Source: Betaproteobacteria bacterium
Lineage (GTDB): Bacteria; Pseudomonadota; Gammaproteobacteria; Burkholderiales; SG8-41
Length of the DNA stretch: 46,708 nt
Direction of reading: 5' to 3'
NCBI GenBank assembly: GCA_947486575.1
Contig: CANKUB010000024.1
Coordinates: 1 to 46,708 of the forward strand
Part shown: positions 1-46,708 of the stretch, in pieces
Layout: every line of letters begins with the position of its first letter
Position numbering within the stretch: the first letter of the stretch is position 1
Position numbers and translations under genes: made by a program
Notes under the pieces: model-generated
What the model was told of the DNA's origin: nothing
Seen by the model: the letters and a program-made list of their open reading frames with translations, nothing else
Database searches by the model: none

Positions 1-308
1 CACAACGTGCAAGAGCCTCATCCGCCCAGTGCGGCAATGGCGACATCCACCTCCTTGGCCATTTCGTCTATCAACGCGTCGGTTGCGGGTTTGGAGTAAT
101 GCTCTTTGCGGCGAATGACCACGCGTGCGACGCCGTATTTTTCGCGCAGGGCAGCACCGAGTGTTTCAAGTATCAGCGTACCTTGTTCCTTGGTATTGTC
201 GAGCAGGCCGACAACTTTTCCTACCAGGTCAGCCGGGCGCGGTGCCAGTGGCACACGTTTGCGGCCTGTACCTGCGGTGGGGTCGATGAAGCCGAGTTCT
301 TCTGTCAT
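1..308 (-). CDS. UGSC-motif family (seleno)protein, C-terminus cut by window edge
   Basis: I chose the ATG at 308 because it has an AGGA element about 8 nt upstream and opens a compact domain (MTEELGFIDPTAG...). The frame runs 96 residues to ...VDVAIAALGG, then meets TGA (codon 97, plus-strand 18-20), and continues G-S-C-T-L to the edge. The Gly-Gly-[U/C]-Gly-Ser-Cys-Thr signature is that of the UGSC family, whose members carry selenocysteine or cysteine at this site. I therefore read the TGA as selenocysteine and the gene as continuing off the window. The first ~95 residues look like an alpha/beta thiol-redox-type fold (DLVGKVVGLLDNTK..., then VARVVIRRKEH). The biochemical role is unknown. 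It is the last visible gene of a minus-strand run behind two tandem paralogues (344-1360, 1388-2422). The alternative is a true stop or a mutated Cys codon. Confidence 0.8.
18..20 (-). other. Probable in-frame UGA selenocysteine codon (Sec97)
   Basis: The minus-strand codons are CTG GGC GGA TGA GGC TCT TGC ACG TTG, giving L-G-G-U-G-S-C-T-L. The family motif falls exactly across the TGA and stays in the same frame beyond it, which an ordinary stop would not predict. A bacterial SECIS hairpin should begin immediately after the UGA and extend about 40 nt. Only 17 nt remain, so the SECIS cannot be judged here. Confidence 0.75.
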
Positions 309-343
309 ATTGATTCCTTGATTCGTAGGCAAATCATACCGCG

Positions 344-1360
344 TCAAAGCGAGTAAGTACCATGCACGGCACGGCTGCCGCCGCCCCAACCGTGGCACAT
401 GGCGGTGAGCGGCCCCCAGCCCCCGGCGACGATCAGATGCAGATCCCGTGCATCTTTGATGACTGGTACAAAGCGCTCGTCATCATTGGGGTCAATGTTC
501 AGTGCGCGTGCCCGCTCGGGCCGCCAGTTGCCGCCGCCCTTGAGATCACGCACCTTGCGGCCTGCGGTTTTGATCAGCCACGCGTGCACGTCAGCACGCG
601 ACATTCCCGCACGCGAACAAATCGTTGCATGCTCCGGCCCCATCGCCACCACCATGTCCGAGCGTACGTGCTGGTTCCACGAGCACATGGCGCTCATCGA
701 GTCAGCGAGGCCCGTTAACAGGCGCTGCGGATCCTGACTCGCATCGTCGTAACAAAGTCGCGGGCTTTCCACCATGGCGCAGGTGATGGTGTTTTCATCC
801 GGCGTGTGGCCGCGTGCGGCGGCGATGGTTTCCCACGGACTGCGTTCGGTGTTTTCGGTAATGCAGGCGGTGTAGCGCATGGGCGTTGCGAACACCGTGG
901 CCGATGCCACACCCGCAATGCCGCCACCCAGGTTCAACATCATCAGCCGTATCGCACGCCCGATGGTGGCATTGGCACGAAAGCCAGGGCCAAAGCAACC
1001 ATTGCTGCCGTTGATACCGATTTTTTTGGCATAGGGCCCGTTGACGATCATCAGCGGCGCCACGCCATGCATGGTGCCTTGCACGCCGTTCAAATTAAAT
1101 TCTTCACGCAACATCAGTTCAATGCCGCCCAGCACCACCGGCAGATATTCCGGCTTGCAACCCGCCATCACAGCGTGTATCGCCACCGTGCGTACTGTGG
1201 CGGGCTCCATCGCCGGAGGAATGTTGCCGATCAGCTCATCGGGCGTGCTCTTAGTGCCTATGAGCATGCGCGCCACGCGCGCTTCGGTGGGTGTAACCAC
1301 TGGCAGGCCGTCTGACCACTCTTTTTCGAGGAAGAACTCGAATTCATCTACGGCGGGCAT
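344..1360 (-). CDS. Conserved protein of unknown function, paralogue 2, in UGSC operon
   Basis: 338 residues with no signal peptide or membrane segment. I do not know its function. It is strongly similar along its whole length to the product of 1388-2422. Shared blocks are DEFEFFLEK.WSDGLPVVTPTE near the N-terminus, MAGCKPEYLPVVLG (about residues 65-80), LNGVQGTMHG, a Gly/Asn-rich NGCFGPGFRANATIGRA block near 120-135, a Gly-rich NLGGGIAGVAS block near 145, and a C-terminal VAGGWGPLTAMCHGW. The conserved cysteines and Gly-rich turns suggest a metal, cofactor or thiol site. It starts only 28 nt after the previous stop and is followed after 35 nt by the UGSC gene, so the three are probably co-transcribed. 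A tandem duplication beside a UGSC protein suggests that all three act on one substrate; that is inference. Confidence 0.85.
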   Translation of the reverse strand: MPAVDEFEFFLEKEWSDGLPVVTPTEARVARMLIGTKSTPDELIGNIPPAMEPATVRTVAIHAVMAGCKPEYLPVVLGGIELMLREEFNLNGVQGTMHGVAPLMIVNGPYAKKIGINGSNGCFGPGFRANATIGRAIRLMMLNLGGGIAGVASATVFATPMRYTACITENTERSPWETIAAARGHTPDENTITCAMVESPRLCYDDASQDPQRLLTGLADSMSAMCSWNQHVRSDMVVAMGPEHATICSRAGMSRADVHAWLIKTAGRKVRDLKGGGNWRPERARALNIDPNDDERFVPVIKDARDLHLIVAGGWGPLTAMCHGWGGGSRAVHGTYSL

Positions 1361-1392
1361 TCTAAAATACTCTATAAAAACAATTGCTTATG
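1361..1392 (-). repeat. Dispersed AT-rich motif, copy 1
   Basis: On the minus strand this reads ATAAGCAATTGTTTTTATAG followed by AGTATTTTAGA. It fills the whole 27-nt gap between the two paralogues, and its TAA is the stop codon of the upstream gene. It matches the core TAACTAWTTGTTTTTATT found at about ten other places in the window. Confidence 0.5.
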
Positions 1393-2422
1393 ATTGTTCG
1401 GTGGGCGCATCGTAAGTGCCATGCACCGCCTTGCTGCCCCCGCTCCACCCATGACAAATCGCCGTGCAAGGCCCCCAGCCGCCTGCCACGATCAACTGCA
1501 AATCAGCCGGGTCTTTGATTGCGGGAATAAAACAATCGTCGTCATCGGGATTCACTGTGATGGGAAACGCCAGCGCGCGCTCGCGCCGCCAGTTGCCGCC
1601 ACCCTTGAGGTCGCGCACCTTGCGCCCGGCGCGCTGCACCAGCCACGCATGTACATCCGCGCGGCTCATGCCCGCCTTGGCGCAGATCGCCGCATGCTGC
1701 GGCCCCATCGCCACCACCATGTCGGAGCGCGCGTGCATGTTCCATGAACCCATCGCGCACATTGAATCAGCGATGCCGGTGAGCAGGCGCTCCGATTCAT
1801 GTTCCTGACTCACATCGTCAAACGTCTGGCGCGGGCTTTCGACCATCGCGCAGGTAATCACATTGTCTGTAGGTGCGTAGCCCTTCGACACAGATAAAGA
1901 TTCCCACGGGCTGCGCTCAAGGTTCTCGGCGATGCACGCGGTGTAACGCAGTGGCGTGGCAAAAATCGTGGCCGACGCCACACCCGCAATGCCGCCGCCA
2001 AGGTTCATCATCATCAACCGAATCGCGCGGCCTATCGACGCATTGGCGCGAAAGCCCGGGCCAAAGCAACCGTTGCCGCCGTGTATGCCGATCTTCTGCG
2101 CGTACGGCCCGCTGACGATCATCAACGGTGCCGCGCCGTTCATGGTGCCCTGCACGCCGTTCATGTTGAATTCGTCGCGCAGCATCAACTTGAGTGCGCC
2201 CAACACCACCGGCAGATATTCCGGTTTGCAGCCCGCCATCAGCGCGTGTATCGCCACCGTGCGCACGGTGGCAGGTTCCATCATTGGTGGAATATTGCCG
2301 ATCAGTTCATCCGGGTCGCGCGTGGTGCTGGTGAGCATGCGTGCGACGCGTGCTTCGGTGGGCGTGACTACCGGCAGGCCGTCAGACCAGGCTTTTTCTA
2401 GAAAGAATTCGAATTCGTCCAT
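1388..2422 (-). CDS. Conserved protein of unknown function, paralogue 1, in UGSC operon
   Basis: 344 residues from the ATG at 2422. I preferred this to the more upstream in-frame start at 2476 because it aligns with the N-terminus of the neighbouring paralogue (DEFEFFLEKAWSDGLPVV) and avoids overlapping hicB. It carries all the blocks seen in the sister gene: MAGCKPEYLPVVLG, MNGVQGTMNGAAPLMIV, NGCFGPGFRANASIGRA, NLGGGIAGVASAT and GGWGPCTAICHGW. It differs by short insertions (for example around SQEHESERLLTG) and an acidic stretch NPDDDD before the last block. It appears soluble and cytoplasmic. Order on the minus strand is this gene, its paralogue, then the UGSC protein, with short gaps, which looks like a single operon. 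No enzyme motif that I recognise is present. Confidence 0.85.
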   Translation of the reverse strand: MDEFEFFLEKAWSDGLPVVTPTEARVARMLTSTTRDPDELIGNIPPMMEPATVRTVAIHALMAGCKPEYLPVVLGALKLMLRDEFNMNGVQGTMNGAAPLMIVSGPYAQKIGIHGGNGCFGPGFRANASIGRAIRLMMMNLGGGIAGVASATIFATPLRYTACIAENLERSPWESLSVSKGYAPTDNVITCAMVESPRQTFDDVSQEHESERLLTGIADSMCAMGSWNMHARSDMVVAMGPQHAAICAKAGMSRADVHAWLVQRAGRKVRDLKGGGNWRRERALAFPITVNPDDDDCFIPAIKDPADLQLIVAGGWGPCTAICHGWSGGSKAVHGTYDAPTEQS

Positions 2423-2433
2423 GCACGACACGC

Positions 2434-2673
2434 TTACGTGACAGTTTGCATCTTGTTCGCATAGTCGCGGCCACACGTAGCGGGAGGCAGCGGCTTACCA
2501 TCGTGGTGGTAAAGCGCAATGGCGTCCTCAACCACTTGACACAATTGCTCGAAGACGGCTTTTTCGTCCGTGCCGTGGCACCCGCCATAAATCAGGCCGG
2601 GGGAGCTGCCGACAAAGCATTGATCTTCTTCCGACCACTCGACAATTTTTGCGTATCTTGCGGTTTCCATCAT
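2434..2673 (-). CDS. hicB: HicB-family antitoxin (short form)
   Basis: 79 residues starting METARYAKIVEWSEEDQCFVG, then SSPGLIYGGCHGTDEKAVFEQLCQ, the small degenerate RNase-H-like fold of HicB antitoxins, which neutralise HicA by covering its RNA-binding face. It lacks a clear C-terminal helix-turn-helix or ribbon-helix-helix domain, so it is a short HicB that may need other factors for autoregulation. The ATG overlaps the end of hicA (ATGATG; hicA TGA at 2670-2672), so translation is coupled. It ends 12 nt before the ATG of the next minus-strand gene. Confidence 0.8.
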   Translation of the reverse strand: MMETARYAKIVEWSEEDQCFVGSSPGLIYGGCHGTDEKAVFEQLCQVVEDAIALYHHDGKPLPPATCGRDYANKMQTVT

Positions 2674-2867
2674 GATTTTGATTCCTCAACAGCGCGCTTC
2701 ACTGCGCGGACTTGGTATTGCTTCGCATCGTCGCTAGACGTACCTGATATTGTGATCGGTTTTGAGACTCGCGGGTGGACAAAGTTCCGATGGCTGCCTT
2801 TTCCACCACGATTGACAAAACCTGCGTGCTCAAGCTCGGCGATAAGTTCTCTTACTTTTTGAGGCAC
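2670..2867 (-). CDS. hicA: HicA-family mRNA interferase toxin
   Basis: About 65 residues from a GTG at 2867. This start makes the protein begin VPQKVRELIAELEHAGF, the usual HicA N-terminus; a further in-frame GTG at 2900 would add a non-family extension. The dsRBD-like HicA signature is visible: hydrophobic helix, then GKGSHRNFVHP containing the catalytic His (G-S-H), followed by a strand (ITISG) and a C-terminal helix (KQYQVRAVKRAVEES). HicA cleaves mRNA independently of the ribosome. The toxin-first order and 4-nt overlap with hicB are the standard hicAB arrangement. The pair sits alone between the UGSC operon and the FAH gene, all on the same strand. Confidence 0.82.
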   Translation of the reverse strand: MPQKVRELIAELEHAGFVNRGGKGSHRNFVHPRVSKPITISGTSSDDAKQYQVRAVKRAVEESKS

Positions 2868-2912
2868 GAATTTATGCCTGAATATTTTTTCGCATAACAC
2901 TCGCGGTAAAGG

Positions 2913-2931
2913 CGCGACTGGTTGAGTCGCG
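2913..2931. promoter_or_regulatory. Inverted repeat upstream of hicA
   Basis: CGCGACT-GGTTG-AGTCGCG, a perfect 7-bp stem with a 5-nt loop. It lies about 50 nt past the FAH stop and about 45 nt upstream of the hicA start on the same strand. No T-run follows on the minus strand, so an operator for hicAB is about as likely as a weak terminator for the FAH gene. Confidence 0.35.
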
Positions 2932-2983
2932 ATGGTTGAGCCCCATCACAAACGCACGTGGCAATCCATTGATATACGTCGCT

Positions 2984-3895
2984 TCAAACCCCCTGCACCA
3001 CAGAATTCTCCAACACCCCCACACAATCCAGTTCAACCCGCACCTTATCCCCAGGCTTCAAGAAAATCCCACGCGGGCGCCCCACACCCGACGGCGTGCC
3101 AGTAGCAATCACATCCCCCGGCAACAAGGTCATGCGCCGACTCAAATACTCAATCAATTCGGCGATGTTGAAAATCAATTGGTCCACCAGCGTGTCCTGC
3201 ATTTTTTCCTGATTCACCCAAAGCTGCAATCGGCATTTATAAATATCCGGTACTTCGTCGGCGGGGGTAATCCACGGGCCCATCGGGGCGGCGGTTTCAA
3301 AATTTTTGTGACCGAACCAATCGATGTTCCAGCGCGGCCAGTCGGGGCGGCGTGACAGGTCGCGCGCGGAGACGTCGTTCATGATGGTATAGCCCGCGAC
3401 GTATTGCATCGCATCCGCCACGCTTACATTGCGTGCGCGTTTGCCGATGACCAATGCGCACTCGGCTTCCCAATCGACTTTCTTTGAGGTATTGGGCAGA
3501 TGAATCGCGTCGCCGGGGCCGATCATGCAGTGCTGTGGCGCTTTGAGAAACAGATACGGTTGGGTGGTGGCTTTATCGACGCCCGCGCCCTCGGCGGACA
3601 TTTCTTCGGCGTGCGCCATGTAGTTGGCGCCAGTGCAGTAAATCGCGGGCGGATACAGTATCGGCGGCAACAGTTTTACGGCTGCCAGCGGCTTTTGCGT
3701 GCTGGGTGGATTGTCGGCGAGTGCGTGCAGCGCAGGGCACGCTTCATCCCATGCATTCAACGCGGCGAGCGTTGATACGCTCCATGATTTGTCGGGCAAT
3801 GCGTCGCGCAGATCAACGATGGTTGCGCCGCCCACCAGAATGCCCGCGCGCGGGCCATCAGCACCTTGGTAATTCAATAAGCGAAAAGAAGCCAT
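2984..3895 (-). CDS. Fumarylacetoacetate hydrolase (FAH) family protein
   Basis: 303 residues. A short N-terminal domain (MASFRLLNYQG...GATIVDLRDAL) precedes the FAH/MhpD-like mixed-beta-roll domain from about residue 75. Family landmarks are the metal-site region VDWEAECALVIGKRARNV (E..E), YTIMNDVSARDLSRR, KNFETAAPMGPWI and the C-terminal GDVIATGTPSGVG. Members hydrolyse or decarboxylate acylpyruvates and related beta-diketo acids using Mg/Mn in aromatic or sugar-acid catabolism. The exact substrate cannot be told from sequence. The gene is divergent from the Bug receptor at 4050, and the two could share a regulatory region; that would link uptake and breakdown of one organic acid, but this is inference. 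Confidence 0.9.
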   Translation of the reverse strand: MASFRLLNYQGADGPRAGILVGGATIVDLRDALPDKSWSVSTLAALNAWDEACPALHALADNPPSTQKPLAAVKLLPPILYPPAIYCTGANYMAHAEEMSAEGAGVDKATTQPYLFLKAPQHCMIGPGDAIHLPNTSKKVDWEAECALVIGKRARNVSVADAMQYVAGYTIMNDVSARDLSRRPDWPRWNIDWFGHKNFETAAPMGPWITPADEVPDIYKCRLQLWVNQEKMQDTLVDQLIFNIAELIEYLSRRMTLLPGDVIATGTPSGVGRPRGIFLKPGDKVRVELDCVGVLENSVVQGV

Positions 3896-3900
3896 ACTAT

Positions 3901-3930
3901 GTAACCAGTTGTTTTTATTTAAATTTGATA
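3901..3930 (+). repeat. Dispersed AT-rich motif, copy 2
   Basis: GTAACCAGTTGTTTTTATTT followed by AAATTTGATA. It starts 5 nt upstream of the FAH start codon, in the divergent FAH/Bug intergenic region. The core matches copies at 12968, 15896 and 34608. Confidence 0.5.
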
Positions 3931-4049
3931 TTCAGAAAAAAATTTCTCTGCGAGTGCAATGCCTTCTGTGTTGTGGGTGAAACTTTAGCATGTTGTCAGT
4001 GACGCCGCCGGTATAATGCCGCGCAGCGGGATCACCAGTGGCGCGAAGC

Positions 4050-5000
4050 ATGAAACACAAATGGCTGTTGGCAGGCGCTTTAATTGCCGGGGGCGCGGCG
4101 GCCCAGAATTACCCCGCCAAGCCCGTGCGCATCATCGTGCCCAACGCGCCCAGCGGCCTGGCCGATGTCAGTGCGCGCATCGTTGCGGCAAAACTTTCTG
4201 AATCATTGGGGCAACAGTTCGTTGTAGACAACCGCGTTGGCGCGGGCAGCACCATCGGCACCGCAGCGGTGGCCAAGGCCGCGCCGGATGGTTACACACT
4301 GCTGGTGGTATTCGACAGCCACGCATCGAACCCGCATCTATTCAAAAATCTCGACTACAACACGCTAAGCGATTTTGCGCCGGTGGTGCAAATTGCGCGC
4401 GGCACGATGGTGCTGGTGGTCAACCCCAGCGTCCCGGCGAAATCCGCGCGCGATCTGGTGCAGCTTGCGAAAAGCCGTCCGGCTGCGATCAACTTCGCCA
4501 GCGTCGGCCCCGGCTCGCCTGCGCGCTTGTTGATGGAATGGTTGAAACTTGAAACCGGAATTAACGTGACCAACGTGCCGTACAAAGGCGGGGGCACGGC
4601 AATTGTCGATTTAATCAGCGGGCAAGTGGACGCGATGTTTTTAACGCCATCGAGTGTTACCGGCCACATCAAGTCAGGCCGCTTGCGCGCGATTGCGGTG
4701 ACATCTGAAAAGGGTGCTGCGATGTTTCCCGGCGTGGCGGCGATGAGCGACACCGTAACTAATTTTCGTGCGGAAACCTGGTCGGGCATGCTCGCGCCCG
4801 CGAAAGTTTCTGCCGACATCATTGCACGGCTTAACGGCGAATGCGTGAAGCTGTTCGCGCAACCCGACGTGAAATCACGCTTCAGCGATCTGGGCCTTGA
4901 AGCCGCGCCCGGGACGCCCGCGCAATTCGGCCAGTGGATACGCGCGGAGTCGGAGCGTTGGGGGCGGGTTATTCGCGCGCAGCGGATTACGCTGGAGTAA
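4050..5000 (+). CDS. Bug/TctC-family periplasmic solute receptor 1
   Basis: About 316 residues from the ATG at 4050 (a GTG at 4038 is also in frame). The signal peptide KHKWLLAGALIAGGAAAQ ends in a normal A-x-A site, followed by the family opening NYPAKPVRIIVPNAPSG. Other family marks are QQFVVDNRVGAGSTIGT, AAPDGYTLLV, the hinge region VPYKGGGTAIVDLISGQVDAMF and SGRLRAIAVTS. Bug proteins bind carboxylates in the periplasm for tripartite tricarboxylate transporters or sensing. The binding loop reads VPNAPSGLAD instead of the common VPFPAGGPTD, so ligand preference may differ. No TctA/TctB gene adjoins it. Confidence 0.93.
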   Translation: MKHKWLLAGALIAGGAAAQNYPAKPVRIIVPNAPSGLADVSARIVAAKLSESLGQQFVVDNRVGAGSTIGTAAVAKAAPDGYTLLVVFDSHASNPHLFKNLDYNTLSDFAPVVQIARGTMVLVVNPSVPAKSARDLVQLAKSRPAAINFASVGPGSPARLLMEWLKLETGINVTNVPYKGGGTAIVDLISGQVDAMFLTPSSVTGHIKSGRLRAIAVTSEKGAAMFPGVAAMSDTVTNFRAETWSGMLAPAKVSADIIARLNGECVKLFAQPDVKSRFSDLGLEAAPGTPAQFGQWIRAESERWGRVIRAQRITLE

Positions 5001-5027
5001 TTGCGATATTCAGGGCGCGATTTGAAG

Positions 5028-5042
5028 ATCACAAATTGTGAT
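5028..5042. promoter_or_regulatory. Perfect 15-bp palindrome in convergent gap
   Basis: ATCACAAATTGTGAT, two 7-bp arms around a central A, 28 nt after the Bug stop. It looks like an operator half-site pair rather than a terminator, because no GC stem or T-run is present. It may have no function in a convergent region. Confidence 0.25.
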
Positions 5043-5051
5043 TCGGGGATT

Positions 5052-5080
5052 GTATCTATTTGATTTTATTGACAAAAATA
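5052..5080 (+). repeat. Dispersed AT-rich motif, copy 3 (diverged)
   Basis: GTATCTATTTGATTTTATTG followed by ACAAAAATA, with two or three mismatches to the core. It lies between the convergent genes ending at 5000 and 5121. Confidence 0.35.
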
Positions 5081-5120
5081 CATCCGCAGAACAAGGGCTG
5101 AAAAAGCCTGATGTTTCGCA

Positions 5121-6008
5121 TTACGCAAGCTCTGGCCAATACAGCTTTGTTGCGTTATCCACCAGAATTTTCCTGCGCATCGCGTCGTCGTCGCAAAACT
5201 TCGCAAACAGATCCACCAGTTCGCCGTCGTTTGGCATGTAGGTGGCGTTGGGATGTGGAAAATCCGTGCCCCACAACAGTTGGGACGGCGCAGCGGCAAT
5301 CAGTTCTCGCACAAACGGCTCGGCGTCGTGAAACGGTTTGCCGGTTGAGGTGATGCGATCAGCGCCGCTGATTTTGGTCCATGCCAGCGGGTTTTTCAGC
5401 AGATCGAGCATTTGCACAAACGCATCCTGCTTGATGCCGTGTTTGGCTTCGACGCGGCCCATGTGATCAATGATGAAGGGGATTTTCAGCTTATCGAGAA
5501 AGCTGCGATACAACGGTATCTCGTGTGCGTCCATGTGCAGTTGTATGTGCCAGCCGAAGGGCGTGATGCGCGCGATGATCGCTTCAACAGCTTTCATGTC
5601 GGGTGCGCCGCCCAGATGCGCCACGAAGTTGATGCGTGCGCCGCGCACGCCACCTGCGTGCAGGCGTTCGAGTTCTTTTTCGGCAACATCCGGCGCCACC
5701 ATCGCCACGCCGCGTTGCGTGCCGTTCGAATGGGCGATGGCATCGAGCATGGCGCTGTTGTCGGTGCCGTGACAACTCGCCTGTACGATGATCGCTCGCG
5801 TGAAGCCCAGATGTTTATGCAGCGTGGCGAGGCGCTCGCGCCCGGCGTCTTCTGGCGTGTAGCTGCGGTTGAGCGCATACGGAAATTTTGCTGCTGGACC
5901 GAACACGTGGCAGTGGCCGTCACAGGCGTTGGGCGGCGGCACGTACTTCGGCGTTATCGGGTTCGGGTCGGGCGGGAGGATGCTGCGGGGCCTAGTCGAG
6001 ATGTTCAT
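5121..6008 (-). CDS. Amidohydrolase family 2 TIM-barrel hydrolase (LigI/PDC-hydrolase-like)
   Basis: 295 residues from the ATG at 6008, chosen because it overlaps the TGA of the upstream Bug gene by 4 nt (ATGA). The barrel starts with NACDGHCHVFGP, the H-x-H metal/carboxylate site, followed by AIIVQASCHGTDN, IQLHMDAHEIP, IIDHMGRVEA and the strand-8 LLWGTDFPHPN with the conserved Asp. This is the cog3618 amidohydrolase group that includes 2-pyrone-4,6-dicarboxylate hydrolase and sugar lactonases. Translational coupling to a Bug receptor suggests a dicarboxylate or lactone brought in by that receptor. The precise substrate is not determinable here. Confidence 0.88.
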   Translation of the reverse strand: MNISTRPRSILPPDPNPITPKYVPPPNACDGHCHVFGPAAKFPYALNRSYTPEDAGRERLATLHKHLGFTRAIIVQASCHGTDNSAMLDAIAHSNGTQRGVAMVAPDVAEKELERLHAGGVRGARINFVAHLGGAPDMKAVEAIIARITPFGWHIQLHMDAHEIPLYRSFLDKLKIPFIIDHMGRVEAKHGIKQDAFVQMLDLLKNPLAWTKISGADRITSTGKPFHDAEPFVRELIAAAPSQLLWGTDFPHPNATYMPNDGELVDLFAKFCDDDAMRRKILVDNATKLYWPELA

Positions 6009-6976
6009 AGTCTGGGTATCTTTGTTTTGTTGATCAGCGCATTCCACTTGGCAATTTCACTCGTAACGAAAGTGCGCATGCCGTCGGGCGAGTTGAGATT
6101 CTGCTCAATGCCAAGTTCAGCAAAGCGCTGTTTCACTGCAGGCGAATTGACTGCGGCATGCGCTTCCTTATTCAGCCGGTCAATGATGGCGCGCGGGGTT
6201 TTCGCTGGAGCGCCGATGCCGTTCCATGAAATCACGTCGTAGCCTGGCAGCCCCGATTCGTCTAGCGTCGGAACATTCGGCAGCGGTGCAAAGCGTGTTT
6301 TGGAGGAGACGGCCACCACGCGCAATGCGCCCGCGCGAATCTGCCCCAGCACCGGCGGCAAAAATTCGAACGCCACTTGTATATCGTTGCCGCGCAACGC
6401 GGCGATGACGGCGCCGGTGTTGTTAAACGGCACGTTGGTATGGTTGAGTCCGGCCATCGACTTGAATAATTCCGCCGACAGGTGCTGTGCCGTGCCGATG
6501 GCAATGGTGCCGGAATTGAATTTGCCACCCGCCACGCGCGCCTGCGCGATCAGGTCTTTGGTGGTTTTCACCGGTGAATCCGGCGCTACCAGCACGCCTG
6601 CGCTGAACGCGGCGAGCGTGCTGACCATGGCGTAGTCTTTCAGGGTGTCATACGGCAGCGATTTAAACATCGCCATGCTCACCGCATTGGCGTTGTTCAG
6701 TAGCATCAAGGTGTAGCCATCCGGCTCGGCGCGCGCAACCATTTCCGCTGCCACCACGCCGCCCGCGCTGGGACGATTGTCGATGATCATCTGCTGACCC
6801 ATGGCATCGCCCATTTTTTGCGCTACCGTGCGCGCGGTAATGTCGCCAACACCACCGGGGCCAAAAGGCACAATCAGACGCAGGGGTTTAGTGGGGAAAG
6901 CTGTTTGCGCCAGCACCGGCACACTGCCCAGCGCATACGCCACGTAACACAGCGCTATTTTTAAACACGGTTTCAT
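6005..6976 (-). CDS. Bug/TctC-family periplasmic solute receptor 2
   Basis: 323 residues. The ATG at 6976 is preceded by GGAG. The signal peptide ends SVPVLAQ, then TAFPTKPLRLIVPFGPGGVGDITAR, the classic Bug ligand-loop opening. Also present are QQMIIDNRPSAGGVVAAEMV, EPDGYTLMLLNNAN, SMAGLNHTNVPFNNTG and FAELGIEQNLNSPDGM. The family hinge normally reads VPYKG; here it is VPFNNTG, a small oddity in the binding domain. It is first of a two-gene operon with the coupled amidohydrolase, and divergent from the cupin pair at 7061 across an 84-nt gap. Confidence 0.93.
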   Translation of the reverse strand: MKPCLKIALCYVAYALGSVPVLAQTAFPTKPLRLIVPFGPGGVGDITARTVAQKMGDAMGQQMIIDNRPSAGGVVAAEMVARAEPDGYTLMLLNNANAVSMAMFKSLPYDTLKDYAMVSTLAAFSAGVLVAPDSPVKTTKDLIAQARVAGGKFNSGTIAIGTAQHLSAELFKSMAGLNHTNVPFNNTGAVIAALRGNDIQVAFEFLPPVLGQIRAGALRVVAVSSKTRFAPLPNVPTLDESGLPGYDVISWNGIGAPAKTPRAIIDRLNKEAHAAVNSPAVKQRFAELGIEQNLNSPDGMRTFVTSEIAKWNALINKTKIPRL

Positions 6977-7060
6977 GAACGCTCCAATAACCCGCCAGCC
7001 ACAATGCGAGATCGAAAGCGGCGATTATAATGCCGGTGCTCAACCACTCCTGGAGAAAAA

Positions 7061-7621
7061 ATGGCACCCCCCATCAAACCCATCCGCCGCGTGGTAACCG
7101 GCAACGATGCCAACGGCGAATCCTGCGTGCTGTATGACAGCGATGCGCCCAATGTGAATCCCGGTGCGATACGGCCCGGCACGTGCATGACGGATGTGTG
7201 GGTTTATCCGTCGTCGCCGATTGATCTCTCCGGCGTGCGCGATGATGGCCGTCGCAAATTCAACTTTGAGCCGCCGGAGCAGGGCGGTCATCTGCGCATC
7301 GTACAATCGCCACCCAAGACGCCGGGCTATGATCCGGCAAAGGACCCGACTGCTGTACCGTTGCACGAGCCGCGGCAGCGCGATGGTGGTTGCTGGGACA
7401 AAGGCGGCGCGAACGGGTTTTCCTCACCCGTGCATAAATCCGAGACGGTGGATTACGGCATTTTGCTCGAAGGCGAGCGCGTGTTGTGTCTGGATGACGG
7501 CGAACACGTGATGAAGCCTGGAGATGTGGTGGTGCAGTTGGGCAATTGGCACGGTTGGTGCAACCCGCGTGAAGGCAGCTTGATGGCCTTTGTGATGATG
7601 GGTGCCCGATATGAAAAATGA
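7061..7621 (+). CDS. Cupin-domain protein 1
   Basis: 186 residues opening IKPIRRVVTGNDANGESCVL. The N-terminal part is shared with the two other cupins in this window (7611 and 30393), and a C-terminal cupin barrel follows. The barrel has SETVDYGILLEGERVLCLDDG and PGDVVVQLGNWHGWCNP. In cupin motif 1 the usual H-x-H is replaced by T-V-D-Y; motif 2 keeps a His in NWHGW. Metal binding is therefore uncertain. Relatives are annotated only as cupin-domain proteins next to aromatic or organic acid genes. It overlaps the next cupin gene, so the two are one transcript and may form a heteromer. Confidence 0.88.
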   Translation: MAPPIKPIRRVVTGNDANGESCVLYDSDAPNVNPGAIRPGTCMTDVWVYPSSPIDLSGVRDDGRRKFNFEPPEQGGHLRIVQSPPKTPGYDPAKDPTAVPLHEPRQRDGGCWDKGGANGFSSPVHKSETVDYGILLEGERVLCLDDGEHVMKPGDVVVQLGNWHGWCNPREGSLMAFVMMGARYEK

Positions 7622-8198
7622 GATGAAAGCTGAGACGACAACCGTGACACCGCAGATCAAGCCCGTGCGCCGTCTGATCACGATAGACGACGGCCCCGGC
7701 ATTCACGCCAAATCCAGATGTATCGCAGACGGCCCGTCGCCTGATGTGCGAACTGACCCCGCGCGCCCCGGATTTTCATCCACACGCATCTGGGTGACGG
7801 ACCGCACACCGGCGCGAATTGAGGGGATAACTGAAACCCTGAACCAGCCGCATACCCTTGAGCCACCGCCTGGCGGATCCGTGTGCCGGGTTGTTACGTT
7901 TCCGCCAGACGCGAGTTATAACGTTGATGCCAAAGATGTTCAGGCCTACTTTGCAGCAATGGGTTCGTCTACGTCGTCCACATACTCGAAAAGCGCGCGG
8001 CATCCCTACATGCAAAAAACACGCACCCTGGATTTTTGCCTGATCCTCGAAGGCGAGATCACATTAGTCCTAGATAAACAAGACGTTAGCCTGAAGGCGG
8101 GCGATACGATTGTGCAGCGCGGCACGAATCACGCGTGGAGCAATCGCACGAATAGACCGTGCACCATTGCGTTTTCATCGCATGACGGAAGGTTCTGA
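7611..8198 (+). CDS. Cupin-domain protein 2
   Basis: 195 residues from the ATG at 7611, which lies inside the end of the previous gene; an ATG at 7623 is an alternative. It shares IKPVRRLITIDDG with its neighbour and has a longer middle section (YFAAMGSSTSSTYSKSARHPYMQ). The cupin core is TRTLDFCLILEGEITLVLD and KAGDTIVQRGTNHAWSNRT. As in its sister, motif 1 carries T-L-D-F rather than H-x-H, and motif 2 keeps His. It most resembles the cupin at 30393, which shares the KAGDT..Q.GTNHAWSNR segment. The function is not known; candidates are a non-catalytic binding protein or an isomerase/dioxygenase-like enzyme with altered metal ligation. Confidence 0.87.
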   Translation: MKNEMKAETTTVTPQIKPVRRLITIDDGPGIHAKSRCIADGPSPDVRTDPARPGFSSTRIWVTDRTPARIEGITETLNQPHTLEPPPGGSVCRVVTFPPDASYNVDAKDVQAYFAAMGSSTSSTYSKSARHPYMQKTRTLDFCLILEGEITLVLDKQDVSLKAGDTIVQRGTNHAWSNRTNRPCTIAFSSHDGRF

Positions 8199-8260
8199 GC
8201 TATATTGATCTGCGTAATCACATTGCAATCTGAATTCACTGACTTCATAGGGGGATGGCC

Positions 8261-8974
8261 ATGAAAGATGATGGAATCAATCGGCGTGAGTTTTTAAAGG
8301 GTGCTGTAGCAGGCGGTGCGGTAGCGACGACAACCGCAGTGGGCTTGGCGCCGCAGGTAGCGGAGGCACAGCAAAAGCCAGCGGCGGCACCCGCGAACCC
8401 CGGCTACTCGTATTTGAATCTTGAAGAAGCCGCGTTTGTCGAAGCGATGGTCGATCACATGATCCCTGCAGATCAGTATTCGCCCAAGGGCACGGATCTG
8501 GGCATCAATATTTTTATTGATCGCGCATTGGCCGGCGGCTGGGGCAAGGGAGATCGTCTCTACATGCAAGGTCCTTGGAAAGTGGGCCACCCGAATCAGG
8601 GTTATCAGTTGCCTTTGAAGCCCGCTGATCTGTATCGCGCGGGCATTGCGGCCACCAATGCCTATTGCAAAAAGACGTATTCAAAATCGTTTGACCAACT
8701 GCCCGCAGCGCAAAAACAGGAAGTGCTCACCGGCTTGCAGGGCGGCAAAATCAATTTTGAAGGCGGTCTGCCCGCGCGCACGTTCTTCGGTACCATGTAT
8801 CAGACAGTGATGGAGGGCATGTTCTCCGACCCGATTTACGGCGGTAATCGTAACAAGGCCGGCTGGCGCATGATTGGCTTCCCCGGCGTAGTGGCAGTGC
8901 ATGCGCAAAACATCGAGAAGTTCCGTGACAAAAAATATGTGGTTGAGCCGCTCAGTATTTCAGACTTGAGCTAG
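8261..8974 (+). CDS. Tat-exported gluconate 2-dehydrogenase subunit 3 family protein
   Basis: 237 residues. I prefer the ATG at 8261 because the GGGGG tract (8250-8254) then sits 6 nt upstream; the ATG at 8255 touches it. The N-terminus MKDDGINRREFLKG is a twin-arginine signal, with a hydrophobic AVAGGAVATTTAVGLA stretch and an AEA-QQ cleavage site. The body (LEEAAFVEAMVDHMIPAD...PGVVAVHAQNIEKF) matches the small gamma subunit of periplasmic gluconate, sorbitol and glucose dehydrogenases. In those complexes the small subunit carries the Tat signal and escorts the signal-less GMC subunit. Three such flavoprotein genes follow directly (8983, 10799, 13031), so this one escort may serve all three. 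Confidence 0.9.
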   Translation: MKDDGINRREFLKGAVAGGAVATTTAVGLAPQVAEAQQKPAAAPANPGYSYLNLEEAAFVEAMVDHMIPADQYSPKGTDLGINIFIDRALAGGWGKGDRLYMQGPWKVGHPNQGYQLPLKPADLYRAGIAATNAYCKKTYSKSFDQLPAAQKQEVLTGLQGGKINFEGGLPARTFFGTMYQTVMEGMFSDPIYGGNRNKAGWRMIGFPGVVAVHAQNIEKFRDKKYVVEPLSISDLS

Positions 8975-8982
8975 GGGCCGTC

Positions 8983-10755
8983 ATGGCTACCAGGTTGAAG
9001 GAAGTCGATGCCGTCATCGTCGGCCTCGGCTGGACGGGCGGCATCATGGCTGCGGAATTAACCAAGGCTGGAATGAAAGTGGTGGCGCTGGAGCGCGGCG
9101 CTGATCGTGGCACCACCGATGATTACACCGTGCCCAACATACGCGACGAATTACGTTATGTGCATCGCCACGATCTGATGCAGAACACCGCGCGCGACAC
9201 GATTACCGTGCGCAATAACCCGTCGCAGGAAGCGCTGCCGATGCGCCGGCTCGGTTCGTTTCTGCCGGGTGATGGCGTCGGCGGTTCGGGCGTGCATTGG
9301 AGCGGCGTTACCTGGCGCTGGACGGATCAAGAGTTCAATGTGCGCACGATGTACGAGGAGCGCTACGGCAAGAAATTCATTCCTGAGGACATGACGATTC
9401 AGGATTGGGGCATCAGCTACGCAGAACTCGAACCGTACTATGAAAAATTCGAGTACACCGCTGCGGTGTCCGGCAAAGCGGGCAACTTGAAAGGTGTGAT
9501 TCAGCCCGGCGGAAACCCGTTTGAAGCGCCGCGCGCCCGTGACTATGCGCTGCCGCCGCTCAAAACGATACACGCCAGCCAGATGTTTAACGATGCGGCT
9601 ATCAAGCAGGGCTATCACCCGTTCCCCATACCCTGCGCGAATGCCTCGCAGGCGTACACCAACCCGGATGGACAAAAATTTGGCGCGTGCCAGTACTGCG
9701 GTTTTTGTCAGCGCTTCGGCTGTGAGGCGAATGCCAAGGGCAGCCCGCACGTTGCGGTGATTCCCGTGGCACGGCGCAGCCCGAACTTTGAGTTACGCAC
9801 GCATGCGTGGGTGACCAGGGTGATGAAAGACCCCAGCGGCAAGCGCGTCACCGGCGTGCAGTACACCAACTTGCTCAATGGCGAAGAGTATGAACAACCC
9901 GCGAACATGGTGCTGCTCACCGCCTACGCCATCAATAACGTGCATCTGATGCTGCTGTCGGGCATCGGCGAGCCGTACGATCCGGTTAGCCAGAAAGGCG
10001 TGATCGGCAAAAATTATTGTTATCAAACGGGCGTTAATGCCAATCTGTTTTTCGACGGCAAAAATTTTAACCCGTTCATGGCGGCAGGCGGATCGCGCTT
10101 TGCGATGGATGACTTTAATACCAACTGGGATTTCGACCGCGGCCCGCACGGTTTTGTCGGCGGGTTTACGCTCTCTGCGGGATTCAACACCTCGCTACCC
10201 ATCGGCAACCGACCGGTGCCCAGCGGTACGCCGCCGTGGGGCACTGGCTGGAAAGCCGCGCTGGTTAAAAATTATCAGCAGTTCATGAATATCAATTCCA
10301 GCGGCAGCGTGATGGCCAATCGCTACAACTGTTTTGATCTCGACCCCACCTACAAAAATGCGTTCGGCCAGCCGTTGATGCGCATGACTTTTGATTACAA
10401 GGCGAACGAGCAAAAGATGGGCACGCTGGCGGCGAAATTAGTTAACGATCTCGCGAAATCGATGAACCCTACCTCGTTCAACCCTGCCCGCGCGCGCGAA
10501 AGCTGGACGGTGGTGCCGTATCAAAGCACACACAACACCGGCGGCACCATCATGGGCGTCAACCCGAAGGTCAGCGCGGTAAACAAGTATTTGCAGAACT
10601 GGGATTACCACAATCTGTTTGTGATTGGCGCGAATGTGTTCCCGCACAATAACTCGTATAACCCCACCGGCCCGGTGGGGGCACTCGCGTACTGGACGGC
10701 GGATGCGATCATCAACAAGTATCAGAAAAATCCTGGCGCCCTGGTGTCAGCATGA
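8983..10755 (+). CDS. GMC-family FAD dehydrogenase large subunit 1
   Basis: 590 residues, no signal peptide. The N-terminal FAD motif VGLGWTGG is at about residues 13-20. The GMC-type GDGVGGSGVHWSG follows near 97-108 and HNTGG with the catalytic His-Asn near the C-terminus. The conserved C236-x2-C239-x2-C242-x4-C247 cluster (CQYCGFCQRFGC) resembles that of gluconate 2-dehydrogenase flavoprotein subunits and may hold an iron-sulfur centre that passes electrons to the cytochrome. It should oxidise a sugar, sugar acid or alcohol in the periplasm, exported with the Tat-tagged subunit 8 nt upstream. The substrate is unknown. It is a close paralogue of the genes at 10799 and 13031. Confidence 0.92.
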   Translation: MATRLKEVDAVIVGLGWTGGIMAAELTKAGMKVVALERGADRGTTDDYTVPNIRDELRYVHRHDLMQNTARDTITVRNNPSQEALPMRRLGSFLPGDGVGGSGVHWSGVTWRWTDQEFNVRTMYEERYGKKFIPEDMTIQDWGISYAELEPYYEKFEYTAAVSGKAGNLKGVIQPGGNPFEAPRARDYALPPLKTIHASQMFNDAAIKQGYHPFPIPCANASQAYTNPDGQKFGACQYCGFCQRFGCEANAKGSPHVAVIPVARRSPNFELRTHAWVTRVMKDPSGKRVTGVQYTNLLNGEEYEQPANMVLLTAYAINNVHLMLLSGIGEPYDPVSQKGVIGKNYCYQTGVNANLFFDGKNFNPFMAAGGSRFAMDDFNTNWDFDRGPHGFVGGFTLSAGFNTSLPIGNRPVPSGTPPWGTGWKAALVKNYQQFMNINSSGSVMANRYNCFDLDPTYKNAFGQPLMRMTFDYKANEQKMGTLAAKLVNDLAKSMNPTSFNPARARESWTVVPYQSTHNTGGTIMGVNPKVSAVNKYLQNWDYHNLFVIGANVFPHNNSYNPTGPVGALAYWTADAIINKYQKNPGALVSA

Positions 10756-10798
10756 GTTTCCGCATAAAAAACAATACAAAGCATTCAGGGGGAAGTTC

Positions 10799-12571
10799 AT
10801 GGTAACCAAACTGAAAGAAGTCGATGCTGTCATCGTGGGCCTCGGCTGGACCGGCGGCATACTCGCCAAAGAGTTGACGCAGGCCGGGCTGAAGGTGGTG
10901 GCGCTTGAGCGCGGCGTGAATCGCAGCACAGCCGAAGATTACGCCGTGCCGGGCGTGCGTGACGAGCTGCGCTTTGTGCATCGCCACGATCTGATGCAGA
11001 ACACCTCGCGCGACACGCTGACCGTGCGCAACAACATCAAACAGGAAGCGTTGCCGATGCGGCGGCTGGGTTCGTTTTTGCCTGGCGATGGCGTGGGCGG
11101 CTCCGGCGTACACTGGAGCGGCCACACCTGGCGCTGGACGGATAATGAATTCAAAATACGTTCCTTATACGAGGAGCGCCACGGCAAGAATTACATTCCT
11201 GACGACATGACGATTCAGGATTGGGGCATCACCTATGCCGAGCTTGAGCCGTATTACGACAAATTTGAATACACCGCAGCCGTATCAGGCAAGGCGGGCA
11301 ACATCAAGGGCGTGATTCAGCCCGGCGGCAATGTATTTGAAGCGCCGCGCGCACGCGAGTATGCACTGCCCGCGTTGAAAACCATTCTGGCGAGCCAGAT
11401 GTTCAACGATACCGCGAAAAACATGGGCTATCACCCGTTTCCGCGGCCCAGCGCGAATGCGTCGCAGGCGTATACCAACCCGGACGGATCGAAGTTCGGC
11501 GCGTGCCAGTATTGCGGCTTTTGCCAGCGCTTCGGCTGCGAGGCCAACGCCAAAGGCAGCGCGCACATCACGGTGATACCGATTGCCATGGCCAGCCCGA
11601 ATTTTGAGTTGCGCACCAATGCGTGGGTAACTAAAATTTTGAAAGACCCCGCCAGCAAGCGCGTCACCGGTGTGCTGTATACCAACTTGCTCAACGGCGA
11701 GGAGTACGAGCAACCGGCGAGCATGGTGCTGCTTACGGCCTATGCGATTAATAACGTGCATCTGATGCTGCTGTCAGGTATCGGCGAGCCGTACGATCCG
11801 GTCAGTCAAAAAGGCGTCATCGGCAAAAATTATTGTTATCAAACAGGTGTCGGTGCGAACCTCTTTTTCGACGGCAGAAACTTTAATCCGTTCATGTCGG
11901 CGGGCGGCTCGAACCACACCATCGACGATTTCAACGCCAACTGGGGCTTTGATCGCGGCCCGCACGGTTATGTCGGCGGCTTTACCATCGGCGCGGGATT
12001 TAATACGTCGTTGCCGATTGGCAACCGGCCGGTGCCGAGCGGCACGCCGCAGTGGGGCACCGCGTGGAAAGCTGCGCAAGCGAAGAGCTATCAAACCTCG
12101 ATGAATATCGGCGCCAGCGGCAGCGTGATGGCCAATCGTTACAACTACTTTGATCTTGACCCCACCTACAAAAATGCGTTCGGCCAGCCGTTGATGCGCA
12201 TGACTTTTGATTACAAGCCGAATGAGCACAAGATGGGCGTTCTCGCGGCGAAACTGGTGAATGACATAGCCGCAGCGATGAATCCCCTCTCGTTCAATCG
12301 TGCTACGTCGCGCGAAAGCTGGACGGTGGTGCCGTATCAGAGCACGCACAACACCGGCGGCACCATCATGGGCGTCAACCCCAAGGTCAGCGCGCTGAAC
12401 CGGTACTTGCAGAATTGGGATTATCACAATCTGTTTGTGGTGGGGGCGAACGTGTTCCCGCACAACGGCTCGTATAACCCGACCGGCCCGGTGGGCGCGC
12501 TCGCGTACTGGACTGCCGATGCGATTAAAAATCGGTATATGAAAAATCCTGGACCTTTGGTTCAAGCATAG
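10799..12571 (+). CDS. GMC-family FAD dehydrogenase large subunit 2
   Basis: 590 residues. The ATG at 10799 is chosen because it has a GGGGGAAG ribosome site and aligns with the first residues of the paralogues (KLKEVDAVIVGLGWTGG). In-frame sequence further upstream lies inside the previous gene. It is nearly colinear with subunit 1, with the same FAD motif, GDGVGGSGVHWSG, CQYCGFCQRFGC cluster and STHNTGGTIMGVNP end. Differences concentrate in substrate-side segments, for example GAGFNTSLPIG and the HTIDDFNANWGFDRG region, so it may accept a different substrate. It is 43 nt behind subunit 1 and 11 nt before the cytochrome c gene, hence probably in the same operon. Confidence 0.92.
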   Translation: MVTKLKEVDAVIVGLGWTGGILAKELTQAGLKVVALERGVNRSTAEDYAVPGVRDELRFVHRHDLMQNTSRDTLTVRNNIKQEALPMRRLGSFLPGDGVGGSGVHWSGHTWRWTDNEFKIRSLYEERHGKNYIPDDMTIQDWGITYAELEPYYDKFEYTAAVSGKAGNIKGVIQPGGNVFEAPRAREYALPALKTILASQMFNDTAKNMGYHPFPRPSANASQAYTNPDGSKFGACQYCGFCQRFGCEANAKGSAHITVIPIAMASPNFELRTNAWVTKILKDPASKRVTGVLYTNLLNGEEYEQPASMVLLTAYAINNVHLMLLSGIGEPYDPVSQKGVIGKNYCYQTGVGANLFFDGRNFNPFMSAGGSNHTIDDFNANWGFDRGPHGYVGGFTIGAGFNTSLPIGNRPVPSGTPQWGTAWKAAQAKSYQTSMNIGASGSVMANRYNYFDLDPTYKNAFGQPLMRMTFDYKPNEHKMGVLAAKLVNDIAAAMNPLSFNRATSRESWTVVPYQSTHNTGGTIMGVNPKVSALNRYLQNWDYHNLFVVGANVFPHNGSYNPTGPVGALAYWTADAIKNRYMKNPGPLVQA

Positions 12572-12582
12572 GGAGAACAAAT

Positions 12583-12954
12583 ATGAAAACATTGATTCAA
12601 GGTTTGGTTGCCGTTGCACTGGTTAACGGTGGTGCGGCATTTGCACAAGACGCAACGCGCGGCGAAAAATTGTTCAACGAGTGTGCGGCGTGCCACTCGC
12701 CCGATCGCGCAGCGAAAGACACCGTTGGCCCGTCGCTGCATGGTGTGGTCGGGCGCAAGGCGGGCGAAGGCACGGAATTTCGTTACTCGCCGGCGATGAA
12801 GCGCAGCGGTATTACCTGGAGTTCGGATACGCTTAACTCTTTTATTAGTGATCCGCAGAAACTCGTGCCGGGCAATCGCATGCCGTACTCCGGTTTGCCG
12901 GAAGCGAAAGATCGCGCCGACTTAATCGCCTATCTACAGGCAACCATGAAGTAA
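12583..12954 (+). CDS. Class I monohaem cytochrome c (c2-like), dehydrogenase electron acceptor
   Basis: 123 residues with a Sec signal peptide ending AAFAQ. The haem motif CAACH is at 34-38, with TVGPSLHGVVGRKAG after it and the Met axial ligand in NRMPYSG (M100), the pattern of cytochrome c2/c550. It has a GGAG ribosome site. Family gluconate and fructose dehydrogenases usually use a triheme membrane cytochrome; here the cluster supplies a small soluble monohaem protein. It likely takes electrons from the GMC subunits and delivers them to a terminal oxidase. It sits between the second and third flavoprotein genes. Confidence 0.93.
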   Translation: MKTLIQGLVAVALVNGGAAFAQDATRGEKLFNECAACHSPDRAAKDTVGPSLHGVVGRKAGEGTEFRYSPAMKRSGITWSSDTLNSFISDPQKLVPGNRMPYSGLPEAKDRADLIAYLQATMK

Positions 12955-12967
12955 CGGTGGAAGTAAT

Positions 12968-13001
12968 ATAAGTAATTGTTTTTATTTATATTTTTGTAAT
13001 T
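12968..13001 (+). repeat. Dispersed AT-rich motif, copy 4
   Basis: ATAAGTAATTGTTTTTATTT then ATATTTTTGTAATT. This is the closest match to copy 9 (34608-34641): the two agree from TAA through to the terminal GTAATT apart from a few changes. It lies in the 76-nt gap between the cytochrome and the third GMC gene. Confidence 0.55.
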
Positions 13002-13030
13002 CTGTTGCCGAATATTTCGGGGAGGAAGTG

Positions 13031-14797
13031 ATGGCGACCAAACTAAAAGAAGTTGATGTGGTGCTGGTGGGGATGGGCTGGACCGGCGGTATTCTGGCCA
13101 AAGAATTAAGCGAAGCGGGCATGAAGGTCGTGGGCCTGGAGCGCGGCGCGATGCGCTCCACAGCGGAAGATTTTTCCGTCCCGCGTATCCGCGATGATCT
13201 GCGCTTCGGCTCGCGCAACGATCTGATGCAAGACCCCGCCAAAGACACGCTCACCATCCGCAACAACCCGAAGCAGGATGCGCTGCCGATGCGCAGGCTC
13301 GGTTCGTTTCTGCCGGGGCAAGGCGTGGGTGGAGCGGGGTCGCACTGGAACGGCGTTACCTGGCGCTGGAGTGATAACGAACTTAAAGTGCGTACGCTCT
13401 ACGAAGAAAAGTACGGCAAAAAATACATCCCTGACGATATGACGATTCAGGATTGGGGCATCACGTATGCCGAGCTTGAGCCTTATTACGAGAAATTCGA
13501 GCGCACTGCGGGCGTCTCTGGCAAGGCCGGCAACCTCAAAGGCGTCGTGCAAAAAGGCGGCAACCGCTTTGAAGCCCCACGCCAAAACGAATACGCATTG
13601 CCGCCGCTAAAATCAACGCAGGCGGGTCTAATGTTTGCAGAGGCAGCGGAAAAGGCGGGCTACAACCCATTCCCGCGTCCGGTGGCGAATGCGTCGCAAG
13701 CCTATACCAATCCAGATGGCGCAAAATTTGGCGCATGCCAGTATTGCGGCTTTTGTGAGCGCTTTGGCTGCGAATCCAACGCCAAGGGCAGCCCGCATTT
13801 CACCGTGATACCGATTGCCATGCGCAATCCGAATTTTGAGTTGCGCACGAATATGTGGGTTACCAGGGTAAACAAGGATTCAACCGGCAAAAAAGTCACC
13901 GGCGTGACGTACACCAACACCTTGAATGGTGAAGAGTTCGAGCAACCCGCAGGCATGGTGATACTCACCGCCTATGCGATCAACAACGTGCATATCATGC
14001 TGCTGTCGCAGATCGGTCAACCGTACGATCCGGTGACGCAAAAAGGTGTTGTCGGTAAAAATTATTGCTATCAAACGGGGGCGGGTGCGACGCTGTTTTT
14101 CGACAATCACCATTTCAACCCGTTCATGTCTACCGGCGGCTCGAATTTCGGCATAGATGATTTTCACGCTAACTTTGAGTTTGATCGCTCAAAGTATGGC
14201 TACATCGGCGGTGCTACGGTGGGTGGTGGTATGACTAATGGTCGGCCTATCACCTATCGCCCCGTACCCAGCGGCACGCCGCAATGGGGCTCGGCGTGGA
14301 AAGGGGCGACTGCCAAGTGGTACAACAGCGCGATGAGCATCGGCTCCAGCGGCAGCGTGATGGCCAATCGCTACAACTATTACGATCTTGACCCCACCTA
14401 CAAAAATGCCTTCAACCAACCGCTGATGCGCATGACCTTCGACTACAAGGAAAACGAGCATAAGATGGGTCGCCATATCGCGCAAGTGATTAACGATCTG
14501 GCGAAATCGATGAGTCCCACTTCATTCAACCCGGCCACGATGCGCGAAAGCTGGACCGTGGTGCCGTATCAAAGTACGCACAACACCGGTGGCACCATCA
14601 TGGGCACAAGCCCCGGCAACAGCGTGGTGAATAAATATCTGCAAAGCTGGGATTGCCACAATCTTTTTGTGATGGGTGCGGGCGTGTTCCCGCATAACGC
14701 GGCCTACAACCCCACCGGACCGGTGGGCGCGCTCGCGTATTGGGCGGCGGACGCAATCAAGAATCGCTATGTGAAGAATCCGGGGATGCTGGTTTAA
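13031..14797 (+). CDS. GMC-family FAD dehydrogenase large subunit 3
   Basis: 588 residues from an ATG at 13031 with a strong GGAGGAAG site just upstream. The FAD motif VGMGWTGG, GQGVGGAGSHWNG, four-Cys cluster CQYCGFCERFGC and STHNTGGTIMGTSP are all kept. It is the most diverged of the three paralogues: GDGVGGSGVHWSG has become GQGVGGAGSHWNG, and a glycine-rich stretch GGATVGGGMTNGRP replaces the corresponding loop. This suggests a different substrate while keeping the same electron route. It is separated from the upstream genes by an AT-rich motif copy, so it may also have its own promoter. Confidence 0.92.
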   Translation: MATKLKEVDVVLVGMGWTGGILAKELSEAGMKVVGLERGAMRSTAEDFSVPRIRDDLRFGSRNDLMQDPAKDTLTIRNNPKQDALPMRRLGSFLPGQGVGGAGSHWNGVTWRWSDNELKVRTLYEEKYGKKYIPDDMTIQDWGITYAELEPYYEKFERTAGVSGKAGNLKGVVQKGGNRFEAPRQNEYALPPLKSTQAGLMFAEAAEKAGYNPFPRPVANASQAYTNPDGAKFGACQYCGFCERFGCESNAKGSPHFTVIPIAMRNPNFELRTNMWVTRVNKDSTGKKVTGVTYTNTLNGEEFEQPAGMVILTAYAINNVHIMLLSQIGQPYDPVTQKGVVGKNYCYQTGAGATLFFDNHHFNPFMSTGGSNFGIDDFHANFEFDRSKYGYIGGATVGGGMTNGRPITYRPVPSGTPQWGSAWKGATAKWYNSAMSIGSSGSVMANRYNYYDLDPTYKNAFNQPLMRMTFDYKENEHKMGRHIAQVINDLAKSMSPTSFNPATMRESWTVVPYQSTHNTGGTIMGTSPGNSVVNKYLQSWDCHNLFVMGAGVFPHNAAYNPTGPVGALAYWAADAIKNRYVKNPGMLV

Positions 14798-14873
14798 ATA
14801 GGGCGTGCGGCGGCAACAAGGGAACACTTGAGCCGCACGCCATATGACTTCAACCTGACTGTCCTCCTTGGTA

Positions 14874-15857
14874 ATGATGTTGATGACTCGCGTGCATTTG
14901 TTGTTCCGTCTCTTATTCGTAGCCGCTGTCGTTGTTGCCGGGCACGTGCATGCACAAAGCTACCCCGCCAAACCCGTCAGAATCCTGATTCCAGTCCCCG
15001 CAGGCGGCACGGTAGACGTACTCGCACGCATGCTGACGCCCGCAATGTCCAATCTGCTAGGCCAGCAAATGGTGATCGACAATCGTGGCGGCGCGGGCGG
15101 CTTGATCGGTACCGAGCTTGCCGCCAAAGCTGCGCCCGATGGCTATACGTTGCTGATGTGCAGCCAGGGGCCGATCACCATTGTGCCGCATCTGCAAAAG
15201 AACGTGCCCTACGACACGCTGCGCGATTTCACTGCCGTGAGCCTGATTTCCGCCGGGCCGTATCTGCTGGTGACACAGCCCAACGCGCCGTTCAAAACCA
15301 TTAAGGAACTCATCGCAGCAGCGAAGGCCGAGCCGGGCAAAATCAATTACGCCTCTGCGGGCAGCGGCGCGCCCAATCATCTGGCGAGCGAACAGTTCAA
15401 AAACATGGCGGGCATCAACCTGCTGCATGTGCCGTACAAGGGCGCACCGCAAAGCGTGACCGACGTGCTGGGCGGCCACGTGCGCTTGAATTTCGGTTCG
15501 ATACCGCCGCTGTCGCCGCACATCAAAGCGGGGCGTTTGCGCGCGCTGGGCGTGTCGAGCGCGAAACGCGCGTCGCAAATGCCCGATCTTCCAACCATCA
15601 GCGAAGCGGGCGTGCCGGGCTACGAGTTCTACGCATGGTTTGGCATGCTAGCGCCAGCGAAAACGCCAAAGCCTTATCTCGCACGCATACACGAAACGTT
15701 GTTGAAGGCCTTACGCGCGCCGGAAACCGCCAGCCAGTTTGAAGCGCAGGGCGCTGACCCCGTGGGCAACGGCCCCGAGGAATTCGCAGTGTTTTTAAAG
15801 CGCGAGTACGATAAATACGCGAGCGTGGTGAAGACAGCAGGGCTGCGCATTGAGTAG
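14874..15857 (+). CDS. Bug/TctC-family periplasmic solute receptor 3
   Basis: About 327 residues. Several ATGs are possible at 14874, 14877 and 14883; none has a strong ribosome site. The signal peptide (LLFRLLFVAAVVVAGHVHAQ) is followed by SYPAKPVRILIPVPAGGTVDVLAR, then QQMVIDNRGGAGGLIGTELA, APDGYTLLMCSQGP, LLHVPYKGAPQSVTDVLGGHVRL and AGRLRALGVSSAKR. All family landmarks are intact, so it should be functional. It directly precedes a decayed paralogue in the same direction, so the pair looks like an old tandem duplication. Confidence 0.92.
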   Translation: MMLMTRVHLLFRLLFVAAVVVAGHVHAQSYPAKPVRILIPVPAGGTVDVLARMLTPAMSNLLGQQMVIDNRGGAGGLIGTELAAKAAPDGYTLLMCSQGPITIVPHLQKNVPYDTLRDFTAVSLISAGPYLLVTQPNAPFKTIKELIAAAKAEPGKINYASAGSGAPNHLASEQFKNMAGINLLHVPYKGAPQSVTDVLGGHVRLNFGSIPPLSPHIKAGRLRALGVSSAKRASQMPDLPTISEAGVPGYEFYAWFGMLAPAKTPKPYLARIHETLLKALRAPETASQFEAQGADPVGNGPEEFAVFLKREYDKYASVVKTAGLRIE

Positions 15858-16847
15858 GCGCGCGCGAGGTGTCTTGAAAAGGCCGGGCAGCTTTCGTAAC
15901 TATTTGTTTTTATTGCTATTATTTTGCGCAGCCCTCACGCCGTGCCGCGCGCAACAGTACCCCGCCAAACCCATCCGCATCATCGCCGCCGTAGCACCCG
16001 GTTCCGGGCCGGACATCATCTCGCGTCTGATCGGCGGCAAACTCACCGAAGCCTGGAAGCAGCCCATAATTGTCGATAATCGCGCAGGCGCGGGCGGCAA
16101 CCTTGGCGCGGAAATCGCCGCGCGTGCGGCACCGGATGGTTACACGCTGCTGATGGTGACCGCCAGCCAGCCCATTGCGGCGACGCTGTTTCCCAAACTC
16201 AATTACGATTTATTACGGGATTTTCACCAGTATGCCTGCTGGCCTTTACACCGTTCATTCTGGTGGTGAACAACAGCGTCGCGGCGACATCGGCGGCTGA
16301 GTTGATTGCACTGGCGAAAGCGAAACCGGGCACACTGCGCTATGGCTCCGGCGGCAATGGTTCACCGCCTCATCTGGCGGCGGAAATGTTGCGCAGCCAG
16401 ACTGGTATTGATCTATTGCACGTGCCGTACAAAAGCATCGCGCCTGCGCTGACGGAACTGGTGGCTGGCCAGATACAAATGGCGTTCTCGGTGGTCTCCA
16501 CGGTGCTACCGTTGACGAAAACCGGCAAGCTGCGCGCGCTGGCAGTCACCAGCGCAAGACGCACGCCGCTTGCGCCCGACTTGCCCGCATTGGCTGAGAC
16601 GCTGTCAGGCTATCAACTCACCGGCTGATATGGTCTGGTTGCGCCTGCGGGTATGCCGCGAGAAATCATCACACGGGTGAACGAGGTTTCGGTGCGCGCC
16701 GTGAAAAGCGCCGATGCGCAGGAGAGGCTCACCGCGCTCGGTGCGGAAGCCAGCGGCAGCACGCCAGCGGAATTTGCCGCGCACCTGCGCGCTGAAATTC
16801 AGCGGCTGGGCAAAGCGGTGCGTGAATCGGGCGCACGCGCGGAATGA
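15850..16847 (+). pseudogene. Decayed Bug/TctC receptor (frameshift plus nonsense)
   Basis: The first part reads a signal peptide and QYPAKPIRIIAAVAPGSGPD, then IIVDNRAGAGGNLGAEIAARAAPDG up to NYDLLRDF. At the T-run 16221-16224 the frame breaks: restoring one T would give RDFSPVCLLAFTPFILVVNNS in continuation. The next segment reads normally (LLHVPYKSIAPALTELVAGQ) until TGA at 16626-16628, where the family has Trp (...LTG-stop-YGLVAPAGMP), consistent with TGG to TGA. The same frame then continues to a normal C-terminus (HLRAEIQRLGKAVRESG). Two independent lesions make a functional protein unlikely; assembly error is possible for either one. Confidence 0.88.
15896..15924 (+). repeat. Dispersed AT-rich motif, copy 5 (inside a signal-peptide coding region)
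   Basis: GTAACTATTTGTTTTTATTG then CTATTATTT. It is identical to copy 9 over the first 20 nt. Here the motif is translated as N-Y-L-F-L-L-L-L-F, the hydrophobic core of the pseudogene's signal peptide. Confidence 0.55.
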
Positions 16848-16851
16848 CCGT

Positions 16852-17076
16852 TCAGTGTTTCTTCGGCCAATTGTCGTCATCAACAATGATATTGATGACC
16901 CGCGTGCGTTTCGGCCCTGCGTACTGTTCCATTTTCACCAGCACCGGGTAGAGTTCGGCGAGTCTGGCGCGCGCGTCGGATTCTTTTTCAAACCTTAGCA
17001 ATTCGCCGTTGGCACCTTTAACGTCGTGCCATACGCGCGCGTCGTTTTCGTCGTCTTGCACTTGCAGTTTGAACAT
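16852..17076 (-). CDS. Small hypothetical protein
   Basis: 74 residues from the ATG at 17076, beginning MFKLQVQDDENDARVWHDV and ending with an acidic DDDNWPKKH tail. No membrane segment or signal peptide. The middle (LLRFEKESDARARLAELYPVL) predicts an alpha-helix. The ribosome site GGAG overlaps the last codons of the upstream broken Bug gene (stop at 17082), so it was probably translated by coupling to that gene. It faces the other Bug pseudogene, with only 4 nt between the two stops. I do not recognise the family. Confidence 0.65.
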   Translation of the reverse strand: MFKLQVQDDENDARVWHDVKGANGELLRFEKESDARARLAELYPVLVKMEQYAGPKRTRVINIIVDDDNWPKKH

Positions 17077-17081
17077 ATCGC

Positions 17082-18068
17082 TTACTCCGTTTTTGCGCTG
17101 GTGGCTTTGGCCACGCGCGCCCATTTGTCGAGTTCGGTTTTCAAAAACACAGCGAATTCCTGTGGCGTGCTGGCCACGGTTTCAAAGCCCAGCGCCGTAA
17201 TTTTTTCCTGCACGTCAGGCAACTTTAAACTCTTGGCCGCTTCGGCTTGCAGTTTGTTGATAATGTTGCGTGGGGTTTTTGCGGGAACGAGCAGGCCGTT
17301 CCATGCGGCTGCGTCGAAATCCGCGATCCCAGCTTCTATCATTGTAGGCAGTTCCGGCATGGCGGCGGAGCGTTTGCGCGTGGTGACCGCCAGACCGCGC
17401 AGGCGACCAGCCTTGATCTGCGGCACGGAAGCCGGGCTGACCACAAACATGAATTGTGCCTGATTGCCAAGCAGTCCCACCACCCCTTGCCCCACGGTTT
17501 TGTAAGGCACATGCACTACGTTGATACCCGTTTTCAGTCGTTAAAATTCCGTGATGATGTGGGCGGGAGAACCGGTGCCGCCGGAGGTGTAATTGATTTC
17601 GCCCGGCTTGGCCTTTGCCAGCGCAAGCAGCTCTTCGACCGATTTGACCGGCACGGCGGGATTGACGCAGAGGATGAATGTAATGGTGCCGAGCAGACTC
17701 ACCGGCGCAAAACCGCGCTCCATGCTGTACGGCACTTTGAAATAGTTCGGGCTGATCGTATGCGTGCCGGTTGCGAGCAATAACGTATAGCCATCGGGTG
17801 TGGCGCGCGCCACCAGTTCTGCTGACAGCATGCCGCCGCCACCGCCGCGCTCTTCCACCACGATTTGCTGGCCCCAAGCGTCGGTAAATTTCTGGCCGAG
17901 GATGCGCGCCATCGCGTCGGGCCCGCCGCCGGTGATCCAGCGTATGGGTTTGCGCGGGAAATTGCCCACCGCGTCGGCGTCGGTTGCTGTGGGCAGCGCC
18001 GCGTGTGCGGCGGTGGTCGCGCCAAGGACGCTGCTGATAAATATCCTAACTATTTGTTTATTAAGCAT
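17082..18068 (-). pseudogene. Decayed Bug/TctC receptor (in-frame TAA, shortened ligand loop)
   Basis: From MLNKQIVRIFISSVLGATTAAHA, a signal peptide, through FPRKPIRWITGGGPDAMAR, QIVVEERGGGGGMLSAELV and TPDGYTLLLATG to HIITEF, then TAA (17541-17543), then in the same frame RLKTGINVVHVPYKT to a normal C-terminus (LDKWARVAKATSAKTE). The family has a helix residue at the stop; TTA or a similar codon to TAA by one change explains it. In addition the ligand loop WITGGGPDAM is about four residues shorter than the usual V-P-F-x-A-G-G-x-x-D form. Two defects argue for a pseudogene rather than readthrough. Confidence 0.85.
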
Positions 18069-18075
18069 AATTACC
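18045..18075 (+). repeat. Dispersed AT-rich motif, copy 6
   Basis: CTAACTATTTGTTTATTAAG then CATAATTAC, in plus orientation. It overlaps the start and signal-peptide codons of the minus-strand Bug pseudogene. Confidence 0.45.
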
Positions 18076-18226
18076 AACTACGTTAAGGCGTTCGCAGCCT
18101 GATGCCTTTTGCTGTGAAATCAAGTTTGTGGTGTCTGCGCCGATACCGGATTACGAGCTTCGTTGCCGGGCCGGTCATGTGGATTTTTGACTCAGTCTGG
18201 TGCAAAAGCAAAAAACAGAGGCGTAC

Positions 18227-20785
18227 ATGATTAAGGTTCAGTCGCTCAGGCACACAATCATAGCCCAGTTCCTGGTGATACTGCTGCCGGTGGTTGCACT
18301 GCTGGTGTATCAAACCTGGCAAGACGCGCGCCGCAGTGTAGAGATGGAGCATCTGGCCCAGTTGCATGGGCTGGCATTGGCAGCCAAGGAGCGCTATGCC
18401 ACCTTCCTGAACGGTGCGACTGACGCGGTTGATACGTCGGCGTTGAGTCGGTCAGCGGTTAGCGCTTTGTGGGATGCCCGCCATGCACTGGATGAACTGG
18501 GCCAGCGTTCGCAATCTGCTGAAATCGTACATGCGGCAAAAAGTATTTTTGCCATGGCTGAGGCGCTGGAAGCGGATGCAGGTGTTCATACACTGCGCGC
18601 GCTGGGAGATCAAATAGCGTTGGCGCGCACCGTGATTCATGAAGCGCAAGCCGACTACGACTTGCAACTCAATGAATTGATTCAACAGTCGATCAAACAA
18701 TCGGCACTGGGTGTGCAAATTGTCATAGGCGTATCGATACTGGTATTGCTGATGACGATCTGGTGCGTCTTCCGCATGATTCATTACCTCTCGCGACCGC
18801 TGGAACTGGCGGTGTCGATTGCTGATCGTATCGCCGAGGGCGGCACTGTGGCTGAGGGCGATTTCAATCTGCAGCTCGATGTGGGTAATTTGATTCGTTC
18901 GCTGGGGCGCATGTATCGGAATCTCAAATCGGCACAGTCCGAAGCCCATGTGCATCGCAAGGGTCTCGAAGAAAAAATCGATCAGCTTGCTGATAGTCAG
19001 ACGAGTCTCGCCGAGGCGCAGCATCTGGCGCAAATGGGCAATTGGTACTGGGATCGCGCAGGGGCGCGGGGCAACTGGTCGGACGAAATGTACCGGCTGC
19101 TGGGATTTACACCGGGAGAATGCGCACCCAGCTGGCGCAATTTTCTCAGGCTGGTTGATGCAACGGAACAGGCATCGTTACGGGCGCAGTTCCGGTCGCT
19201 GATTGCCAGACCCGGCAGTGTTTCCGTGGAACACCACATCACTTAGCCTGACGGCTTGTATCGCGTGATACACACACAGACGTCGTCGCGCGCCGGACGC
19301 GACGGAACCGTAGTGCGCTTGTACGGCACTGTGCAGGATATTACCGAACGCAAGAACGCCGAAGAAAAGATGCATTATCTGGCCATGTATGACGCGTTGA
19401 CGGGCTTGCCCAATCGCCAGTTCTTTCAGGAGCAACTGGAACACGCGGTGCTGCGCGCGCAGCGCAGCGGTAGCCACTTTGGCGTGATGTTTATTGATCT
19501 GGATCGCTTCAAGCGCATCAACGATACGCTGGGCCATGCGACCGGTGATATGCTGCTGCGCGAGGTCTCCATGCGGCTCGGTGGGTGTGTGCGCGGGGGT
19601 GATGTAGTGGCGCGCGAAAGCAGCGACCCAGGGTATCAGGCGGCGCGGGAAATTCAGGCGGGGCGGGTAGCACGCCTCGCTGGCGATGAGTTCACCGTAA
19701 CGCTCGACACACTGAAAAGCCCGCAGGACGCCGCACGCGTCGCACAGCGCATCCTTGCGGAAATGTCGCGGCCCTTTATGTTGAATGGCAACGAAGTAGT
19801 GGTCACCGCGAGCGTCGGCATTGCGATCTTTCCGCAGGATGGCGAGCAGGCCAGCGTGCTGCTGAAAAACGCCGATGCCGCCATGTATCAGGCCAAGGAA
19901 CTGGGGAAAAACACCTATCATTTTTTCGCCGGCGATATGAACAGTGCCGCGGTCGAAAAACTGAAAATGGAAAGCGAATTACGTCATGCACTGGAGCGCA
20001 ATGAGCTCTTATTGCATTACCAGCCGAAGGTCGATGCACGCAGCGGGCGCATCACTGGCGTTGAAGCCCTGATGCGCTGGCAACACCCTGAGCGCGGGCT
20101 GGTGCCACCGGGCGTGTTCATTCCCGTTGCCGAAGAAACCGGATTAATTGTCGCAATGGGCGAGTGGGTGCTTGAAGAAGCCTGCCGCCAGAAAAAAATC
20201 TGGCGTGATGCGGGCCTGCCGGGCATCGACATGGCGATTAACCTCGCCAGTCCCAGCTTTCGCAAGACGGATCTTGTCGAACGCGTTGCCGATACGTTGA
20301 CGCGTTACGGTGTGCCGCCCACCGAGTTGTGCCTGGAGGCCACCGAAAGCATTTTGATGCGCGACGCGGATGTAGCGATGGTGACGCTGAATCGGCTGCG
20401 TGATCTGGGCGTAAAACTTTCCATCGATGATTTTGGCACGGGCTATTCGTCGCTGAGCTACTTGCGGCGCTTTCCGATTAACCAATTGAAAATCGATCGA
20501 TCGTTCGTTAACGAAGTGACTTCGTGTCCTGATGACGCAGCCATTATTGCCGCGATAGTTTCGCTCGCGCGCACGTTGAAACTCGAAGTCGTTGCCGAAG
20601 GCGTGGAAACTGCGGATCAAATGCGGCGGCTTATTGAGCAAGGCTGCCGCATCATGCAGGGTTTTTACTTCAGCAAGCCATTGACGTCGGAAGACCTGAC
20701 GCGCCTGCTCACACGCGGCACCGATTTCCGCGCCAAACTGTTTCGCGCGCCGTTCGCGGCGGCGGAATTGGCGCAGGTGGCGTAA
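18227..20785 (+). pseudogene. Membrane PAS-GGDEF-EAL c-di-GMP protein interrupted by an in-frame amber codon
   Basis: From ATG 18227 (GTG 18200 possible): TM1 (TIIAQFLVILLPVVALLVY), a periplasmic helical region, TM2 (VQIVIGVSILVLLMTIW), a HAMP-like segment, coiled coil, then a PAS domain (MGNWYWD...SDEMYRLLGFTPGE). TAG at 19244-19246 falls inside the PAS (HHIT-stop-PDGLYRVIHTQ) with the frame unchanged before and after, consistent with CAG to TAG. Downstream come ITERKNAEEK, the GGDEF domain (signature AGDEF, preceded by an unusual ~20-residue insertion) and a complete EAL domain (EALMRW, DDFGTGYSSL, EGVET). It would make or degrade cyclic di-GMP in response to a periplasmic or PAS signal. 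Either a recent nonsense allele, an error, or two products, the second having no obvious start. Confidence 0.85.
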
Positions 20786-20905
20786 ATCAGTTTAACCGCA
20801 ACATACCCTGTGTAAATTACGCAACGAATTGCATGAATCAATTTTTAATGACGATTGCAATCGGGCTAAGCGATAAGGTTCATCGTCAGTCTACTGTTCT
20901 GCAAA

Positions 20906-20936
20906 GCTAAAACGAAAATCCCGCCGAGGCGGGATT
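20906..20936 (-). terminator. Intrinsic terminator for the minus-strand gene at 20971
   Basis: On the minus strand AATCCCGCC-TC-GGCGGGATT, a 9-bp GC-rich stem, is followed by TTTTCGTTTT. It lies 35 nt past the stop at 20971. It may also stop plus-strand readthrough from the EAL gene, though the T-run is only on the minus side. Confidence 0.8.
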
Positions 20937-20970
20937 GATAAATCGGATGTCGCGACCCTGTGATTTTTGC

Positions 20971-21333
20971 CTAACTTGCTTCGGGCACCAATAGTTGGGA
21001 GCAAGCCTCCGCTACGCCATTTGCCGGTTCCGTTGCGCCGGGCATTGTTGCAAATCCAGCCTTGGTAATCAGGGCGCCGCGCGACCAGCGTTCTGTTTTC
21101 TTCAACTCAGCCAGACGCTCTGGAAGATTTGCTGCGGCTTTAAATTGCACGCTGCAAATTTTGGAAAGCACGCCAACGACAGCCGTTTCAGTCTGTGTTT
21201 TTGCGAACCTTTCTGCAACGCTGGGAGATTTCCACCCAACCAACTGGAACCCGATCCAGGAAATCAGCACCGCACCCGCAAGAGCGCCCAACATAAAGGG
21301 TTTTGAATGTTTTTGAATTATCGTTAAGTCCAT
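20971..21333 (-). CDS. Hypothetical membrane-anchored protein
   Basis: 120 residues from the ATG at 21333, which has GGAGCTGAC directly upstream. After MDLTIIQKHSKPF comes one membrane helix (MLGALAGAVLISWIGFQLVGW), then a hydrophilic domain of about 85 residues with FAKTQTETAVVGVLSKICSVQF and two further Cys-flanked stretches. The topology looks like a single N-terminal anchor with a periplasmic or cytoplasmic tail. I do not recognise the family, though similar short anchored proteins of unknown function are common in proteobacteria. It has its own terminator and no operon partner. Confidence 0.7.
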   Translation of the reverse strand: MDLTIIQKHSKPFMLGALAGAVLISWIGFQLVGWKSPSVAERFAKTQTETAVVGVLSKICSVQFKAAANLPERLAELKKTERWSRGALITKAGFATMPGATEPANGVAEACSQLLVPEAS

Positions 21334-21684
21334 GTCAGCTCCTTTGTCCCCCAAGAGGAAGTCCCTCTCCTTCGCATACCCGTCTTTGGACTATGGGTTA
21401 GGGGGTACGTTCAACGCTGACGCGAGAGGCTTCATCGCAAGGGACATCTTTCCAACGTAAGCTATGTGGCTACGTACTTCCTCGTAGCACACAATCAATC
21501 CGTGCATTGTTATTTTGAGCAGGAAACGTGCTGTTCGCCACCAGCGCCACCGAGTGCCTCATCGGCGCAGAATGCCCCATGTGGCCTTTATGCGGTGAGC
21601 GTCGTACGGTTTTCGCGCGCAAAGCGCAGAATTCGTGTAAGTTTAGCAGTCCATCAGCATTTAATGCGCAGGAGTTATTCCATC
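21334..21684. other. Intergenic region, no gene found
   Basis: Divergent gap between the anchored hypothetical (minus) and the lactonase (plus). It contains AGAGG-AAGTC-CCTCT at about 21354-21368, a small hairpin able to form close to the minus-strand start, and a GC-rich section with an unclear fold. I saw no tRNA, riboswitch consensus or repeat. In-frame sequence upstream of the lactonase ATG shows no protein-like composition. Confidence 0.5.
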
Positions 21685-22749
21685 ATGTTTGCCTACGTTG
21701 GCTGTTTCACCACCGCGCATCGCAAGGCGCGCGGCAAGGGCATAAGCGTTTACCGTATTGATGCGACTTCCGGCGCATGGTCGCTGGTCGAGGTGCTGAA
21801 GACCATCGCCAACCCGGGCTACCTTGCGCTCGATAGCCAGCAGCGTTTTCTATACGCGTCGCATGGTGATGGCGACACGGTGAGTGCCTACGCCATAGAT
21901 CCACAAACGCGGAAGCTGAAATTTCTCAATCAGCAGCCGAGCCGTGGTGACAATGGGCCGCATCTGGTGGTTGATCCTGGCGATAAATACGTGGTGGTGG
22001 CAAACGGGCCGGGTATTGCCGTGCTGCCGATCAACGCGGATGGCTCATTGGCGCCGTTGACCGATGCCGTTGTCCCGCCGGGTAAAGAAGGCCCCTACAG
22101 GCGCGAACAAGGGCTGGGTGCGCATCCGCATCAGGTAGTGTTCGATGCCAGCGGTCGGTTTTTGATTTCACCCGACAAAGGTGTCGATGCCACGCACATT
22201 TACAAGCTTGATTTGGCGAATGGCAAACTCGCGCCCAATGATCCGCCGTTCGTGAAATCGCGTTACGGCGCCGGGCCGCGGCACTTGTCGTTTCACCCGT
22301 CGCGCCCAATCGCGTACTTGATTAATGAACTGGATTCCACGGTGACTACCTATCAGTGGGATACGCAGGGTGATACCCGCGGCTCGCTGACACCCGTGCA
22401 TATCATTCCCACCACGCCACCGACGTTCGTGGGCGACAACACGGGTGCGGAAATTGCTGTTGCACCCAACGGGTTATTTGTCTATGTGTCGAATCGCGGG
22501 CACAACAGCATTGCCACGTTCGCGGTGGATCCTAAAGACAGCACGCTGACACCGCTGGGCTGGGAGCCTACGCAAGGTAAAAAGCCGCGCTTTTTTGCGC
22601 TCGATCCGGCGGGCGAAAAATTGTATGTGGCGAACGAGGGCAGCGATACTCTGGTTGCGTTTAAGCTCGGCGCAATGAGTGGAAAGCCGGTGCCTGCAGG
22701 ATTAATCATTCATACCGGTTCGCCGTCTTGCATCGCTTTCGCCAAATAG
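21685..22749 (+). CDS. Lactonase family beta-propeller protein (YbhE/6-phosphogluconolactonase-like)
   Basis: 354 residues from the ATG at 21685, which has GGAG 10 nt upstream; the in-frame upstream extension is not protein-like. It opens MFAYVGCFTTAHRKARGKGISVYRID, the first blade of the seven-bladed lactonase propeller. Repeated blade motifs follow: NPGYLALDSQQRFLYASH, GPHLVVDPGDKYVVVAN, GAHPHQVVFDASGRFL, GPRHLSFHPSRPIAYLINE, NTGAEIAVAPNGLFVYVSNRG and KPRFFALDPAGEKLYVANEGSD. Family members hydrolyse sugar lactones. It precedes an SDR and an enolase-superfamily gene on the same strand, which together could convert a sugar lactone to a keto-deoxy acid. No clear signal peptide, so it is probably cytoplasmic. 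Confidence 0.9.
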   Translation: MFAYVGCFTTAHRKARGKGISVYRIDATSGAWSLVEVLKTIANPGYLALDSQQRFLYASHGDGDTVSAYAIDPQTRKLKFLNQQPSRGDNGPHLVVDPGDKYVVVANGPGIAVLPINADGSLAPLTDAVVPPGKEGPYRREQGLGAHPHQVVFDASGRFLISPDKGVDATHIYKLDLANGKLAPNDPPFVKSRYGAGPRHLSFHPSRPIAYLINELDSTVTTYQWDTQGDTRGSLTPVHIIPTTPPTFVGDNTGAEIAVAPNGLFVYVSNRGHNSIATFAVDPKDSTLTPLGWEPTQGKKPRFFALDPAGEKLYVANEGSDTLVAFKLGAMSGKPVPAGLIIHTGSPSCIAFAK

Positions 22750-22757
22750 TCATTTCA

Positions 22758-22786
22758 TTATTTATTAATAAAAACAAATACTTACG
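22758..22786 (-). repeat. Dispersed AT-rich motif, copy 7
   Basis: On the minus strand CGTAAGTATTTGTTTTTATT then AATAAATAA. It occupies the 49-nt gap between the lactonase and SDR genes, in reverse orientation to both. Confidence 0.5.
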
Positions 22787-22798
22787 AAAAGGCTGCGC

Positions 22799-23590
22799 AT
22801 GGATTTAGAACTGAAAAATAAAGTCGCGATTGTCGGCGGCGCCAGCAAAGGGCTGGGCCGCGCATGCGCGGAAGTGTTGGCGGAAGAAGGCATGAAGGTA
22901 GTGATGTGCAGCCGCAGTCAGGCTGATCTGGATCAGGCAGCGGACACCATCCGCGCCAAGACCAAGGCAGAAATTTTGACGTTTGCCGGCGATCTGGAAA
23001 AAAACGAGGTGATACAGAAACTCGTTGCCGCCGCTGCTGCAAAGTTCGGGCGCATCGATGTGCTGATCAGCAACTCCGGCGGGCCGCCGCTGGCGAAGTC
23101 AATCGACGCCACCGAAGAACAATGGGCGGTGGCGGTGCAGCGTTCGCTGTTCTTTTTTGCGCGCATGGCACGCGAGGTGTTGCCGCACATGCGTGCGCAA
23201 AAAAGTGGACGCATTATCAATATTCTTGCCAGTACCATTTATCAGCCAATCCCGAATCTCGCGCTGTCGGGTGCTACCCGGATGGGCGTCGTGGCGTATG
23301 CCAAGAGCCTTGCCGATGAAGTGGGGCGCGATGGCATACTGGTGAACAATATTGCGCCGGGTTCCTTGTTGAGTGAGCGCATGCTGGGCAACGTGACGGC
23401 GCGTGCGAAAGAACTCGGCATTTCATTGGAGAAAGCGCTCGAAGAGCGCGCCAAAGAAACCTCCGTCGGCCGCATCGGCGATCCGCGCGAGCTGGCGAAT
23501 CTGGCGGCGTTCCTGGCGTCGGGGAAATCGAGCTATATCACTGGCACCACCATTCGTGTCGATGGCGGATTGGTGCGTTCTGTTCTGTAA
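22799..23590 (+). CDS. SDR-fold protein with substituted catalytic Tyr/Lys
   Basis: 263 residues. The Rossmann nucleotide motif GGASKGLG (13-20), the D66-region AGDLEKN, the SNSGG strand (91-95) and catalytic Ser145 (NILAST) are in place, as is the C-terminal SYITGTTIRVDGG. At the active site the canonical Y-x3-K aligns with S157-G-A-T-R161. The usual acid/base Tyr and the Lys are thus both replaced. Some SDR subgroups naturally lack the Tyr, so this may be an atypical reductase/dehydrogenase or a binding protein. It lies between the lactonase and the enolase-superfamily gene, 11 nt before the latter, which implies co-translation. Confidence 0.87.
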   Translation: MDLELKNKVAIVGGASKGLGRACAEVLAEEGMKVVMCSRSQADLDQAADTIRAKTKAEILTFAGDLEKNEVIQKLVAAAAAKFGRIDVLISNSGGPPLAKSIDATEEQWAVAVQRSLFFFARMAREVLPHMRAQKSGRIINILASTIYQPIPNLALSGATRMGVVAYAKSLADEVGRDGILVNNIAPGSLLSERMLGNVTARAKELGISLEKALEERAKETSVGRIGDPRELANLAAFLASGKSSYITGTTIRVDGGLVRSVL

Positions 23591-23601
23591 GGGAGATCGA
23601 C

Positions 23602-24831
23602 ATGAAGATCACCAAACTCGAAACCTTTGTCGTTGATGGCGGCTGGCGTGCGTGGACGTACGTAAAAGTCGAAACCGATGAAGGCATTACCGGCTGGGGG
23701 GAGTGCTCGGATTACCGCGTGACCAACGCGGTGGAAGGCATGGTGCGCGATCTCACGCCACTGCTGATCGGCAAAGACCCGTGTGCCTATGAAATGCGCT
23801 TTATCGACATGATGCGCATCACGCGTTCCAGCCCTGGCGGCATTACTGCGCGCGCGATTGCGGGCATTGAATGCGCGCTGGTGGATATCGCCGCGCGGGC
23901 GCGCAATATCTCGGTGGTGGAAATGCTGGGTGGGCCAACGCGCGACAAGGTGCGGCTCTACTGGTCGCACTGCGGCACCACGCGCGTGCGTCATCACGAC
24001 ATGGTGGGTGCGCCGCCGATCAACACCTGGGCGGATGTGACTGCGCTGGGCAAAGAGGTGGTTGCGCGTGGCTTTACTGCACTCAAAACCAATATCGTGA
24101 TGCCGGGGCAAAATGGCACCTGGATGAGCGGGTTTGGCGGCTTTGGCCTGACCATGGGACCGAATGACGAGTGGGCGCCCAATGCCCTGATAGATCATGT
24201 GGTCAAGCATATCGGCACGCTGCGCGACGCCGTGGGACCGGACTTTGATATCAATCTCGATCTGAACTGGCACTTCAAGCCCGAAGCCTGTATGCGCATT
24301 GCGAAGGCACTGGAGCCGTTCAATCTGCACTGGCTCGAAATTGATACGCACGACGCCGATGCACTGTTGCATATCAAACAATCGACCAGCACGCGCATTT
24401 GCACGGGCGAAACGCTGATCCACATGAAAGAATATTTGCCGTTTTTCCAGAAACACGCGGCAGACATGTTTATGATTGACGTGCCATGGAACGGTATCGT
24501 GCAGGGCAAAAAAGTCGGTGATCTGGCGGCCACCTTCGGCCACAACATCGGCCCGCACAATCATTACAGTCACTTATCCACCCATATGAGCGCTGCGCTG
24601 TGTGCGACACTGCACAATGTGCGCATTATGGAAATCGACATCGACGATGTGCCATGGAAAGATGATCTCGTGACCCACAAACCCGAAATCGTCGACGGCC
24701 ACATGATTATTCCCAAGCGGCCAGGCTTAGGCACGGCGATTGTTGAGGAAGTTGCGCGCGCGCACCCGTGGGATGCCAACAAGGCTGCGCATGCCAAGCA
24801 GTTGGCGCAGCCGAAGAACCTGCGCAGCTAG
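23602..24831 (+). CDS. Enolase-superfamily (mandelate racemase/sugar-acid dehydratase) protein
   Basis: 409 residues. The capping domain opens MKITKLETFVVDGGW...TDEGITGWGECSDYR. In the barrel, ALKTN gives K162 as a catalytic base, the metal ligands are D220 (LDLNW), E246 (WLEID) and E270 (TGETL), and a His pair at 319/321 (GPHNHYSH) is the candidate acid. This arrangement matches the mandelate-racemase/galactonate-dehydratase branch, which abstracts the alpha proton of an acid sugar or hydroxy acid. With the lactonase and SDR just upstream it fits a non-phosphorylated sugar-acid route. The exact sugar is not readable from sequence. It ends 4 nt inside the convergent gene at 24828. Confidence 0.9.
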   Translation: MKITKLETFVVDGGWRAWTYVKVETDEGITGWGECSDYRVTNAVEGMVRDLTPLLIGKDPCAYEMRFIDMMRITRSSPGGITARAIAGIECALVDIAARARNISVVEMLGGPTRDKVRLYWSHCGTTRVRHHDMVGAPPINTWADVTALGKEVVARGFTALKTNIVMPGQNGTWMSGFGGFGLTMGPNDEWAPNALIDHVVKHIGTLRDAVGPDFDINLDLNWHFKPEACMRIAKALEPFNLHWLEIDTHDADALLHIKQSTSTRICTGETLIHMKEYLPFFQKHAADMFMIDVPWNGIVQGKKVGDLAATFGHNIGPHNHYSHLSTHMSAALCATLHNVRIMEIDIDDVPWKDDLVTHKPEIVDGHMIIPKRPGLGTAIVEEVARAHPWDANKAAHAKQLAQPKNLRS

Positions 24832-25031
24832 TCCGGCATAAACGCGAGCCGCTTATCCGGTTCGGAAACGACGCTGTTGACCCATTCCGCATCCGGGACG
24901 CAGCCACCGCTGATGTCGAAAATAATATAACCGTCCACGGACAGTTGGATATTATTGATGTTGACGGGGCTTAACGCGCCGCCGAACAATTGTTGCTCGA
25001 TAAAAGATTTCGCCACACGCAGTTTTGCCAT
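24828..25031 (-). CDS. Small hypothetical protein, partner of caspase-like gene
   Basis: 67 residues, MAKLRVAKSFIEQQLFGGALSP... with a central hydrophobic VDGYIIFDISGGCVPD. The start codon overlaps the upstream stop (TAATG at 25029-25033), so it is translated together with the caspase-like gene. No signal peptide or membrane helix is apparent. The family is unknown to me. The coupling suggests a regulator or inhibitor of the peptidase, but that is a guess from position only. Confidence 0.7.
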   Translation of the reverse strand: MAKLRVAKSFIEQQLFGGALSPVNINNIQLSVDGYIIFDISGGCVPDAEWVNSVVSEPDKRLAFMPD

Positions 25032-26449
25032 TATTTTTTTTCAGCCATCTTCTTGCCGTCATGGTTGTACGACAACAGTTCAAGCCGTTCTTTGGTATTG
25101 ATGGTGCCTTTCGAGTTGGATTCCTCGAACTCAAGCGCAACAATGTTTGCGGCGGCGGGGCTGAACCAGTAACGATACGCGCCCGTACCCTCAGAGCTGG
25201 AGCCATCTTTCTTTCTTTTGGTTTTGTATTTAGTTGATCCTTCCACGCGCAGCGTGTCGAACACGCCAGCGGGAACGATAACCTGTTCCTGGCGAATGAC
25301 TTTAAAGGTGTAAGCGATTTCGACTGTTCGATCGTCCCTATCGAGCACGCCCACCGACGACCACGTTTTGCCGATACTCATCGGGAATTCATGCAGCGGG
25401 CGTTTTGGCGTCCATAGAACGTTGACTTTGCCGTCACGCAATCGGCGTTTCAGGTTCAACGACTTGTCGGTAATGTAGCCGCCGAATTGCAACTCATCGG
25501 CGGACACGTTGGTAAGCCTGCGCGTGAATTTTTCGGTGACTGAACCACTTAACATATCGATAGTCTGGAAGTTCCAGGCGTCGCCTGCTTTTAGTTGCGG
25601 CGCGGCAATGCTGTCGATTTTCGCCGATGGGGTAGCGACTGCGGCACTGCCGGTGGCGGGCGGCGCCGGCGGCTGTGGCACAAAAATAAAATCACCCTCT
25701 AGCGAAGTGCTCTCCCACGGAATTTGCTTTCCGCCGGAATCCTTGCGCACCGCAGCGCGCACGTTCTTGAATACGTCTTCAATTTTTGCACCGGGCTTTT
25801 GCAGCGATTGCAGCAGATGCTGTGTGTAAAGGCCGTTCTGGCCTTCGCCGTCGCTCGCCACTGAACCCGGCGCCGTGGCAAAGGCAATCATCGTGCCGAC
25901 TGGCGCATCCATTTGTGCCAGCCCCGTGCCACCCGAGCGAAAACTGCGCGCAAACGGATTGTTGCGGCAGGCATCGAGAATCACGATATTGAGGCGGTTA
26001 TTCGCGGCCTCCATCTTGTCGAGTACCTGCCCGGCATCAACGCTGTTGTAGGCGACCTCGTCTTCACGTTGAATCTGCGCATCCACAGGAACCAGAAAAT
26101 TGCGGCCCTTCACCTGCATGCCATGACCTGCGTAATAAAACAATCCGACGCCGCCATTCTTCAAGGCATCACCGAATTCGCGCATTGCGAGCTGCATTTC
26201 TTTTTGTCCGGCGTTTTCTTTCATGGCCACCTTGAAACCGTAGGCAGTCAAGGCTTTGGCGATAGCGCGCGCATCGTTGACCGGGTTGGGCAGCGGCGAC
26301 TCCTTGTATTGGCTATTGCCAATGACCAGCGCGATGCGCTGTTCACCGGTAGCGCTACCAGGTTTAGGCGCACCTTGCTGTTGCGCCAGCGCAGGCAAGG
26401 TCACTAAGGTGCAAACAACCATCAGAAATCGGACAAACCACGTCGTCAT
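25031..26449 (-). CDS. Secreted caspase-like (peptidase C14) protein with C-terminal domain
   Basis: 472 residues with a signal peptide (VRFLMVVCTLVTLPALAQ) and a GGGAG-type ribosome site upstream. The caspase p20 fold runs from RIALVIGNSQYKESPLPNPVNDARAI. The catalytic His109 is in YYAGHGMQ and Cys161 in ILDACRNNPF. Around residue 255 a Pro/Ala-rich linker leads to a ~190-residue beta-rich domain (GDAWNFQTIDMLSGSV...YRYWFSPAAANIVALEFEE) that I do not recognise. Bacterial metacaspase-like proteins of this type are periplasmic or secreted and mostly of unknown substrate. It is followed by a translationally coupled 67-residue gene. Both catalytic residues are intact, so it is likely active. Confidence 0.9.
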   Translation of the reverse strand: MTTWFVRFLMVVCTLVTLPALAQQQGAPKPGSATGEQRIALVIGNSQYKESPLPNPVNDARAIAKALTAYGFKVAMKENAGQKEMQLAMREFGDALKNGGVGLFYYAGHGMQVKGRNFLVPVDAQIQREDEVAYNSVDAGQVLDKMEAANNRLNIVILDACRNNPFARSFRSGGTGLAQMDAPVGTMIAFATAPGSVASDGEGQNGLYTQHLLQSLQKPGAKIEDVFKNVRAAVRKDSGGKQIPWESTSLEGDFIFVPQPPAPPATGSAAVATPSAKIDSIAAPQLKAGDAWNFQTIDMLSGSVTEKFTRRLTNVSADELQFGGYITDKSLNLKRRLRDGKVNVLWTPKRPLHEFPMSIGKTWSSVGVLDRDDRTVEIAYTFKVIRQEQVIVPAGVFDTLRVEGSTKYKTKRKKDGSSSEGTGAYRYWFSPAAANIVALEFEESNSKGTINTKERLELLSYNHDGKKMAEKK

Positions 26450-26615
26450 CGGATACTCCCGTAGGCCCGTGCAGGTGCGCCGGTCAGATTATTCTACTCC
26501 CGGCGGCGTCAGCCGACGTGGTGGTGATGCGCTAATATGTGTAAAGACGCTTGACTGCGGCACGTTGGTGACGGAAGCTTTCAAGCTCACCCAATAACTG
26601 CAAAGGAGAATGCAA

Positions 26616-27503
26616 ATGGATCGTCTGAAAGCCAGTGATTTTCCGCCCGAAGTGTTGAGACTGTTCGATGGTTTTGTGCATGGCACCAAGACCCGGCGCG
26701 AGTTTCTCGATGGGGCCGCGAAGTTTGCCGTGGGCGGTTTTACCGCTGCCGCCATGCTGGAAGCGCTGCAACCGAATTTTGCCTGGGCGCAACAGGTAAA
26801 AAAAGATGACCCCCGTATCAAGACTGAAAATCTCGACTACGATTCGCCGCAGGGCCACGGCAAGATGCGCGGGCTTTTCGCCAAGCCTGCCAATGCTACG
26901 GGCAAACTGCCCGGTGTGTTTGTCGTTCATGAAAATCGGGGCTTGAATCCATATATCGAAGATGTCGTGCGCCGTCTTGCGGTATTGAATTTTGTAGCGT
27001 TTGCACCTGATTCGTTGTTTCCTGTCGGTGGCTATCCAGGCGACGAAGACAAAGGGCGCGATTTGTTCGCTAAACAGGATACGAAAAAGCGAATCGAAGA
27101 TTTAGTTACAGGGGTTGGTGTGCTGAAAGCGCGGCCTGAGTGCAGCGGCAAAGTTGGCGCAGTCGGCTTCTGCTTTGGCGGCGGCATCGTAAACCTGCTT
27201 GCGGTACGCTTGCCTGATCTGGCTGCGGGTTCGGCGTACTATGGCGTACAACCCGCTGCGAGCGATGTGCCAAAAATCAAAGCAGCTCTGATGATTCACA
27301 ATGCCTCGGATGATCAGCGTATTAATGATGGCTGGCCGCCGTACGAGGAAGCGCTCAAGGCCAACAAGGTGCGCTACGAATATTTCAGCTACCCAAATAC
27401 GCAACACGGGTTTCATAACGATACGACACCGCGCTTTGATGAAACGGCTGCTAAACTGTCTTGGCAACGCACGGTGGATTTTTTCAACAAGCATCTGCGC
27501 TAG
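26616..27503 (+). CDS. Dienelactone hydrolase family protein with Tat-like leader
   Basis: 295 residues from the ATG at 26616, which puts AAGGAG 8 nt upstream; the ATG at 26610 is too close to it. N-terminal RREFLDGAAKFAVGG with a hydrophobic run and WAQQ suggests a twin-arginine signal. The alpha/beta-hydrolase body has VVHENRGLNP (oxyanion region), the nucleophile in GFCFGGG (Cys, as in dienelactone hydrolases), Asp in NASDDQRIN and His in TQHGFHND. Such enzymes hydrolyse dienelactones or esters; a YghX-type subgroup is exported. It lies upstream of the TPP enzyme on the same strand, separated by an AT-rich motif. Confidence 0.88.
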   Translation: MDRLKASDFPPEVLRLFDGFVHGTKTRREFLDGAAKFAVGGFTAAAMLEALQPNFAWAQQVKKDDPRIKTENLDYDSPQGHGKMRGLFAKPANATGKLPGVFVVHENRGLNPYIEDVVRRLAVLNFVAFAPDSLFPVGGYPGDEDKGRDLFAKQDTKKRIEDLVTGVGVLKARPECSGKVGAVGFCFGGGIVNLLAVRLPDLAAGSAYYGVQPAASDVPKIKAALMIHNASDDQRINDGWPPYEEALKANKVRYEYFSYPNTQHGFHNDTTPRFDETAAKLSWQRTVDFFNKHLR

Positions 27504-27509
27504 ATTCTT

Positions 27510-27540
27510 TATAACCAATTGTTTCTATTGAATTAATTTA
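27510..27540 (+). repeat. Dispersed AT-rich motif, copy 8
   Basis: TATAACCAATTGTTTCTATT then GAATTAATTTA, six nt after the hydrolase stop and filling the gap before the TPP gene. One mismatch (C for T) in the central TTTTT. Confidence 0.5.
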
Positions 27541-27558
27541 TATAACAGGATTAAGAAC

Positions 27559-29235
27559 ATGGACGGCTCCGAACAAAATAAAACCGGCACGATCACCGGA
27601 TCACGTGCGCTGGTGGATGCGCTGTTGCGCGAAGGCATTGATCACGTCTTTGGCATTCCAGGCACGCAAAATCTTGCGTTTCTGGACGCGCTGCGCGATA
27701 CACCGCAAATTCGCTTTATCCTGACGCGCCATGAGCAGGGTGCGGCGTTCATGGCCTACGGCTTTGCGCGGGCACGCAATGCGCCCGCCGTGGTGACAGC
27801 GACCGAAGGGCCGGGACTGACCAATCTGGTGACGGCGATTGCGGCAGCCAACAAAGGCAATGTGCCGCTGATCAGCATCTGCGGCGTGCAGGAAAGTGAA
27901 ATGCGCGAGCGCGATGCGACGCAGGATCTCGATCAGATTCCGTTCATGCGCCCCATCACCAAGTGGGCCTATAGCATTCCGTATCCTGAGCGCATTCAGG
28001 AAATGGTGCGCAAGGCGTTTCGTGTGGCGCTTACCGAGCCGCAAGGCCCGACCCATCTGGAAGCGCCGAATGAAGTCATGCTGCAAAAGGTAAAGGCGGA
28101 GCCCATTGCCCCAGCCGCGTATCGCGCGACCGTGCCAGCGGTATCCGATCCGGCGCAGCTGGACGACGCGTGGGCGCTGATCAGCAAGGCGGAGCGCCCG
28201 TTGTTCGTGGTGGGTCGTGGCGTGATGAAAGAAAAGGTTATCGGCGAGATGGAGAAATTGGCCACCGCCACGGGCATACCGGTCGCCGTGCTGCAATATT
28301 CGCCCGATGGATTTCCGTCTACGCATCCGCTGGCCCTGGGCCCTCTGGGACGCAACGGGTTTTCGAGCGCCAACAAGAATGCGCCGAAGGCGGATGTCAT
28401 CATCGCTGTTGGTTCGCACTTTGATGTGTTCTCGACAATGTACAAATACGGCGTATTCAGCAAGGACGCCAAGATTATTCATCACACTTCAGCGCCCGGG
28501 CAGATTGGAATCGTATTCCCGGTGGAAATGGGTGTGGCAGGCTCGGCAGCAAGTTTTATCAAAGGGCTGGCCCAGCGTGCTGCCAAGTCCGCTGCGCGCA
28601 AATCGTGGGTGGATGTCGCCAAGGCACGTGCTGAATTCGACGCAGAGTTGAACGGCGTGCTGAAGCCGGATGCGGTGCCTATTCAGTCACAATGGGTTGC
28701 GCATTGCATCCGCAAGGTACTGCCGAAGAACGGCATCTGCGTGGTGGATGCCGGCAATGGTGGCAAGCATGTGCGCAGCTATTTCAAGAGCTACGATCCA
28801 TTTACCTTTCAGTGTATCGATGACTGGGCGTCGGTGGGCGGCTCATTCCCGATTGCGCTGGGCGCCAAGCTCGCGTGCCCTGATCGTCCGGTGATTTCAG
28901 CCTCCGGCGACATGGGCATTATGTGCAACATTGGCGAACTGGAAACCGCTGTGCGTGAAAACATCCCTGTCGTGCACGTGATTTTCAACGACGAAGGCTT
29001 GGGCAACGAGCGCGCGTTTCAGAACGAGCATTTCGGTGGCCGCTTCTTCGCTTGCGATTACAAGAACCCGGATTTTGGTGCGCTGGCAAAAGTGTTTGGC
29101 GCATACGGCGAGCGCGTGACCAAGCCCGGTGACCTGGAAGGTGCCATTCAGCGCGCGCTGGACAGCGGCAAGCCGGCATTGATCGACGTGATGATTGACC
29201 AGAAGACCCTGGCGCCGGTTGTGTTCAAGCAGTAG
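27559..29235 (+). CDS. Thiamine-diphosphate-dependent enzyme (acetolactate synthase/benzoylformate decarboxylase superfamily)
   Basis: 558 residues, with the three POX-type domains in order: the PYR domain (VFGIPGTQNLAFLDAL, catalytic Glu59 in RHEQGAAFMA), a central domain (ERPLFVVGRGVMKE) and the PP domain. In the last, SGDMGIMCN with Asp451 and NDEGLGN with Asn477 form the Mg-ThDP motif, 26 residues apart as expected. Members decarboxylate or ligate 2-keto acids; sulfoacetaldehyde, glyoxylate and benzoylformate enzymes all share this layout, and I cannot assign a substrate. No signal peptide, so cytoplasmic. It is next to a convergent Bug receptor gene, which may import its substrate. Confidence 0.92.
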   Translation: MDGSEQNKTGTITGSRALVDALLREGIDHVFGIPGTQNLAFLDALRDTPQIRFILTRHEQGAAFMAYGFARARNAPAVVTATEGPGLTNLVTAIAAANKGNVPLISICGVQESEMRERDATQDLDQIPFMRPITKWAYSIPYPERIQEMVRKAFRVALTEPQGPTHLEAPNEVMLQKVKAEPIAPAAYRATVPAVSDPAQLDDAWALISKAERPLFVVGRGVMKEKVIGEMEKLATATGIPVAVLQYSPDGFPSTHPLALGPLGRNGFSSANKNAPKADVIIAVGSHFDVFSTMYKYGVFSKDAKIIHHTSAPGQIGIVFPVEMGVAGSAASFIKGLAQRAAKSAARKSWVDVAKARAEFDAELNGVLKPDAVPIQSQWVAHCIRKVLPKNGICVVDAGNGGKHVRSYFKSYDPFTFQCIDDWASVGGSFPIALGAKLACPDRPVISASGDMGIMCNIGELETAVRENIPVVHVIFNDEGLGNERAFQNEHFGGRFFACDYKNPDFGALAKVFGAYGERVTKPGDLEGAIQRALDSGKPALIDVMIDQKTLAPVVFKQ

Positions 29236-29239
29236 CAGG

Positions 29240-29274
29240 ACCCCCCTTCTGCCTACGCCAGGGCGGGAGGGGGT
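29240..29274. terminator. GC-rich hairpin between convergent genes
   Basis: An imperfect stem joining ACCCCCC-TTCTGCC with GGGCGGG-AGGGGGT around a short loop, 4 nt after the TPP gene stop and 6 nt from the stop of the opposing Bug gene. No clear T-run on either side, so it may act as a bidirectional rho-independent-like or mRNA-protecting hairpin. Confidence 0.5.
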
Positions 29275-29279
29275 TGCGG

Positions 29280-30242
29280 CTATTCGACGCGTATATTCCC
29301 TGCCTTCACAACACGCGTGTACTTGGCGATTTCTTCGGCGATGAAACGATTAAATTCCTCGGGCGAATTGTGCCCGGGTTCGTACCCATTGGCGCGCAGG
29401 CGCTCCTGCACATCGGGCAGTTTGAGCGCTCGGCCGGCCGCTTGGTTGAGCCGGGCGACGATGTCTTGCGGCGTGCCGGGCGGAACCCACAAGCCAAACC
29501 AGGTGGTGGACGAATAGCCGGGTACCATCTCGCTCAACGCGGGCAGGTCGTTCATAGCCGGCGAGCGCTTTTCGGTGGTGACGGCCAGTCCGCGCAGTTT
29601 TCCGGCGTTGATATGCGAGGCCATCACCAGCAAGCCGCCGAAGTAAATCTGGATATGTCCGCCAAGCAGATCCGTGATCGCGGGTGCATCGCCTTTGTAC
29701 GGCGCATGCGTCATCTCCAGTTTCGCCATTTGCCGGAATAGCTCGGTTGCCAGATGTGGCACGCTGCCGGTGCCCGACGAACCAAACGTCAGCGCCCCCG
29801 GTTTTGCCCTTGCAAGCTCAAGAAATTCTTTCAGATTGACGGCTTTCATCGAAGGATGCACCGACATGACAAAGGGCCCGCGCGCGAGCATCGATACCGC
29901 CGCAAAGCCCTTGATCGGATCGTAAGGCAGTTTGTAGAGCGCCGCGTTGGAGGCATAACTCGAGGCGCCGATGAGTATGGTGTAGCCGTCGGGGGCCGCT
30001 CGCACCACCATCTCCACGCCGATCGAGCCACCCGCGCCCGTGCGATTGTCGATCACAACGGGTTGCGCGAAGTCCTCGGCAAGTTTGGGCGCAAGAATGC
30101 GTGCCATCACATCGGTGCCGCCGCCGGGTGCAAAAGGCACGATGGCGCGTACGGCTTTGGTCGGCCATTTTGCGGCTTGGGCATGAGCCAAGGGCGCCAG
30201 ACTCGCGAGCGCCAGTAACAGCAAATTTTGTATCGGTTTCAA
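29280..30242 (-). CDS. Bug/TctC-family periplasmic solute receptor 4
   Basis: About 320 residues if the TTG at 30242 is used; GGAGGAGC lies just upstream, making it more likely than the start at 30293. The signal peptide LLLLALASLAPLAHAQ precedes KWPTKAVRAIVPFAPGGGTDVMAR, then QPVVIDNRTGAGGSIGVEMV, APDGYTILIGASSYASN, MTHAPYKGDAPAITDLLGGHI and AGKLRGLAVTTEKR. All landmarks are intact. The opening WPTKAVRAIVPFAPGG is a standard Bug ligand loop. It is convergent with the TPP enzyme gene and lies divergent from the cupin-Bug-Bug-M81 operon. Confidence 0.92.
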   Translation of the reverse strand: MKPIQNLLLLALASLAPLAHAQAAKWPTKAVRAIVPFAPGGGTDVMARILAPKLAEDFAQPVVIDNRTGAGGSIGVEMVVRAAPDGYTILIGASSYASNAALYKLPYDPIKGFAAVSMLARGPFVMSVHPSMKAVNLKEFLELARAKPGALTFGSSGTGSVPHLATELFRQMAKLEMTHAPYKGDAPAITDLLGGHIQIYFGGLLVMASHINAGKLRGLAVTTEKRSPAMNDLPALSEMVPGYSSTTWFGLWVPPGTPQDIVARLNQAAGRALKLPDVQERLRANGYEPGHNSPEEFNRFIAEEIAKYTRVVKAGNIRVE

Positions 30243-30392
30243 GAGGTGCTCCTCCGGGAAGCTCAGATTATTGTTGTTTTCACGAATAATCATAACTCAG
30301 TACCGCCGGTTTTGCGCTCGCACGAAGAATTGCCGTGCATTGGTTTCGGCGATAATGCGATCTTCAATTATAAAGAACAGAAGGAGCATCCC

Positions 30393-30962
30393 ATGGTTCG
30401 ACGCGTAGTCACTGGCCACGACGCCAACGGCAAGGCAGTTGTTATTTCTGATGGTGAGCCACCGCTGGTTCTTACCAATCCGGCACGTCCGGGTTACGTA
30501 TCCACCGACATCTGGCGTACCAGCGCCACACCCACGCCGGTCGTGTCCGAGCACCCCGAGCCTACGCTGGGGCCGCGCCGGCAGATGCCGGAGAAAAATG
30601 GCACTGTGTTTCGCATTAACCGCGTCATGCCCGAGGGGGCAGAGATTCGCAATATGAACCCCGAACAGTCGAAAAAACTGTTCGCGGCGCTGGGTAACGA
30701 ACAAGCCTCCACCTTTGGCAAGAACGGGCGGCACCCGCTGATGCATCGCACGCAAACCATTGATTATGTGCTGATTTTATCGGGTGAGATTTACTGTGTG
30801 CTAGACGACAGCGAAGTGCTGCTCAAGGCCGGTGACACCATGATTCAGTGTGGCACCAATCACGCGTGGAGCAACCGCTCGAATGCCCCGTGCGATATTG
30901 CGTTTGTGCTGATTGATGGTGAATTTGCGCCGGAGCTGGTAAAAAAACTCGAAGGTCATTGA
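30393..30962 (+). CDS. Cupin-domain protein 3
   Basis: 189 residues from the ATG at 30393, which has AAGGAG just upstream. It opens VRRVVTGHDANGKAVVISDG, matching cupins 1 and 2, and shares the middle segment NPEQSKKLFAALGNEQ. The core is HRTQTIDYVLILSGEIYCVLDD and KAGDTMIQCGTNHAWSNRS. Motif 1 again has T-I-D-Y where cupins usually have H-x-H, and His is kept in NHAW. It heads an operon with two Bug receptors and an M81 peptidase. Occurring twice beside Bug genes suggests the cupin acts on the imported substrate, but that is inference. Confidence 0.9.
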   Translation: MVRRVVTGHDANGKAVVISDGEPPLVLTNPARPGYVSTDIWRTSATPTPVVSEHPEPTLGPRRQMPEKNGTVFRINRVMPEGAEIRNMNPEQSKKLFAALGNEQASTFGKNGRHPLMHRTQTIDYVLILSGEIYCVLDDSEVLLKAGDTMIQCGTNHAWSNRSNAPCDIAFVLIDGEFAPELVKKLEGH

Positions 30963-30970
30963 GGCTGCTG

Positions 30971-31942
30971 ATGATGGTTTCACTAAGGGTGCCATGGGTC
31001 GTTGCCGCGATGCTCTGCGCGGGCATCGCGTGCGCGCAAACCTGGCAGCCTGTGAAGCCGGTCGAGATAGCAATACCCACAACACCCGGTGGCGGCATGG
31101 ACCGCACGGGGCGTACCTTACAGCGCATTTTTCAGGAAGCCGCTTTGGTGAAGGTGCCGGTGACCGTGGTCAACAAACCGGGTGGCGGCGGGGTGGTGTC
31201 GGTAAATTACATCAATCAGCATGTGGGCGATGGGCATCACATCGCCGTCAATTCGCCAAACCTGATCGCCAACGATCTGAATGGCCGCAGCCGCTATACC
31301 GATGTCACGCCACTGGCCAGCCTGTTCAGCGAGTACACGGTTATAGCTGTTCGCGCCGATTCGCCGTTGCGCAACGGACAGGATTTCGTTGAGCGGCTGC
31401 GCAAAGATGCGGGATCACTGGCAGTATCCACGCCGACTACGCTCGGCAGTATCAATCATCTTTCATTCGCGCTGGTTGCTAAAGCGGCGGGTGTGGATAT
31501 TCGCAAATTGAAGGCCGTGGTGCTGGGGTCGGGCGGTGACGGTGTAACAGCGGTACTGGGCGGGCATGTCGATGCGCATTCGGGTACGCCGTCGTCGGTG
31601 GTACGCATGATTGAGGTCGGCAAGATGCGTGTTATTGGTGTACTGGCGCCACAGCGTATTGGCGGGCCCTTTACCGGCACGCCCACGTGGACAGAGCAGG
31701 GCTACCGCGCCGTGATGGACACCTGGCGCGGTGTGATCGGGCCCAAAGGCATGACCGTCGCGCAGATTGCATTCTGGGATCAAGTGCTGGCAAAAGCGGT
31801 GGCGACGGATATCTGGAAGCGCGAGGTTGAACGCAATGTCTGGGAACCGAATTATTTGAACAGTGCCCAGACAAAAAAACTGTTTGAAACCGATTACGCC
31901 GAATTTAAAACGTTGCTGACAGAACTGGGGCTGACCAAATGA
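30971..31942 (+). CDS. Bug/TctC-family periplasmic solute receptor 5 (divergent)
   Basis: 323 residues from the ATG at 30971. The signal peptide (VPWVVAAMLCAGIACAQ) is followed by WQPVKPVEIAIPTTPGGGMDRTGRTL. This differs from the usual YPxKPVRxIVP opening and is closer to TctC itself. Other marks are VTVVNKPGGGGVVSVNYI, LASLFSEYTVIAVR, GSGGDGVTAVLGGHVDAH and GKMRVIGVLAPQR. It is separated from the rest of the group by several loop differences, so it may bind a larger or different acid. It is 8 nt after the cupin stop and overlaps the next Bug gene by 4 nt, so they form one operon. Confidence 0.9.
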   Translation: MMVSLRVPWVVAAMLCAGIACAQTWQPVKPVEIAIPTTPGGGMDRTGRTLQRIFQEAALVKVPVTVVNKPGGGGVVSVNYINQHVGDGHHIAVNSPNLIANDLNGRSRYTDVTPLASLFSEYTVIAVRADSPLRNGQDFVERLRKDAGSLAVSTPTTLGSINHLSFALVAKAAGVDIRKLKAVVLGSGGDGVTAVLGGHVDAHSGTPSSVVRMIEVGKMRVIGVLAPQRIGGPFTGTPTWTEQGYRAVMDTWRGVIGPKGMTVAQIAFWDQVLAKAVATDIWKREVERNVWEPNYLNSAQTKKLFETDYAEFKTLLTELGLTK

Positions 31943-32919
31943 TGCGGAAAAAATCTCTGTTGTTTGGGACGCCACTGCTATTTGTCATTGGCGTAACCCA
32001 TTTTTTTGCCATCGGCGCAGAGTATCCCGACCGCCCAATCCGTTACATCGTGCCTTCCGCCGCTGGCAATGGCGCAGATATATCGGCACGCATACTTACC
32101 GCCGAACTGGGGCCACAAATGAAAGCGCAATTTGTGATTGACAATCGCCCGACCGCAGGCGGAGTTATCGGCGTGGGCATGCTGGCGCGCGCACCGGCTG
32201 ACGGTTACACGCTCGGCTACGCCAACATGGTTTATCTCGCGATCTTTCCCAGCCTGATGTCGAATCTGCCCTACGATATTGATCGCGATCTTCAAGTGAT
32301 CGGGCAATTTACTTCCGGGCAAAATCTGTTGGCAGTGCGTCCCACACTGCCGGTGAAGTCAGTCGCCGAGCTTGTGGCCCATGCGCGTGCCAATCCCGAC
32401 AAGCTGACGTTTGGTTCGTCGGGCAATGGCACCACCCTGCACCTCAGCGGCGAACTCTTCAAGCAGATGACCGGCACGCGCATCGCGCATGTCCCGTACA
32501 AAGCGGTGCAGCAGGCTTTCACTGAACTGATCGCGGGCCAGATTGATCTCATTTTCGATAACCAGCCATCCATTGCGCCGTACGTCAAAGCGGGGCGTGT
32601 GCGCGGGCTTGCCGTCACCGGGCCTGCCCGTTCCGCGTTGTTTCCTGAATTGCCCACACTGCACGAGGCTGGCATCCCCGGCTACGAAATCGCTACCTGG
32701 ACAGGCATGATGGCACCGAAAGGTTTGCCCAAAAGTATCGTCGCACGCCTCAATGCCGAAATCGCAAAGGTATGCTCGGCGCCTGCGTTCCAGGCAAAAA
32801 TTGCTGCTACGGGCAGTATTTGCGCCACAGGCAGTACCGAAGAATTCGTTGCTTTCACCAAGCGTGAACGCATCAAATGGGGCGACATCGTGCGCCGTTC
32901 CAACGCCAAAATCGACTGA
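31939..32919 (+). CDS. Bug/TctC-family periplasmic solute receptor 6
   Basis: 326 residues. The start overlaps the previous stop (ATGA), so translation is coupled. After a signal peptide (FGTPLLFVIGVTHFFAIGA) comes EYPDRPIRYIVPSAAGNGADISAR, a loop with S-A-A-G-N-G rather than P-x-G-G. Also FVIDNRPTAGGVIGVGML, PADGYTLGYANMVY, AHVPYKAVQQAFTELIAGQIDL and AGRVRGLAVTG. Two receptors in one operon with a cupin and an M81 peptidase suggests two related ligands or a receptor plus a competitor. No membrane components are linked. Confidence 0.92.
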   Translation: MMRKKSLLFGTPLLFVIGVTHFFAIGAEYPDRPIRYIVPSAAGNGADISARILTAELGPQMKAQFVIDNRPTAGGVIGVGMLARAPADGYTLGYANMVYLAIFPSLMSNLPYDIDRDLQVIGQFTSGQNLLAVRPTLPVKSVAELVAHARANPDKLTFGSSGNGTTLHLSGELFKQMTGTRIAHVPYKAVQQAFTELIAGQIDLIFDNQPSIAPYVKAGRVRGLAVTGPARSALFPELPTLHEAGIPGYEIATWTGMMAPKGLPKSIVARLNAEIAKVCSAPAFQAKIAATGSICATGSTEEFVAFTKRERIKWGDIVRRSNAKID

Positions 32920-32927
32920 GGCCCGCT

Positions 32928-34460
32928 ATGACCACTGCAAATCCCCGTATCGCCATCCTTGGCATGCACCTCGAAAGCAATGCTTTCGCGCCCATATCCA
33001 CCGAGGCGGATTTCCGCAATTCGTGTTACTTCGAGGGCGAGGCCATGCTGATTGAGGCTGCGAAGCCCGCGCCCAACATGCCCGCTGAAATTCCCGGTTT
33101 TATCGAAGTTATGAATGCTACCGGCCCATGGCAGCCGGTGCCGATCATCATTGCGGCCACTGAACCCGGTGGCCCGGCCGAGCAGGGTTTTGTCGATGCC
33201 ACGCTCAAGCGCATGCGCACGATGCTCGACGCGGCGGGGCCGCTCGACGCCATCTACATCTGCAATCACGGCGCGATGACCGCTTCCGCCAGTGAAGACC
33301 CCGATGGCGCGCTTTACGCCATGGCGCGTGAAGTGGCTGGCCCAAGTCTGCCGGTATTGAGTAGCGTTGATCTGCACGCCAACATCTCACGACGCATGTT
33401 CGACAGCGCTGATTGCATACTCTCGTACCGCACCAACCCGCACGTAGACCGGCGCGAGCGCGGCTGCGAAGCCGCCACGCTGATGCGCCGATTGCTCGCC
33501 GGCGAGCGCTGGGAAAAATCGATGATACGCATGCCGATCAAGCCGCCGTCGGTAACGCTGCTCACCGCGCGTGGCGCCTACGCTGACATGATCACCGAGG
33601 GGCAGCGTCACATCAGCGCCGATCTGCCGGTGGTGTCGATACTCGGCGGCTTTGTTTTTGGTGACGTGCGCGAAGGGGGCATCACCATACTCATTTACGG
33701 GCGCGGCGAAAAGCCCAAAGCCCTGTTGCGGCAACTGGCTGAATTTGCCTGGAAAGAACGCCAGCGCTTTCGCATCCAGCTTACGCCGCTGGCGGATGCC
33801 ATTGCGCGTGCTGAACAGGCAGGCCGCAGCGGCGCGCGCAATGTGGTGTGCCTCGCGGATGTGGCCGACAACCCCGGCGGTGGCGGACGCGGCAACACCA
33901 CCGATATTCTCGAAGGGCTGCTGGCCGAGCGTGTACAAAGCGTGTTGCTGGGCAATTTTGTTGACCCGGCGGCAGCGGCGCGCTTTCATGCAGCGGGTGT
34001 GGGCGCTACCGTGCGTGTGACGCTCAATGAAAACTGCGCCGATGCCTTCGGGCGCGCGGTGCCGATTGAAGCCACCGTGCTCGCGTTATCCAAAGGCATC
34101 GTCGCTGGAAGGCGTGGCGTTTACGCAGGCCGCACCGTAGACCTCGGCCTCGCAGCAGCCGTCCGCGTGGGCGGCCTGACCATGGTGGTGTGCTCGCGCC
34201 GCATTCAGTGCGCAGATCCCGTGTTCTTTGAAACCTTTGGTCTCGATATTGGCGCGTTCGCCTCGCTGGTGGTGAAATCGCGCGGCCACTTCCGTGCCGG
34301 CATCGATCTCTGGTACAGCGACGACCGCATCATCGAAGTCGATGCAGGCGGTTTGACCTCGCCGGTGCTCGAACAGTTTGCCTGGAAGCGCATGCCGCGC
34401 CCGGTGTGGCCGCTGGATATGGATACGCAGTGGCAGGCGCCCGCAGCGGATGCGCTATAG
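32928..34460 (+). CDS. M81-family metallopeptidase (MlrC-like)
   Basis: 510 residues from the ATG at 32928; the in-frame extension upstream lies inside the Bug gene. The family opening IAILGMHLESNAFAP is present, then the D-region DAIYICNHGAMTASASEDPDG with the metal-binding His, SSVDLHANIS, LSYRTNPHVDRRERG and VADNPGGGGRGNTTDILEGL. These match the two domains of MlrC, the enzyme of microcystin degradation, whose many homologues in Burkholderiales hydrolyse unknown peptides, cyclic imides or lactams. It is last in the cupin-Bug-Bug operon. Cytoplasmic (no signal peptide). The link with organic-acid receptors points to a non-peptide substrate, which is inference. Confidence 0.92.
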   Translation: MTTANPRIAILGMHLESNAFAPISTEADFRNSCYFEGEAMLIEAAKPAPNMPAEIPGFIEVMNATGPWQPVPIIIAATEPGGPAEQGFVDATLKRMRTMLDAAGPLDAIYICNHGAMTASASEDPDGALYAMAREVAGPSLPVLSSVDLHANISRRMFDSADCILSYRTNPHVDRRERGCEAATLMRRLLAGERWEKSMIRMPIKPPSVTLLTARGAYADMITEGQRHISADLPVVSILGGFVFGDVREGGITILIYGRGEKPKALLRQLAEFAWKERQRFRIQLTPLADAIARAEQAGRSGARNVVCLADVADNPGGGGRGNTTDILEGLLAERVQSVLLGNFVDPAAAARFHAAGVGATVRVTLNENCADAFGRAVPIEATVLALSKGIVAGRRGVYAGRTVDLGLAAAVRVGGLTMVVCSRRIQCADPVFFETFGLDIGAFASLVVKSRGHFRAGIDLWYSDDRIIEVDAGGLTSPVLEQFAWKRMPRPVWPLDMDTQWQAPAADAL

Positions 34461-34607
34461 CGCCAGACCGCTCTGCCGACATACCTTGTCGACGAACGCG
34501 GCAGGCGATGTCCAAATGACGTGGAGCTTGTTAATAGTGCCCGCCTATAAAGCGCGACAAGGTAGATTCCAATCGATTACTGAAATAGTTGAATGACTAG
34601 GCATTGC

Positions 34608-34641
34608 GTAACTATTTGTTTTTATTGAATATTTTGTAATT
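34608..34641 (+). repeat. Dispersed AT-rich motif, copy 9 (reference copy)
   Basis: GTAACTATTTGTTTTTATTG then AATATTTTGTAATT. This copy and copies 4 and 5 define the motif best. Its end overlaps the -35 region of the toxin-antitoxin promoter. Confidence 0.6.
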
Positions 34642-34668
34642 GCATCTTATACGCCTAAAGCGTATATT
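34640..34668 (+). promoter_or_regulatory. Toxin-antitoxin promoter with palindromic operator
   Basis: A -35 TTGCAT (34640-34645), 17-nt spacer and -10 TATATT (34663-34668) fit sigma-70. The palindrome TATACGC-CTAAA-GCGTATA (34648-34666) covers the spacer and most of the -10. Transcription should begin near the GTG at 34675, giving a leaderless or nearly leaderless mRNA. The placement is what autorepression by the XRE antitoxin would need. Confidence 0.7.
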
Positions 34669-34674
34669 TATTAC

Positions 34675-34998
34675 GTGTTCACCTTTATAGAACTGGACCC
34701 GTTTGCGCGGGCGCGTGAGGCGTTGCTCGATGATGGCGAATTTGCGCGGTTGCAAATCCATCTATTGGCGCAACCCGAAGCGGGCGATGTCATACCCGGC
34801 TCGGACGGGTGCAGAAAATTACGCTGGTCGCTGGCTGGGAGGGGCAAACGCGGTGGCGCGCGGGTGATCTACTTCCTGCGCCTGAGATCGGGCGAAGTCG
34901 TGCTGGTGACGATGTATGCAAAAAATGTGCGTGACAACATTGATCCTAAATTATTGCGAGAGCTGAGGCGACAGTATGAAAAAATCCGTGGCAGCTAA
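34675..34998 (+). CDS. RelE/HigB-type toxin (Gp49-like)
   Basis: 107 residues from a GTG at 34675. A short N-terminal strand/helix (TFIELDPFARAREALLDDGEFARLQIHLL) leads to GCRKLRWSLAGRGKRGGARVIYFLRLRSG, the basic Arg-rich beta-sheet of RelE/HigB mRNA interferases that cleave ribosome-bound mRNA, followed by VVLVTMYAKNVRDNIDPKLLRELRR. The K..R..G.R..Y pattern is typical of the Gp49/COG4737-like group. The gene overlaps its antitoxin by 23 nt. Toxin-first order is usual for higBA systems. Confidence 0.85.
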   Translation: MFTFIELDPFARAREALLDDGEFARLQIHLLAQPEAGDVIPGSDGCRKLRWSLAGRGKRGGARVIYFLRLRSGEVVLVTMYAKNVRDNIDPKLLRELRRQYEKIRGS

Positions 34999-35374
34999 GT
35001 TACCTAAATCACCAAAGCGCCCGGCGGCGCGCGATCTGAACGTTGAACTGCTGGCATCCATTGCCGATGTGAAGGCGGGCAAGTGGGCGCGTAAAACCGA
35101 ATTCAAGCGGCGTGCCGACGGCGGCTGGCGACGACGCATTGTGCTGGCGGACGGCACCGTGGAAAAGGAAGAAATCATTCCTGCCAGCGCGACGGCGCAG
35201 GTTGCGCGCGCGGGCACGGGGTTGTCGCAGGCGCAGTTCGCCAAGCTGATCGGCGTTTCACTGCGCACCCTGCAGGAATGGGAGCAGGGGCGCAAGCGAC
35301 CTTCGGGGCCAGCGTCGGTGTTGTTGCGTATCGTGGCGCGTGATCCGCGGGTAGTGGCGGCGTTGAACGGATGA
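34976..35374 (+). CDS. XRE-family antitoxin (HigA/NadS-like)
   Basis: 132 residues. The first ~75 form a charged region with a toxin-binding look (VKAGKWARKTEFKRRADGGWRRR and LADGTVEKEEI). The C-terminal helix-turn-helix is LSQAQFAKLIGVSLRTLQEW followed by EQGRKRPSGPAS, at about 83-115, a Cro/C1-type domain. It should bind the palindrome at 34648-34666 and repress its own operon, with the toxin as co-repressor. The start codon lies inside the toxin gene. No other genes share the unit; the following 218 nt contain a degenerate repeat (35407-35419). Confidence 0.87.
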   Translation: MKKSVAAKLPKSPKRPAARDLNVELLASIADVKAGKWARKTEFKRRADGGWRRRIVLADGTVEKEEIIPASATAQVARAGTGLSQAQFAKLIGVSLRTLQEWEQGRKRPSGPASVLLRIVARDPRVVAALNG

Positions 35375-35406
35375 AAAAGAGATGGTGGCTGGAATTCGAA
35401 AATCGA

Positions 35407-35419
35407 CGTTGACCCCTTT
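35407..35419 (-). repeat. AAAGGGGYCA motif, diverged copy
   Basis: On the minus strand AAAGGGGTCAACG. It shares AAAGGGG-C/T-CA with the copies at 36700, 36883 and 39976. Such GGGGYCAG strings are common flanks of REP-associated or IS200-like element remnants. Confidence 0.3.
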
Positions 35420-35592
35420 GGTTCCTTTCGTTAGCAACCTTTTTGATTAGACGGCTAGCGCGCCCGCGGGCGCGTGTGAGCATTGCGGCGTTTTTATTTG
35501 GAATATACTTCGGTTCCGTCGTGTGCTAGTCGATCCTACCCCTGTGTAGGCTGCTGTCGTTCGCGATTGTTAAAATGGCTTAGGAGCCATGC

Positions 35593-35835
35593 ATGTCTTC
35601 AAATATCCCGCGTGACGTGGGTAAAGATGCGCTTTTGGCTTTGGTTGTGTTGTTGGTTGATCTTTTGGAAGATAAGGCGGTGTTTACAAAAAGTGAGTTT
35701 TCTTCTCACCTCGCCTTGCGGTTGCACCAAGCTCAAATGGATCAGCTTCCCAATGAAGCACTAGCATTGCCTGGATCGACGTTATCTGAATTGAACCGTC
35801 TGGCGAGTTGGTTTCGTGATCGTCCAGGCGCTTGA
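35593..35835 (+). CDS. Hypothetical protein
   Basis: 80 residues with AGGAG 6 nt before the ATG. It starts MSSNIPRDVGKDALLALVVLLVDLLEDKAVFTKSEF, a leucine-rich helix that is too charged at the flanks to be a clear membrane segment, then a helical tail (LHQAQMDQLPNEALALPGS). I do not recognise the family. It is followed after 5 nt by the gene at 35841, so the two are probably co-translated. Base composition of this pair is visibly more AT-rich than the rest, which hints at recent acquisition. Confidence 0.65.
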   Translation: MSSNIPRDVGKDALLALVVLLVDLLEDKAVFTKSEFSSHLALRLHQAQMDQLPNEALALPGSTLSELNRLASWFRDRPGA

Positions 35836-35840
35836 TCGTC

Positions 35841-36605
35841 ATGTTTGGTCTATTTAAGAAAAAAGTCTCCCCACCAACTGTCGACGAGTTGCAAACACTC
35901 ACTGCGATGGCGTGCGAAGATATCAAGGCCAAATGGCTATGCTTTGACGGTAAAGTTCATTTTAAGACCGGAGTTCCGTTATCTTTTAAAATTGATGCCT
36001 TTGCTGAGTCAGCGCACGTATTCTTTAAGAGTAAATACTCGTCTCTGCTGCTGGCGTCGTCAGAACTATTTTGGCTGACGATCTTCAAGGCCGTTCTACA
36101 ATCGAATACGCACCCGAAGGGTGAGGTAAACGCTGCAATCGCTGAGCTTGAATTGAAGCACAAGCTTACGGTCTCAGCATCCTCCGTTGGCTTACCGCCG
36201 TTCTACTATAAGGACGGTTACGCGGCCTTTGAGGACGCGTGCAAGTTCATGGATTGCCCACTTCACGAAGGCGCTTTCTTGCCTGCGATCGTGTTAGACC
36301 TACGTGAAATCCTCGGCGAGTCTACAGCGGTGCAACGCCACAAAGACGGAAATCAGTTAGCGATACTGAAGATCGCATCATCGGATGGTGGGTTCGCCGT
36401 GATCGCGTCAACATTGGGTCCCAAAGGTCCTCTACTCAAACCCGGTGACTTCGTTGCATGGCGAGCCGCGAAATACTCCAAAGACGTAGCCGCCTCAATG
36501 ACCGCCAAAGACGAAAGGTCGGGCTGGATCGGCTTGATAGTCGGCACATTAAAGCCGGAGCACCGCAACGGCAGTTGGGTCGAAAATGAACGGTTTACGC
36601 CCTAA
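35841..36605 (+). CDS. Hypothetical protein
   Basis: 254 residues from the ATG at 35841 (MFGLFKKKVSPPTVDELQ). A basic FKKK start and then alpha/beta-looking sequence (LCFDGKVHFKTGVPLSFKIDAF, SELFWLTIFKAVLQS, AIAELELKHKLTVS) with a C-terminal beta-rich part (NQLAILKIASSDGGFAVIAS, PGDFVAWRAAKYS, GLIVGTLKPEHRNGSW). No signal peptide, no enzyme motif and no membrane helix. It may be a cytoplasmic protein encoded by a mobile or accessory unit; no homologue comes to mind. Confidence 0.7.
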   Translation: MFGLFKKKVSPPTVDELQTLTAMACEDIKAKWLCFDGKVHFKTGVPLSFKIDAFAESAHVFFKSKYSSLLLASSELFWLTIFKAVLQSNTHPKGEVNAAIAELELKHKLTVSASSVGLPPFYYKDGYAAFEDACKFMDCPLHEGAFLPAIVLDLREILGESTAVQRHKDGNQLAILKIASSDGGFAVIASTLGPKGPLLKPGDFVAWRAAKYSKDVAASMTAKDERSGWIGLIVGTLKPEHRNGSWVENERFTP

Positions 36606-36699
36606 GTGCGTTGTGCTGACTGGAGCGTAGCCATCGGCGCTTCTTGCGTCGTTCGGAGAGACAAAACGCGAACGCTATAGTTTTCCGACCGCGCGAATC

Positions 36700-36712
36700 A
36701 AAGGGGCCAGCG
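36700..36712 (+). repeat. AAAGGGGCCAGCG direct repeat, left copy
   Basis: Exactly repeated at 39976-39988 in the same orientation. The two copies flank the MFS and M14 genes, 3.27 kb apart. Confidence 0.5.
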
Positions 36713-36853
36713 TCTAATGGCACTTACTTAGCAGATTTATGTACATAAAACAACGGGTTATGGAGGGTCGGATTTAGCGACACTTTTTGATCTTGCCCTG
36801 GTAATTCAGGATGACGGTAGAAAAGGTTATAGGCGAGCCCATTGATAAAAATT

Positions 36854-36882
36854 CATAACTAATTGATTTTTAATGAGAATTC
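36854..36882 (+). repeat. Dispersed AT-rich motif, copy 10 (diverged)
   Basis: ATAACTAATTGATTTTTAAT then GAGAATTCT, one of the weaker matches (A for T in the core). Confidence 0.35.
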
Positions 36883-36895
36883 TAAGGGGCCAGGC
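36883..36895 (+). repeat. TAAGGGGCCAGGC, related copy
   Basis: Shares AAGGGGCCAG with the direct repeat at 36700, 183 nt away; the flanks differ (T for A before it, GC for CG after it). Confidence 0.35.
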
Positions 36896-36956
36896 ACGCA
36901 TTGATTTGCACGAATAGCGTGAAAATAGCGCTGGTCGGGTCTGCTGCCAAAGTGCC

Positions 36957-38207
36957 TCAGCTTGTCTTGGGGGCCAATACAACTTTTTTCAACGCACCAG
37001 CCCGCACCAGCGACAGCCAAACATAAGCCAGCATGATCGTTGCCCCGCCTGCCAGCGCCACGCGCGGCCCCGCCCACTCCCCGGCGGCGTTGAGCAGAAA
37101 TCCGCTCAGGTACATCAAGCTCCACACCAGTGCGAATATGCTCATCACGCGTCCGCGGTAACGATCTTCGACCAGGGTTTGCAGCATCACCTGCGCGCAG
37201 GTCAGGAAATAGGCATGGCACAGGCCGGAGATCAGTATCATGCTGAACGAAAACCAGTACCACTCGCTGAAGGCAAGCCCGATCAGCACCACGTTATAGA
37301 TCGTCAGCGCGCTCGCGATCAGGTTGCGCCACGAGATGCGCGACTGCACCCAACTGTAGGACAGGAAGCCGGTCAGCGCGCCGATACCGGCGGCGGAGGC
37401 AAGAACGCCGAGACCGCGCGAATCAACCTGCAACAGCTTGGCGAACACCGGCAACACGTGGATGAAGCCCATGGCCAGCGTGGCGTGTAGCAGCGCCACG
37501 ACGATGACGCGGTAGAAGGCCTCGTTGGCACGGATGTAGCGCAGATTCTCGGTGAAGCTGTCGAGCAGGCTGCTGTGCGAGCGTGCAATCACGTTTGCCG
37601 GGCGAACCAGAAACAACACAGCAATCATTGTACTGACTGCCGCCGCGCTGAACAGAAAAGCGACCGGCGCGCCTGCCGCAGCAATCAGAAATCCGGCGAA
37701 CGAAGGGGCGATTACGCGGCTGCCGCCGAACGCCATGGAGATCAGCGGCACCGCAGAGCGCAGCAGTGGCCGGGGCAGCAGGCGCGGGAAGAACGACGCG
37801 CGTGCGGGTTCGTCGATGGCAGCCGACAGCCCCCAAAGGAACGCACCCAATGCCAGGTGCCACAGTTGTGCCACGCCGAGCAGTGCTGTAACGCCGACCA
37901 GGCTCATGGCGATCGCCGCGTTTATTTGCGCGATGCCGATCAGCTTGCGCGCATCGATGCGGTCAGCCAGCACGCCGCCCAGCAGCGTCAGGGCAAACTG
38001 CGGCAGGAAACCGCACAAATGAACAAAGCCCAATTTCGCCTGCGAGCCCGTGATCTCGAAGGCGAGCCAGCCCAGGGTGAATGCGAACATCTGCTGGCCG
38101 ATAACCTGCGTGATCAGCGCCAGCCAGTAGCGGCGAAAGTCGCGCACCGTCAACGCGAGCAGGGGATTGGCTTTTTCTTCCCCGGATGGCGTGATTTTGG
38201 CAGTCAT
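36957..38207 (-). CDS. Major facilitator superfamily transporter (exporter-like)
   Basis: 416 residues from the ATG at 38207, which overlaps the stop of the upstream M14 gene (ATGA). The in-frame extension further upstream is frame-shadow of M14 and not hydrophobic. Twelve hydrophobic segments can be traced, beginning YWLALITQVIGQQMFAFTLG, with the loop motif ADRIDARKLIG (G-x-x-x-D-R-x-x-x-R/K type) between TM2 and TM3. This is the DHA3/EntS-like branch, usually drug or siderophore efflux. It is translationally coupled to a secreted carboxypeptidase, which suggests a peptide or amino-acid-conjugate link. Confidence 0.9.
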   Translation of the reverse strand: MTAKITPSGEEKANPLLALTVRDFRRYWLALITQVIGQQMFAFTLGWLAFEITGSQAKLGFVHLCGFLPQFALTLLGGVLADRIDARKLIGIAQINAAIAMSLVGVTALLGVAQLWHLALGAFLWGLSAAIDEPARASFFPRLLPRPLLRSAVPLISMAFGGSRVIAPSFAGFLIAAAGAPVAFLFSAAAVSTMIAVLFLVRPANVIARSHSSLLDSFTENLRYIRANEAFYRVIVVALLHATLAMGFIHVLPVFAKLLQVDSRGLGVLASAAGIGALTGFLSYSWVQSRISWRNLIASALTIYNVVLIGLAFSEWYWFSFSMILISGLCHAYFLTCAQVMLQTLVEDRYRGRVMSIFALVWSLMYLSGFLLNAAGEWAGPRVALAGGATIMLAYVWLSLVRAGALKKVVLAPKTS

Positions 38208-39886
38208 TGCCGCACAAGCGGCTTGACGGCACGAGACTCTATCTCGAAGGGGCGTAGCACCCGGTACACCGGCACCTCGCTGCTGGCCGAACCGGTGGGC
38301 GGCGAACCTTTCTTGTCCACCGGGATCATGCCGAATGACACAAAACTGCTCGGCGATTCCGGCTCCAGTGCTACGGCAATCACGCTCGCGTTGGCCTGCG
38401 CCATCGGGAACAGGTAGCTCCCAGCCGGAAAGCGTAGCTTTTTGGGCATCACTTCGGTAGTGACGCGGCTGGTGATGCGTCCTTCGACATAGGTGGCGCT
38501 CGGACGACGGTCGGTGACCTGAAACGTTTCGACATCCAGTTCCACTGCCTTGTCGAGACGCCGCACCTCTACTCCGGACAGCACCAGCCGTTGCGCAATC
38601 TCGTGAAACACCGGCGGCATCACGTAGGCCCATGGCCGCTGCCGCGCGATCTCGGTGGACACGTTCAGCGAATCAGACCAATCGACTTCGATGGTCTTTA
38701 ATGCACCGCTGGCCGGATCAAGCATATCGAGCTTTTGCTTGATCACCGGGCTTTTCAGCAGCACCGCCACGTTGTCACCCGGCTGCGGATCGCGGCCACG
38801 GCGGATGGTGTCGGCGCGCGCGGCGGCTACGGTATCCATCAATTCTCTGGCGTTGTCAGCGGCGGTGTTGAGCAAGCCGCCGATTGAAACCATGTGGCTG
38901 TGCACTCTGCGCGCGAAGCTCTCGCGGCCGATGCCGACGCCGCGGCTTTCGACCAGAAACGACACCGCATTCTGCAAACCGGCGAAATTTCTTCCGATGT
39001 CGGGCGTAGTGCCGCCCATCGACACCAGCAGATCCTTCGGGTTGTAGCCGGTGGTGTAATACCAAAAGTGCGTATAGCCAGCGCGCTTGCTCGCCTCGCG
39101 AAATCCACTCATGAATTTGCCGTCCGCCAGCGCTGTCAGTGTCGGATGCACATTGGGATTAGTCGCATACTGTACCGTCAGGTCGTATGACTGGATGACG
39201 CCAAACTTTTCGAGCCAGCGGGTGGCGACGCTGAATTCGTGGGCGTCGACAAATACATGCGGCTCGAATTCGTTGACCGCACGGTGCAGCGCGCGCGTTT
39301 CAGGCAGGTCTACCTTGACGTGGTCGCGGTTGATGTCGATGGTGCTGTAGGGCGAGCGCCGGAAGTAATACGCGCCGTCCGGGTTTGAATGCGGAATGAT
39401 GACCACGGTTAACTTGTCGAGCAGCGGGCGCAGACTGCCCAGCGCGAGTTCACGCGCCAGCACCAGCATCGCCTCGCCGCCAGCCGGTTCGTTGCCGTGC
39501 TGCAAGCCCGCCAGCACCACCACTGGGCGGCCAAGGCGGCGCGCCTGCGCACCCGTCTGCACGCCGGCCGCGGACAGCACTAGTGCGGGCATCGCGCGGC
39601 CTTCCTGCGACGCACCGATCATGCGCACCTTTACCGTGTTCGAACGACGGCGCAGTCCCTCGACATAGGCGAGCATTTCCTCGTGCGATGTGAAATCCGT
39701 GCGCCCGGGCTTGAATCCGGGCGTGTCGTAGGCTACCTGCGGGTCGGGATAGCGCTGTCGTACCTCCGCACTTTGCTGGTAAGCGCGGGCGGGATCGAAC
39801 TGCGCATGTAACGCGGGGGTATGAAAAACAGCCAGCGCCAGCAGCGCGCGCAGCAGGTGGTGAAAGGAATGGCGATGCTCAAACAT
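38204..39886 (-). CDS. Secreted M14 zinc carboxypeptidase family protein
   Basis: 560 residues with a signal peptide (HHLLRALLALAVFHTPALHAQ). The catalytic domain has HGNE zinc ligands in GLQHGNEPAGG, the NPDGAYYFRR segment, a third ligand in FVDAHEF, and the catalytic Glu in FLVESRGVGIG. After about residue 345 an extra beta-rich C-terminal domain follows (LDVETFQVTDRRPSATYVEG, FPAGSYLFPMAQ). The family cleaves C-terminal residues, and long periplasmic versions degrade peptides or peptidoglycan fragments. Its base composition is higher in GC than its neighbours upstream, and the pair with the MFS gene sits between direct repeats. Confidence 0.9.
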   Translation of the reverse strand: MFEHRHSFHHLLRALLALAVFHTPALHAQFDPARAYQQSAEVRQRYPDPQVAYDTPGFKPGRTDFTSHEEMLAYVEGLRRRSNTVKVRMIGASQEGRAMPALVLSAAGVQTGAQARRLGRPVVVLAGLQHGNEPAGGEAMLVLARELALGSLRPLLDKLTVVIIPHSNPDGAYYFRRSPYSTIDINRDHVKVDLPETRALHRAVNEFEPHVFVDAHEFSVATRWLEKFGVIQSYDLTVQYATNPNVHPTLTALADGKFMSGFREASKRAGYTHFWYYTTGYNPKDLLVSMGGTTPDIGRNFAGLQNAVSFLVESRGVGIGRESFARRVHSHMVSIGGLLNTAADNARELMDTVAAARADTIRRGRDPQPGDNVAVLLKSPVIKQKLDMLDPASGALKTIEVDWSDSLNVSTEIARQRPWAYVMPPVFHEIAQRLVLSGVEVRRLDKAVELDVETFQVTDRRPSATYVEGRITSRVTTEVMPKKLRFPAGSYLFPMAQANASVIAVALEPESPSSFVSFGMIPVDKKGSPPTGSASSEVPVYRVLRPFEIESRAVKPLVRQ

Positions 39887-39975
39887 GATGGCTCCGGCAG
39901 AAATTCGACAGGCGCATTAGACGCTAGCTGCGGTCTTTGAAGCAAACGGCAGGGGTGCGCCGGTATCGTACAACG

Positions 39976-39988
39976 AAAGGGGCCAGCG
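39976..39988 (+). repeat. AAAGGGGCCAGCG direct repeat, right copy
   Basis: A 13-bp exact match to 36700-36712. It lies about 90 nt upstream of the M14 start and 47 nt before the GTG of the next Bug gene. Confidence 0.5.
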
Positions 39989-40034
39989 AAGAACAATTGC
40001 GATAGCATTGCTTAACCGAATTGCAGGAGGCCTT

Positions 40035-41000
40035 GTGCATCGGAAAATGAAACTTTTGTTGGGCGCGTTCGCGGTAAGTTCAGTGACCGCATTCGCGCAG
40101 CCCTATCCGACCAAACCAATCCGCCTGCTGATCGGCTTTGCGCCGGGCGGTGGTACGGATGTCGCGGCGCGCGTGCTCACGCAACATCTGACGGAAAAAT
40201 TCGGCCAGCCCAACGTCATCGATTATCGTCCGGGCGCGGGCGGCACTGTGGGCAATGCGCTCGCGGCAAAAGCCACGCCCGATGGTTATACCTGGCTGAT
40301 GATCGCGACGGGGCCGCATGTGATCGCGCCGAGTTACTACCGTTCATTGCCCTACGACCCGTTTCGGGACTACGCGGCGATCGCCATGGTGTCGATCAGC
40401 CCGTACTTGCTGGTGGTGCATCCGTCGGTCGACGCCAAAACAGTGCCGGAGTTGGTTGCGTGGCTGCGCAAGCGCACGACTCCCGCTGCCTATTCCACCG
40501 CCGGTGCCGGTACGCCCAGCCATCTGGCGAGCGAGCTTTTCAAGATGATGTTAAAGGTGGAGATGACCCACGTGCGATACAAGGATGCCGCGCCAGCGCT
40601 GATGGATGTCATCGGCGGACAAGTGCAACTCGGGTTCAGCGATATCATCATCTCCGGCCCGCATCTCGCCAGCGGACGCCTGCGTGCGCTGGCTACCAGT
40701 GGCAGCACGCGCACACCGTTGGCGCCGGAGCTGCCGACGGTCGCCGAATCCGGGCTGCCGGGTTTTGAAGGGCTGGTGTGGTACGGACTGCTTGGCCCCA
40801 AGGGCATGCCGGATGCCGTGGTGCGCCAGGTCAACGCAGAAGTGAGCCGCTTGCTGGGCCTCGCGGAAGTGCGGGAACGTTATGCCACGCTGGGTGCCAC
40901 GCCGACGCCGGGAACCCCTGCCGATTTCTCGGGGCAGATCAAACGTGATTATGACAAGTGGGCAAAGGTGATCCAGTCGGGCGGGATTCGGCAGGAGTGA
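40035..41000 (+). CDS. Bug/TctC-family periplasmic solute receptor 7
   Basis: 321 residues from the GTG at 40035, which has AGGAGG 4 nt upstream; ATG 40047 is the alternative. The signal peptide (KLLLGAFAVSSVTAFAQ) is followed by PYPTKPIRLLIGFAPGGGTDVAAR, then QPNVIDYRPGAGGTVGNALA, TPDGYTWLMIATGP, MTHVRYKDAAPALMDVIGGQV and SGRLRALATSGST. The usual hinge VPYKG is VRYKD here. Intact. The next Bug gene starts 77 nt later on the same strand. Confidence 0.92.
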   Translation: MHRKMKLLLGAFAVSSVTAFAQPYPTKPIRLLIGFAPGGGTDVAARVLTQHLTEKFGQPNVIDYRPGAGGTVGNALAAKATPDGYTWLMIATGPHVIAPSYYRSLPYDPFRDYAAIAMVSISPYLLVVHPSVDAKTVPELVAWLRKRTTPAAYSTAGAGTPSHLASELFKMMLKVEMTHVRYKDAAPALMDVIGGQVQLGFSDIIISGPHLASGRLRALATSGSTRTPLAPELPTVAESGLPGFEGLVWYGLLGPKGMPDAVVRQVNAEVSRLLGLAEVRERYATLGATPTPGTPADFSGQIKRDYDKWAKVIQSGGIRQE

Positions 41001-41075
41001 ATATCGCGCACGGCGTGTATAAGCATGGGCTGATTTCCGCGCAGTGCGTGAAAACGCACGATGGTGGATATGTCT

Positions 41076-41105
41076 ATATGTACTTGTTTTTATTCATTAT
41101 TTTTT
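41076..41105 (+). repeat. Dispersed AT-rich motif, copy 11 (in a signal-peptide coding region)
   Basis: TATGTACTTGTTTTTATTCA then TTATTTTTTG. It includes the ATG of the next Bug gene, so it encodes M-Y-L-F-L-F-I-I-F. Confidence 0.45.
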
Positions 41106-42031
41106 GTTTTCCCGAGACCGCAGTCAACGCACAACCGTACCCTGTGAAAGCGATACGGCTGGTGGTGCCGGTGCCGCCGGGTGGCAGCAACGATATTTTG
41201 TCGCGCATTGCTGCGCAAGCTATGAGTCCCGGTCTTGGGCAAGCCGTGGTGATCGACAATCGCGCGGGTGCTGCGGGCATGATGGGCGCGGATAACGTCG
41301 CAAAATCAGCGCCTGATGGCTATAGCATTCTCAACATACAGGCATCGTTCGTGACCAACGCGGCGCTGCGCAGCAAAATGCCGTACGACACGCTCAACGA
41401 TTTTGTGTTTGTCGGCATGATGGCGCGTGCGCCGCTGCTGGCGGTGGTGCACCCTTCGCTGCCGGTAAAGAATATCCGGGCATTCGTGGCGCTTGCCAAA
41501 TCTCGGCCCGGGCAAATCAACTACGGCACACCCGGCATCGGCAGCCACACGCACTTGTCCACGGAATTGTTTCGCAGAATGGCCGGCATCAACATTGTGC
41601 ATGTGCCTTACAAAGGGATAGCGCCCGCGCTCACCGATTTGATGGGCGGGCACCTGCAACTGGCAATGACCAGTCCGCCTTCGGTGATGTCGCAAGTGCA
41701 GAGCGGGCGCATGAAAGCGCTGGCTGTGGGCAGTGCAAAACGCAGTGTGTTTTTGCCCGATATACCGACCATCGCCGAATCCGGCTTCGCGGGCTACCAG
41801 GCTGATTACTGGTGGGGCATCGCTGCGCCGGCAAAAACGCCTGATGAAATCGTCAATCGCCTCGCGGTCGAGCTCAATAAGGCGTTGCAATCGGCGGAAC
41901 TCAAGCAACGCTACGCGGCGGAGGGCGCCGAACCTGCGGTGATGACGCGCGAGCAGTTGAAGCAATTCATCACCACCGATATCGCGCGCTGGCGGCAAGT
42001 TGCGCGTGACGCCAACATCAGGCCGGAATAA
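41078..42031 (+). CDS. Bug/TctC-family periplasmic solute receptor 8
   Basis: 317 residues from the ATG at 41078. The start is chosen because it gives a compact signal peptide (MYLFLFIIFCFPETAVNAQ) and the normal PYPVKAIRLVVPVPPGGSNDILSR opening. Then QAVVIDNRAGAAGMMGADNV, APDGYSILNIQASF, NIVHVPYKGIAPALTDLMGG and SGRMKALAVGSAKR. All landmarks are intact. It follows another Bug gene and precedes, convergently, the NMT1-type protein, so three potential binding proteins sit within 3 kb. Confidence 0.92.
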   Translation: MYLFLFIIFCFPETAVNAQPYPVKAIRLVVPVPPGGSNDILSRIAAQAMSPGLGQAVVIDNRAGAAGMMGADNVAKSAPDGYSILNIQASFVTNAALRSKMPYDTLNDFVFVGMMARAPLLAVVHPSLPVKNIRAFVALAKSRPGQINYGTPGIGSHTHLSTELFRRMAGINIVHVPYKGIAPALTDLMGGHLQLAMTSPPSVMSQVQSGRMKALAVGSAKRSVFLPDIPTIAESGFAGYQADYWWGIAAPAKTPDEIVNRLAVELNKALQSAELKQRYAAEGAEPAVMTREQLKQFITTDIARWRQVARDANIRPE

Positions 42032-42044
42032 CGACAGGCATCGC

Positions 42045-42980
42045 TTACAGGCCGACCACAGCCTCGTGGTAGACGCTGTAGTCCAGCAACGTTGACAAGA
42101 CCTCGCGCGAGCGCGGCGTGCGACCCTGCTCCTGCGCGATCCATTTATCCTGCGCTACCATTACATCGAGTTGATCCGGCGCGATCGAGGCACAGTAATC
42201 GTGATAGTGAAATGAGCGGTCGATCAGCCCACGGTCAAATCCAGACGCCTTTTCCAGCCACGCGCAGCCGATCTGCGGCTTTTCTTTCACGAGCTTTGAG
42301 GCGCGGATAATGTGTCGTGTCAGTTCTACCATCTGTCGGCGCTTGCCGGGATCGGCAAGCTTTTCAACCGTGGTATTGAGATTGAAGTAATGCGAGCTGG
42401 GCGTTTTCAGCTCGATGGCGTCTGCGCCGAGCCCATCCCTTGCCGCCTGTGATCCCGGTTCCCAGATGCTGATCGCATCCACGCGCTTGTCGATGATGGC
42501 CTTGGAGATTTCAAAAATCGGAGCGAGCGCAACAATCTCGACATCCGACTCGCTCAGACCGTTGGCTTCGAGTGCCTTGTAGAGATGGTAGTGCGAAGAC
42601 GTGCGCGTGTAGGTGCCCACGCGCTTGCCGCGCAGATCCTTGAATGACGCAATCCCCGCAGAGCGGCGGGCAACCATGTGATAGAGGCCACGCGTCACCG
42701 TGAAAAGAATGCGCATGTCCGGCCGCTTGACTGAAAAACGCAGGAATTGCGTATCGTAATTCGTCGCAACATCCGCCAGCGGCAGCGCAGCTTCCGCTGC
42801 AATCGCTCTCGCTTCGGGCGTGTTGATCGTGGACGCCGAGTTCATGGACGCATCGGCGCCGACCAGATGCGCCACATTGCCATGATGCACGCTCGATTTG
42901 CCGCCAGACATCGCGTCCACAGCAATGTGTGTTGTGGCCTGCTCCATCACATTGCGCATGCCGTAAACCTGCAAATCCAT
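42045..42980 (-). CDS. NMT1/SsuA-type substrate-binding-like protein without signal peptide
   Basis: 311 residues from the ATG at 42980, with GGGAG upstream. The fold is that of periplasmic binding proteins of the ABC nitrate/sulfonate/thiamine-precursor type: VDAMSGGKSSVHHGN, the IASFKDLRGKRVGTYTRTSSHY motif and VDAISIWEPGSQAARDG. The first residues (MDLQVYGMRNVMEQATTH) contain no hydrophobic leader, unlike normal secreted members. It could be cytoplasmic, be exported by another route, or have lost its leader. It is convergent with Bug 8. No ABC permease or ATPase gene is nearby. Confidence 0.85.
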   Translation of the reverse strand: MDLQVYGMRNVMEQATTHIAVDAMSGGKSSVHHGNVAHLVGADASMNSASTINTPEARAIAAEAALPLADVATNYDTQFLRFSVKRPDMRILFTVTRGLYHMVARRSAGIASFKDLRGKRVGTYTRTSSHYHLYKALEANGLSESDVEIVALAPIFEISKAIIDKRVDAISIWEPGSQAARDGLGADAIELKTPSSHYFNLNTTVEKLADPGKRRQMVELTRHIIRASKLVKEKPQIGCAWLEKASGFDRGLIDRSFHYHDYCASIAPDQLDVMVAQDKWIAQEQGRTPRSREVLSTLLDYSVYHEAVVGL

Positions 42981-43058
42981 ATTGATCTCCCTGGGGTTTC
43001 AGCGCCCAACTGCGAATCGCCACCGATTCACCTGGACGCTGAATGATGTTTGCCTTCC

Positions 43059-43676
43059 TTACCGCTGGTGTACCGCCATCACAGTCTTGACCGCTGGACG
43101 TTCGCCCATGCGCTTGTAGTGGTCATGCACCATGGGGAACTTCGCGATATCGACGCCATCGGCCGTGAGCCAGCCACTGATGGTGTAGAGATACGGGTCG
43201 CAGATGCTGTAGGCAGCGCCCATCACCCACGGCCCTTTCAGCAGGTCGTTCTCGATCAGGGTAAAGCAGTCGCTCATGTTTTGCGGCACTTTGGCCTTCA
43301 TCGTTTCCTGTGCTGCGGCGTCGTCTGACCAGCGCGCGGCGCGGGGCCGGTGCGCGTGCGCCGGATGCACCGTAGCGCACAGGTAGTTGTTAAAGGCCTG
43401 GGCCACAGCAAAATCAAATGGATCAGTCGGTGCCAGTTTGGCCTGCGGATAGGTTTGCGCAATCCACGCGAGTATCGCTGGCGTTTCGCTGAGAATGCCG
43501 CGCTCGGTGATCAGCGCGGGTACGCGGCCCTTCGGGTTTACCTTCAGGTAGTCAGGCTTGCGTTGATCGCCCTCGACGAAATTGAGTTTGACGGCTTCGT
43601 ATCTGGCACCGGCGTCTTCAAGTGCGATGTGGGATGCGAGCGCGCAAGTTCCGCTCGCCCAGAATAGTTTCAGCAT
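43059..43676 (-). CDS. Glutathione S-transferase family protein
   Basis: 205 residues with AAGGAG upstream of the ATG. The thioredoxin-like domain holds LFWASGTCALASHIALED (the T-C pair in the catalytic loop, like the beta-class Cys), VNPKGRVPALI and the SETPAI segment that binds the gamma-glutamyl part. The helical domain has FNNYLCATVHPAHAHR and GPWVMGAAYSICDPYLYT. The enzyme conjugates or reduces small electrophiles with glutathione in the cytoplasm. The gene is 78 nt downstream of nothing coupled; the following NMT1-type gene is on the same strand. Confidence 0.92.
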   Translation of the reverse strand: MLKLFWASGTCALASHIALEDAGARYEAVKLNFVEGDQRKPDYLKVNPKGRVPALITERGILSETPAILAWIAQTYPQAKLAPTDPFDFAVAQAFNNYLCATVHPAHAHRPRAARWSDDAAAQETMKAKVPQNMSDCFTLIENDLLKGPWVMGAAYSICDPYLYTISGWLTADGVDIAKFPMVHDHYKRMGERPAVKTVMAVHQR

Positions 43677-43865
43677 GGCAATTCTCCTTGGTCAGTCTGC
43701 CTAAGCGTTTGAGCGTAACATTTTTGCGAAAGCGTCTACTGCCAGCGCAGGCAATGGCAATTTTTTATAGCTGTAGTCAGCGGTCAGATTGTGCCGAAGG
43801 CTGCGGCGGTTCGGCTACACGCAATGCTCGGTAAGGCCGCCAATCTCAAGCGGGGCTGGTGTCGC

Positions 43866-44720
43866 TCAAGTCCGGTTGATGCTGCGCGGCCGCCATTGCT
43901 TCGATTCCACCAACGCAAAAAAATCCTCGGTCAACCGGTGCATCAGGTCCGGCTCTTCCAGGTTCACCAAATGGCCAGTCGCAGGCACCACTGATAGCCG
44001 CACCGCCGGGCTGACTTTTTTCATGAACAACGCTGAATCCATGGCACCCGGGTCTTCATCGCCCACGATCACATGCGACGGCACTTTCATCTCGCGCAAC
44101 GGTTTTTCCATGGCAAAGAGCGATACGCGGCGCGCCATGACACGGCGCGTAATATTGGCGCAGCCCTGTGCCGAGTGCAGCATGAAGCGGCGGCCAAAAT
44201 CCTCCCATGCACGCGGATTCTTGCGCTTTAACTGGATGCGATTCGCGGCCACCCGCAGCCCCTTCAACACCTCGGCCAGCCCGCCTTCTTCATACAATCG
44301 CGCCCGCGCTTCGGCGTCGCGTTTGAATGCGGCCAGGTTGCGCGGATCGCCGCCGCTGCCGATGCCGATCATGGTCAGCGACAACGCCATGCGTGGATAC
44401 GTAAGACCAAAGTCGAGGGTCGTGCGAGAGCCCATTGAGCAACCGATGATGTGCGCCTTGCTCACGCCCAGATGGCGCATTACCATAGCTACATCGTCCA
44501 CCGCATGCTGGTGGGAGTAACGCGGCAACTGCGCAGGCACATCAGAGGGCGGATAGCCGCGCGCGTTGAACGCGATGCAACGATGGTGGCGGCTGAAATG
44601 CTGAATCTGTTTTTCCCAGCTCCACAGGTCGCCGGAGAACTCATGGGCAAATACGATGGGGGTTCCCGTGCCGGCCTCTTCGTAGTAGAGACGCGCGCCG
44701 TCAGACTGGATGTAGGGCAT
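43866..44720 (-). CDS. Alpha/beta hydrolase fold protein
   Basis: 284 residues. The oxyanion-side HEFSGD replaces the more usual HG motif (PIVFAHEFSGDLWSWE). The nucleophile elbow IIGCSMGS gives Ser95, with the acid in VGDEDPGAM near 230 and His in PATGHLVNLE near 256, so the triad is complete. The lid is a helical insert (GGDPRNLAAFKRDAEARARL). The fold suits hydrolysis of esters, lactones or haloalkane-like bonds; the substrate is unknown. No signal peptide. It is followed on the same strand, after 189 nt, by the GST. Confidence 0.9.
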   Translation of the reverse strand: MPYIQSDGARLYYEEAGTGTPIVFAHEFSGDLWSWEKQIQHFSRHHRCIAFNARGYPPSDVPAQLPRYSHQHAVDDVAMVMRHLGVSKAHIIGCSMGSRTTLDFGLTYPRMALSLTMIGIGSGGDPRNLAAFKRDAEARARLYEEGGLAEVLKGLRVAANRIQLKRKNPRAWEDFGRRFMLHSAQGCANITRRVMARRVSLFAMEKPLREMKVPSHVIVGDEDPGAMDSALFMKKVSPAVRLSVVPATGHLVNLEEPDLMHRLTEDFFALVESKQWRPRSINRT

Positions 44721-44939
44721 GATTCACTCCTCTTCTACATGGGATGACTAATATAACAGTTTGGCAGCTGCAAGCATTTGCCGCGCCCAATCGGTGCGCT
44801 GAACTGTTTCGGTCTAATATTCCGCAGGATTTCGCGTTGCGGTTAAGCCGCTTGGCGGTTTTGTCCGGCGCAGGGTTTAGAAGTGCGTCCACTTGATGAA
44901 GGCGGGCGACGTTCGCATTGAATATCAAAGGAGAAACAC

Positions 44940-46340
44940 ATGACACTGGCACAGCAAATCGCAGAACGCGTTGTAGCAATGCGCGCAGACAATCTTCCCA
45001 AGGCAGCGCTCGACTGGAGCAAGGTGGGCGTAATGGATACGCTGGGCTGCATCTTGGCCGGCTTGTCGGAAGAAGGGCCGATGACGGTGGCGGAAGTCAT
45101 CGGCGTGCAGCTCAACGGCAGTGAATCACTGGTGCTGGGCACCGCCAGCCGCACCAGCCCGCTGGATGCCGCCCTGATCAATGGCGTGGCCGCGCATGTA
45201 CTGGATTACGACAATGGCGGCGCCAACATGGGTGGCCATGCGTCCGCGGTGATGGTGCCCGCGCTGCTGGCCGCAGCCGAGGCTTTCGATTGCAGCGGGG
45301 AAGACGTGCTGGTGGCGCATGCCGCAGGGTTTGAGACCGGCTCGCAGCTCGGGCGGGCGGTGCATCCCATGCACTATGAATCGGGCTGGCATCCAACCTC
45401 CACCGTGGGCGTATTCGCTGTGGCTGCGGCTTGTTCCAGTTTGCTGAAATTAACCGCCGAACAAACCACAACCGCGCTGGCGATCAGCACTTCGCTGGCG
45501 GCAGGCACCAAGGCCAACTTTGGCACCATGGTGAAATCGCTGCATGTGGGGCAATGCGCACGCGGTGGATTGATGGCGGCGTTGCTGGCGCGCAAGGGCT
45601 TTACCGCAAACCCCGACGCGTTTGGACACAAGCAGGGCTATTTCAATCTGTTCAATGGCCCCGGCAAATTTCACGCTGAGAAAGTGCTTGAAACCTGGGG
45701 CGCGCCGCTGGATATCGTTGAGCCGGGCGCAGCGTATAAGCTTTATCCGTGCTGTTACAGCACGCATGCCGCCGTTGAGGCTGCACTAAATCTGGTGCGT
45801 GAACATGGCCCGTTCAAAGCCGATGACATCGCACGCATCGATTCCTATACCGCATCGCAGCGCCTCGCACACACCGACCGGCCACAGCCCAAGACCGCGC
45901 TCGAAGCGAAATTCAGTGTGCAGTATTGCGTGGCGCGTGCGGTGCTCGACGGCCACGTGGTGCTGCAGGATTTCGATCCCACGGCCTTCAATGAACCGGT
46001 GATGCAAAGCCTGCTCACGCGCGTACACGCCACGCCGCATCTCGCGGGCCAGTTTGAACCCGATCAATTGATGGCGGCTGAAGTAAAAATCACCTTCAAG
46101 GATGGGCGCAGCATCGCCTCACGCGTTATGCGTCCACTGGGCAGAACGGTCGAAAATCCGATACCACCCGCACTGCTCAAAGCCAAGTTCGAGGATTGCG
46201 CGGCGAGCGTACTGCCTGTCGCACAAGTGGCCAAGCTGTCGCAAGCGCTCGATCAGTTCGAGGCAGTATCCTCCGTTCGGGATTTTATGCGCCTGCTGGA
46301 GGTGCCCTCAACGCCGAAGGTGCAACGCAAAATTGCCTGA
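44940..46340 (+). CDS. MmgE/PrpD family protein
   Basis: 466 residues with GGAG upstream. The two-domain family pattern is clear: an N-terminal all-helical domain (TLAQQIAERVVAMRADNLPK, VMDTLGCILAGLS, GVAAHVLDYDNGGANMGGHASAV, HPTSTVGVFAVAAA) and a C-terminal domain (YKLYPCCYSTHAAVEAAL, FSVQYCVARAVLDGHV). PrpD is 2-methylcitrate dehydratase; many homologues near Bug genes act on other acids such as itaconate or aconitate-like compounds. The 'HASA' and 'YPCCYSTHA' blocks lie at the family's substrate site. It overlaps the next transporter gene start, consistent with a shared operon. Confidence 0.92.
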   Translation: MTLAQQIAERVVAMRADNLPKAALDWSKVGVMDTLGCILAGLSEEGPMTVAEVIGVQLNGSESLVLGTASRTSPLDAALINGVAAHVLDYDNGGANMGGHASAVMVPALLAAAEAFDCSGEDVLVAHAAGFETGSQLGRAVHPMHYESGWHPTSTVGVFAVAAACSSLLKLTAEQTTTALAISTSLAAGTKANFGTMVKSLHVGQCARGGLMAALLARKGFTANPDAFGHKQGYFNLFNGPGKFHAEKVLETWGAPLDIVEPGAAYKLYPCCYSTHAAVEAALNLVREHGPFKADDIARIDSYTASQRLAHTDRPQPKTALEAKFSVQYCVARAVLDGHVVLQDFDPTAFNEPVMQSLLTRVHATPHLAGQFEPDQLMAAEVKITFKDGRSIASRVMRPLGRTVENPIPPALLKAKFEDCAASVLPVAQVAKLSQALDQFEAVSSVRDFMRLLEVPSTPKVQRKIA

Positions 46341-46708
46341 GAAGCAACTCGTCAGTTCACCGGGTACGCCGGGCGCACGTGCGCCGCTGACTATCGCGAC
46401 TTTAGTCGCTCTGTGCACCGGGCTGATTGCCATGCCTTCGCCTGCGGACTTGCCCGAATCAGGCAAGCGCGTGATTGCGGTGGCGTTGCTGGCGATAGGC
46501 CTGTGGTGCACCGAGGCGCTGCCCGCAGGCGTGACGGCGCTGGTGCTGATCGTCGCGCTGGTGTTGACCGGTTCGGTGTCCGGGTTTCCCGAAGCGCTGG
46601 CGGGCTTCGCAGAACCGGTGGCGTTTTTTCTGCTGGGCGTGCTCACCATCGGATTGGCTGTTCAAAAAAGCGGATTGGCCGAAAGAGTGGCGCGCTTTTT
46701 TCTGCACC
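46333..46708 (+). CDS. DASS-family (SLC13) anion/carboxylate symporter, 3' end cut
   Basis: The open frame begins at a TTG (46333) inside the end of MmgE/PrpD, or possibly at the ATG at 46432, and is still open at the edge. After APLTIATLVALCTGLIAMP (TM1) comes RVIAVALLAIGLWCTEALPAGV, with the family-typical W-x-T-E-A-L-P motif, then a hydrophobic ALVLIVALVLTG and PVAFFLLGVLTIGLAV, again a DASS mark. Members import dicarboxylates, tricarboxylates or sulfate with sodium. Position after PrpD suggests it supplies that enzyme's substrate. About 125 residues are visible of the ~460 expected. Confidence 0.85.
   Translation, partial: MPEKQLVSSPGTPGARAPLTIATLVALCTGLIAMPSPADLPESGKRVIAVALLAIGLWCTEALPAGVTALVLIVALVLTGSVSGFPEALAGFAEPVAFFLLGVLTIGLAVQKSGLAERVARFFLH

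Follow-up and report, generated by a model that had tools for sequence, protein, structure and literature searches.

UGSC genes with in-frame UGA codons: an expanded family and its near-constant partner protein in Betaproteobacteria

The UGSC family has appeared in lists as a selenoprotein of unknown role since the time of the metagenome surveys. It corresponds to the profiles PF24696 and NF041046 (the "UGSC-containing protein" of the GOS selenoproteome, PMC2398784), its members carry either selenocysteine (Sec) or Cys at the motif, and a fusion of UGSC to a domain designated Unknown_1 was already reported in 2008 (PMC2398784). Among >5200 bacterial genomes covered by one survey, 26 organisms accounted for 33 UGSC selenoproteins (PMC5029168). 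The systems of described chemistry with which we compare the family here are the glycine, sarcosine, betaine and D-proline reductases, each of which combines a Sec subunit with a partner; in systems of the GrdE/PrdA type that partner is a pyruvoyl subunit. The betaine reductase GrdHI, a Sec enzyme, takes its electrons from TrxA and TrxB, and the gene clusters for this reductase include trxA, trxB and selA (PMC8547467). Bacteria with many Sec codons are also on record, and the largest total selenoproteomes named in a 2026 review are those of the Olavius algarvensis Delta 1 symbiont (57 selenoprotein genes) and of a Methylomirabilota MAG (63 genes) (PMC13188914).

The window analysed for the current report is a stretch of 46,708 nucleotides that makes up the entire contig C24 (CANKUB010000024.1) of a betaproteobacterial assembly, referred to below as the source genome (GCA_947486575.1; 5.35 Mb, 282 contigs, 98% complete). 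Its left edge carries a new member of this already known selenoprotein family. The minus-strand translation from 308 to 3 is MTEELGFIDPTAG...AALGG*GSCTL (N-terminus MTEELGFIDP; the asterisk marks the stop). The features of this end of the window are as follows.

3..308, minus strand: 5' part of a UGSC-family gene, almost certainly for a selenoprotein, with an ATG start at 308 and truncated by the contig end; PF24696, 75.4 bits
18..20, minus strand: TGA, almost certainly read as selenocysteine (the U of U-G-S-C), in the same column in 17/17 copies of the source genome
344..1360, minus strand: gene for the partner protein PART, 338 aa, with a MAGC motif, directly upstream of the UGSC gene and in the same direction; no Pfam family
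1388..2422, minus strand: second, tandem PART copy with an ATG start at about 2422, 77-78% identical to the first
2434-2673, minus strand: short frame overlapping the HicA gene, its partner; no Pfam model at E 0.001
2670-2900, minus strand: HicA-type toxin gene (PF07927, 42 bits), flanked by the tandem PART genes on one side and the fumarylacetoacetate hydrolase gene on the other
2984..3895, minus strand: fumarylacetoacetate hydrolase family gene of the cluster around the pair, PF01557, 236 bits
4038..5000, plus strand: gene for a TctC-type solute-binding protein, a common neighbour of UGSC and PART, PF03401, 237 bits
5121..6047, minus strand: amidohydrolase 2 family gene of the same cluster, PF04909, 181 bits

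The PF24696 match lies in the part of the frame before the stop (cut-off 25; residues 8-95 on profile positions 3-91 of 172). Against NF041046 the window gene scores 46.8 bits, under the full-length cut-off of 125, as is to be expected of half a protein; an intact paralogue of the source genome (L032) scores 138. The stop in the frame is a TGA at 20..18, and the U/C-G-S-C motif is in register with it, as GG-U-GSCTL at 26..3 of the minus strand (residue 95 in the first row of our UGSC alignment). An earlier sequence-only reading of the window had claimed that a TGA interrupts a UGSC-family frame precisely at GG-[U/C]-GSCT, and that the window ends 17 nt past the stop with the C-terminus and SECIS outside it, and both of these claims held. 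Since the window is the whole contig, the gene cannot be extended leftward within this assembly, and the 3' half of this copy is missing together with any SECIS.

The same reading had taken the apparent stop for a Sec codon. The window by itself cannot rule out a pseudogene in which the TGA is a true stop, or a reassignment of TGA in the organism, as the frame ends 17 nt later; the genome and its relatives leave almost no room for either. The source genome holds 17 UGSC genes above the Pfam cut-off, each with a single in-frame TGA, and when these are aligned the TGA always falls in one column; the next residue is an invariant G, and a Cys stands three residues on. One in-frame TGA at the same column in 17 of 17 family members excludes chance. 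(An 18th match, on contig C195, is below the cut-off and without a TGA, and was set aside as what appears to be an unrelated FAD protein.) The Sec machinery is present as selA (579 bits), selB (456 bits), selC (77.7 bits) and selD (426 bits), the selD gene itself carrying an in-frame TGA (Sec-type selD). All 14 genomes of the genus, the source included, show DNA matches to positions 1-1360 of the window, and seven genus-mate loci that reach the UGA (L273-L277, L282 and L283) all read on past it as GSCTLCSVHD...; the frame in genus-mates stays open for 79 codons. Five of these read-throughs were found by a sequence pattern, and L276 and L283 needed a looser one. The N-terminal part is identical to that of the window gene at 88-93 of 96 residues in the four loci counted among L273-L277 and at 57 of 96 in the more distant L282; L283, also more distant, was not counted. 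Cys-containing UGSC homologues have their Cys in the column of the UGA. Reassignment of TGA can be rejected, in that TGA ends ordinary genes of the source genome, namely 5 of 17 PART and 16 of 41 TctC profile matches (two of these 16 run off their locus). A genome lacking the sel genes, or the lack of a conserved frame past the TGA, had been named beforehand as grounds for refutation, and neither was met with. That a TGA in a family match does not alone prove Sec is seen from another genome, G284, where the TGA lies away from the motif and the motif itself reads CGSC. With the hairpin described below added to these observations, the window gene is almost certainly one of 17 UGSC selenoprotein genes of the source genome, its Sec status resting on sequence, with no selenium labelling.

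When the 57 nt after the UGA were folded, 15 of the 16 further copies in the source genome gave a stem with its loop ~24 nt downstream of the UGA; the remaining copy (on contig C153) has no stem at the usual place, its stem lying elsewhere. Five genus-mates were also folded; all five contain the stem sequence, but it gives the fold of lowest energy only in three of them (L275, L277 and L282), another stem being more stable in L273 and L274. Selection on this stretch was assessed with a synonymous-recoding test in which the protein is kept and replacement codons follow the usage pooled over the genes tested. Over nt 9-38 past the UGA the mean z was -2.00 for the 16 copies of the source genome, -1.98 for 53 of a relative, G014, and -2.71 for 83 named MAG loci (z below -1.5 at 75%, 79% and 94% of sites, respectively), while a control stretch gave -0.45, 0.06 and -0.08; the median hairpin apex was at 23.5 nt. 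Plain codon shuffling of the 57-nt pieces gave a weaker signal, with only 5 of the 16 copies of the source genome below -1.5. Among 11 copies that share one register the stem pairs in 96.6% of cells, with two-sided changes at 2 of 8 pairs, and the covariation score was reached by none of 500 shuffles, although related rows may beat shuffles without any structure, as the tool itself warns. A hairpin of this kind was also obtained on folding the UGA-bearing plasmid copies of Acidovorax T1 and Paracoccus ferrooxidans. At the level of the family, a hairpin after the UGA is thus likely to be selected beyond protein coding; the window copy is too short to show one.

What the sequence-only reading had missed is that the window gene is one of 17 copies, and that it is half of a two-gene system whose other half adjoins it at 344-1360. 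We use PART as a working name for this unnamed protein of ~340 aa, which we take to be, presumably, the Unknown_1 of the GOS fusion, and which has no Pfam family match up to E 1. The set of two PART genes and a UGSC gene recurs in the one-contig genome G195. In a profile search limited to UGSC hits of at least 100 bits with at least 1.5 kb on either side, PART was next to UGSC, both on one strand, for 86 of the 87 cases that could be tested (the exception is L037), with UGSC first in 82 pairs and PART first in 4. Fused UGSC-PART frames, sought in that order only, number 60 (one listed twice) for 141 UGSC hits. A draw of 299 Pseudomonadota genomes, in which only part of the candidates was scored per genome and copy numbers are lower bounds, gave UGSC in 5 and PART in the identical 5; one of these is the source genome, and the other four have UGA in the motif (two genomes), Cys (one) or, in G284, CGSC with the TGA elsewhere. 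Plasmid records yielded 12 UGSC and 24 PART matches. Both proteins were detected by profile in all 14 regions examined, with a weak, motif-less UGSC-like domain in those of Sporomusa and Vibrio; the motif carries Sec in the Acidovorax and two Paracoccus records, and Cys in four haloarchaeal records, Arthrobacter, Embleya, Roseovarius and two Variovorax records. The pair thus extends to haloarchaea, Actinomycetota and other Proteobacteria. Conservation was counted without repeats and only over rows with at least 250 (PART) or 130 (UGSC) aligned residues. Of 202 distinct PART rows, 200 retain the Cys of MAGC, and all retain G104, G130, R131 and E165 (model positions); 191 of 193 UGSC rows have U or Cys at the motif, and 191 have the second Cys. 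The pairing of UGSC with PART, adjacent or fused, is near-constant.

Several further observations concern individual members. A side branch fused to PART lacks the Sec or Cys altogether (L246 and L248 of G014, L316 of Sporomusa and L318 of Vibrio), with the motifs CNAGIT, GDMGT and ADMGT, and the motif-less fusions of Sporomusa and Vibrio lie near aconitase X and DUF126 genes. Locus L309, on plasmid p2-T1 of Acidovorax sp. T1 (typed as conjugative IncP), has a UGA-containing UGSC gene and PART between IS elements on one side and aroA on the other. Locus L099 (Baikal-deep-G113, titled Dehalococcoidia) has a UGSC-PART pair whose UGSC part is 73% identical to a betaproteobacterial query, which might reflect either transfer or wrong binning.

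These bacteria carry unusually many UGSC genes per genome. All 36 searched genomes of the same bacterial family, the source included, carry UGSC, with at least 2 to 48 matches each (the copy numbers of this survey are lower bounds); outside the family but within the order, 3 of 24 genomes carry it (1, 19 and 6 matches). The largest set is that of G014 (5.7 Mb, 98% complete, 2% contamination), for which the survey gave 48 matches and the scoring of all candidates 58. Stops were counted over the matched stretch only: in 51 of the 58 a single TGA is the sole stop, 3 show an additional TAG or TAA, and 4 show none; one of the 51, near a contig end, covers only profile positions 76-171. A custom UGSC profile likewise gave 58 hits in G014, of which 54 hold U (one taken for a partial repeat fetch, two with an extra TAA or TAG), 56 adjoin PART and 37 are fused to it. 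The median pairwise identity of the G014 copies is 26%, after hits covering fewer than 60 model positions and repeats were dropped, and only one pair exceeds 80%, which we take to be one gene fetched twice, without having checked it. A mixed-strain assembly can be rejected as the cause of the copy number, as the copies of the source genome are 19-61% identical to the first copy; a subset of their C-terminal halves is at most 69% identical to the first row. In a tree of copies from the source genome and G014 the two sets interleave (15 changes for 16 rows, 8 of them forced by well-supported branches), which means that the paralogues either arose before the two genera separated or were passed between them; 398 of 500 shuffles were equally low, and the bootstrap has not settled. 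The totals of the Olavius symbiont and the Methylomirabilota MAG span all selenoprotein families, whereas in G014 one family alone accounts for 51. No report of UGSC copy number was found in the open-licence literature searched (for Betaproteobacterial, paralogous and expanded selenoproteins), and prior mention elsewhere is not excluded. The related contigs are titled mostly as MAGs of Betaproteobacteria or Burkholderiales, and their sample names point to lakes, groundwater and soil; several titled Bordetella parapertussis we take to be mislabelled MAGs. Counts over the 80 named loci are not independent, as these are close relatives, the best 80 of 576.

Clues to function were sought in the gene neighbourhoods, two of the surveys having scanned 20 of 46 called frames. 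Between 4083 and 42013 of the 46.7-kb window there are twelve TctC-type profile hits, a number of which are to partial frames. In the source genome 11 of the 32 genes counted as the two nearest neighbours of UGSC are TctC genes, compared with 23 of 148 background genes (p 0.017), and in the named loci 64 of 155 neighbours are; the enrichment is modest, TctC genes being common throughout the source genome. Other neighbours of UGSC and PART include TRAP and ABC receptors, CoA transferases, lyases, RraA and PEP-mutase-like enzymes. EPSP-synthase genes were also seen to recur near UGSC (8 of 140 neighbours scanned, plus L309 at 11431-12744, PF00275), several of these loci sharing a spacing that may mark one orthologous gene set.

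A second group of neighbours bears on electron supply. Between selB and selC of the source genome lies a gene for a thioredoxin reductase (TrxR)-like protein (303 aa, CADCDG; 230 bits to TIGR01292, under the cut-off), and fused UGSC-PART genes flank this sel locus on both sides. G195 has the order TrxR-like (CAHCDG), UGSC, PART, PART, and the annotated orders are trxB-trxA-PART-UGSC in Arthrobacter, PART-UGSC-trxB in Roseovarius and trxB-TctC-SDR-PART-UGSC in Variovorax SRS16; V. boronicumulans has a TrxR-sized flavoprotein without CxxC, followed by TctC and a fused UGSC-PART gene. In Paracoccus ferrooxidans the pair has selA and selB no more than 8 kb away, on either side, and in G316 these two genes adjoin it. 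A trxB gene is annotated in 3 of 12 annotated plasmid regions, with none seen in the haloarchaeal ones, and a TrxR with CxxC was found in 3 of 5 chromosomal regions (L041, L293 and L295, in the last of these ~2.7 kb from PART) but not in L292 or L294. A search of the collected loci with the TrxR of the source genome found such a gene in no UGSC region beyond its own sel locus, G195 and G198.

Such neighbours, taken with the U-x-x-C motif, might be read as signs of a thiol-disulfide oxidoreductase or peroxidase for stress defence with redundant paralogues, and the GOS paper calls UGSC likely Trx-like, with a general redox role (PMC2398784). We consider this explanation unlikely. In an AlphaFold2 model of a fused UGSC-PART protein (pLDDT 87.7, pTM 0.88) the UGSC domain is predicted to be doubly wound a/b, of the flavodoxin type, with the Sec position (93) between a strand at 85-91 and a helix at 94-109; VIA-align gave Z 9.3-10.8 to receiver, cobalamin-binding and flavodoxin-type domains among other a/b proteins. 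The Trx fold was accordingly rejected as the default for UGSC, folds absent from the match list not being excluded. A flavodoxin-like fold, as predicted here, is a common one and tells no function. The near-constant pairing with a partner of 340 aa, the transport and CoA-transfer neighbours, and the more than 50 diverged copies (at that 26% median identity) are also better suited to substrate specialisation than to defence.

Other structural and sequence searches contributed little. PART alone (model pLDDT 86.2) gave no fold match: the best Foldseek E was 0.32, and the best Z, 6.0 to a RidA-like chain over 87 residues, was counted as no match. For the fused model Foldseek returned four hits at E 0.001 or below (to FtsZ and a glycosidase), with TM-scores under 0.27, which were not used, and a sequence search of the PDB with UGSC, fused and PrdB-like queries produced nothing credible (best E 0.022, adenosylhomocysteinase).

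A possible link to the Sec subunits of the reductases introduced above came from profile comparison. By hhalign, UGSC matches GrdB/PrdB-like selenoproteins of the same bacterial family at Prob 78 and E 1.8e-5, with Sec on Sec (the known GrdB/GrdF/GrdH and PrdB proteins, PF07355 and TIGR04483, have UGTC or UPNC in place of UGSC), compared with E 0.2-0.3 for reversed controls. Other UGSC alignments gave Prob 71 (A1) and Prob 14, E 0.0019 (A4, fused), and masking of the conserved Cys columns lowered the match to E 0.004, Prob 8; the low masked and fused-alignment scores mean that much of the signal is the U/CxxC motif itself. A GrdF-like protein matches NF041046 at E 0.006. PF07355 itself is not matched, either by the UGSC half in the window, which gives only PF24696 up to E 1, or by the full fused protein, for which PF24696 is the sole Pfam match up to E 0.1. 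Remote homology of UGSC to GrdB/PrdB is therefore a possible lead and no proof. PART shows no likeness to GrdB/PrdB in alignment, and the pyruvoyl partner of the GrdE/PrdA type was not met with, given that PART has no Pfam match, though no direct comparison with GrdE/PrdA profiles was made. Unlike GrdB/PrdB, UGSC has another, unnamed partner family and many paralogues per genome, and its carriers include lake and groundwater MAGs (judged by sample name) and haloarchaea. From UGSC as described in the GOS data the present set differs in its 17 Sec copies in the source genome and 51 uninterrupted ones in a relative, its near-constant PART, a predicted fold that is flavodoxin-like rather than Trx-like, and its recurrent TrxR and solute-binding neighbours.

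The same bacteria were seen to possess a second Sec family, PrdB-like, with the motif V-U-P-N-C (733-1962, minus strand, of L053 on contig C244 of the source genome; L164-L186); PF07355 is matched in 20 of 30 genomes of the family, and locus L163 of G014 has a full GrdF/GrdB-like gene with STUGTCTRC.

On balance we lean, by a narrow margin, towards a reading in which UGSC and PART form a thioredoxin-fed, Sec- or Cys-dependent reductase of imported organic acids that by analogy would act like GrdB/PrdB while lying outside that family; the reaction, the electron path and the substrates are all inferred, without an assay. That the two proteins would be subunits of one enzyme is inferred from their adjacency in 86 of the 87 testable cases, the fused frames, their co-occurrence in the same 5 of 299 genomes and the wide taxonomic range of the pairing. 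The reductase part is drawn from the recurrent TrxR, trxA, trxB and TctC neighbours, the likeness to GrdB/PrdB and the supply of betaine reductase by TrxA and TrxB. In this scheme PART would bind an imported organic acid or its CoA or enol derivative, and the selenolate (or thiolate) of the UGSC U-x-x-C would attack the bound acid in a two-electron reductive step. A selenenyl-sulfide would then form between U and the Cys three residues on, or the near-invariant Cys of the PART MAGC, and would be re-reduced by thioredoxin or a TrxR-like flavoprotein at the cost of NADPH. Substrates would vary between the paralogues, as would the gene sets around them, in which a TctC receptor is often the neighbour. 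Apart from the different partner, the scheme would parallel the action of the Sec subunits in the glycine, sarcosine, betaine and D-proline reductases. Against it stand the presence of TrxR near UGSC in only part of the regions, a GrdB/PrdB signal much of which is U/CxxC, and the unmatched fold of PART; and the existence of the Sec/Cys-less side branch means that some members cannot use the redox step.

That side branch could also be cited in favour of a lyase, isomerase or transferase, in which the selenolate would be a covalent nucleophile that thioredoxin merely keeps reduced. Support for such an enzyme might further be drawn from neighbours that include CoA ester lyases, RraA, PEP-mutase/isocitrate-lyase-like proteins, phosphosulfolactate synthase and EPSP synthase, and from the invariant Arg and Glu and near-invariant Asn of PART. 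We nevertheless regard this alternative as improbable, in that 191 of 193 rows retain the second Cys of UxxC, as would suit a redox couple, and TrxR neighbours recur.

If the reductase reading is preferred, a bolder form of it can be stated, in which UGSC-PART would join the glycine-type and D-proline reductases as a third class of selenoenzyme reductase with two subunits and a thioredoxin supply, expanded by one family of uncultured freshwater Betaproteobacteria into a substrate-specific catabolic toolkit. We hold this form tentatively and would not at present bet on it. The expansion, the near-constant partner and the reductase context set the window gene above an ordinary member of the family.

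In the annotation of the Acidovorax T1 plasmid the UGSC gene is entered as a short hypothetical protein that stops at the UGA, and in that of Paracoccus ferrooxidans it is split into two fragments; as gene callers cut UGSC genes at the UGA in this way, such enzymes are likely to be under-counted. With a partner, TrxR neighbours and named carriers (Arthrobacter, Roseovarius, Variovorax, Paracoccus and haloarchaea) at hand, the chemistry of UGSC becomes testable. The copy numbers suggest a lineage that uses Sec as a bulk catabolic tool and, if the bolder reading is true, the supply of selenium would set the range of organic acids usable by such a bacterium, with at least 51 Sec codons of one family in one genome.
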